The notes beneath the pieces were generated by a model. That model searched no databases. It was given only the letters and a program-made list of their open reading frames with translations, and had not been told where the DNA came from. The position numbers and the translations under genes are program-made. From contig JAFYNR010000056.1 in assembly GCA_017548045.1 (NCBI GenBank), positions 1 through 35,521 on the forward strand: 35,521 bases of DNA, in the 5' to 3' direction. This DNA comes from Clostridia bacterium. Its GTDB lineage: Bacteria; Bacillota; Clostridia; Oscillospirales; Acutalibacteraceae. Below, piece after piece: positions 1 through 35,521 of the stretch. Numbering within the stretch: the stretch's first letter is position 1; every line of letters begins with the position of its first letter.

Positions 1-374
1 CCGTTTTCCGCAACAACGTCGTGATGGGACATAAGCATAACGTTGCGGCTTTTATCCTTACCCTCGATTTTGAAAATCCAACAGTCGTCACCGAAGGTCA
101 TTATCTCAGCCCTTTCGTGGATGAGAGGGAAAAGCCTTTTCATCGTTTCGCGAAGCTTTGCAAACTCCGTGTCGTCATAGCTTCCTTTAACCGAAACGGT
201 GCGGCATTTAATCATTTCGGAAAGCCTTTGAGCATATTCAAGTTGCTCCTTTTCGGTGAGATGAATTTTTTCATCCGTCAGCTTTCTTGCTCTTTTTTTA
301 ATCATAACCGCATTGTACGAAAGCACAAGCAGAAAGATTATCAGTGCACAGGGAATTATCAAAAGGAATTTCAT
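1..374 (-). CDS. M20-family metallopeptidase, 5' part only
   Basis: This is the first 124 codons of a gene that runs off the left edge of the window. The protein opens with a hydrophobic N-terminal segment (about residues 2-21) followed by Lys/Arg, so it is probably membrane-anchored. It then has a helical stretch and reaches the first metal-site motif of M20/M28-type peptidases, MSHHDVV, where H117 and D119 correspond to the metal His and the adjacent acidic residue of the family motif (AHQDVV in PM20D1-type enzymes). The start is ATG at 374 with AGGAGGG at 381-387. M20 enzymes hydrolyse peptides or N-acyl amino acids using two zinc ions; the exact substrate cannot be given because most of the gene is missing. 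It has its own promoter at 406-433. The family call rests on one motif plus layout, so confidence is moderate. Confidence 0.72.
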   Translation of the reverse strand, partial: MKFLLIIPCALIIFLLVLSYNAVMIKKRARKLTDEKIHLTEKEQLEYAQRLSEMIKCRTVSVKGSYDDTEFAKLRETMKRLFPLIHERAEIMTFGDDCWIFKIEGKDKSRNVMLMSHHDVVAEN

Positions 375-405
375 AAATAACCCTCCTCTTTATAGTAACA
401 TTATA

Positions 406-433
406 ATTATAGCACCCATATAAAATAAATCAA
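406..433 (-). promoter_or_regulatory. promoter of the M20 peptidase gene
   Basis: Reading the minus strand, TTGATT (433-428), a 16-base spacer, then TATAAT (411-406), preceded by TGC, which makes an extended -10. The predicted start lies about 25 bases before the AGGAGGG site of the peptidase gene. Confidence 0.6.
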
Positions 434-454
434 GCGGAAGAACAACTCTTCCGC
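434..454 (-). terminator. hairpin, probable terminator downstream of the DUF4345-like gene
   Basis: A perfect 8-bp stem GCGGAAGA/TCTTCCGC closes a 5-base loop. On the minus strand it is followed by a T-rich tract (TTGATTTATTTTAT) that doubles as the -35 region of the next gene. It lies 160 bases after the stop of the DUF4345-like gene, so it may end that transcript. Confidence 0.5.
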
Positions 455-461
455 CTGAAAA

Positions 462-609
462 TATACTTTTTGAAACGGTAATCGATAAGGTTTGAACGGA
501 ACCTTTCCGCCCTGTCTGCGTTAAGGGCGTATGTCAAAGAGAAAAATGCCCGAATGTGCGTGATATTGTTGTATTTCAGACTTATGGAATTATCGTTTCA
601 AAAAGTATA
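462..609. mobile_element. MITE-like element with 14-bp terminal inverted repeats flanked by TA
   Basis: The ends at 464-477 (TACTTTTTGAAACG) and 594-607 (CGTTTCAAAAAGTA) are perfect inverted copies, and each is bordered by a TA dinucleotide (462-463 and 608-609). The 144-base interior has no open reading frame of note. Terminal inverted repeats with a TA duplication are what non-autonomous derivatives of IS630/Tc1-mariner elements show. The right end touches the stop codon of the DUF4345-like gene. Only one copy is visible here, so a chance or structural inverted repeat remains possible. Confidence 0.45.
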
Positions 610-611
610 CG

Positions 612-1013
612 TTATTTTGAAAGAAAATAGCAGACCCACAGCGCAACCACAAAAGCGGATTCCGCAGGGATGGCAAGCTTTGTGTAAGGGCATTTCCAGC
701 CCTTGTCAACGCAGAGAAAAATTGTTCGTGTCACAAGCACGGTTGTTGCGAAAAACAGACCGCCTGCCAGGGAGTAAACGGGTGTTCCGAGGGCGAGGGT
801 AAGGTAAAGAAGAAAAGCACCCAGAGCAAATGAAATTCCGCCGTAATAAACTCTGATTTCGGTTTTGCCTGCGTTATCAACGGGCTTTATTGCAAATTTT
901 TCCGCATTTTTCAGAGGGCTTGAAATAAAAACAACCGCCATTCCGAAAAAGTAAAGGCAAAGACAGATAACCGCTATACCTGCCGGCAGGTTTGAGAAAA
1001 AGATTTCTTTCAT
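612..1013 (-). CDS. DUF4345-like small integral membrane protein
   Basis: A 133-residue protein with four hydrophobic segments (roughly residues 8-30, 55-75, 80-100 and 112-130). The segment with VYYGGISFALGAFLL followed by a second hydrophobic stretch ending in RTIFL resembles the DUF4345 family, small membrane proteins of unknown function. I chose ATG at 1013 because AGGAG at 1022-1026 is eight bases upstream; the in-frame GTG at 1022 overlaps that ribosome site. It stands alone on the minus strand with its own promoter (1035-1063), downstream of tRNA-Gln, whose transcript is closed by a terminator in between. Its stop codon lies three bases from a TA-flanked inverted repeat. Function is unknown, and the family assignment is by recall of pattern only. 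Confidence 0.6.
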   Translation of the reverse strand: MKEIFFSNLPAGIAVICLCLYFFGMAVVFISSPLKNAEKFAIKPVDNAGKTEIRVYYGGISFALGAFLLYLTLALGTPVYSLAGGLFFATTVLVTRTIFLCVDKGWKCPYTKLAIPAESAFVVALWVCYFLSK

Positions 1014-1034
1014 ATTAAACACTCCTTTTACAGA

Positions 1035-1063
1035 ATGATATCATATATTTTTATTAAAATCAA
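1035..1063 (-). promoter_or_regulatory. promoter of the DUF4345-like gene
   Basis: On the minus strand TTGATT (1063-1058), 17 bases, then TATCAT (1040-1035). This is 4/6 and 5/6 to the sigma-A consensus, just ahead of the AGGAG site. Confidence 0.5.
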
Positions 1064-1098
1064 CGGTGGTGATTACATACCAATCCTTCGGATTGGAT

Positions 1099-1125
1099 AA
1101 AAAAATACCAAGTCTTGCGACTTGG
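1099..1125 (-). terminator. terminator of tRNA-Gln
   Basis: CCAAGTC/GACTTGG 7-bp stem with a GCAA tetraloop on the minus strand, followed by TATTTTTTT. It begins nine bases past the CCA end of the tRNA. A second small dyad (CCAATCC/GGATTGG, 1080-1096) follows at once and may reinforce it. Confidence 0.85.
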
Positions 1126-1133
1126 CATTTTTT

Positions 1134-1207
1134 TGGCTGGGGAATAGGGATTCGAACCCCAACAAACAGAGTCAGAGTCTGTCGTGCTACCGTTACACTA
1201 TTCCCCA
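1134..1207 (-). tRNA. tRNA-Gln (anticodon CTG)
   Basis: The 74-base gene includes an encoded CCA. The acceptor stem TGGGGAA pairs with TTCCCCA, the anticodon stem ACAGA/TCTGT holds the loop CTCTGAC with anticodon CTG, and the T arm has the usual TTCGAAT loop. CTG reads the glutamine codon CAG. It has its own promoter at 1240-1267 and a terminator at 1099-1125, so it is a single-gene transcript. Confidence 0.95.
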
Positions 1208-1239
1208 ATGTAACTCGTAACTGTGGGCTACGGGTATAT

Positions 1240-1267
1240 ATTATACACGCTTTAGCGGAAAAGTCAA
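1240..1267 (-). promoter_or_regulatory. promoter of tRNA-Gln
   Basis: Minus-strand TTGACT (1267-1262), 16-base spacer, TATAAT (1245-1240). The start would fall about 25 bases before the mature tRNA end. Confidence 0.75.
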
Positions 1268-1313
1268 CACTTTTTTCAGAAAAATTTTACTTTTTTTCAG
1301 CGGATGTTTGGTA

Positions 1314-1342
1314 TTGTAAAACTTCCCTTTTTGTATTAAAAT
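1314..1342 (+). promoter_or_regulatory. possible promoter of the plus-strand TagF-like gene
   Basis: TTGTAA (1314-1319), 17 bases, TAAAAT (1337-1342). Moderate match. It would give a leader of about 24 bases containing AAGGA before ATG 1373. Confidence 0.4.
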
Positions 1343-1372
1343 ATACATTATAATACAGAAGGACGTGTATTG

Positions 1373-2491
1373 ATGAAATCACTTCTCAAAAAAATAATAA
1401 GTCCCCGTGCAAGACGCGGTGTACTGGTTTTTCTCAACCGTGTGTGGTGTTTTATCTGCCGTTGTCTGCCGCTTCAGAACAGAGTGCTTTTTTACACAAT
1501 CCGCGGCGACGGCACTCTTGCGGATAACGCAAGGGCGGTTTACGATGCACTTGACTGCAAAAAGATTATTTTTGCAAAAAAACTGCCCCACCCGGTAAAA
1601 ATCAAGCCTCTTGCATATTTTTATCTGCTTACAAGCCGTGTTATCGTCACCGACGATTACGTGCGCTATATGAGTGCGGTAAGGCTTCGCAAGGGTCAGA
1701 GCCTTATTCAGATATGGCACGCCTGCGGTGCTTTCAAGAAGTTCGGTCTTGATGCGCCCTCAAGCCGCAGTGAGGCGGAGGAAAAATCCCTTCATTCTCA
1801 GTACAGTGCGGTTATTGTAACGTCCGAAAAATGCAGAAAGTTTTATGCAGGTGCATTCGGCGTAGGCGAGGATATCTGTCTGCCTCTGGGCCTTCCCAGA
1901 ACGGACAGGCTTTTTACGGATAAAGAAAAAATGCGTGAAAACGTTCTTGACAAGCATCCCGAGCTTAAAAATAAGCATATCTATCTTTATTGCCCCACCT
2001 TCCGTGAGGCAGAGGGCGAAAGGATTATTCTTGACCCGAAAATCAACTGGTCTGAGCTGAGCAATACACTTTGCGACGACGAAATTTTTGTTATCAGACG
2101 CCACCCCGTTATGGATTACCGCCTGACGGATAGAGAGTACCCCAACATCCTTGACCTGACGGATGAATCAACCCTTGACCTTACGGCGGCAAGCGATGTT
2201 ATTATAACCGATTATTCCTCGGTTATTTACGATGCCTGCCTGCTTTCCGTGCCCTCGGTATTCTACTGCCCCGATTATAAAGATTATGAGAGGGGATTTT
2301 ATCTTGAATTCCCCGATGATTTACCCGGCGAGCTTGTTACCGAAGGCGAAAAGCTTCTTGAAGCCGTAAGGCGCACAAAAGAAAATCCGCCCGCCGATAA
2401 AATCAAGAAATTCATCGGTGAGCAGATGGAAGCCTGCGACGGCAAATCAGCCGAAAGGGTAGGGGCGCTTATTGAGAAGTGCCTGAAATAA
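1373..2491 (+). CDS. CDP-glycerol/CDP-ribitol glycerophosphotransferase family protein (TagF/TarL type)
   Basis: A 372-residue protein of the Glyphos_transf family, which moves glycerol-phosphate or ribitol-phosphate from the CDP-activated form onto a lipid-linked teichoic acid chain at the inner membrane face. The family motifs are in place: IQIWHACGAFKKFG with the conserved His, the RRHP motif, and TDYSSVIYDA near residue 280. The N terminus is basic with an amphipathic helix, as in membrane-associated members. The start ATG at 1373 fits AAGGA at 1359-1363; a TTG three bases upstream is less well spaced. The gene faces the long wall-polymer operon, and its last 23 bases overlap the end of the other TagF-like gene. 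It is shorter than full TagF proteins, which carry an extra N-terminal half. Chain primase or polymerase roles cannot be told apart from sequence alone. Confidence 0.88.
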   Translation: MKSLLKKIISPRARRGVLVFLNRVWCFICRCLPLQNRVLFYTIRGDGTLADNARAVYDALDCKKIIFAKKLPHPVKIKPLAYFYLLTSRVIVTDDYVRYMSAVRLRKGQSLIQIWHACGAFKKFGLDAPSSRSEAEEKSLHSQYSAVIVTSEKCRKFYAGAFGVGEDICLPLGLPRTDRLFTDKEKMRENVLDKHPELKNKHIYLYCPTFREAEGERIILDPKINWSELSNTLCDDEIFVIRRHPVMDYRLTDREYPNILDLTDESTLDLTAASDVIITDYSSVIYDACLLSVPSVFYCPDYKDYERGFYLEFPDDLPGELVTEGEKLLEAVRRTKENPPADKIKKFIGEQMEACDGKSAERVGALIEKCLK

Positions 2492-3611
2492 CCTTTTCAT
2501 ATATTCTTTTTGTGTTGTCGCAATCAACGTAATCAAAGTTAAAATCTCTGAATCGGCGGAGCTTTTCACCGTCGTTTCGGGGATTTTTTATTGCGTCAAC
2601 AACCTCACCGAAATCCCTTGCAACCCTGCCCGGCACATAGGATTCGTAATCGTAATAGAATGAACGCTCTTTTTCGTATTCTTCAAGGTCAAAGGCAAAG
2701 AAAATGCAGGGCTTTCCAAGCAGTGCAAAATCCATACATACCGAGGAATAATCCGTAATAAGAATATGGCTGATAAGGGTCAGCTCGTTTATATCGCCTC
2801 CCGTAACGTCAACAGTGCCGTCAAGAGGCTCTGCGGAGTGAATCTGCGGATGAAGCTTCACGAGAAGTGCGTAATCATCACCCAGCTCACGGCTGAAAAG
2901 GTCAATATCAATATTGTTGACAATGCTTTTATCCGTTTCAGGGTCATCACGGAAGGTGGGCGCATAAAGAATCAGCTTTTTGCCTGCACATTCGGGATGA
3001 ATTTTGTCAAATTCGCTGCGGATTGAGTCAACATCCTTTTTGGCAAGAAGGGTATCAATTCTGGGTGCACCAAGAGGAAGCACCCTGCTTTCGTCAACGC
3101 CGAAAGCCTCGGCATAGACGGGCACAACGTTCCTTGAGGTGCAGATTACGTATGTAAGATTACGGGAGCATTTTTCTTCGCGGAGCCGCACATCATCCGT
3201 CAGCGGTGCGGAAAGACCGAATTTTTTGAATGCACCCTCTGCGTGCCAGAGCTGTGTAACAACCGCCTTTTTGCTGAATTTCAGTGACGCCATGGGCATA
3301 AAATTATCGTTGAGAAAAACGTACTTTGAAGTGGCAAGCGCCTTTGCCTTTACGGTGAAAAAGCCTGCCGCCTTAAGGCAGGAGGCGATAAGAGGCTTTA
3401 TGCCCGAGGTGTCGAGCCTTAAATCCCTTGTGGTTATTGTGATTATTTCACAGCCGCCTTTTGCCTCAACGTATGAGCGCAGAATTCCCAGCGAATCCTT
3501 TTCGCCGCCGTTGTGAGGAGCAACAAAAGCAACTCTGTTTTCCTTTACGGGCAGTATTCTGCACAGATTGAAGAAAAGGGCATACAGCCCGTAAAAAAGC
3601 TTTTTCAACAT
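2469..3611 (-). CDS. CDP-glycerol/CDP-ribitol glycerophosphotransferase family protein (TagF/TarL type)
   Basis: A 380-residue Glyphos_transf protein, last gene of the minus-strand wall-polymer operon. It carries the motifs TQLWHAEGAFKKFG, VKLHPQ and TDYSSVCMDFALL in the expected order and spacing. It probably transfers polyol-phosphate units onto a lipid-linked glycan at the cytoplasmic membrane. The nearby tarI and tarJ make CDP-ribitol, so ribitol-phosphate is the likeliest substrate. The start at 3611 is supported by GGAG six to nine bases upstream; it begins nine bases after the stop of the preceding GT2 gene. It is clearly related to the plus-strand copy at 1373-2491, with the same length class and motifs but considerable divergence. 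The pair might split linkage-unit priming and chain extension; that is inference. Confidence 0.9.
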   Translation of the reverse strand: MLKKLFYGLYALFFNLCRILPVKENRVAFVAPHNGGEKDSLGILRSYVEAKGGCEIITITTRDLRLDTSGIKPLIASCLKAAGFFTVKAKALATSKYVFLNDNFMPMASLKFSKKAVVTQLWHAEGAFKKFGLSAPLTDDVRLREEKCSRNLTYVICTSRNVVPVYAEAFGVDESRVLPLGAPRIDTLLAKKDVDSIRSEFDKIHPECAGKKLILYAPTFRDDPETDKSIVNNIDIDLFSRELGDDYALLVKLHPQIHSAEPLDGTVDVTGGDINELTLISHILITDYSSVCMDFALLGKPCIFFAFDLEEYEKERSFYYDYESYVPGRVARDFGEVVDAIKNPRNDGEKLRRFRDFNFDYVDCDNTKRIYEKVISGTSQ

Positions 3612-3620
3612 AATTCTCCG

Positions 3621-4832
3621 TTACTTTTTTATTTTCAGAAGGATTTTTGCACCGAGAATAATAATGAAATCGGGCAGAAATCCTGTTTTTGATGAGTTTT
3701 TCAGCAATGCGATAACTTTGAAAAGCCTGCTGTCAAGCCTTTCGTTACCCCTCAATTTAAGGGTGATTCTGCCCTTTGCCTGCTTTTCGGAGCCGACAAT
3801 TTCAAAAAGAGGCATTGACTGAGCATAAACCGAATTTATAAAAGCTTCGTCGGGATTTTTTGCAACAACGCTTATGACGGGGCTTTTTGCAATTTCATCC
3901 TTGCTGAAAATCAGGTTGCCCATATCCTTGATAAGAAGGGAACACTTTTTCTTTGTGCCGTCGCTCATTTTTGCATCAAGAAAAGCAATTCTTTCCTTGA
4001 TGCAGATAAGAGAATCATCACCGTCTGAAATCCACAGAAGGCGGTAAAATTCATTTATCAGCGCAGAATAATTCTTATAAAGAATTTCTTGCAGATAATC
4101 CTGCTTTTCAGCCTCGGTGCCATCAAAATTCTTTTCGGCGCAGTCGTAAATCATATCCATTGATTTTGCGAAATCCGAAAGAAGCTGAGGATTCACCTTG
4201 TGAGTTACCGAGCCTGCGTGCCTGCGGTATCTGAAAACCGCATTTTCAACGCCTGTGATTTCAGGCTTTGCGGTGTGGACAAACTGCATAAAGAATGCGC
4301 CGTCTTCGCTGTAACCCATTGCAGGGAAGCGTACACCGCTTTCTTTAAGGGCTTTTGCACGGTAGCATTTGTTACTGACGATGAAATTCCACAGCAGCCG
4401 TTTATCGCGGCAGTCAATGTATTTATCCTTAACAAGGGAGTCAACAACGGGGTTGCTTTTGCAGTCAGTGCCGAAGCTTTCAACCCTGCAAAGAGCAATA
4501 TCCGCCTGCGTTTCATCAAGGGCACTGCATAATTCGCTCAGAGCGTTTTCGCTGAGCAAATCGTCACTGTCGAGAAAGAGAATATACTCTCCCTCTGCGC
4601 AGTCAATGCCTTTGTTTCTTGCGGCGGATACACCTGCATTCTCCTGATAAACGGGCAGAATACAAGGGTGCTTTTCGGCATAATCCTTTATTATTTTACC
4701 CGTACCGTCTGTTGAGCCGTCGTCAACAATAACAATCTGTATGTCTTTAAGGCTCTGGCTCAGCAGACAGTCAAGAGTTTCGTTTATGAAATTTTCACTG
4801 TTGTATGCGGGTATTATAACAGAAATTTTCAT
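3621..4832 (-). CDS. family 2 glycosyltransferase
   Basis: A 403-residue GT-A fold enzyme. The N-terminal 110 residues show the GT2 pattern: ISVIIPAYNSENFI, IVDDGSTDGT (residues 35-44), NAGVSAARNKGI, and the metal and nucleotide-sugar motif DSDD at 88-91. The C-terminal half is helical and not diagnostic. Such enzymes add a sugar from UDP- or dTDP-sugar to a growing lipid-linked glycan in the cytoplasm. It sits one base after the stop of tarJ and just before the TagF-like gene, so it likely decorates or extends the ribitol-phosphate polymer. The exact sugar is not readable from the sequence. Confidence 0.88.
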   Translation of the reverse strand: MKISVIIPAYNSENFINETLDCLLSQSLKDIQIVIVDDGSTDGTGKIIKDYAEKHPCILPVYQENAGVSAARNKGIDCAEGEYILFLDSDDLLSENALSELCSALDETQADIALCRVESFGTDCKSNPVVDSLVKDKYIDCRDKRLLWNFIVSNKCYRAKALKESGVRFPAMGYSEDGAFFMQFVHTAKPEITGVENAVFRYRRHAGSVTHKVNPQLLSDFAKSMDMIYDCAEKNFDGTEAEKQDYLQEILYKNYSALINEFYRLLWISDGDDSLICIKERIAFLDAKMSDGTKKKCSLLIKDMGNLIFSKDEIAKSPVISVVAKNPDEAFINSVYAQSMPLFEIVGSEKQAKGRITLKLRGNERLDSRLFKVIALLKNSSKTGFLPDFIIILGAKILLKIKK

Positions 4833-4833
4833 T

Positions 4834-5856
4834 TTATTTATCCCACTTTAAAACGGTTTTGCCGAAATGGCGGCTGATATCCTGTGCAAACGCACCGTGA
4901 ATATCCGATACCGTTCTGATGTTGATTACACTGCCGATGATGTTTTCAAGGTAGGCGGAAATCTGAGGATTCTCCGAAAGAAGATCCATTGTTTTCTGAA
5001 AATCTTCAACTCCGCTGCGGCTTGAACCGAAAAGAGAAAGTCCCTTTTCAAGCACCATTCTTGTGTTGATATCAACAAATCTTTCGCTTACGCCCATAAG
5101 ACCTATGGAGCCTTCGGGGTTAATCATATCAATAATCTGTGCAATGGCAAAGCGTGAGCCTTCGCCGCCTACACATTCAAATGCGTGGTCAATTTTAAGC
5201 CCCTCGGGCACGTGGTCAACGTGATATGCGCCGTCTGCAAAGGAGAAGTAGGCAAGCTTATCGTAAACCGTACCGAAAACGTAGAGCTTTGTATCAGGGT
5301 AAAGGGCTCTGAGCACAAGTGCGGTTATGAAGCCAACGTTGCCGTCACCCCAGATGCCGATTGAATCCTTTCTTCTGTGAGCAAACTTCTCGAAGCGTGC
5401 CACGGCGTGAACGCAGACGCTGATAAGCTCGCTGAAGGAAGCCACTCTCAGGTCAACGTTTTCGGGCACACGCACAAGATGGTCCGCAGGCATATCAATA
5501 TAATCCCTGAGGAAACCGTCGTATCCGCTGGAACAGAAGTGGCTTGACGGCAGATAGTTTTCTGCCACAACGTCATCCTTTTCAGTAGGAATATTGGGCA
5601 CGGGAACTACAATTTCACCAACCTTGAAATTGCCTGTGGGGTCATAAACAACCTTTGCAACGCATTCGTGGATAAGCGCCATAGGCAGCTTTGCTTTGAG
5701 GGCTTCACGGCTTCTGTTGCCAAGGTAATAACGCTGGTCCGCCTTGCAGATTGAAAGGTAAAGAGGGCGGAGAATAACGCTGTCTTTGATTTCGGGCTGT
5801 GTGCAGGCAACCTCAATCATACCGGGGGCGATTAATCTGTAAACTGAATTAATCAT
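4834..5856 (-). CDS. tarJ: ribulose-5-phosphate reductase / ribitol-5-phosphate dehydrogenase TarJ
   Basis: A 340-residue zinc-type alcohol dehydrogenase whose N terminus (INSVYRLIAPGMIEV, ILRPLYLSICKADQRYY) matches TarJ closely. TarJ reduces D-ribulose 5-phosphate to D-ribitol 5-phosphate with NADPH, the substrate TarI needs. Visible landmarks are C37, the H63-E64 pair, the TPTEKDDV stretch, SSGYDGF, and a Rossmann glycine motif GIWGDGNVG. The length agrees with known TarJ. Its start overlaps the tarI stop by eight bases (ATGATTAA), with AAGGAT upstream, so the two are probably translationally coupled. tarI-tarJ in tandem is the classical arrangement for CDP-ribitol synthesis. Confidence 0.93.
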   Translation of the reverse strand: MINSVYRLIAPGMIEVACTQPEIKDSVILRPLYLSICKADQRYYLGNRSREALKAKLPMALIHECVAKVVYDPTGNFKVGEIVVPVPNIPTEKDDVVAENYLPSSHFCSSGYDGFLRDYIDMPADHLVRVPENVDLRVASFSELISVCVHAVARFEKFAHRRKDSIGIWGDGNVGFITALVLRALYPDTKLYVFGTVYDKLAYFSFADGAYHVDHVPEGLKIDHAFECVGGEGSRFAIAQIIDMINPEGSIGLMGVSERFVDINTRMVLEKGLSLFGSSRSGVEDFQKTMDLLSENPQISAYLENIIGSVINIRTVSDIHGAFAQDISRHFGKTVLKWDK

Positions 5857-6565
5857 CTGAATCCTTGCCTTTCAGAAGGGTGTGAGCAACCTTCAAATCA
5901 TAGGGATAGGTGATTTTGATATTGAAAACCTCACCCTCAACCATATAAACGTCCTTATTCTTGATTGAGAAAATCTTGCAGGCATCCGTAAGAATAGCCT
6001 TTTCGTCTTCCGTAAGAGAAGCAAGAACACGTTCAAGCTCTTTAAGACGGAATGACTGGGGAGTCTGACCCTGGAACATTCTTGTTCTGTCAGGGATTGA
6101 TGTAATCATTTTGCCGTCGGCGCTTTCAACGATGGTATCCGTTGCAGGGATTACCGTATCGCAGGCACCGTATTTTATGGCGGCATCAACGTTTTCTTCA
6201 ATAATTCTGTGAGTAAGGAAAGGTCTTACCGCATCGTGGGTAACGATAACGGTGTCTTCGTCTGTTTCGTAATTTTCTTCAATGTATGCAATGGCGTTTT
6301 CAAGAGTGCCGTTTCTTGTGGCACCGCCTGCAATAACGGTTACCTTTTTGCCTTCGGGCAGATGCTTTTTAATCAGCGTCTGAGTGTGTGCAACCCAGGC
6401 CTTGGGGCAGAGAACGAGAATTTCGTCAATTCTGTCGCTGATAAAAAACTTTTCGATTGTGTGGATGATAACGGGCTTTGTACCCAGCTCAAGATACTGC
6501 TTGGGAGTATCGGAATTGCCCATACGGCTGCCGATACCGCCTGCAAAAACCGCTGCAAAAACCAT
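5849..6565 (-). CDS. tarI: D-ribitol-5-phosphate cytidylyltransferase TarI
   Basis: A 238-residue nucleotidyltransferase of the IspD/TarI family. The nucleotide-binding loop AGGIGSRMG (8-16) and PKQ (21-23) are intact, and HDAVRPF follows as in active enzymes. It converts CTP and ribitol 5-phosphate to CDP-ribitol. The match of its opening to TarI, together with tarJ directly downstream, separates it from IspD of isoprenoid synthesis, the main alternative. The start at 6565 is preceded by AAAGGGT. It is part of the greA-to-TagF operon. Confidence 0.93.
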   Translation of the reverse strand: MVFAAVFAGGIGSRMGNSDTPKQYLELGTKPVIIHTIEKFFISDRIDEILVLCPKAWVAHTQTLIKKHLPEGKKVTVIAGGATRNGTLENAIAYIEENYETDEDTVIVTHDAVRPFLTHRIIEENVDAAIKYGACDTVIPATDTIVESADGKMITSIPDRTRMFQGQTPQSFRLKELERVLASLTEDEKAILTDACKIFSIKNKDVYMVEGEVFNIKITYPYDLKVAHTLLKGKDSDD

Positions 6566-6587
6566 ATTTACCGACCCTTTCCTTATA

Positions 6588-7328
6588 TTATTTCTTAATC
6601 ATTTCATTGTATTTCGCGCAGATTTCCTTTGCGTCACCCTGGGCAATAAGCCTGCCCTTTTCAAGGATGATTGCCTTGTTGCAGATGTTGAGCACCTGGT
6701 CAACACTGTGGGAAACGAAAAGCACTGTAATGCCCTTGTCGAACATTGAACGGATTTTGGCTTCGCTCTTTTTTCTGAATTTGGCGTCGCCTACGGAGAG
6801 AACCTCGTCAAGAATAAGAATTTCGGGTTCAACCGCCGTTGCGATTGCAAAGCCAAGCCTTGCGCGCATACCCGATGAATAGTTTTTCACGGGAACGTTG
6901 ATAAAATCCCCAAGCTCCGAAAATTCAACAATCTGGTCGTATTTTTCTTCAATGAACTTTCTTGAATAGCCCATTGTTGCGCCGTAAAGATAAATGTTTT
7001 CTTTACCCGAATAGTTCATATCAAAGCCTGCACCCAGCTCAAGCATGGGAGCGATTACACCGTTGACGGAAACGCTGCCCTTGGTAGGCTTGAGCACGCC
7101 TGCAATAACTTTCAGCAAAGTGGATTTGCCTGCGCCGTTAAAGCCAAGAACGCCTACTCTGTCACCCTTTTCAACGGTGAACGAAATATCGTTCAGCGCC
7201 CAGAATTCAGTGAAACGGAGCTTCCTTGTAACAAGCTTGATAAAGTATTCTTTAAGATTGTCAACCTTTTCCTGATTAAGGTTGAACATCATACTCATAT
7301 TGCTTACCGTAATAGCGGGTTTAGCCAT
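6588..7328 (-). CDS. ABC transporter ATPase for teichoic acid / polysaccharide export (TagH/Wzt type)
   Basis: A 246-residue ATPase that powers flipping of a finished lipid-linked polymer across the membrane together with the permease just upstream in the operon. Walker A GFNGAGKST (62-70), signature YSSGM (150-154), Walker B LILDEV (171-176) and the switch His (H207 in VSHS) are all present. The GAGFD and YSSGMRARLGFA stretches are characteristic of the TagH/RfbE/KpsT branch. No C-terminal carbohydrate-binding extension is present, unlike the O-antigen Wzt of E. coli type, so substrate choice probably lies in the lipid linkage. The start has AAAGGAG at good spacing, and the gene begins 15 bases after the permease stop. 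Confidence 0.93.
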   Translation of the reverse strand: MAKPAITVSNMSMMFNLNQEKVDNLKEYFIKLVTRKLRFTEFWALNDISFTVEKGDRVGVLGFNGAGKSTLLKVIAGVLKPTKGSVSVNGVIAPMLELGAGFDMNYSGKENIYLYGATMGYSRKFIEEKYDQIVEFSELGDFINVPVKNYSSGMRARLGFAIATAVEPEILILDEVLSVGDAKFRKKSEAKIRSMFDKGITVLFVSHSVDQVLNICNKAIILEKGRLIAQGDAKEICAKYNEMIKK

Positions 7329-7343
7329 AAGAAACTCCTTTCA

Positions 7344-8153
7344 TCAGATGTGGAGGATGAACTTATCCTGCTTTTTGTAGAACATCCACAGACCTGCAAC
7401 AACGCAAAGCAGGCTGAATGCAAGGGAATAAAGCAGGTGGTTGACGTTGAACATCTCGCCGAAAAGCACGCAATCACGGAACATTTCGGTTATGGAGTAA
7501 AGGGGATTTGCCATAAGCGCCATTCTGATGATTTTGCTTGAAATGTGAAGCTGTTCAACCTTGTAGAATATGGGAGTCATATAGAAAAGGAGCATACAGA
7601 ATACCTCGTAAAGATATTCAACGTCCTTGAAAAAGACTTCCATTGTGCAGAGGATAAGACCCACGCCCACGCAAAGAACAAGCAGAATTGCAATGGGCAC
7701 AACCGCAAGGAAAATATAGGGTGTGATGTGGGGCTGTTCTGCGGAGAAAAAGTAAAAATAAATTATAAAGCAGGCAAGCACCAGCAGAGAAATCAGGAAG
7801 GTTATAAAATTGGCAATGACATTTGAAAGAGGGTAGATGTATTTGGGAACGTAAACCTTCTTGATAACCGACGCACTGAGCCTTATGGAGCGCATTGCTC
7901 TTTTTGTTGATTGGGTGAAAAACTCATAGATAAGACGTCCGCAAAGCAGATAGATGGGGTAATTGACCATTGACGCATCTTTTCTGCCGAAAATTCCTCC
8001 GAAAACAAGCACAAGAACGATTGTTGTCATAAGAGGCTGCAGGAAGGTCCAGAAAATGCCGAGAACGGAGTTTCTGTATTGCAGTTTTATGTTCTTACGG
8101 ACTATCTCATAGAGAAGATATCTGTATTTATAAAAATTTTTCAGGTATTTCAT
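7344..8153 (-). CDS. ABC-2 permease for teichoic acid / polysaccharide export (TagG/Wzm type)
   Basis: A 269-residue permease with about six membrane segments (near 31-55, 64-80, 108-136, 146-168, 180-197 and 240-258). The cytoplasmic N-terminal stretch RKNIKLQYRNSVLGIFWT is typical of TagG/Wzm/RfbA transporters. I start it at ATG 8153, which gives the usual short N terminus and has AAGGA upstream. An ATG further upstream at 8186 would add 11 residues and overlap the preceding gene. With the downstream ATPase it forms the exporter of the wall polymer whose building genes surround it. Confidence 0.92.
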   Translation of the reverse strand: MKYLKNFYKYRYLLYEIVRKNIKLQYRNSVLGIFWTFLQPLMTTIVLVLVFGGIFGRKDASMVNYPIYLLCGRLIYEFFTQSTKRAMRSIRLSASVIKKVYVPKYIYPLSNVIANFITFLISLLVLACFIIYFYFFSAEQPHITPYIFLAVVPIAILLVLCVGVGLILCTMEVFFKDVEYLYEVFCMLLFYMTPIFYKVEQLHISSKIIRMALMANPLYSITEMFRDCVLFGEMFNVNHLLYSLAFSLLCVVAGLWMFYKKQDKFILHI

Positions 8154-8167
8154 AATAAACCCATTCC

Positions 8168-8932
8168 TTATATTTTCAGACCCCATTTAGCATAGTAATT
8201 GAGCATGGAGTTAATCTGAACAAGTTTAAGCTTGAAATTCTTTTTTGATTCTCTGCCCCACTCGTGGTAGACCGTTGCCGAAGGGCAATAAACCGTTCTT
8301 GATTCACGGTTTACGCTGAGGGTAAGGTCACTATCCTCAAAATACATAAAATAACGCTTGTCAAAGCCGCCCAGCTTTTTGAAAAGCTCGGTTCTTATGA
8401 ACATAAAGCAGCCTGTTGCGTTCTGAATGTCAAGAGGCTTTGAGAGGTCACGGTCAAGCATAGCGTATTCACGAAGAAGCTTTGAGGGTTCGCCGTCGCC
8501 TCTCATTCTGCTTGCAACAAGATATCTCAGGCGGGGAGCCTTTTTACCTAAAATCTGAAGTCTTCCGTCGGGGAAGCGGATTTCGGGGGATGCCATACCG
8601 ATATCTTCATTTTCATCAAGAAAAGCGGAAAGCTTTGCAATAACGTCATCCCTTACGATAATGTCGGGATTGATGATAACGTGGTAATCGGAATCCAGTT
8701 TGTCCAGAATCAGATTATGACCTGCACCGAAGCCGATGTTGCCGCCGCTTTTAATCAGTGTAACCTGAGGATATTTTTCTTGGATAAGCTCGATTGTTCC
8801 GTCGGTTGAGCCGTTGTCAACCACATAAAGACGGAAGGGAGCTTTTGTATGTTCCAGAAGTGAGCCTACCGCATTGTCAATGGTGGCAATGTTGTTGTAG
8901 GTCACGATACAACCTGTGACGGTTTTACTCAT
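8168..8932 (-). CDS. family 2 glycosyltransferase, rhamnosyltransferase-like
   Basis: A 254-residue GT2 enzyme resembling dTDP-rhamnosyl transferases of the WbbL/RfbF group. Visible features are GCIVTYNN, VDNGSTDGT, GGNIGFGAGHN, the NPDII metal site, and the C-terminal YFEDSDLTLSVN with VYHEWGRESKK. ATG 8932 was chosen because AAAGGAAA lies just upstream; the longer in-frame extension to 9010 runs through the end of the preceding gene and has no ribosome site. It probably adds a deoxyhexose near the linkage unit of the exported polymer. No rhamnose biosynthesis genes are in the window, so the sugar is inferred. Confidence 0.87.
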   Translation of the reverse strand: MSKTVTGCIVTYNNIATIDNAVGSLLEHTKAPFRLYVVDNGSTDGTIELIQEKYPQVTLIKSGGNIGFGAGHNLILDKLDSDYHVIINPDIIVRDDVIAKLSAFLDENEDIGMASPEIRFPDGRLQILGKKAPRLRYLVASRMRGDGEPSKLLREYAMLDRDLSKPLDIQNATGCFMFIRTELFKKLGGFDKRYFMYFEDSDLTLSVNRESRTVYCPSATVYHEWGRESKKNFKLKLVQINSMLNYYAKWGLKI

Positions 8933-8967
8933 TTTATTGTTTTCCTTTCCAAGGCACATATTGGAAA

Positions 8968-9663
8968 CTATTTTATTTTTGCCAGTGACGAAATCATTTT
9001 TAAACGCCATTTTATTTTTTGCACCGCAGTGGTTTTGCCGCCTGTAACGTTATCACCGTGCCTGCGCCACAGAATAAGGGGCTTGTTGAGAAGCACGGTT
9101 TTGCAGCCTTTTTTGATAGCGGCAAGTGCAATCCACCAGTCGTGCATGGGCAGTCCCTCGGGGAAAGGGAGAGTGTCCTGCATAACCTGCCTTGTGAATG
9201 CCATACAGCAGCCCACAAAGCTGTTGCGGATAAGATTATGCATAAAATCGGCATTTGAGCCGTGAAGGGCGAAGAATGAAGGCACTGTAATGTTAAGGTC
9301 TGCATCGGTGACGGCGGCATCGTGAAGCACAAGGTCAGCGCCCTTTGCGATTTCTGCCATAACACTGCTTACCTTGTCTGCCTGCCACACGTCGTCCTGG
9401 TCGCAGAGAAAAATAAGGTCACCCGAGCAGGCATTGAGGGCATTTTCAAAATTTTTGACAACGCCCCTGCCTTCGCCTTCAATGTATTTCACTCTTTTGT
9501 CACGGCTTGCAATATTCATTACCGCCTCACGGGTAAAACCCTGAGGGTAATCGTCCGAAACAATTATTTCATCGTTTTCGCCAAGCTGAGGAAGGATGGA
9601 TTCGATCTGCCCGGCAATATACTGCTCGCCTTTGTATGCGGCAAGTGCAACTGAAATTTTCAT
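8968..9663 (-). CDS. family 2 glycosyltransferase, rhamnosyltransferase-like
   Basis: A 231-residue GT2 enzyme with ISVALAAYKGEQYI at the N terminus, DEIIVSDD, and the LCDQDDVW motif that is common in alpha-rhamnosyltransferases (RgpB/RfbG-like). The C-terminal LWRRHGDNVTGG is another mark of that group. It begins two bases beyond the lysS stop with no clear ribosome site of its own, so translation is probably coupled to lysS. It is the first glycan gene of the operon, followed by a second rhamnosyltransferase-like enzyme. Acceptor and sugar are not known. Confidence 0.87.
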   Translation of the reverse strand: MKISVALAAYKGEQYIAGQIESILPQLGENDEIIVSDDYPQGFTREAVMNIASRDKRVKYIEGEGRGVVKNFENALNACSGDLIFLCDQDDVWQADKVSSVMAEIAKGADLVLHDAAVTDADLNITVPSFFALHGSNADFMHNLIRNSFVGCCMAFTRQVMQDTLPFPEGLPMHDWWIALAAIKKGCKTVLLNKPLILWRRHGDNVTGGKTTAVQKIKWRLKMISSLAKIK

Positions 9664-9664
9664 A

Positions 9665-11173
9665 TCAGTCGATTGACTTCATCGTGGGGAAGAGAAGCAC
9701 GTCGCGGATTGCCTGCGAATCGGTAAGAAGCATACACATTCTGTCGATACCGAAGCCGATGCCGCCTGTGGGGGGCATACCGTATTCAAGAGCCATAAGG
9801 AAGTCTTCGTCCGTGGTGTTAGCTTCATCATCGCCCTGTGCAAGCTGAGCTTCCTGAGCCTTGAAGCGTTCTCTCTGGTCGATGGGGTCATTAAGCTCTG
9901 AATAAGCGTTTGCCATTTCCCAGCCGTTCATAAAGAATTCAAAGCGCTCAACGTAATCGGGGTCTGAGGGCTTTTTCTTTGTAAGGGGAGAAATCTCAAT
10001 GGGATGGTCGATAACGAAGGTAGGCTGAATGAGGTGCTCCTCTGCAAATTCTTCAAAGAACAAAGCAAGAATTTCGCCCTTGCCGTGTCTCTTTTCGTAT
10101 TCAACGTGATGCTTGTCTGCAACAGCTCTTGCATCTTCGAGAGTTTTGATTTCGTTCCAGTCAACGCCTGCATACTTCTTGACGGCGTCAACCATTGAAA
10201 TTCTTTCGAAGGGCTGACCCAAATCCATTTCAACGCCGTTGTATGAAATCTTTGTTGTGCCCAGAACAGCCTGTGCAACGTAGCGGTAAAGATTTTCCGT
10301 AAGGTCCATCATACCGTTGTAGTCGGTGTAAGCCTGGTAAAGCTCCATAAGGGTGAATTCGGGGTTGTGACGGGTATCACAGCCTTCGTTTCTGAAAACT
10401 CTGCCGATTTCATAAACCTTTTCCATACCGCCGACGATAAGACGCTTGAGGTAAAGCTCAAGTGAAATGCGGAGCTTGAAATCCTCGTTGAGGGCGTTGT
10501 GGTGGGTTTCGAAGGGTCTTGCAGCCGCACCGCCTGCGTTTGAAACAAGCATAGGTGTTTCAACCTCAAGGAAGCCCTGTGAATCAAGGTAGTTTCTGAT
10601 TTCTCTGAGGATAAGTGAACGCTTTACGAAGGTATCCTTAACTTCGGGATTCATAATGAGGTCAAGGTAGCGTCTTCTGTAACGTGTGTCGGTGTTGGTA
10701 AGACCGTGGAACTTCTCGGGGAGGGGGAGAAGTGACTTTGAAAGAAGGCGGAGTGCCTTTGCGTGAACGGAGATTTCGCCGCGTCTTGTTCTGAAAACAA
10801 AGCCCTTTACCTCAACGATATCGCCGATATCCCACTTTTTGAATTCTGCAAAGGTTTCTTCGCCGATTTCGTCAATTTTAACGTAAACCTGCATTCTGCC
10901 CGTAAGGTCTCTTACGTCGATGAAGTTAGCCTTACCCATATCGCGGCGGCTCATCATACGTCCGCAGATTGAAACGTCGGTATTTTCAAGCTCTTCAAAG
11001 CGTTCAACTATTTCAGCGTTATGGATTGACTGCTCTGCAAGTGTAATCTGAAAAGGGTCGTTGCCTGCCGCCTGGAGGGCTTCAAGCTTATCAACTCTTA
11101 TCTGTCTGAGCTCGTTGGTGTCCTGAACCTGCTCTTCTTCGGGAGCAGCGTTGACAATCTTTTCTTCTGCCAT
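9665..11173 (-). CDS. lysS: lysyl-tRNA synthetase, class II
   Basis: A 502-residue class II enzyme that charges tRNA-Lys. It has an N-terminal OB-fold anticodon-binding domain (about 60-165), then the catalytic core with motif 2 FRNEGCDTRHNPEFTLME and motif 3 GIGFGIDRM. The length is normal for bacterial LysS. A charged, poorly structured N-terminal tail of about 30 residues precedes the OB fold. It follows greA, a frequent pairing in Firmicutes, but an intrinsic hairpin lies between them (11200-11223). Directly downstream, with almost no gap, begin the wall-polymer genes. Confidence 0.97.
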   Translation of the reverse strand: MAEEKIVNAAPEEEQVQDTNELRQIRVDKLEALQAAGNDPFQITLAEQSIHNAEIVERFEELENTDVSICGRMMSRRDMGKANFIDVRDLTGRMQVYVKIDEIGEETFAEFKKWDIGDIVEVKGFVFRTRRGEISVHAKALRLLSKSLLPLPEKFHGLTNTDTRYRRRYLDLIMNPEVKDTFVKRSLILREIRNYLDSQGFLEVETPMLVSNAGGAAARPFETHHNALNEDFKLRISLELYLKRLIVGGMEKVYEIGRVFRNEGCDTRHNPEFTLMELYQAYTDYNGMMDLTENLYRYVAQAVLGTTKISYNGVEMDLGQPFERISMVDAVKKYAGVDWNEIKTLEDARAVADKHHVEYEKRHGKGEILALFFEEFAEEHLIQPTFVIDHPIEISPLTKKKPSDPDYVERFEFFMNGWEMANAYSELNDPIDQRERFKAQEAQLAQGDDEANTTDEDFLMALEYGMPPTGGIGFGIDRMCMLLTDSQAIRDVLLFPTMKSID

Positions 11174-11195
11174 TTTGAATTTCCTTTCTCTTAGT

Positions 11196-11223
11196 AAAAG
11201 GCGACAGGATGGGACCTATCGCC
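11196..11223 (-). terminator. attenuating hairpin between greA and lysS
   Basis: On the minus strand a 9-bp stem GGCGATAGG/CCTGTCGCC (one T-G pair) with a 6-base loop is followed by TTTTACT. The short U tract suggests partial termination, lowering lysS and downstream expression relative to greA. Confidence 0.65.
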
Positions 11224-11236
11224 GGTATTTTTGATT

Positions 11237-11722
11237 TTATTTTGAAATTGCAAGAACCTTAAGGTTGATGATTGCGCCCGAGGGAGTCTGAACCTGTGCA
11301 ACCTCACCGATTTTCTTGCCGATAAGTGCGGCGCCTACGGGTGAAAGGTCTGAGATGATTCCGTTTGCAAGGTCGCTCTTACCGAGGATTTTGTATTCTA
11401 CGAATTTTTCCTCGTCGTCATCGTCAAGGTCAAGGTCTTCAAGCTTAACCTTTGCGCCTACGTGAACTGCTTCTGTTGAAAGCTCTTCTTCGTCAAGGAT
11501 TGTAGCGTTGCGGAGCTCTGCCTCAAGCTTTGCGATTTCGGCTTCCATCTTAGCCTGTTCGTTCATCGCCTCATCGTATTCGGCGTTTTCCGAAAGGTCG
11601 CCGTGTGAACGGGCTTCCTTAATTTTTTCTGCAATATCGTCTCTGCCTTCGGTTTTGAGAAGATTGAGCTTTTCGCTCAGGCTGTTATAATCTTCACGGG
11701 TGAGAACTGTCTGCTTTGCCAT
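11237..11722 (-). CDS. greA: transcription elongation factor GreA
   Basis: A 161-residue GreA. The N-terminal 75 residues form the coiled coil that enters the RNA polymerase secondary channel, with conserved acidic tip residues around LSENAEYDEAMNEQA. The C-terminal FKBP-like domain ends with GAIINLKVLAISK. It stimulates transcript cleavage by backtracked polymerase. The linker holds a run of Asp/Glu (DLDLDDDDEEK), somewhat richer than usual. The start at 11722 has AAAGGAG. It is the first gene of the operon behind a perfect-consensus promoter (11776-11804). Confidence 0.96.
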   Translation of the reverse strand: MAKQTVLTREDYNSLSEKLNLLKTEGRDDIAEKIKEARSHGDLSENAEYDEAMNEQAKMEAEIAKLEAELRNATILDEEELSTEAVHVGAKVKLEDLDLDDDDEEKFVEYKILGKSDLANGIISDLSPVGAALIGKKIGEVAQVQTPSGAIINLKVLAISK

Positions 11723-11775
11723 TTTGTATATCTCCTTTAATCTGAAATATGTTTCAGGTTTTTATTATCCGCTAT

Positions 11776-11804
11776 ATTATAATATATATATATAATAATG
11801 TCAA
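11776..11804 (-). promoter_or_regulatory. promoter of the greA-lysS-wall polymer operon
   Basis: Minus-strand TTGACA (11804-11799), exactly 17 bases of A/T, then TATAAT (11781-11776): both hexamers match the sigma-A consensus. The leader of about 45 bases contains a small dyad CTGAAA/TTTCAG just before the AAAGGAG site. Confidence 0.9.
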
Positions 11805-11815
11805 GTTTTTACTTG

Positions 11816-11832
11816 ATTACAAATTGGTTACA
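11816..11832 (-). promoter_or_regulatory. WalR (YycF)-type box upstream of the greA promoter
   Basis: Reading the minus strand, TGTAAC (11832-11827), five bases, TGTAAT (11821-11816). This fits the WalR consensus TGTWAH-N5-TGTWAH exactly. It ends 11 bases before the -35 hexamer, centred near -55 from the predicted start, a usual position for an activator. WalR governs wall metabolism in Firmicutes. The functional link is inferred. Confidence 0.5.
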
Positions 11833-11844
11833 GGATACCGTTTT

Positions 11845-11892
11845 AAGTGCAAAGTGAATAATTACGAATTACGAATTGCGAATTGCGAATTG
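11845..11892. repeat. dispersed intergenic repeat, copy 1
   Basis: AAGTGCAAAGTGAATA head followed by heptamers AATTACG, AATTACG, AATTGCG, AATTGCG, AATTG. This copy reaches into the 3' end of the minus-strand gene at 11869-12717 and supplies its stop codon and last seven codons. Confidence 0.85.
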
Positions 11893-12717
11893 ACCTTGCA
11901 GGGCATAGCAATTAAGACATTTTGCAGGTGTTACGGTTTCGCATCTTTTGCAGCTTACGTCAATTTCACGGAATACGGATTTTTTGTATTCACTGCCGCC
12001 GCAAAGCTCCGTTACCGCACCCGTAAAATCAACGGAGTCAATGCTTTCGGGGATTACCTCAGAGTGGGAATTGCTGAGGAGGGTGCCCGTACCCTTGAAG
12101 TGAAGAGCGCCGAAGGTTTTGCTTTTATGGCTGAAAACCGCCGCTTTTTCTGCGTGGGGTGAAAGCCTGCCGTCACAGCAGATGATGATATCGGGCTTCG
12201 TCGGCGGCTCGTAGCAGGAGCGTATAACCACCGATGCGCCGAATTCTCTGAATGCCTTTTCGCAGGGCAGTGCGTACCTTTCGGGGTAGGCGGTAATGAC
12301 CCTTACAAGAGAGGCGAAGGGCAGAATACGGCAAAGCTCCGATGCCTGACGGGCACCGTAATCGCTGAGAGTGATGCTGATTGAATCGGGCGGAATATCC
12401 GCATTTTTCAGTGCTTCAACCGCCGTGTTGAAGGTAAGGGCGGAATTCATTGAGCAGGGTACGAATCTTTGCAGCTTGCCCACGTCGGGCAGAGGGATGC
12501 TTCGGGATACAACAATCCGTGAAGCGTATCTGCCGCATTTTTTCTCTGCGGCCTCCCACATTGACCGTGACATACCTTCGGGCACATCCAGCATATAAAA
12601 AGGCAGACCGTTTTCCGTGCTGACGGTCTGAATAACGGAATTCATTACGGCTTTTTTCATTTTTGATTTTGCGAATATTCCTTTGGGCGGAGAAATCACC
12701 CTTAAAACGACAAACAC
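11869..12717 (-). CDS. protein of unknown function with C-terminal CxxC pairs
   Basis: A 282-residue protein I do not recognise. The middle region (about 75-190) alternates short beta-like and helical stretches, as in a nucleotide-binding or hydrolase-like alpha/beta fold, but lacks a glycine loop I can name. Near the C terminus are CKRCETVTPAKCLNC, two CxxC pairs 10 residues apart that could bind zinc. The last residues QFAIRNS and the stop come from a dispersed repeat, so the native C terminus was probably altered. The start is GTG at 12717, seven bases after AAGGGAG; an internal ATG (residue 20) is possible. It follows the pseudouridine synthase gene by 67 bases on the same strand and may be co-transcribed with it. 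It is predicted cytoplasmic, with no signal peptide. Confidence 0.7.
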   Translation of the reverse strand: MFVVLRVISPPKGIFAKSKMKKAVMNSVIQTVSTENGLPFYMLDVPEGMSRSMWEAAEKKCGRYASRIVVSRSIPLPDVGKLQRFVPCSMNSALTFNTAVEALKNADIPPDSISITLSDYGARQASELCRILPFASLVRVITAYPERYALPCEKAFREFGASVVIRSCYEPPTKPDIIICCDGRLSPHAEKAAVFSHKSKTFGALHFKGTGTLLSNSHSEVIPESIDSVDFTGAVTELCGGSEYKKSVFREIDVSCKRCETVTPAKCLNCYALQGQFAIRNS

Positions 12718-12784
12718 ACCATCGCTCCCTTAAACACAGTTTTCTATAAACCTATGCAAAAGTCGGTGCGATGATGTGTTAATT

Positions 12785-13510
12785 TTATTCTTCGTCAATG
12801 AAAACAAGTTCAAGCTCTTTTTCGGTAAGCTCCCTGCAATCTCCCTCAGGGAGAGAGGTATCCAGCTTCAGCGAGCCTATCTGCAGTCTGCGAAGCTGCT
12901 CAACGTTGTTGCCCAGAGCGTGAAACATTCTTTTGACCTGATGATATTTACCTTCCCTTATCTTTATTATGGCGGCAGGCAGACCGTCAACGGTTACGGG
13001 CTTCACCTTTGCAGGCAGACACCGGGTGCCGTCGCCCAGAGTGATGCCGCTTTCAAGCCGTGCAACGTCATTTTCGTCAATGGGGAAGGATAAAACCGCC
13101 TGATAAGTTTTATAAACGTGGTGGGCAGGGCTCATAATTTTATGGGCAAATGCGCCGTCATCCGTGATAATCAGCAGGCCCGTAGTATCCCTGTCAAGTC
13201 TGCCTGCAGGGAAAAGACTTCTCCTTTTAAGCGACTCGGGGATAATATCGATAACCGTCTTTTTGTTGGGGTCTGTCGTTGCGCTTATGACACCCTGCGG
13301 TTTGTTGAGCATAATGTAAACGTGCTCTTTCGCTGTAAAGTTATATCCCTTTACAAATATGTCATCAACGTCGGGGTCAACAAGTTCCTCTGCGCGGAGC
13401 ACAACCGCCGAATTCAGCGTAACCGCACCGTCTTTGATGAGCTTACGCGCATCCCTGCGCGATACGTTGCAGTTGAGGGCTATTAACTTGTCAAGACGCT
13501 TTAATCCCAT
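12785..13510 (-). CDS. RsuA/RluB-family rRNA pseudouridine synthase
   Basis: A 241-residue enzyme that turns a uridine of rRNA into pseudouridine. An S4 RNA-binding domain occupies residues 1-60 (RLDKLIALNCNVSRRDARKLI). The catalytic domain holds the signature PAGRLDRDTTGLL with catalytic Asp at 106, and the later motif KYHQVKRMFHALGN. Total length and the HQVKRM motif fit RsuA (16S U516), though RluB/RluF cannot be excluded. The start ATG at 13510 lies five bases after AGGTGG; an in-frame GTG at 13519 lies inside that ribosome site. A purine-rich tract and small hairpin of unclear role precede it. Confidence 0.9.
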   Translation of the reverse strand: MGLKRLDKLIALNCNVSRRDARKLIKDGAVTLNSAVVLRAEELVDPDVDDIFVKGYNFTAKEHVYIMLNKPQGVISATTDPNKKTVIDIIPESLKRRSLFPAGRLDRDTTGLLIITDDGAFAHKIMSPAHHVYKTYQAVLSFPIDENDVARLESGITLGDGTRCLPAKVKPVTVDGLPAAIIKIREGKYHQVKRMFHALGNNVEQLRRLQIGSLKLDTSLPEGDCRELTEKELELVFIDEE

Positions 13511-13535
13511 AATAACCACCTGTCAAGTATGTAGA

Positions 13536-13590
13536 TAATGAAGAAAAAAGAATAAAGAATAATGAACAGTTAAGGAAGGGCTTCGCCCTT
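13536..13590. repeat. A-rich purine tract with GCCC hairpin
   Basis: A run of GAAGAAAAAAG/AATAAAG/AATAATG units is followed by the dyad AAGGGC-TTC-GCCCTT (13576-13590). It looks like a degenerate short-repeat sequence and lies in the gap between gapA and the pseudouridine synthase gene. It is unlike the dispersed repeat seen elsewhere. Single copy here; the role is unknown. Confidence 0.4.
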
Positions 13591-13654
13591 ACCCATTATA
13601 TAATCGGTCATAGGCGGAGTCTGTCCTGAACTTTTCACTTCGCAGGCAAATACG

Positions 13655-13679
13655 AAAAGGGTCGGTGGTTAGCCGACCC
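13655..13679 (-). terminator. terminator of gapA
   Basis: Minus-strand stem GGGTCGG/CCGACCC (13679-13659) with a 7-base loop, followed by TTTTCGTATTT. It starts 20 bases after the gapA stop. Confidence 0.85.
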
Positions 13680-13698
13680 CTTGAACGTTTAACTTAAA

Positions 13699-14715
13699 TT
13701 ATGCAAGCTCTGCAAAGTACTTGATTGTACGAACCATCTGGCTTGTGTAGCTGTTCTCGTTGTCATACCAAGCAACAACCTGAACCTGATAGAGACCGTC
13801 TTCAATCTTTGTAACCATTGTCTGAGTTGCATCGAAGAGTGAGCCGTATGTGATACCGATGATATCGCTTGATACGAGTTCTTCTTCTGTGTAGCCGAAT
13901 GAAGCTGATGAAGCAGCCTTCATAGCAGCGTTGATGCCTTCCTTAGTGATGTCGTTGCCCTTAACAACTGCAACAAGGATAGTTGTTGAGCCGGTGGGAA
14001 CGGGAACTCTCTGTGCTGAGCCGATAAGCTTGCCGTTGAGCTCGGGGATAACAAGGCCGATAGCCTTTGCAGCGCCTGTTGAGTTGGGAACGATGTTAGC
14101 AGCAGCTGCTCTTGCTCTTCTGAGGTCGCCCTTTCTGTGAGGACCGTCAAGAACCATCTGATCGCCTGTGTAAGCGTGAACTGTTGTCATGATACCGCTC
14201 TGGATGGGAGCATAGTCGTTGAGAGCCTTAGCCATGGGAGCAAGGCAGTTTGTTGTGCATGATGCTGCTGAGATGATGTTGTCTTCAGCTGTGAGAGTGC
14301 CTTCGTTTACGCTGTAAACGATTGTGGGAAGGTCGTTGCCTGCGGGAGCAGAAATAACAACTTTCTTTGCACCTGCATCGATGTGAGCCTGGCTCTTTGC
14401 CTTTGAGCAGTAGAAGCCTGTGCACTCAAGAACAACGTCAACGCCGATTTCGCCCCAGGGGAGCTCAGCTGCGTTAGCCTTTGCGTAGATTTTGATTTCT
14501 TTACCGTCAACAGTGATGCTGTCTTCGCCTGCAACTACTGTATCAGCAAGAGCGTATCTGCCCTGAGCTGAATCGTACTTGAGAAGATGAGCGAGCATAG
14601 CGGGGTTTGTAAGGTCGTTGATAGCAACGATTTCGTAGCCTTCTGCACCGAACATCTGACGGAAAGCAAGACGGCCGATACGACCGAAACCGTTAATTGC
14701 AACTTTAACTGCCAT
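13699..14715 (-). CDS. gapA: glyceraldehyde-3-phosphate dehydrogenase (type I, NAD)
   Basis: A 338-residue GAPDH, the glycolytic enzyme that makes 1,3-bisphosphoglycerate. [10 protein letters not shown]-type Rossmann start ([14 protein letters not shown]), D34 in the INDLTNP loop that favours NAD over NADP, and the catalytic SCTTNCLAP with C153 are present, as is the C-terminal [12 protein letters not shown]. The codon choice is more restricted than in neighbours (many GCT, CTT and AAC), as expected for a highly expressed gene. GGAGG lies nine bases before ATG. It is monocistronic: own promoter at 14760-14788 and terminator at 13655-13679. No pgk or tpi is adjacent. Confidence 0.97.
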
Positions 14716-14759
14716 AGTGAATTACCTCCAAAAATTTATTAAAAAATTTGACCGTATAT

Positions 14760-14788
14760 ATTTTATACATTTTCTGCGAAATATGCAA
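14760..14788 (-). promoter_or_regulatory. promoter of gapA
   Basis: Minus-strand TTGCAT (14788-14783), 17 bases, TAAAAT (14765-14760), giving a leader of about 38 bases. The same TTGCA-N17/18-TAAAAT form is seen before the cdaR-like gene. Confidence 0.5.
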
Positions 14789-14892
14789 CAGTTTTTTTGA
14801 TGATTTACGGTTTTTTTGAAAGATTTGGTAATGTGAACAAAATTATTGAAATACAGGGCGAAAACTGTGCAAAACTGCCCGATAAAAAAGGG

Positions 14893-15375
14893 TTATTTAT
14901 GATATTTTCCGCCGCTTGAAATCATAAAAGCGCGGTAAATTTGCTCAAGAAGCATAACCCTTGCAAGCTGGTGGGGGAAGGTCATGGGGCTCATTGACAG
15001 CCTGTATTTTGCTCTGCTTTTGACTGCGGGTGCAAGACCGTGAGAGCCGCCGATGATGAAACAAAGGGTGCTGAAGCCCGAAACGGCGCACCTTTCAATC
15101 TCCTTCGAAAAGCTTTCGGAGGACATTTCCTTACCCTCGATGCACAGGGCAAAAACCCCGTCGGAGGGTGAGATTTTTGAAAGAATTCTTTCCGCTTCAT
15201 CGCTCAGCGCCGCCTCAATCTGCGCCTCGTTGGGGCTTTCGGGGAGCCTTGCGGGAGCAAGCTCGGTAACCTTTAATTTGCAGAATGCACCCAGCCTTTT
15301 TTCATATTCGGCACAGGCTCCGCGAAGGTAATCCTCCTTGAGCTTGCCTACGCAGATTACGTTTATGTTAATCAT
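14893..15375 (-). CDS. rlmH: 23S rRNA (pseudouridine1915-N3)-methyltransferase RlmH
   Basis: A 160-residue SPOUT-class methyltransferase that methylates pseudouridine 1915 of 23S rRNA in the assembled ribosome. The start INVICVGKLKEDYL, the SAM-binding FIIGGSHGL and the C-terminal FPHQLARVMLLEQIYRA are the family marks, and length is typical (155-160). ATG 15375 was chosen; AAAGGGAAAA precedes it. A longer reading to 15441 would run back through the upstream gene. It follows the WalJ-like gene by 13 bases, so the two are one transcript. After its stop the minus strand has only a weak GGGC/GCCC dyad and a T-rich stretch. Confidence 0.94.
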   Translation of the reverse strand: MININVICVGKLKEDYLRGACAEYEKRLGAFCKLKVTELAPARLPESPNEAQIEAALSDEAERILSKISPSDGVFALCIEGKEMSSESFSKEIERCAVSGFSTLCFIIGGSHGLAPAVKSRAKYRLSMSPMTFPHQLARVMLLEQIYRAFMISSGGKYHK

Positions 15376-15388
15376 ATTTTCCCTTTCA

Positions 15389-16174
15389 TTACAGTGAAAT
15401 AACGGGGTTGTAATCCCCTGCAACGGTGAGTATGTAGTCAAGATTTTCCGTTGCGCCTGCCATTCTCATTGCCGCCCTCGTGGTTTCGTATGCAAGGGCA
15501 GGCATGTTGTTTTCTTTGCTCAGATGCCCCAACACGAAGCGTGTTGTACCCGATTCCATAAGCTTCACCGCCGCCGCAGCACAGCTTTCGTTTGAAAGAT
15601 GCCCTTTGTCCGAAAGTATTCTCTGTTTCAGAAAGAAAGGATACGGACCGTTGCGGAGCATACCGACATCGTGGTTTGATTCAAGCAGAATAAGGTCGCA
15701 GCCGTGAACGGCATCCATTACGGTATCGGTCATTTTCCCTATATCGGTAGCAACCGCAAGGCGCTTGCCGTCGTGAGTGACAACGGTGTAGCCCGTGCTT
15801 TCGGCGGTGTCGTGGGGGGTGCGGAAGGGTCTGACGAATATACCTGCGGATTCCGTACCGCTGTAAGGGATAACCTCTGTTTTCATTTTCGGGGTGATTA
15901 CCCCCATTTCCTCCATACCCTCAAGAGTGCCTTGGGATGCATAGACCTTCACTCCGTGCCTTTCGGAAAAAACACGGACACCGTTCACGTGGTCCGCATG
16001 GTCGTGAGTGATGAAGATGCCTGTGATTGAGCAGGGGTCAACACCGATATCCTTGAGTGCATCCGCAGTCTTTTTTGCGCTGACGCCCACGTCGATGAGT
16101 ATGCCGCCCTGAGGCGAGCCGATGTAGGTGCAGTTGCCGCTGCTTGATGAAAATAACGAACAGAACCTTGCCAT
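15389..16174 (-). CDS. MBL-fold hydrolase of the YycJ/WalJ family
   Basis: A 261-residue metallo-beta-lactamase-fold protein. The N terminus FCSLFSSSSGNCTYI and the metal motif THDHADH are as in YycJ/WalJ, a DNA exonuclease-like protein encoded in the walRK operon of many Firmicutes. The last metal His is in LGHLSKENN. Here it lies between murA and rlmH; no walR or walK is in the window, although WalR-type boxes are. A ribosome site GAAAGGAT precedes ATG 16174. The biochemical role (5'-3' exonuclease or mismatch-repair link) is known for homologues only. Confidence 0.88.
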   Translation of the reverse strand: MARFCSLFSSSSGNCTYIGSPQGGILIDVGVSAKKTADALKDIGVDPCSITGIFITHDHADHVNGVRVFSERHGVKVYASQGTLEGMEEMGVITPKMKTEVIPYSGTESAGIFVRPFRTPHDTAESTGYTVVTHDGKRLAVATDIGKMTDTVMDAVHGCDLILLESNHDVGMLRNGPYPFFLKQRILSDKGHLSNESCAAAAVKLMESGTTRFVLGHLSKENNMPALAYETTRAAMRMAGATENLDYILTVAGDYNPVISL

Positions 16175-16195
16175 ATTTATCCTTTCAAATCAACA

Positions 16196-16222
16196 GGGCT
16201 GCTCTGAAAATAGAACAGCCCT
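16196..16222. terminator. strong hairpin between murA and the WalJ-like gene
   Basis: A 9-bp stem GGGCTGCTC/GAACAGCCC (one wobble) with an 8-base loop. The T tract (TTTTATAT) follows on the plus strand, where no gene precedes it; on the minus strand the tail is TGTTGATTTG. It may partly terminate or stabilise the murA transcript before walJ. Confidence 0.55.
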
Positions 16223-16245
16223 TTTATATAATACAATTATATTCC

Positions 16246-17538
16246 TCAGCCTGCGTTGGTCAGACTGTCGGGCTCGGGGCAGAAAACTCGCTTGATATCT
16301 CCGCCGAGACCTTTGAATTTATCGGCTACATTCTCATAGCCTCTGTCAATGTGAAGAATATCTTCGATTTCGGTAACTCCGTTTGCCGCAAGCCCTGCAA
16401 TAATCATTGCCGCACCTGCACGCAGGTCGTCTGCCCTGACGGGAGCGCCGTGAAGCTGCTCAACACCCTGAATAACCGCAAGCTGACCGTCTGCCTTTAT
16501 ATCCGCACCCATACGGTTAAGCTGCTCCGCATAGCGGAAACGGTTTGACCATATGCTTTCCGAAATAATGCTGGTGCCCTCGGCAATGGCAAGAAGCACA
16601 GCCATCTGAGGCTGCATATCCGTGGGGAAGCCGGGGTGGGGCATAGTCTTTACCGTGCATTTGCCTGGACGTCTGTCAAGAGAAACTCTCACCGCATCGT
16701 CAAATTCTTCAACCGTTGCACCGCATTCGATAAGCTTTGTGGAAATTGATTCAAGGTGCTTGGGAATAACGTTTTTAATAAGCACGTCGCCCTTTGTTGC
16801 GGCGGCGGCAACCATAAACGTGCCTGCTTCAATCTGGTCGGGAATGATTGAATAGGTGCAGCCGTGAAGCTGCTCAACGCCTCTGACCTTGATAACGTCG
16901 GTGCCTGCGCCTCGGATATCCGCACCCATTGAGTTGAGGAAGTTTGCAAGGTCAACGATGTGAGGCTCCCTTGCGGCGTTTTCGATAACGGTAAGACCCT
17001 CTGCCTTAACTGCGGCAAGAAGAACGTTTACCGTTGCGCCTACGGAAACCATATCAAGATAAATGGGGCTGCCGATAAGCTTTTCTGCCCCTGCTTCTAC
17101 GGTTGCGTTATCTTCAACGGAAACCTTTGCGCCCAGAAGCTCAAAGCCCTTTATATGCTGGTCGATGGGTCTTGCACCCAGATAACAGCCGCCGGGCATG
17201 GCTACCCTTGCTCTTGAAAATCTGCCGAGAAGTGCGCCGATAAAATAATATGAAGCGCGCAGATGCTTTGTCATATCGTGTGAAATCACGTATGAATTTA
17301 CGTGGCGTGAATCTATTTCAATGGTGCTTTTGTTGATAAGTCTGACCTTTGCGCCGATGTGCTTGAGAATTTTCATCATATAGCTTACGTCGCTGAGCGA
17401 GGTGGGGAGATTCTCAATAACACATATATCCTGGGAGAGAATTGCGGCAGGAATAATCGCAAGTGCGGCATTCTTGGCTCCGCTGATTTCAACTTCGCCT
17501 CGAAGGGGGACACCGCCGTTGATTACGAATTTCTCCAA
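16246..17538 (-). CDS. murA: UDP-N-acetylglucosamine 1-carboxyvinyltransferase (MurA)
   Basis: A 430-residue enolpyruvyl transferase, first committed step of peptidoglycan precursor synthesis. The opening EKFVINGGVPLRGEVEISG with K22-N23 and the active-site loop MPGGCYLGARPID with C118 (the fosfomycin-target Cys) are intact. The start codon is TTG at 17538, which gives the conserved N terminus, with AAGAAGGG eight bases upstream; the nearby ATG is out of frame. Many Firmicutes have two murA genes; the position next to walJ/rlmH does not decide which this is. It has its own extended -10 promoter. Confidence 0.95.
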   Translation of the reverse strand: MEKFVINGGVPLRGEVEISGAKNAALAIIPAAILSQDICVIENLPTSLSDVSYMMKILKHIGAKVRLINKSTIEIDSRHVNSYVISHDMTKHLRASYYFIGALLGRFSRARVAMPGGCYLGARPIDQHIKGFELLGAKVSVEDNATVEAGAEKLIGSPIYLDMVSVGATVNVLLAAVKAEGLTVIENAAREPHIVDLANFLNSMGADIRGAGTDVIKVRGVEQLHGCTYSIIPDQIEAGTFMVAAAATKGDVLIKNVIPKHLESISTKLIECGATVEEFDDAVRVSLDRRPGKCTVKTMPHPGFPTDMQPQMAVLLAIAEGTSIISESIWSNRFRYAEQLNRMGADIKADGQLAVIQGVEQLHGAPVRADDLRAGAAMIIAGLAANGVTEIEDILHIDRGYENVADKFKGLGGDIKRVFCPEPDSLTNAG

Positions 17539-17605
17539 GACATTTACCCTTCTTTCATCGTTAGTTCTATATAAAATCGAGATAATACTTAATTAAACCC
17601 AAAAC

Positions 17606-17634
17606 ATTATAACACCTAAATTGCGGTTTGAAAA
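17606..17634 (-). promoter_or_regulatory. promoter of murA
   Basis: Minus-strand TTTTCA (17634-17629), 17 bases, TATAAT (17611-17606) preceded by TGT (extended -10). The leader is about 60 bases. Confidence 0.6.
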
Positions 17635-18104
17635 GACCCTAAACACAAAATATAGCGAAAAATTTGAAAAAAATTTGTCGGAAAACGGATTTTTTGCCGT
17701 TTTACGGATTTTTTTCGGTGCAATGAAGCACGTCTGCATTTAGTATGGCTGAAAATTATCTGTCTATATATCGGTGTCACGACAAAATTAAAAAGGCAGA
17801 ACAGACAAAAAATTGCACAGATTTTTGTTGAATTCAAACAATGATATTTTTGAACAAAAACCCGTTTGTGGTTTTTGACTAAAAAGCCGCGAAATCCTTG
17901 ATTATCAACACTTTTCGGTGGAAAACTGACCAAAAACATACCCTTTCCGCAGGGATAAAATTGAACAGAAACACAAGGGATTTGTCACTATAAACAAAGG
18001 CGGTTTTACTCCTTTGCACTTCAAAAATTTGGTAAAAATCCATAAAAACAGCCCGAAATTCACAATAAATTCAAAAAAATCTTGAAAAAAACAAAATATT
18101 TCTA

Positions 18105-18133
18105 TTGCAAAACAGCGGCTTATTGTGTAAAAT
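18105..18133 (+). promoter_or_regulatory. promoter of the cdaR-ftsEX operon
   Basis: TTGCAA (18105-18110), 17 bases, TAAAAT (18128-18133). The predicted start is near 18140, with a leader of about 67 bases. Confidence 0.6.
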
Positions 18134-18206
18134 GTAGATGTCCCAATGGTCATTTTGTATAAAAAGTTTAATGAAGTCAAAACAAATCGAATGAGGGGTA
18201 ATAATT

Positions 18207-19289
18207 ATGTCTAACAGAATTTTTCAGGGTCTTGTTCATCAGATGCGTGATGCAGTTGGAAGGACTCTGGGCGTAATTGACGAAACAGGCACAATAATTG
18301 CTTGCAGCGACCTTAGCAAAATCGGAGAGGTTATTTCAACCGCAAACGATGTTTTCGGTGATAACGAGCTTCACTACATTAACGGATATACCTTCTGCAA
18401 TTTCGGCACACATATTCAGACCGAATACGCGGTTTTTGTTGACGGCACGGATGAGCTTGCAGGCAGATTTGCGGCTGTTTGCTGTGTTTCGCTTGAAAAT
18501 CTCAAGCAGTATTATGAAGAAAAGTTTGACAGGGGCAACTTCATCAAAAACGTAATTCTCGATAATATTCTTCCCGGTGACATCCATCTTAAGTCAAGAG
18601 AGCTTCGTTTCAATGCGGAGGCAACGAGAGTAGTTCTTCTTATCAGAATCACCGACCATAACGATGCAACCGTGTTTGATGCCGTTCAGAATCTTTTCCC
18701 CGACAAGAGCAAGGATTTTGTTGTCAACATCAACGAGAGAGATATTGCAATCGTCAAGGAAGTACGCAGTAATATCGAAACAAAGGATCTCGAGAAGCTT
18801 GCACGCTCGATTTCCGATTCACTGAGCACCGAGCTTTACACTCACATTCTTGTGGGTATCGGCACAACCATCGAAGGCATAAAGGATCTTGCACGCTCAT
18901 TCAAAGAGGCACAGATTGCCCTTGAAGTAGGCAAGGTGTTCGACACCGAAAAGACCATTGTCAGCTACGAAAATCTCGGTATTGCAAGGCTTATTTATCA
19001 GCTTCCCTCAACACTTTGCGATATGTTCCTGCGTGAGGTGTTCAAGAGAGGCTCAATCGAAAGCCTTGACCACGAAACCCTGTTCACAATCCAGCGCTTC
19101 TTCGAGAATAACCTTAACGTTTCCGAAACCTCAAGAAAGCTGTTTGTTCACAGAAACACACTTGTTTACAGACTTGAAAAAATCAAGAAGCTTACGGGCC
19201 TTGACCTGCGTGAATTCGATGATGCCATCGTGTTCAAAGTAGCGCTTATGGTTAAGAAGTATCTTGACGCAAAGCCCGTTAAGTATTAA
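18207..19289 (+). CDS. CdaR/PucR-family transcriptional regulator
   Basis: A 360-residue regulator. The N-terminal part (1-110) looks like a ligand-sensing domain (RTLGVIDETGTIIACSD). The middle (about 130-270) fits the GGDEF-like domain of CdaR regulators, and the C terminus (about 300-350) is the PucR-type HTH: NNLNVSETSRKLFVHRNT, followed by LVYRLEKIKKLTGLDLR. CdaR proteins respond to small organic acids in enteric bacteria; the ligand here is unknown. The gene sits 30 bases before ftsE and shares its promoter, so it may regulate or be co-regulated with the FtsEX-hydrolase system. GAGGGG precedes ATG 18207. Confidence 0.88.
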   Translation: MSNRIFQGLVHQMRDAVGRTLGVIDETGTIIACSDLSKIGEVISTANDVFGDNELHYINGYTFCNFGTHIQTEYAVFVDGTDELAGRFAAVCCVSLENLKQYYEEKFDRGNFIKNVILDNILPGDIHLKSRELRFNAEATRVVLLIRITDHNDATVFDAVQNLFPDKSKDFVVNINERDIAIVKEVRSNIETKDLEKLARSISDSLSTELYTHILVGIGTTIEGIKDLARSFKEAQIALEVGKVFDTEKTIVSYENLGIARLIYQLPSTLCDMFLREVFKRGSIESLDHETLFTIQRFFENNLNVSETSRKLFVHRNTLVYRLEKIKKLTGLDLREFDDAIVFKVALMVKKYLDAKPVKY

Positions 19290-19319
19290 TTTTCCAAAAT
19301 AATCTGAAGGATTGATACT

Positions 19320-20132
19320 GTGATTCAATTTAAGAATGTTTCCAAAAAGTATGACAACGGAACTCATGCTTTGAAGGATATAAACCTTACCATCGAGAAG
19401 GGCGAATTCGTTTTCGTCGTCGGCTCGTCGGGTGCGGGTAAAAGCACCTTCCTCAAGCTGATGATGAGAGAGGAAGTGCCTTCGTCGGGAACGATTGTTG
19501 TTGACGATATCGATTTAACGAAGATAAAAAAGAGGGATATCCCCAAATTCCGCCGCCGTCTGGGCATAGTATTCCAGGATTTCAGGCTTATCCCCAATAT
19601 GACGGTATTCGATAACGTAGCCTTTGCAATGCGTGTTATCGGCACCAAAGAAAAGAAAATCGGCAGAAGAGTACCCTACGTTCTCAGCCTTATGGGTCTT
19701 AACGAAAAGGCGAGGAATTTTCCTCAGGAGCTTTCAGGCGGCGAGCAGCAGAGAGTTGCCCTTGCACGTGCACTTGCAAATAATGCGGATATCATTATTG
19801 CGGACGAGCCTACGGGTAACGTTGACCCTCAGATGAGCTACGAAATCGTTGACCTTCTTATGCGTCTTAACGAGGCGGGCACAACGGTTATTATGGTTAC
19901 TCACGAGCACAGCCTTGTGCGCTGCTTTGATAAGAGAGTTATTATTCTTGACAAGGGTAACGTTGTTTCCGACGGCGGCTCTCTTGTGAGAGAGGCGGCA
20001 ACCTCCCACATCAACCCCGTCAGCGAAATTGAGCATCGTTACGACGTTCCTCCCGAGGAGGATTATTCCGCATACACACAGGGCACTTCGGCTCAGGCGG
20101 AGGAATTTGCAGTTACGGGAGGTGCGGAATAA
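19320..20132 (+). CDS. ftsE: cell division ATP-binding protein FtsE with C-terminal extension
   Basis: A 270-residue ATPase that, with FtsX, passes ATP-driven conformational change to a murein hydrolase activator outside the membrane. Walker A GSSGAGKST (35-43), signature LSGGE (138-142), Walker B IIIADEP (158-164) and switch H195 are present. FtsE is usually 220-230 residues; here about 45 extra residues at the C terminus are acidic and likely disordered (PPEEDYSAYTQ). The start codon is GTG at 19320, with GAAGG upstream. Its stop overlaps the ftsX start (TAATG). Confidence 0.95.
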   Translation: MIQFKNVSKKYDNGTHALKDINLTIEKGEFVFVVGSSGAGKSTFLKLMMREEVPSSGTIVVDDIDLTKIKKRDIPKFRRRLGIVFQDFRLIPNMTVFDNVAFAMRVIGTKEKKIGRRVPYVLSLMGLNEKARNFPQELSGGEQQRVALARALANNADIIIADEPTGNVDPQMSYEIVDLLMRLNEAGTTVIMVTHEHSLVRCFDKRVIILDKGNVVSDGGSLVREAATSHINPVSEIEHRYDVPPEEDYSAYTQGTSAQAEEFAVTGGAE

Positions 20133-21046
20133 TGGGTAATTTAAGATATCTTACCAAAGAAGGCTTCCGCAACCTCAAGGTCAACAAGCTTATGTCGGTT
20201 GCATCGGTAACCGTTCTTTTCAGTTGCCTTATGCTTATCGGCATAGCGTTTATGATTCTTGTGAATATTCAGTCCTTCATTTCGGGCATTGAAGCGGAAA
20301 ACGTAATTATGGTTTACGCCGACCTTGATGCAAGCGACTATGAATATATGGCTCTGGGCAACGAGCTTAACGCACTTGATAATATCACAAGCGTTGAAGC
20401 GGTTGAAAAAGAGGCGGCATACGAAGAAATTCTTGCCGAAATGGACGAAAATCTGAGAATCTATCTCAGCGGTCTTGACGAGAATCCTCTCCCCGATGCA
20501 TACAGAGTAACGGTAACGGATATGTCGCGCTTTGAAAACGTTGTCAATGAAATCAAGAAGCTTGACGGCATTGAGAGAGTTTATGAAAACAGCTCTCTCG
20601 CAAAGCAGCTTGAAGGCATAAGGGATTCCGTGACTTACATAAGTCTGGGTATAATCATTCTTCTTCTTATCGTTTCACTCTTTATTATTTCAAATACGAT
20701 TAAAGTTACCATGTTCAGCCGACGTCTTGAAATCAGCATTATGAAAAGCGTCGGTGCAACAAATTCCTTCATCCGCTGGCCCTTTATGGTTGAAGGCATC
20801 ATAATCGGCGTTATTGCAGGTATTCTTGCAACGGGCGCCGTGTGGGCAGTTTATGAATTCGCTCTTACTTCGTTCACGTCGGTGCTTACGGGCCTCGGCA
20901 GCGGAGTTCAGGTAAGCTTCCTTGATTATGCGCTTTATCTTGTTGCGGCTTTTGTAGGTATCGGCATTTTCACAGGCATTTTCGGCAGTGCAACATCCAT
21001 AAGGAAATATCTCAAAGAAAGGAAGTTCGTAGAGCTTGAAGACTAA
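20132..21046 (+). CDS. ftsX: cell division permease-like protein FtsX
   Basis: A 304-residue membrane partner of FtsE. It has four membrane segments (about 23-48, 170-195, 218-245, 272-295) and an extracytoplasmic domain between the first two (about 50-165) that contacts the hydrolase or activator. The FtsX mark RRLEISIMKSVGATNSFIRW follows the second segment. The start overlaps the ftsE stop by one base, and its own end overlaps the next gene by 11 bases, so the three are tightly coupled. Confidence 0.95.
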   Translation: MGNLRYLTKEGFRNLKVNKLMSVASVTVLFSCLMLIGIAFMILVNIQSFISGIEAENVIMVYADLDASDYEYMALGNELNALDNITSVEAVEKEAAYEEILAEMDENLRIYLSGLDENPLPDAYRVTVTDMSRFENVVNEIKKLDGIERVYENSSLAKQLEGIRDSVTYISLGIIILLLIVSLFIISNTIKVTMFSRRLEISIMKSVGATNSFIRWPFMVEGIIIGVIAGILATGAVWAVYEFALTSFTSVLTGLGSGVQVSFLDYALYLVAAFVGIGIFTGIFGSATSIRKYLKERKFVELED

Positions 21047-22376
21047 AATTCACGTAAGAAAAAGAATTTTCTGCCTTGCTCTCGCGCTGATTTGTGCTTT
21101 CTCGGCAATGCTTATGCCTCAGGCATCCGCAAAAACTCTTGAAGAAATGAATGCCGAATACGAGCAGATTGAAAAAGATATTCAGGAAAATCAGGAAAAG
21201 CTTGACGAGGTGCAGGAGGATATCCGCACCAACGAGCAGAAGCTGGACAAGCTTAACAGTCAGATAGATAAAATCAATGACCAGCTTGATATTCTCAACG
21301 ACAGCATTGATATTCTTAACGGCGATATTGATTCCCTGCAGTATGATATTACCGTAACAACAAATGATATAAACGAAATCACCATTCAGAAGGAAGAAAT
21401 TCAGGAGCAGATTTCCCATACCCAGTCCCTTATGGACGAAACCGAGGATATGCTTCTTGCAAGAATCCGTGAGAATTATATGACGGGCGGCTCGGGCTCA
21501 ACGGTTGAAATCCTGCTTATGAGCGACGATATTTCGTCATTCTTCGCAAGAAAAGAGCTTGTGACCCGCGTATCCGAAAATGATGCGGCGCTTGTGGCGG
21601 AGCTTTCGGATAAAATCGTAACCCTCAATTCCCTTCAGGCTGAGCTTGATCAGAAAAAAGCAGACCTTGAAGTGAAGGAAACGGAGCTTAACACTCAGAT
21701 GGGCGATCTTACCGCAAAGCAGGATGACCTTCAGAGCAGTAAGGATGCTCAGCAGAGCAAGAAAAACGACGTTACCAAAAAACAGAATGAAGTGAAATAC
21801 CTTCTTGAGGATCTTGATAAGGACAGCGATGCATACAAAGCTGCCATTGCCCGTAAAGAAAAAGAGCGTGCAGCCCTTGAAGCTGAAATCGAAGAGGCAA
21901 TCAAAAAGGGCGGCTCCGAAGAAGGCGACGTGCCTGATGAAGAAATCAAAAACGACGGTAAAATGCTTTGGCCCGTTCCCGGCTCAACAAGGCTGACGGC
22001 AACCTACCCGTCATACAGCGACGGCAGTGCCCACTGGGGTATTGACATTGTGAGAACCGACGTTACAACAAAGGGCTCACCCTTCCGTGCGGCTCAGGGC
22101 GGCAAGGTTATCCTTGCAAAGAATGACGGTAACTGGAACTACGGCTTCGGCAACTACTGCATCATTGACCACGGTGACGGTAAGCACACTCTCTATGCTC
22201 ACGCACAGAGGCTCAAAGTCAGCGAAGGCGATATTGTTGAAAAGGGCGAAGAAATCGGCCTTATAGGCGATACGGGTAACACCACGGGACCTCACCTTCA
22301 CTTTGAAGTGAGAATCAAGCGCTCCGACGGAAGCGTTGACAGAGTGAATCCTCTCAACTACGTATCAAAACCCTGA
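21036..22376 (+). CDS. M23 peptidase with coiled coils, EnvC/PcsB-like FtsEX partner
   Basis: A 446-residue secreted protein. A signal peptide covers residues 1-32 (cut after PQASA). Two long coiled-coil stretches follow (about 35-125 and 185-290), as in EnvC, PcsB and CwlO, which bind the outer loop of FtsX. The C-terminal LytM/M23 domain (about 305-446) keeps its zinc and catalytic residues: H333 and D337 in HWGID, LYAHA, and H420/H422 in HLHFEV. So it may cut peptidoglycan itself, unlike catalytically dead EnvC. The start is TTG at 21036, with AAAGGAAG about ten bases before; it overlaps ftsX by 11 bases. Gene order ftsE-ftsX-M23 supports a dedicated partner. Confidence 0.92.
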   Translation: MKTKIHVRKRIFCLALALICAFSAMLMPQASAKTLEEMNAEYEQIEKDIQENQEKLDEVQEDIRTNEQKLDKLNSQIDKINDQLDILNDSIDILNGDIDSLQYDITVTTNDINEITIQKEEIQEQISHTQSLMDETEDMLLARIRENYMTGGSGSTVEILLMSDDISSFFARKELVTRVSENDAALVAELSDKIVTLNSLQAELDQKKADLEVKETELNTQMGDLTAKQDDLQSSKDAQQSKKNDVTKKQNEVKYLLEDLDKDSDAYKAAIARKEKERAALEAEIEEAIKKGGSEEGDVPDEEIKNDGKMLWPVPGSTRLTATYPSYSDGSAHWGIDIVRTDVTTKGSPFRAAQGGKVILAKNDGNWNYGFGNYCIIDHGDGKHTLYAHAQRLKVSEGDIVEKGEEIGLIGDTGNTTGPHLHFEVRIKRSDGSVDRVNPLNYVSKP

Positions 22377-22415
22377 CAGAGGATTGCCTCGCTAAGCGAA
22401 GAACAAATATACCTT

Positions 22416-22441
22416 AAAGGCGGCTTGATGCCGCCTTTTTT
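22416..22441 (+). terminator. terminator of the cdaR-ftsEX-M23 operon
   Basis: AAAGGCGGC/GCCGCCTTT stem with loop TTGAT, running into six T. It lies 40 bases after the M23 gene and only 21 before the S41 gene, which has no visible promoter of its own and may rely on read-through. Confidence 0.92.
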
Positions 22442-22462
22442 GGAAAGAAAGGACGGCTGTAT

Positions 22463-23662
22463 ATGAATAAAAAAATATCTGTCGGTCTGTGTATATCTCT
22501 TGTTATAATTTTCGTAACTATGACCTTTGCGGCAACAATGGTTGCCTCAAAGCAGATTTTCAGCGGAATTATGAATAATATTTCCCAGCGTTCCCAGGCT
22601 TATCAGTCCGTTGATGAAATAAGTCAGATAGTTTCAAACTATTTCTACGGCTCGGTAAGCGACGGCAATCAGCTTAACAGCTCTTTGACGGAGGGCTACG
22701 TCAACGGTCTGGGCGACCCCAACAGCAGATACCTCGATGCAACCGAATACGCTTCGTATACGGGTATGCTTGAGGGCGGCGTAACGGGTACGGGTATTGA
22801 GGCGGCATATAATTATCAGCAGGCTCAGCTTGCCGTTACCTACGTCTACGAAGGCTCGCCTGCAGAAAAGTCGGGCGTGCAGGCAGGTGACGTAATCACC
22901 GCTATCAACAATACTACCGTCACGATGAGCAATTTTGCTCAGCTTCAGAATCTGCTTTACGGAAGCCTGCTTTCCTCCGTTTCCGTTGAATACGAGAGAA
23001 ACGGCGAAACCAAGGTTGAGGAGATTATGTCGGGCTTCGCCATTCCCGGTGTAAAAACCAATATGTACGGCAACGTAGGCTACGTCAAAATCAGCGGATT
23101 CTATAAAAATACCGCCTCGGAATTCAAGGCGGCAATAGAAAAGCTTATAACTGACGGTGCGGAAAGCATTGTCTTTGACGTGCGTGACGTTTCAAGCGGT
23201 ACGATAGATTATTCGGCGCAGGTTGTCGACGTTATCGTGCCTGCAATTTCGGGTAACGTTGCGGTTGCCAAGGATAAGAACGGCAACGTTTATAAGGGTA
23301 AAATCTACACTGCTGAAAACAGCAATTTTTCACTGCCCTTTGCAGTGCTGGTAAACGGCGGTACAAGCGGCCCTGCGGAGCTTTTTGCCTGCGATATGCG
23401 TGATATCGCACAGGCTCATATTATCGGCACAACCACTGCGGGTAACGGCACAATGCAGGAGCTTTTCCCCCTTGAGGACGGCGGCGCAGTTCTTCTCACC
23501 GTTGCAATCATTGAGCCTCAGGGCGGTGCACAGGCAGTTTATGATAAGGTGGGAGTTGCACCCACCGTTGAAGTAACTCTTAACGCAGGCTATAACAGCG
23601 GCGTTCTCACCCTTGAGCAGGATAATCAGCTTTCCACCGCAGTGAATATGCTGGCTTCTTAA
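22463..23662 (+). CDS. S41-family (CtpA-like) protein with altered catalytic residues
   Basis: A 399-residue protein with an N-terminal membrane anchor (about 7-28), a short S41 N-terminal region, a PDZ domain (about 95-170: GTGIEAAY, VYEGSPAEKSGVQAGDVITAINN) and the S41 core. C-terminal processing proteases use a Ser-Lys dyad plus Gln. Laid over the CtpB spacing (Ser, Lys +25, Gln +4), the positions are G303 in GGTSGPAE, N328 in AGNGTMQ, and Q332. So Ser and Lys appear replaced while Gln and the flanks are kept. S302 is one residue away and might stand in, but the Lys is missing. It is probably a membrane-bound PDZ scaffold or regulator. AAAGGA precedes ATG. It follows the FtsEX operon, and CtpB-like proteins often sit there in Firmicutes. 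Confidence 0.85.
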   Translation: MNKKISVGLCISLVIIFVTMTFAATMVASKQIFSGIMNNISQRSQAYQSVDEISQIVSNYFYGSVSDGNQLNSSLTEGYVNGLGDPNSRYLDATEYASYTGMLEGGVTGTGIEAAYNYQQAQLAVTYVYEGSPAEKSGVQAGDVITAINNTTVTMSNFAQLQNLLYGSLLSSVSVEYERNGETKVEEIMSGFAIPGVKTNMYGNVGYVKISGFYKNTASEFKAAIEKLITDGAESIVFDVRDVSSGTIDYSAQVVDVIVPAISGNVAVAKDKNGNVYKGKIYTAENSNFSLPFAVLVNGGTSGPAELFACDMRDIAQAHIIGTTTAGNGTMQELFPLEDGGAVLLTVAIIEPQGGAQAVYDKVGVAPTVEVTLNAGYNSGVLTLEQDNQLSTAVNMLAS

Positions 23663-23663
23663 T

Positions 23664-23724
23664 GAGTGCAAAGTTCAAAGTGGATAAAAAATAATTACGC
23701 ATTACGAATTGCGAATTGCGAATT
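23664..23724. repeat. dispersed intergenic repeat, copy 2
   Basis: Head GAGTGCAAAGTTCAAAGT, an A-rich spacer, then heptamers AATTACG, CATTACG, AATTGCG, AATTGCG and AATT. It fills the whole gap between two convergent genes and reaches the stop codon of the S24 repressor gene. Confidence 0.85.
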
Positions 23725-24271
23725 AAAATTTGCGGCGCAGTTCAATTACCTTGCCCAGAACGGTGACGGGTAATTTTTCGATTTCATCCGCAGAAAAGAG
23801 CATAGGCTCAAATACGGGATTTTCAGGCACGAGCATAAGGCTTGTGCCTTTTTTTATTACCCTTTTTACGGAAACGTCGCTGGGGCCGATTACTACGGCG
23901 GCAATGTCACCGCTTCGCACCTCACTGCGGCGGCTGACAATTACCGTGTCGTCAAGTATGAGGGTAGGCGCCATAGAGCCGTCGTTGATTGTAAGGGCAA
24001 AGTAGTCAACACCCCCCAGCTTTTCTTCGGCGGCATCTGCGCTTATTCTTTCAAAGCCGGGTATGCGGTTTTTATCCGCAGGCTTTTCTATGCCCAGAAG
24101 CACCTCAACCGATACCCCGAACACCTTTGCAAGAAGCTGAAGGCTGTTGCGGTCGGGTGCGGTTCTGCCGTTTTCCCACTGGCTTACGGCGGTCTGATGA
24201 ACACAGCAAAGGTCTGCAAGCTGCTTTTGAGATATCTTATTTTTCAGCCTTAATTCCTTAATTATATTCAT
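23723..24271 (-). CDS. XRE-HTH / S24 peptidase repressor (LexA/cI-like)
   Basis: A 182-residue regulator. Residues 1-58 form a Cro/C1-type HTH (LRLKNKISQKQLADLC, then VHQTAVSQWENGRTAPD). Residues 85-180 are an S24 domain with the Ser in DGSMAPTL (S99) and Lys in SVKRVI (K136), 37 apart exactly as in LexA (S119-K156). The linker has no Ala-Gly or Cys-Gly pair at the usual cleavage distance, so self-cleavage may be weak, use another site, or be absent. ATG 24271 has AAGGAG; longer readings upstream are antisense to the divergent gene. It probably represses its own promoter and the divergent one through the CACTAT/ATAGTG dyads. Housekeeping LexA normally has a winged HTH, so this is not classical LexA. 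Confidence 0.88.
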   Translation of the reverse strand: MNIIKELRLKNKISQKQLADLCCVHQTAVSQWENGRTAPDRNSLQLLAKVFGVSVEVLLGIEKPADKNRIPGFERISADAAEEKLGGVDYFALTINDGSMAPTLILDDTVIVSRRSEVRSGDIAAVVIGPSDVSVKRVIKKGTSLMLVPENPVFEPMLFSADEIEKLPVTVLGKVIELRRKF

Positions 24272-24310
24272 TTGTATTCTCCTTTTGCCCCATATACGGA
24301 TTATATATGT

Positions 24311-24339
24311 ATTATGAGTGAAACTATTGAGAATGTCAA
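24311..24339 (-). promoter_or_regulatory. promoter of the S24 repressor gene
   Basis: Minus-strand TTGACA (24339-24334), 17 bases, CATAAT (24316-24311). The spacer contains the dyad at 24314-24328. Confidence 0.75.
24314..24328. promoter_or_regulatory. operator-like dyad in the S24 repressor promoter
   Basis: ATGAGTGAAACTATT is an imperfect copy of the perfect palindrome AATAGTGTCACTATT found in the divergent promoter (11 of 15 bases equal). It overlaps the -10 of the minus-strand promoter. Confidence 0.5.
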
Positions 24340-24369
24340 GCGGATTTATAAAAATTTTGAAAAAATCCT

Positions 24370-24398
24370 TGACAAACAAACATTTGTTCACTATAATC
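24370..24398 (+). promoter_or_regulatory. consensus promoter of the sigma/XRE-fusion gene
   Basis: TTGACA (24370-24375), 17 bases, TATAAT (24393-24398): a perfect sigma-A match. The spacer includes AAACATTTGTTC (24379-24390), which is close to the Gram-positive LexA (DinR) box GAACN4GTTC. Strong promoters of this sort are usually held down by a repressor. Confidence 0.88.
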
Positions 24399-24414
24399 AA
24401 TAGTGTCACTATTA
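24390..24414. promoter_or_regulatory. overlapping operator-like dyads at the -10 and start site
   Basis: CACTAT (24390-24395), ATAGTG (24401-24406) and CACTAT (24408-24413) form two interlocked inverted repeats, including the perfect palindrome AATAGTGTCACTATT at 24400-24414. They cover the -10 and transcription start, an ideal place for repression. Confidence 0.6.
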
Positions 24415-24430
24415 AAAACAGGAGGCACGA

Positions 24431-25066
24431 ATGAGAAAAAACAAAAAAACATCTGATGTGAGAGAGCAGTTTCCCAGCCGTGAGGAGATAAAGGCGGCTC
24501 AGCTTGCCTGCTGCGGAAGATGCTGCAATCAGTGCGAATCGCCTGCGGAATATGCCTGGCGCAAGCGTGATGTGGATATGGCGCTTCTGCTTGAGAGGGC
24601 CATAAAAAATGAGCTTACCGAAACGGAGCGTGAAACCGTAACCGACCACTGGTTCAACTGCGAAACCGTTTCGGGCATTGCGGAGAAAAGGGGAATAAAT
24701 CCCTCGGCGGTCAACCGTACCCTTGACCGTGCCCGTGAAAAGCTTGAAAGGGTGCTGAGCTATGCGGTGTGCTATCAGCATATTCAGAAAAGCGAAAATA
24801 TTGTTCCTCTTGTGCTGGGCAGGGCAAGGGTTATTGCGGCGGCGAGAAGTGTGCCCGGCGGCACGTCGGGCGACAGAATTACCCGTCTGAGGCAGAGCCA
24901 GAATCTGACCCGTGAAATTCTTGCGCCTGCGCTTGACGTAAGCGTTAAAAGATTGGGTCAGCTTGAAGGGGATGCGGTGCCCGACGGGGATGAGCTTTGC
25001 GCACTGAGTGCATTTTTTCAGGTAACGGCGGATTATATTCTGAAAGGAGAAATAAATGAGCAGTAA
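24431..25066 (+). CDS. sigma-70 region 4-like / XRE-HTH fusion protein of unknown function
   Basis: A 211-residue DNA-binding protein. The N-terminal part has an unusual Cys cluster, CCGRCCNQC (C27, C28, C31, C32, C35), that could hold a metal or respond to redox. Residues 59-112 read as a sigma-70 region 4-type HTH (LTETERETVTDHWFNC, VSGIAEKRGINPSAVNRTLD). Residues 149-205 look like a second, Cro/C1-type HTH (LRQSQNLTREILAPALDVS, VTADYILKGE). No sigma region 2 is present, so it is unlikely to be a complete sigma factor. The gene has a consensus promoter facing the S24 repressor gene and is translationally coupled (ATGAGCAGTAA) to the next gene. Function is unknown; an activator or an adaptor to RNA polymerase is conceivable. 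Confidence 0.75.
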   Translation: MRKNKKTSDVREQFPSREEIKAAQLACCGRCCNQCESPAEYAWRKRDVDMALLLERAIKNELTETERETVTDHWFNCETVSGIAEKRGINPSAVNRTLDRAREKLERVLSYAVCYQHIQKSENIVPLVLGRARVIAAARSVPGGTSGDRITRLRQSQNLTREILAPALDVSVKRLGQLEGDAVPDGDELCALSAFFQVTADYILKGEINEQ

Positions 25067-25307
25067 AACACTCCGTGAATTGGGCGTTGAATATGAGAAG
25101 GCGGCAGAGCAGTTAAAGGAAATAATCGAAAGAAAGCGGAAAAAGTTAAAGGGACTGAAAGACAGCGTGTGCTCCAACGAAGCCTATGAGCTGAAAAGCG
25201 AATTGCATAAGCTTTATGCACAGCATCGGGAAATTCAGGAAATTGCGGAATACCTGAAAAGCTATTATGAACCAAGCTCCCGAACCCGACAGATTTTTGA
25301 TTATTAA
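25056..25307 (+). CDS. small coiled-coil protein, coupled to the sigma/XRE fusion
   Basis: An 83-residue, highly charged protein I do not recognise. Residues 8-70 are almost entirely helical with heptad spacing (YEKAAEQLKEIIERKRKKLK; later ELKSELHKLYAQHREIQEIA), so a coiled coil or helical hairpin is likely. No signal peptide or membrane segment. The start ATG at 25056 overlaps the preceding stop by 11 bases, and AAAGGAG stands eight bases upstream. Coupling suggests a stoichiometric partner of the upstream DNA-binding protein. Confidence 0.75.
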   Translation: MSSKTLRELGVEYEKAAEQLKEIIERKRKKLKGLKDSVCSNEAYELKSELHKLYAQHREIQEIAEYLKSYYEPSSRTRQIFDY

Positions 25308-25321
25308 ATTTATGAAACCCC

Positions 25322-25350
25322 TTGACAAAAGCGGTGGGGTTATATATAAT
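25322..25350 (+). promoter_or_regulatory. promoter of tRNA-Val
   Basis: TTGACA (25322-25327), 17 bases, TATAAT (25345-25350): full consensus, with the start about 20 bases before the tRNA. Confidence 0.92.
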
Positions 25351-25376
25351 AACTCCTGCACTACGGGTGCGGAAAA

Positions 25377-25452
25377 GGACGTTTAGCTCAGCTGGTAGAG
25401 CATTCGCTTGACGTGCGAAGGGTCAGCGGTTCGAGTCCGTTAACGTCCACCA
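25377..25452 (+). tRNA. tRNA-Val (anticodon GAC)
   Basis: A 76-base gene with encoded CCA. The acceptor GGACGTT pairs with AACGTCC, the D arm has AGCTCAGCTGGTAGAGC, the anticodon stem TTCGC/GCGAA holds loop TTGACGT with anticodon GAC, and the T arm has GTTCGAGTC. It reads valine codons GUC and GUU. It is monocistronic, with its own promoter and terminator. Confidence 0.96.
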
Positions 25453-25461
25453 CAAAGAAGA

Positions 25462-25500
25462 AAGCCTTGAAATCGTTATGATTTCAAGGCTTTTGTTATT
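25462..25500. terminator. bidirectional terminator, tRNA-Val and allulose epimerase
   Basis: A 13-bp perfect stem AAGCCTTGAAATC/GATTTCAAGGCTT with loop GTTAT, then TTGTTATT on the plus strand and TTCTTCTTTGTGG on the minus. It lies between the tRNA and the stop of the convergent epimerase gene and probably serves both. Confidence 0.85.
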
Positions 25501-26370
25501 TTACATATTTCCGTCGAACATATATCTCTGGAATGCAAGGGAATCTGCGGCATCCTTGTCGAGCATTTCGGGTGTGATGCCGGGGATGAGCTCACGCCAG
25601 ATTTTGATGTCACTGCCGACCTGACCGCCCATATTCACGAAGGGCTCCATAACAACGGTTTTGTTGTAGCCGATTTCACGCAGTGCCTCGCCGATTTCAC
25701 GCCAGGGGATTCTGCCTCTGCCGGGCACCATACGGTTGCATTCGCCTGTGTGGAAGTGACCAAGCAGGCTGCCTGCGGTGCGGATTGCCTCGGCAATATC
25801 CGTTTCTTCAATATTCATATGGAAGGTGTCGAGCATAACCCATACGTTGTCACATCCGACCTCTTTTACGAATTTGACGCATTCCTCGGCTGTGTTGATA
25901 AGATAGCCCTCAAAACGGTTAAGGCTTTCCATATTAAGCTGTACGCCGTGATTTTTTGCAATATCTGAAAGCAGACGCATACCCTCAACCGCAAGCTTCC
26001 AATCTTCTTCTTTGTTCACGGGCTGAGAATAGTCGATGGGCCAGTGTGAATAAAGTGCGCCGCCGATTACGTTGCTGCCGATTTTCTCCATACCGTAGAA
26101 CATTTTTTTATACCATTCAAGGGCACCCTCACGGGTTTCAAGGCAGCCTACGTCGTGGGCAGGCGCAGGACCGTAGCCCGTTGTGATGATAATGCCGTTT
26201 GCTTCTGCGGCGGATTTTATTTCATTAAGCTGAGAATCGTTCAGTGCAGGCAGTGCGGCACCGCCGATTTCAAGAATATCAAAGCCAAGTTTTGCGGCTT
26301 TTTCAATGTAAGGAACGTAGTCTGCTGCCCATTCCTTTTCCCAATATGCGTAATAAATGCCGTGTTTCAT
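25501..26370 (-). CDS. D-psicose (D-allulose) 3-epimerase
   Basis: A 289-residue TIM-barrel enzyme of the sugar-phosphate isomerase/epimerase group. The sequence follows the well-studied clostridial D-psicose 3-epimerase closely from MKHGIYYAYW through GHFHTGECNRMVPG to MEPFVNMGGQVGSDIK. The metal-binding residues are at E148, D181, H207 and E242, offset by two from E150, D183, H209 and E244 of the C. cellulolyticum enzyme. It interconverts D-fructose and D-allulose (C3 of ketoses) with Mn or Co. ATG 26370 is chosen by homology, with AAGAAGG upstream. No allulose kinase or transporter is adjacent. Its promoter is at 26440-26468, and the leader is made almost wholly of a dispersed repeat. D-tagatose 3-epimerase is the near alternative. 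Confidence 0.92.
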   Translation of the reverse strand: MKHGIYYAYWEKEWAADYVPYIEKAAKLGFDILEIGGAALPALNDSQLNEIKSAAEANGIIITTGYGPAPAHDVGCLETREGALEWYKKMFYGMEKIGSNVIGGALYSHWPIDYSQPVNKEEDWKLAVEGMRLLSDIAKNHGVQLNMESLNRFEGYLINTAEECVKFVKEVGCDNVWVMLDTFHMNIEETDIAEAIRTAGSLLGHFHTGECNRMVPGRGRIPWREIGEALREIGYNKTVVMEPFVNMGGQVGSDIKIWRELIPGITPEMLDKDAADSLAFQRYMFDGNM

Positions 26371-26391
26371 AAACAACAACCTTCTTTCCGT

Positions 26392-26440
26392 CAATTCGTA
26401 ATGCGTAATTGTTCACTTCGCACTTTGAACTTTGCACTTA
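26392..26440. repeat. dispersed intergenic repeat, copy 3 (reverse orientation)
   Basis: Read on the minus strand: TAAGTGCAAAGTTCAAAGTG, a short variant spacer, then AATTACG, CATTACG, AATTG. It starts at the last base of the -10 hexamer and forms most of the leader of the allulose epimerase transcript. Confidence 0.85.
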
Positions 26441-26468
26441 TTATACTCCCTTTGCCCCGAAAGGTCAA
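26440..26468 (-). promoter_or_regulatory. promoter of the allulose epimerase gene
   Basis: Minus-strand TTGACC (26468-26463), 17 bases, TATAAT (26445-26440). The start would fall inside the adjoining repeat, giving a leader of about 65 bases. Confidence 0.75.
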
Positions 26469-26528
26469 TACGAGTGTTTTTGCAGGCAGAGGCGAATAAT
26501 TGTTAACTGTTTTGTAATCTTTTTTTAA

Positions 26529-26557
26529 TTGCTTTATTACGTATAAGGTGGTATAAT
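26529..26557 (+). promoter_or_regulatory. promoter of the flavoprotein/GT-C operon
   Basis: TTGCTT (26529-26534), 17 bases, TATAAT (26552-26557). Upstream, T-rich boxes TTGTTAAC (26500) and TTTGTAAT (26511) lie 11 bases apart; they resemble WalR half-sites but with spacing of six instead of five. Confidence 0.65.
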
Positions 26558-26595
26558 ACAAAATGGATTACTGAAATATTTCAGGGGGGAATACT

Positions 26596-28155
26596 ATGAA
26601 AAAGTGTATTATCATCGGCGGCGGTCCCGCAGGACTTACCGCAGGCTATGAATTGCTGAAAAATTCCGATGAATATGAGGTTGTCATTCTTGAAGCAAGC
26701 GATGTGCTGGGCGGCATTTCAAGAACCGTAAAGCACAACGGCAACAGAATGGATATCGGCGGCCACAGATTTTTCTCGAAGGATAAGAGCGTAACGGATT
26801 TCTGGGCAAGCCTTATGCCCACTCAGGGCGCACCCTCCGTTGACGATAAAATTCTGGGCAGGGAAAAGCCTCTTGCAAAAGGCGGTCCCGACCCCGAAAC
26901 CGAGGACAGGGTTATGCTTATCCGCCGCAGGGTATCAAGAATTTTCTACCTTAACAAATTCTTCGATTATCCCATTTCGATGAAGCCTCAGACGTTTATC
27001 AATATGGGCTTGCCACGCACGGTGAAGGCAGGCTTCAGCTACCTTAAATCCACCGTTTCCAAAAAGGAAGAAACCTCACTTGAAAATTTCTATATCAACC
27101 GCTTCGGCAAGGTGCTTTATTCAATGTTTTTTGAGGGCTACACCGAAAAGCTCTGGGGCAGGCATCCCGGTGAAATCTCCGCAGACTGGGGCGCACAGAG
27201 GGTAAAGGGTCTTTCAATCCTTGCGGTTATCAAGGATATGCTTTCAAAGCTTGTTCCCAATAAAAACAGAAAGGTTGAAACCTCACTTATCGAAGAATTC
27301 GTTTACCCCAAATTCGGTCCCGGTCAGCTCTGGGAGGCTGTGGGCGATGAATTCACGGGCATGGGCGGTAAGATTCTTTACGGTCATAAGGTAAAGGATG
27401 TTGAAATTGCAGAGGGTAAGGTTATATCCGTTACCTGCGAAAACGGCGAGAAGCTTTCGGGCGATATCTTTATTTCCTCAATGCCCGTCAAAGATCTTGT
27501 TGCAGGTATGGGCAGTGACGTGCCCGAGGCACCTGCTCAGATTGCAAAGGGTCTGCCTTACAGAGATTTTGTAACCGTTGGTCTGCTTCTCAATAAGCTG
27601 AACCTTAAAAACGAAACCGATATAAAAACTCTGGGCAACATTGTTCCCGACTGCTGGATTTACGTTCAGGATACGGGCGTGAAGCTTGGCAGAATTCAGA
27701 TTTTCAATAACTGGTCGCCCTATCTTGTAAGCGATCCCCTGAATACGGTATGGGTGGGCCTTGAATATTTCTGCGCAGAGGGCGATGCCTTCTGGAATAT
27801 GAGCGAGCAGGAGTGCGTTGATTTTGCCGTTAAGGAGCTTAAATCAATGGGCGTTATCGATGCTGATGCCAGGGTGCTTGACAGCCACCGTGAAAAGGTG
27901 CAGAAGGCATACCCTGCATATTTCGACACCTATGACAGAATGGGTGAGCTTGTTGAATATCTCGACACCTTTGAGAATCTTTACTGCGTAGGCAGAAACG
28001 GTCAGCACAGATACAACAATATGGATCATTCAATGGTAACATCATTCGAAACAGTTTCAAATATTCTCAGCGGCAAAAAGACAAAGGAGAATATATGGAG
28101 CGTAAACACCGAAGCGGAGTATCACGAGGAGAACTCTGATGAAAACAAGAATTAA
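26596..28155 (+). CDS. FAD-dependent oxidoreductase, UDP-galactopyranose mutase/protoporphyrinogen oxidase-like
   Basis: A 519-residue flavoprotein of the COG1232/amine-oxidase-like group. The FAD-binding dinucleotide motif is at the N terminus ([17 protein letters not shown]), followed by LGGISRTV and the GGHRFFSK stretch typical of the UDP-galactopyranose mutase-like branch found in surface-glycan loci. The C-terminal FAD contact is [17 protein letters not shown]. The protein is soluble with no signal peptide. In such loci the enzyme is thought to act on a nucleotide-sugar or lipid-linked sugar; the precise reaction is not established. It opens a three-gene operon whose next two products are polytopic membrane proteins. 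GGGGGGAA precedes ATG 26596. Confidence 0.85.
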
Positions 28156-30178
28156 AAGCATACTGCCCGTGGCGGTTATCTGCCTTGTTGCGGTGCTTAT
28201 TGAGCTTCTGCTTTCAAATTTCACGTGGCTTTCGTATGTGTGGGGCAGGGATGAGGTGACGGATTACGTTCCGTCGGGCTTCACTCAGGAATTTATAAAT
28301 GAAAATGATAACAGCTTTGCTGCTGACGGCATTGATTTTGCCGTGAATTCCGTAAGCTACACGGTTAAAACCGCAGACCCCGAGGGGGAGGATGCCCTGC
28401 TGACGGCGGCATATTACGTTGCGGATGAGGCGAGCACCCAATCAGCCGCCCTTGTACGCAGAGAAAGGATTGCCGCAAGCCCCGATGGGTACCGTGTCAC
28501 ATCCTATGTGAATTCATACGGCAAGGGAAAATATGTTGACGTAACCTTTGAGGATGCGAAAAGTGAATATATCGTAACGGATCTCGTCATAAATCCTTCG
28601 TATGAATGGGGCTTCAATGCTCTGCGCTTTGCCTTCGTTTTTGCACTGCTGATGTTTGTTTATGTGTTCACACGCACAAAGGCAGGGGAGAGCTTTGCAA
28701 AAAAATTCACCTATTCTCAGGCAGGCATAATCGCCGTTGCGGTGTGCGTAATCCCTGCGGTGACGGTGTGGATTATGGGTGCGTCGGGTGAGGACGGCAA
28801 CTGCATTTTCTATCCTCTCGAATACGGTGCGGAGCATTATTCGCCTTACATTCAGCAGTTTGATGCTTTTATGAAGGGTCAGCTTCACCTTGACGTGACG
28901 CCCTCGGCAGAGCTGCTTGCCCTTTCAAATCCTTACAGCCCCGACGAAAGATACGGGCTTGAATTCCTTTATGACAGAGCATTTTTTGACGGTAAATATT
29001 ATTCTTATTTCGGAATTGCGCCCATACTGACGGTGTATTATCCCCTGTATCTGCTGACGGGCGTTCTGCCTGCTGACAGCACGGTAACGGGAATATTCTC
29101 GGTTATCACCGCAATCTTTCTTCCCCTTGCGGTTATTGAATGGGCAAGGCTGAAAAAATACGGCAGCCCTCTGCTTGCGCTTTTCTGCGGTGCGGCGGCA
29201 TATTTTGCAAGCGGTGCAATGATTATTCAAAGGGGCAGAGCACCGTTTTACTACATTGCAAGCCTTGCAGGAACCGCCTTCGTTGCGATTTTTCTTTTCT
29301 TTATTGTCAATGCGGTTCAGTTCAAAAAGACTGCACCAAGGATGATATTCCTTGCACTTTCGGGCGGTGCCTACGCACTTGCGTTTATGTCAAGAATCAA
29401 TTCCGTTCTGCCCGTAACCTTCGGAATAATTGCGTTTATCCTGATTTATCTTGTAAAGAGTATAAAAGAAAAATCACTTCCCAGTTTCTTTAAGGATATG
29501 ACCGCACTGGGCTTGCCTGTTGCGGCGGCATTGGGCTTCACACTGTGGTATAACAACGCCCGTTTCGGAAATCCCTTGCAGTTCGGCACCGCATATCAGC
29601 TTACCGTGGCGGATACCTCATATTACGAATTCTACGGCGGCGGAATCTTCCACACTCTGTTCCATTATTTCATTCAGCCTCTTGAAATAACGGATATGTT
29701 CCCCTTCGTGCAGTTTGAATATTTCAGGTTTGCAGGCTACGGCAGGTCACTTTATATCGACAGCAATTTCGGTATTTTTGCAATACCCTTTATGCTTTCG
29801 CTTTTCCTCAGCCCCGTTATATTCAGAAGCAAAACCACCTCAAGAAACGGCAAAATTATGCTTTCGGCAATGCTTTTGTCGCTGTTTGTCACCGCATACC
29901 TCGATATGTGTATGGGCGGAGTGATTTTTCGCTACACCGCAGACCTTCTGCCTGCGGCGGCGGTTTTGTCGGCGGCGGTTATTTTTGAGGCTTACCGCCT
30001 TGCAAAAGAAAAATACGGCGGAGGAATCGGGAATACGGTATGCAGGGGTGCAGGTATCCTTGCAGGGCTGACGGCGGTTACCGTTTCGGCAGTTGCGGTT
30101 GGTATCAACGGCAATTTTGTTCCCTATGCCCCTGAATTCCACCTTGCTCTCAGAGATTTCTTTGTATTTTGGAGTTGA
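28139..30178 (+). CDS. polytopic membrane protein, probable GT-C-type glycosyltransferase
   Basis: A 679-residue protein with an N-terminal membrane segment (about 8-27), a soluble outer domain (about 30-155), and then about ten further membrane segments from about 160 to the C terminus. The stretch [20 protein letters not shown] between segments is seen in large GT-C-like membrane proteins of Firmicutes. GT-C enzymes use polyprenyl-phosphate sugars to glycosylate glycans outside the membrane. No single catalytic Asp can be named with confidence. It overlaps the flavoprotein gene by 17 bases, with GAGGAG before ATG. The partner flavoprotein may supply an unusual sugar form. Confidence 0.72.
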
Positions 30179-30181
30179 GTT

Positions 30182-31792
30182 ATGTATATTGACGTTCTGA
30201 AACTGAAAAAATTTTTCGCTTATGCTTCGGCAGTGCTTTTTTTCTCCTGTTCCGTGGGTATGGCGATTTACTACATAGCTTATCCCTCGGCGGCATTCTT
30301 CCACGCTGACTGCTCGGATACCATTCTCTGGGCGCAGGCAAGCTATGACAGCGGCACAATGTTCAACCCCGACTTCGGCTATGCGGCAATGCTGCCCTTC
30401 GGCGGCACAACACTGATGCTTCCATTTATCGGAATTTTCGGGGTATCCTTCACCACCCACCGCATAGGAATGATTCTTTTTACCATCATTCTTTTTGTCT
30501 CGGTGCTGTGGCTTTGCGGATGCGTTAAAATGAGCACAACTCTTTCGCTTACCGCAACGGGTACCTTTGCACTTGTGTTGTGCTCAAGCGCAAAGCTCCG
30601 TGAAATTTTCTACGAGCACGTTATTTATTACAGCATCTGCGTGCTCATAATCTGCGTGCTGCTCAGCCTTTTCATCAGATTCACGCAGGCATACAGCAAA
30701 AACGGCATTAAGAAGCTGGTTGCCGTAACCTTTTTCACCGTGATTTTCTCCGCACTTTCAGCCCTTGACGGTATGCAGGTTATTGCAACAGGTGTGCTTC
30801 CCGTGCTTTTTGCGGCGGTTATGGGCATTTTTCTCGATAAGGATAACACCCTGCTTTCAAAGAAAAGCCGTGTTCCAGTTTACTACTGCGTCATCTGCGG
30901 CGTATCGGTGCTTATCGGTCTTGCCCTGCTTTCATTTTTTGCAGACGGAATATATTCGGGCTACGCAGGCGCGTATTCGGGCTATGCCAATATGGATGAA
31001 TGGCTTTCAAATCTTGGTAACTTCCCCGTGCACTGGTTCACCCTTTTCGGCGTTGATGCACATTACGGAATGCCCATTTTTTCGGCAGAGTCAATAGTCA
31101 ACATAATCCGTATGGGCTCTGCGGCGGCGGTTGCACTTGTGCCCGTTATCGCACTTTTCTTCTATAATAAATTCCGCTTCGGTACAAAGGCACTTCTCCT
31201 TGCCCACTTCGGGCTCAGCGGAGTAATAATGTTCGGCTACGTTTTCGGCATACTTTCCGCCGCAAACTGGCGTTTAAGCCCTATGATATGCACGGGTCTG
31301 CTGTGCTGCTTTGCAGTGTTTGCCGAGGTTAAGGGGCATTTTGTTCCGAGGCGTATCTGTGCTCTCGTGCTCTGTCTGCTTGTGCTTCTGAGTGCCGTCA
31401 ACTTCGACACCGTTGTGCAGATGGAGGAAAACGGCATTGAGCAGAATGAAAAATATCTTATCTCACAGCAGCTTAAAGAAAAGGGTCTCACCTACGGCTA
31501 CGCAACCTTCTGGAATTCTCAGGTAATAACCGTGCTTTCGGATTCCGAGGTAAGGGCGGCGAATATCGACGTCAACGAAAACGGAATAGCCCCCTGCCCG
31601 TACCAGGCAAACCTTGAATGGTTTGAGGAGCAGGAGGGGGTTGACGAATATTTCGTTCTGCTTTCATACGGTGAGGAGGAAACCCTTATGAACACAACCG
31701 ACTGGATTTATTTTGAGCTTACGCACAAGGAGAAAATCGACCTTGAGGGCTACACGGTCTACGTGTTCGGTTCAACGGATTTTCTCTATTAA
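30182..31792 (+). CDS. polytopic membrane protein, probable GT-C-like, third gene of the set
   Basis: A 536-residue protein with about eleven hydrophobic segments in residues 10-410 and a soluble C-terminal part (about 420-536). The first outer loop reads FFHADCSDTILWAQASYDSG, with acidic residues where GT-C proteins place their catalytic Asp. I cannot assign a family from sequence alone. It starts three bases after the preceding stop, with TTGGAG upstream, so it is surely co-expressed. The last 21 bases overlap the end of a convergent minus-strand gene. The pairing of two different GT-C-like proteins suggests successive steps in building one surface glycan. Confidence 0.68.
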   Translation: MYIDVLKLKKFFAYASAVLFFSCSVGMAIYYIAYPSAAFFHADCSDTILWAQASYDSGTMFNPDFGYAAMLPFGGTTLMLPFIGIFGVSFTTHRIGMILFTIILFVSVLWLCGCVKMSTTLSLTATGTFALVLCSSAKLREIFYEHVIYYSICVLIICVLLSLFIRFTQAYSKNGIKKLVAVTFFTVIFSALSALDGMQVIATGVLPVLFAAVMGIFLDKDNTLLSKKSRVPVYYCVICGVSVLIGLALLSFFADGIYSGYAGAYSGYANMDEWLSNLGNFPVHWFTLFGVDAHYGMPIFSAESIVNIIRMGSAAAVALVPVIALFFYNKFRFGTKALLLAHFGLSGVIMFGYVFGILSAANWRLSPMICTGLLCCFAVFAEVKGHFVPRRICALVLCLLVLLSAVNFDTVVQMEENGIEQNEKYLISQQLKEKGLTYGYATFWNSQVITVLSDSEVRAANIDVNENGIAPCPYQANLEWFEEQEGVDEYFVLLSYGEEETLMNTTDWIYFELTHKEKIDLEGYTVYVFGSTDFLY

Positions 31793-32050
31793 CCAATAAA
31801 TATTGCTGATTGGCGGCGGTGCAAAACCTGCCGCCTTTTTTGCGCTTTCTTTCAGCATTTCAAGGGCAGGGGAGATGTTCATATCTCCCTCGTTCACCCT
31901 TTCGTCGTCACTGCTGATAACCACAACGGCAGTGCCCTCGCCCAGAGTGATTCTTCTTGCGTTTTCGTCGGCAATGAATATGCCCGATATGATTGAGGTG
32001 ATGCTCAGGCAGATTATTACCGCCACCGCATATGCTCTTATAATTTTCAT
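31772..32050 (-). CDS. small membrane-anchored protein downstream of spoIIP
   Basis: A 92-residue protein, unrecognised. A single hydrophobic segment (about 5-26) is followed by an outer region with TLGEGTAVVVISSDDERVNEG. The start ATG at 32050 lies three bases after the spoIIP stop, and the ribosome site AAAGGAA overlaps that gene's last codons, so co-expression with spoIIP is very likely. Its 3' end overlaps the convergent GT-C-like gene by 21 bases. A role in engulfment or spore wall work is only suggested by position. Confidence 0.68.
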   Translation of the reverse strand: MKIIRAYAVAVIICLSITSIISGIFIADENARRITLGEGTAVVVISSDDERVNEGDMNISPALEMLKESAKKAAGFAPPPISNIYWLIEKIR

Positions 32051-32053
32051 AAT

Positions 32054-33154
32054 TTATTCCTTTCCGCAATAATCGTCCATAAGCGATGCCAGTGCCGAGG
32101 CAAGCATTCTGCCCGAATAGCAGGCTTCTTCAAGGGTGTTGGCTTCGCTTCCCATTTCAACAAGCAGGCTGAAGCGTGTCATATCCATATTGTATTTTCT
32201 CTGTGAAAAAAGCACGGGCCGCATAAGACCGGGGAACATTTCAACGCATTTTTTCTGAAGCTGAAGGGCAAAACGCAGGTTATACTCCCAGTCGGGGAAA
32301 TCCTCAACCTTGCCTTCTTCCGCACCTGTTATAATCATAATCTGCGCCGCCTTTTTGCCGCCGATTGTGTTTGTGAATTTGTATTTATCCCCGTTGCTCT
32401 GAGTAACCGAATCACGGTGGATATCAAGCACAATCTGAATTTCGGGATGTTCTTCAAGGTGCTTTGCCACGGTTTTCCGTGAGCTTGGGTAAGAATCGTT
32501 GTAGCTTTTGTCGTGAATTGTCTTATCGTGTATTACAGTATACCCAAGTGCGGTAAGATAATCCGCAATTTCCGTGCCCACACGCACAATATTTATATTT
32601 TCATCGTTACTTCGTGAGGTGTAATCCTGTGCATACCAGTCACGCTCGATAAGCTCATAGCCCTCCGACGTATGGCTGTGAAAAATAAGCACAGCAGGCT
32701 TTGATTTATCAACGGAAAGCTCAAGAGGCTGTGAAAGAACCTTTTCAATGTTCAGGGTTTTTGTTTCGGTGGTATTCTTTACGTTCACGTTGCCGAAGGT
32801 ATGGGTTGCACCCTTTGTTACGTAGGTCAGCTCCTTTATACTTCCGTCTTTTTTCTGATTTCTGAAAAGCTCCGTATACCTGCGTATGATTTCTTTTACG
32901 TCGTCGGGGGTATCGGTAATGCCGGTTGGCTTGGTGTGTGCCTCGGTTGCCGTTTCGGCTTCGGAGGAGGAAGGAGTATTCCGCACCGTCATTACGGCTT
33001 GGGTAACGGGCTGACCCGTACCGAACATCATTGCCGCCATTGCAACGGATATTCTGCCTGCGGAGCCCGTGGCAAAAACGGCACAGGCAATGAGAAGGGC
33101 TATTGCGGCAGAAATTATTCCGTGGGTTTTGTCCGTATTTGAATTCTTTTTCAT
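32054..33154 (-). CDS. spoIIP: stage II sporulation protein P
   Basis: A 366-residue protein of the SpoIIP amidase/endopeptidase family, which with SpoIID and SpoIIM degrades septal peptidoglycan so the mother cell can engulf the forespore. After an N-terminal membrane segment (about 12-32) and a low-complexity linker, the enzymatic part shows FHSHTSEGY, YNDSYPSSRKTV, VLDIHRDSV and LVEMGSEANTLEEA, the conserved family motifs. ATG 33154 has AAAAAGGTG upstream. A promoter with a sigma-E-like -10 (CATATAAT) lies at 33185-33213, matching known mother-cell expression of spoIIP. Neither gpr nor spoIID is adjacent. Confidence 0.95.
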   Translation of the reverse strand: MKKNSNTDKTHGIISAAIALLIACAVFATGSAGRISVAMAAMMFGTGQPVTQAVMTVRNTPSSSEAETATEAHTKPTGITDTPDDVKEIIRRYTELFRNQKKDGSIKELTYVTKGATHTFGNVNVKNTTETKTLNIEKVLSQPLELSVDKSKPAVLIFHSHTSEGYELIERDWYAQDYTSRSNDENINIVRVGTEIADYLTALGYTVIHDKTIHDKSYNDSYPSSRKTVAKHLEEHPEIQIVLDIHRDSVTQSNGDKYKFTNTIGGKKAAQIMIITGAEEGKVEDFPDWEYNLRFALQLQKKCVEMFPGLMRPVLFSQRKYNMDMTRFSLLVEMGSEANTLEEACYSGRMLASALASLMDDYCGKE

Positions 33155-33184
33155 TTCTGTTCACCTTTTTTCAGTTATCCGTAA

Positions 33185-33213
33185 ATTATATGCACGGGCT
33201 GACGGAAAAATGG
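33185..33213 (-). promoter_or_regulatory. possible sigma-E-type promoter of spoIIP
   Basis: Minus-strand CCATTTT (33213-33207), 14 bases, CATATAAT (33192-33185). The -10 fits the sigma-E form CATACANT in seven of eight; the -35 is weak. Confidence 0.42.
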
Positions 33214-33242
33214 TTACAAATTGTAATAATTACATCGGACTT

Positions 33243-33270
33243 TGTAACCGTTTTGTAACCTTTTTGTAAC
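33243..33270 (+). promoter_or_regulatory. triple WalR (YycF)-type box
   Basis: TGTAAC at 33243-33248, 33254-33259 and 33265-33270, each separated by exactly five bases: two overlapping matches to TGTWAH-N5-TGTWAH. They lie 33 bases before a TATAAT (33303), that is about -45 to -72 from its start. A lone inverted half-site is at 33213-33220. Confidence 0.55.
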
Positions 33271-33302
33271 ATTAAAAGGTGGTATCTGCGGAGCAAACGT
33301 AA

Positions 33303-33393
33303 TATAATAGGCGTATGCAAGAGAAATCCCCATCCATCCTTTCATTTTGACAAACCGTAACAGGGCATCCGCAAGGGTGCCCTTTCGGCTTTT
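33303..33393 (+). ncRNA. candidate small RNA between the WalR boxes and ileS
   Basis: TATAAT at 33303-33308 would start a transcript near 33315. An 8-bp hairpin GGGCATCC/GGGTGCCC with a GCAA loop (33363-33382) followed by TTTCGGCTTTT would end it, giving about 79 bases. The 5' half is unpaired and C/T-rich, with ATCCTTTCA, which is complementary to ribosome-site sequences. The -35 (TGGTAT) is poor, as expected if an activator is needed. It could instead be an attenuated leader of ileS. Confidence 0.35.
33363..33393 (+). terminator. hairpin terminator upstream of ileS
   Basis: Stem GGGCATCC/GGGTGCCC with one wobble pair and loop GCAA, then TTTCGGCTTTT. No protein gene precedes it on the plus strand. 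Confidence 0.65.
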
Positions 33394-33439
33394 AAAGTGC
33401 AAAGTGAATAAAAATAATTACGCATTGCGAATTACGAAT
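33394..33439. repeat. dispersed intergenic repeat, copy 4
   Basis: AAAGTGCAAAGTGAATAAA, then AATTACG, CATTGCG, AATTACG, AATC. It lies between the terminator and the ileS -35 hexamer. Confidence 0.85.
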
Positions 33440-33458
33440 CGGATATATAATTGTATGG

Positions 33459-33487
33459 TTGACAATGGTAAAACTGTATGATATACT
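33459..33487 (+). promoter_or_regulatory. promoter of ileS
   Basis: TTGACA (33459-33464), 17 bases, TATACT (33482-33487). The start is near 33494; the leader is about 36 bases, too short for a T-box. Confidence 0.82.
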
Positions 33488-33529
33488 TTTTTTCGTATGA
33501 GTGTTTTTAATATATCGGAGGAATGAAGA

Positions 33530-35521
33530 ATGTACGAAAAAGTTTCGTCGAATTTTGATTTCGTCACCAGAGAAAAGGCAGTGCTTGATTTCTGGAAAGA
33601 AAATCAGATTTTCGAAAAGAGCATTGAAGAGAGAAAGGGCTGCCCCACCTACACCTTCTATGACGGCCCTCCCACCGCAAACGGTAAGCCCCATATCGGC
33701 CACGTTCTTACCCGTGTTATCAAGGATATGATTCCCAGATACAGAACAATGAAGGGCTATATGGTACCCCGTAAGGCAGGCTGGGATACTCACGGCTTGC
33801 CCGTTGAGCTTGAAATTGAAAAAGAGCTTGGCATCAACGGCAAGGAGCAGATCGAAAATTACGGTCTTGAACCCTTCATCGGCAGATGTAAGGAAAGCGT
33901 ATGGAAATACAAAGGAATGTGGGAGGATTTCTCAGGCACAGTCGGTTTCTGGGCAGATATGGATAACCCCTACGTTACCTATCACAACAGCTATATCGAA
34001 TCAATCTGGTGGTCGCTTAAAGAGATCTGGAACAAGGGTCTTCTTTACAAGGGCTTCAAGATTGTTCCCTACTGCCCCCGTTGCGGCACACCTCTTTCAT
34101 CCCACGAGGTTGCACAGGGCTACAAGGCAGTAAAAGAGCGTTCAGCAGTTGTACGCTTCAAGGTTGTGGGCGAGGATGCTTACTTCCTTGCATGGACAAC
34201 AACTCCCTGGACTCTGCCCTCAAACTGTGCGCTTTGCGTTAACCCCGAAGAAACCTACTGCAAGGTAAAGGCTGCCGACGGCTACACTTACTATATGGCA
34301 AAGGCACTTCTTGACAGTGTTCTGGGTTCACTGGGCGATAAGGAAAACGGCGTTGCAGCCTACGAAATCCTTGAAACCTACGTTGGCACAGACCTTGAAG
34401 GCAAAGCATACGAGCCTCTGTTTGAGTGTGCAGGCAAGGTTGCCGAAAAGCAGGGCAAGAAGGCTCATTTCGTAACCGTAGACAGCTACGTTACAATGTC
34501 AGACGGTACGGGTATCGTTCACATCGCACCTGCATTCGGTGAGGACGACGCAAAGGTTGGCAGAGCATATGACCTTCCCTTCATTCAGTTTGTTGACGGC
34601 AAGGGCAATATGACCGAGGATACTCCCTATGCAGGTATGTTCGTAAAGGATGCCGACCCCAAGATTCTTGTTGACCTTGACAGCGAAGGCAAACTTTTCT
34701 CGGCTCCCAAGTTTGAGCACGATTATCCCTTCTGCTGGAGATGCGATACTCCGCTTATCTACTATGCAAGAGAATCCTGGTTTATCAAAATGACAGCTGT
34801 TAAGGATAACCTTGTTAAGAATAACAACACCGTTAACTGGATTCCCGAAAGCATCGGTAAGGGCAGATTCGGCGACTGGCTTGAAAACATTCAGGACTGG
34901 GGCATCAGCCGTAACCGTTACTGGGGTACTCCCCTCAACATCTGGGAATGCGAATGCGGTCACAGACATTCAATCGGTTCAATTGCAGAGCTCAAGTCAA
35001 TGAGCAGCAACTGCCCCGAAAACATCGAGCTTCACCGTCCGTTCATCGACGAAGTAACAATCAAATGCGAAAAGTGCGGCGGCGAAATGAAGAGAGTTCC
35101 CGAGGTTATCGACTGCTGGTACGACTCAGGTGCAATGCCTTTTGCACAGCATCACTATCCGTTTGAAAACAAGGACCTCTTTGAACAGCAGTTCCCCGCA
35201 GAGTTCATTTCAGAGGCTGTTGACCAGACAAGAGGCTGGTTCTATTCACTCATGGCAATCTCAACCCTCCTCTTTGACAAGTCTCCCTATAAGAATGTTA
35301 TCGTTCTCGGTCTTGTTCAGGACGAAAACGGTCAGAAGATGTCGAAATCCAAGGGTAACGCAGTTGATCCGTTCGATGCTCTTGCAAAGCACGGTGCAGA
35401 CGCTATCCGCTGGTATTTCTACACAAACTCCGCACCCTGGCTTCCCAACCGTTTCCATGATAATGCGGTTGTTGAAGGCAAGCATAAATTCATGGGTACT
35501 CTCTGGAATACCTATGCGTTC
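33530..35521 (+). CDS. ileS: isoleucyl-tRNA synthetase, type-2-like, 5' part
   Basis: The first 664 codons of a class I synthetase; the 3' part is beyond the window. Full enzymes have about 1030-1050 residues. The HIGH motif is PHIGH (in [16 protein letters not shown]), the editing (CP1) domain spans about 190-400, and KMSKS is at 603-607. The N terminus ([34 protein letters not shown]) follows the IleRS type 2/eukaryotic-like branch rather than the B. subtilis or E. coli type 1 form. Type 2 enzymes are often less sensitive to mupirocin. ATG 33530 is chosen for GGAGGA at 33517-33522, seven bases away; an out-of-frame ATG lies at 33523. It has its own promoter. Confidence 0.95.

Follow-up and report, generated by a model that had tools for sequence, protein, structure and literature searches.

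A sigma region 4–XRE fusion and its helical partner in Clostridia: a probable LexA-gated switch of a domesticated particle system

What does a switch of phage type control when it stands in a bacterial chromosome with no phage genes beside it? The question is raised by a locus in a 35,521-nucleotide stretch of DNA from a gut Clostridia bacterium (the window), where the original prediction, made from the letters alone, had described an S24 repressor facing a coupled pair of genes. Our analysis suggests that the trio is probably the control switch of a domesticated particle system resembling a gene transfer agent (GTA), in which LexA and the repressor would gate a pair of activators.

Anatomy and distribution of the switch

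The features of the locus, in window coordinates, are as follows.

23723..24271, minus strand: XRE and S24 repressor, 182 amino acids (Pfam domains, orthologue alignment, omega)
24311..24339 (read 24339-24311), minus strand: repressor promoter, TTGACA-17-CATAAT, 11/12, largely conserved in four orthologues
24314..24328, minus strand: operator-like copy, AATAGTTTCACTCAT, 12/15 of the main dyad (alignment)
24369..24397, plus strand: promoter of the fusion-P3 operon, TTGACA-17-TATAAT, 12/12 (consensus match, orthologue alignment)
24378..24389, plus strand: LexA-type box, AAACATTTGTTC, at 7/8, between -35 and -10; orthologues L033-L035 have a perfect box
24399..24413, plus strand: perfect 15-bp dyad, AATAGTGTCACTATT, with a single genome copy at 0-1 mismatch
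24431..25066, plus strand: predicted fusion activator, 211 amino acids, with a sigma70 region 4-like HTH (60-105) and an XRE HTH (152-203) (Pfam, family profile, conservation)
25056..25307, plus strand: P3, an 83-residue helical partner (ORF, profile, conservation)
25377..25452, plus strand: tRNA-Val(gac), downstream of P3

All three genes are real, as are the two promoters that face each other and the dyads, and all are conserved in four orthologues. The divergent gene is, as had been proposed, a fusion of a sigma region 4-like and a Cro-like HTH: residues 60-105 match Sigma70_r4_2 (E 6e-5, 23 bits, cut-off 25.7) and residues 152-203 match HTH_3 (E 9e-5, 22.9 bits, cut-off 23), both slightly below the Pfam cut-offs, and a 22-row profile of the fusion family matches PDB entries for sigma factors and for XRE proteins in the same two regions. 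Pfam found region 4 alone (60-105) and no sigma region 2, and the fusion is not a complete sigma factor of the UviA/TcdR type; nor was a DnaA-like domain found in it, so that it lacks the pairing of DnaA-like and sigma-like domains that marks the GafA family. The P3 ORF shares 11 bp with the fusion ORF, which bears out the predicted coupling to a helical partner, and a Pfam scan of P3 gave no family above cut-off.

When relatives were searched, the full-length fusion was found in 38 of 398 genomes of the family (E below 1e-40) and in all seven sampled genomes of its genus. We compared 41 fusion loci, which come from 37 of these 38 genomes (G338 was left out) together with L033-L036; rows L055 and L098 were dropped as duplicates of L032 and L051, and the short loci L051, L053, and L054 were excluded from the tree and from the counts of 41. 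Genes outside the window were called with a home-made greedy ORF picker, which missed some genes and makes gene starts there approximate. Because an S24 repressor lies near the fusion in just 17 of the 41 loci, the conserved core is the fusion plus P3 rather than the trio. The place of the trio beside M23 and S41 genes is kept in the window and four close orthologues, and that place is kept also in L041. The switch locus is chromosomal and under purifying selection (omega 0.03-0.24 where measurable).

These properties contradict the view that an ordinary prophage left the locus behind as a decaying remnant of its immunity region, which we find barely credible. The repressor is of phage type (it matches PHROG repressor families, which are general phage repressors), the fusion has a Cro-like HTH, and the neighboring lysis genes have been lost, all of which would suit a remnant; however, the switch is under purifying selection, keeps its chromosomal place in the window and four orthologues, and is represented by the fusion throughout the sampled genus. 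In searches that reach mainly close relatives, no relative of the fusion was found in IMG/VR or in phage or plasmid collections, and none of P3 in IMG/VR. Homologues embedded in ordinary prophages did not come to light in these searches for the fusion and P3, and the collection searches, the shared place, the presence in the genus, and the purifying selection together led us to reject an ordinary prophage. The original prediction of phage-switch logic without any phage genes is therefore partly supported: the switch does lie outside any prophage, but the absence of phage genes is true only locally, because relatives carry a hydrolase/holin operon and a separate head cluster.

The repressor combines an XRE HTH (Pfam HTH_3, E 6e-18) with a Peptidase_S24 domain (E 8e-15), and its omega is 0.03-0.21 against three orthologues (dS is saturated for the fourth). 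Ser99 and Lys136 are invariant across 10 aligned repressors and lie 37 residues apart, the spacing of LexA. The spacing claimed for this protein is present, but it is not a sign of SOS cleavage, because the Ala-Gly cleavage dipeptide (about 34 residues before the Ser) is missing in five of five window-clade repressors and kept in 11 of 12 outside the clade. SOS input to the window switch would more likely come through LexA than through repressor cleavage. The missing dipeptide had been overlooked in the first reading of the sequence.

The perfect dyad AATAGTGTCACTATT is the likely operator of the repressor. In an alignment of five sequences, the window with its four orthologues, the outer half-sites of this dyad, AATAG and CTATT, are invariant and the inner bases are variable. 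With up to three mismatches allowed, the window contains three matches, two of which are one site on both strands; as 0.89 are expected by chance and 9 of 100 shuffles reach three, the weaker copy (24314-24328) is not beyond chance on its own. A repressor regulon in trans was considered and rejected for the window genome, where the perfect operator occurs once and looser matches numbered 4, versus 19 for a reversed-pattern control.

LexA-type boxes and lysis genes

The LexA-type box within the fusion promoter had also escaped the first reading. When upstream regions were scored against the consensus GAACN4GTTC, 28 of 41 fusion loci had a perfect box, where shuffles predict 0.09; among 422 control genes, 3 had one. 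A box of at least 7/8 was present in 35 of the 41 loci, where 3.3 are predicted, and in 43 of the 422 controls. The window copy, at 7/8, is not significant alone, as matches of this quality are at chance level window-wide (15 found, 14.45 expected); on the opposite strand, the site includes GAACAAATGTTTG, a 13-base stretch of the recA operator of C. difficile. Among P3-sigma4 modules without XRE, the box is not a general feature: it is perfect at 2 of 10 distinct loci and 7/8 at 1 of 10, and none was found at the G183 trio. Regions upstream of TerS, a gene of the head cluster described below, gave 0 of 21 with a perfect box and 1 of 21 at 7/8. Two of the three control genes with a perfect box were inspected; one is a spurious ORF in an apparent coding gene at the window end, and the other is a SpoVAD gene.

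Downstream genes were assigned to families with small local profiles, most of whose seed members had been checked in Pfam. At E 1e-4, the A3 profile picks up other XRE genes as well. In 20 of 41 loci, L036 among them, the fusion is followed by a gene for a peptidoglycan hydrolase and/or a holin, and in L036 and L128 coiled-coil, amidase, and holin genes sit between P3 and tRNA-Val(gac). Hydrolase and holin genes are absent from the switch in the window clade, and 15 of the 41 loci show none of the hydrolase, holin, and fiber-like genes. The large downstream proteins are varied (M14 peptidase, coiled coil, fiber-like); in a PHROGs scan of 10 of them, L136 gave tail-fiber matches (E 3e-19) and L132 virion Ig-domain matches (E 2e-25), and most had no match to a structural-type phage family. 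Within the genus, four of seven genomes have one SPP1-type holin each, all at most 2.5 kb from the fusion, and a search for this family found none in G000 or G145. Relocation of the lysis genes in G000 was considered and rejected: an extra Amidase_3 gene on contig C51 lies in an apparent separate prophage (judged by ORF order only), and no SPP1-type holin was found. The NlpC label of L141 is unsupported by Pfam, which gives dockerin.

These operons might be read as a stand-alone SOS-inducible cassette for lysis and release, similar to bacteriocin or type 10 secretion systems, with the large variable protein as cargo and the head cluster as an unrelated resident whose ancestry is merely shared. 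The continuation of the fusion operon into a hydrolase and/or holin and varied large proteins in nearly half of the loci speaks for it, as do clostridial Bcn5 clusters, which join a sigma factor, holin, and amidase with a bacteriocin (PMC9527704, in the part consulted). Initially our idea of the whole story, it was demoted to a rival, and one that we now think unlikely, after the findings on the head cluster and its co-occurrence with P3. It also leaves unexplained why the window clade has retained the switch after losing the lysis genes.

The head cluster and its association with P3 and the fusion

Contig C2 of the window genome carries, separate from the switch, a TerS-TerL-portal-capsid head cluster, with PHROGs matches for the major head protein (E 2e-96), portal (E 3e-131), TerL (E 7e-51), and TerS (E 1e-13). 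It is vertically kept, usually in single copy, and constrained rather than mobile: gene order is identical in 11 genomes (some single genes were not called), omega within the cluster is 0.03-0.28 (0.03-0.15 for the head genes, window species versus G145), and the capsid was found in 229 of 398 genomes and 82 of 135 sampled genera, with one match each except for two in G217, G284, and G390. Six flanking genes scanned in G000 comprise GH92, YdjC, HTH-lipase-like, tRNA synthetase-like, and carboxylase-like genes and one without a match; no tail gene was recognized in the G000 cluster, three genes of which have no family. In record MT835508, the head cluster occurs together with genes of sizes that fit the spc ribosomal operon.

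The capsid is present in 37 of 38 genomes with the fusion and 192 of 360 without it. For the P3 profile, 78 of 85 genomes with P3 have the capsid, versus 34 of 115 without (p 4e-20; second P3 matches in G123 and G133 excluded), and 58 of 65 versus 34 of 115 when the 20 training genomes are removed. Seven P3 genomes have no detected capsid, and 34 capsid genomes have no detected P3. At the genus level, which is the only correction for relatedness in a sample with many incomplete genomes, the counts are 59 of 64 versus 20 of 71. A terminase search was discarded as evidence of linkage, because it matched all 38 fusion genomes but also 11 of 14 controls and so says little alone; the capsid search was used instead.

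Some genomes bring the two parts together. In G183, an XRE gene (without S24), P3, and a sigma4 gene are found beyond the end of the head cluster, from which two small ORFs separate them, and no lysis gene was recognized between P3-sigma4 and the cluster; in G015 (own genus), TerS and the start of the fusion are 6.2 kb apart; in G006, P3 lies past the far end of the cluster on the opposite strand. Both the genus-level tracking of the capsid by P3 and the arrangement in G183 argue against a stand-alone lysis cassette.

A genome search found no repressor operator upstream of TerS, and no DNA motif common to the switch and the head cluster was proven. A Gibbs search before TerS scored 14.0 versus 12.0-13.0 for controls, barely above them, and a box chosen by eye before TerS in the genus (6 of 14 held-out sequences at p below 0.05, combined p 5e-6 over all 14) is a lead only. 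A 111-residue protein before TerL in L206, first taken as sigma4, is an XRE protein.

In the window clade, the switch could instead have been repurposed for host genes, such as the adjacent envelope genes ftsX-M23-S41, and serve no particle: although the lysis genes and the cleavage site have been lost, selection still acts on the locus, and the window, the four orthologues, and L041 all keep their place beside M23-S41. We regard this as very unlikely, as these genomes also carry the head cluster under constraint and the repressor operator is unique to the switch locus.

The reading that we favor, a switch of a domesticated GTA-like system, would work as follows. LexA and the local XRE/S24 repressor would together hold off one strong promoter; DNA damage would remove LexA, with the repressor also lifted, and the operon would then make the fusion and P3. 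In about half of the compared loci, the operon extends to genes for a large, variable protein, for a peptidoglycan hydrolase, and/or for a holin. Both the fusion and P3 would serve as late-gene activators that work in trans on the separate head cluster and so on particle production, with the sigma4-like domain contacting RNA polymerase, the XRE domain targeting DNA, and P3 serving as a partner or processivity factor. The window clade has lost its adjacent lysis genes and repressor cleavage site, while the switch and head cluster stayed constrained and the LexA-type box was kept. Against this reading speaks that, in the window species, no SPP1-type holin that could serve release was found in G000 or G145. 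More tentatively, and with some doubt on our part, a Gram-positive GTA may exist family-wide, with P3 and a sigma region 4 protein as its dedicated master activator; this activator would be convergent with GafY/GafZ and, in its fused form, LexA-gated, and the window lineage would hold a version without fiber and lysis genes of its own, so that packaged DNA would stay inside the cell, be used there, or exit otherwise.

Resemblance to known systems

PBSX of Bacillus subtilis has an Xre repressor, the sigma-like factor Xpf, and the lysis genes XhlA/XhlB/XlyA. The window system resembles it in its repressor, its putative sigma-like late activator, and its predicted control by DNA damage, and relatives of the window add an amidase and an SPP1-type holin with a small TM/coiled-coil gene between. 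It differs in that no virion genes are contiguous with the window switch, the head cluster lying elsewhere with no tail gene recognized (G000).

A 2026 report describes GTA-like packaging as prominent in gut Oscillospiraceae and Ruminococcaceae, and the FpGTA of Faecalibacterium has two unlinked parts, operon I (TerS-TerL-portal-scaffold-capsid) and operon II, with baseplate, fiber, receptor-binding, holin, and endolysin genes (PMC12946183). The parts of this account covered here name no regulator and give 0 matches to "sigma factor". By gene lists only, operon II has its likeness in the trio locus of relatives that bear lysis genes, and operon I in the C2 cluster, whereas the window clade has no operon II-like genes at the switch. 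If our reading is true, the trio supplies the switch for such packaging, gene transfer in the gut would be tied to DNA damage through LexA, the fusion and P3 would be two handles for turning particle production on or off, and the candidate range widens to the 82 of 135 sampled genera of one family in which the capsid was found.

In Caulobacter, RogA is a repressor over the GafY-GafZ activator pair, which acts in trans on the GTA cluster, and GafZ has a sigma-factor-like HTH; Rhodobacter GafA is one protein with two DNA-binding domains, and its counterpart elsewhere is split over two genes (PMC11150451, PMC9638019, in the parts consulted). Judged from these descriptions, the likeness lies in a repressor with a trans-acting activator pair and in sigma4 and XRE domains that here, too, are fused or split. 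Unlike GafA, the window fusion has no DnaA-like domain, and its partner P3 is small and helical; the window system has a LexA-type box in its promoter, and IHF and omega partners are not known for it.

The UviA/UviB/amidase arrangement of Bcn5 likewise surrounds a released protein with a sigma-type regulator, a holin, and an amidase, but UviA is described, in the part of the source consulted, as a sigma factor (PMC9527704), whereas the window fusion has region 4 only and a link to a capsid cluster. The CI/Cro-like locus of Listeria, which controls mtz/tim, has other effectors, and the part of its account consulted describes no sigma4 protein or capsid link; its likeness to the window locus is that a phage-type switch has been retained in the chromosome and acts on the cell wall (PMC8235301).

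Trio, promoters and repressor

Re-examination of the window bore out the original prediction in the positions of its three genes and two facing promoters. The genes are as follows.

23723-24271, minus strand: repressor, XRE HTH and S24 domain
24431-25066, plus strand: fusion, sigma70 region 4-like HTH and XRE HTH
25056-25307, plus strand: P3, 83 aa, with an 11-bp overlap with the fusion gene

The promoters are near consensus as described (12/12 rightward and 11/12 leftward, with 17 bp spacing in both), and the predicted sigma4-like and Cro-like (XRE) HTHs are both present in 24431-25066. The dyad said to be shared by the two promoters is a perfect 15-bp copy at 24399-24413 and a copy matching at 12 of 15 positions at 24314-24328. 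In a genome-wide search, the 15-bp dyad was unique at 0-1 mismatch. The window and four close orthologue loci (L032-L035, with repressors 60-97% identical; together the window clade) show no variation in its outer half-sites or in the rightward promoter. Profile matches of P3 to the phage Q-like antiterminator phrog_753 (E 0.005) and the 62-aa PDB chain 2bzb (E 0.044) were weak, and neither was significant.

Ala-Gly lies exactly 34 residues before the catalytic Ser in 11 of the 12 repressors outside the window clade. All five window-clade repressors retain the Ser and Lys; in the alignment, Ala-Gly and the surrounding residues are absent from all five, which makes autocleavage unlikely in this clade. 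There seems to be a second lineage without autocleavage, as the twelfth repressor, at L133:8803-9393, inspected by eye, has Ala for the catalytic Ser and Gly-Gly for Ala-Gly; it adjoins the fusion, P3, and only a Hol44 holin.

The fusion family, its LexA-type box and its neighbors

A 22-protein profile matched the fusion at E <1e-40 in 38 of 398 family genomes and in all seven sampled genomes of the genus; at a looser limit it matches 386 of the 398, mostly through single-domain cross-matches. The comparison set was 41 full-length fusion loci (those of 37 of the 38 genomes plus L033-L036). An S24 repressor lies nearby in 17 of the 41.

The fusion promoter carries a second candidate lock that the original prediction missed, the LexA-type sequence GAACN4GTTC, which is given as the B. 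subtilis LexA box in PMC4234289.

24378-24389, plus strand: LexA-type box, window copy, 7/8, in the -35/-10 spacer

A perfect box was found upstream of the fusion in 28 of the 41 loci (0.09 expected from shuffles), and a box at 7/8 or better in 35 (3.3 expected); of 422 control genes taken from these loci, 3 had a perfect box and 43 had one at 7/8 or better. The 7/8 level is that of chance across the window (15 matches versus 14.45 expected), so the window copy alone is unremarkable, and the case for it comes from its position in the spacer and from the perfect boxes in orthologues L033-L035. According to the same paper (PMC4234289), the C. difficile recA operator includes GAACAAATGTTTG, which is the window's CAAACATTTGTTC read on the other strand.

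Downstream of the fusion, 20 of the 41 loci have a recognized peptidoglycan hydrolase (Amidase_3, M23, NlpC/P60-like, or GH25) and/or holin (SPP1 or Hol44 type), as judged by local profiles with Pfam checks. Large proteins that are fibre-like or unknown are present in six further loci (L046, L136, L139, and L144, all of one genus; L132; and L044, at a contig end), and 15 have none of these. When ten of the large proteins were compared with PHROGs, two had fibre- or Ig-domain-type structural matches and four had no match, and so for most of them "fibre" names a position. Four of the seven genomes in the genus have an SPP1-type holin, in every case no more than 2.5 kb from the fusion. Two loci, L036 and L128, share the order fusion, P3, coiled-coil protein, Amidase_3, ~70-aa protein, SPP1-type holin (called by Pfam in L128 and by likeness in L036), and tRNA-Val, the same tRNA that directly follows P3 in the window. 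The window clade keeps the switch and a head cluster (TerS-TerL-portal-capsid genes) without adjacent fibre or lysis genes or a cleavable repressor. In the fusion tree it falls within a supported group (98/95) that also contains these lysis-bearing loci; its split from these is weak (85/47), and the amidase-bearing L131 lies on the window's side. The simplest reading is that lysis genes were lost in the window clade.

M23 and S41 peptidase genes precede the trio in the window and L032-L035, and in the window these are preceded by ftsX and, before it, by what we take to be ftsE; tRNA-Val(gac) follows P3 in the window and L032-L034. Omega across the three trio genes is 0.03-0.24 (Nei-Gojobori; comparisons with unsaturated dS, of which P3 has two), similar to that of the neighboring FtsX and S41 genes. 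Judged by its conserved place and low omega, the trio locus is old, selected, and chromosomal.

Elsewhere in the window, 28139-30178 and 30182-31792 encode adjacent large proteins (679 and 536 aa); neither matches an NCBIfam family, nor any Pfam family above its cut-off. Judged by ORF order, contig C51 of the window's genome (L164) appears to hold a distinct, ordinary prophage that has an Amidase_3 of its own. In two cassettes (L054:409-1074 and L141:8241-8963), the protein at the hydrolase position contains dockerin domains, hinting at cellulosome-type attachment.

A head gene cluster linked to the switch

Contig C2 of the window's genome was indicated by a terminase search of the 38 fusion genomes, an unspecific search that 11 of 14 controls also matched. 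Its cluster consists of genes for TerS, TerL, and portal, a conserved protein of 286 aa, a virion structural protein, and the major head protein, along with three conserved genes assigned to no family; the order is repeated in 11 genomes (single genes were not called in some). Capsid relatives were found in 229 of the 398 family genomes, with two matches in G217, G284, and G390 alone, and in 15 of 147 genomes of the order, eight of them belonging to four other families, with similar gene order. Omega of the head genes between the window species and genome G145 is 0.03-0.15. Eight phage records match the capsid, five of them unverified faecal scaffolds at >50% identity, and a search of IMG/VR with an exact-pattern prefilter gave no confirmed relative. 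One of the five scaffolds, GenBank MT835508.1, is labelled "Bacteriophage sp."; alongside the head cluster it has genes sized like a whole spc ribosomal operon, which suggests that it is probably bacterial chromosome.

The capsid is present in 37 of 38 fusion genomes versus 192 of 360 others (p 6e-9), the single exception (G140) being 56% complete, and at genus level in 11/11 with the fusion versus 71/124 without (p 0.003). When P3 was identified by single-sequence search, the capsid was present in 25/25 genomes with P3 and 87/175 without; by profile, the counts were 78/85 versus 34/115 (p 4e-20), 58/65 versus 34/115 when the 20 training genomes were removed, and 59/64 versus 20/71 by genus. 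At least 41 of the 85 P3 matches have a sigma4 match within 300 bp on the same strand. P3-sigma4 is therefore a two-gene module, of which the XRE fusion represents one form.

In G015, 6.2 kb separates the start of the fusion from TerS on a single contig, and in G006 P3 lies past the head cluster's far end, on the opposite strand. The best P3 match and the capsid are within 35 kb in at least seven genomes (read by eye), as they are in G133 through a second P3 match. In G183, two small ORFs come after the head cluster, and beyond them are a divergent XRE gene that lacks S24, P3, and a sigma4 gene that overlaps P3; this trio has no LexA-type box, perfect or 7/8.

About 30-70 bp before TerS stands a box, TAxGGKTGARAG, often followed by a small hairpin (L166:18648-18700 and other loci). 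Its combined p is 5e-6 over 14 held-out sequences, but a free motif search before TerS was barely above control. The box is possibly an activator or leader element.

A proposed mechanism and known systems

We consider it fairly likely that the trio is the switch of a domesticated GTA-like particle system, in which the fusion and P3 activate the head operon in trans. LexA would keep the fusion operon off, as would the local repressor in some species. DNA damage would lead to synthesis of the fusion and P3, joined at loci that have them by the large protein, hydrolase, and holin, and the fusion and P3 would turn on the head operon; this activation, DNA packaging, and DNA transfer are steps that we infer. 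Among 10 distinct P3-sigma4 loci without XRE, two have a perfect LexA-type box, one has a 7/8 box, and seven, including the G183 trio, have neither. The box is thus not general to P3-sigma4 modules, and its absence from most of those without XRE slightly reduces our confidence in this explanation and narrows the proposed LexA gating to the fused form.

Compared by description (PMC11150451 and PMC9638019), Caulobacter RogA/GafY/GafZ and Rhodobacter GafA are close in logic to the trio. For the Faecalibacterium gene-transfer agent (FpGTA), the accessible text of PMC12946183 names no regulator and demonstrates particles with about 9 kb DNA; in gene content, the head cluster and the trio locus of lysis-bearing relatives resemble its operons FpGTA I and II, respectively.
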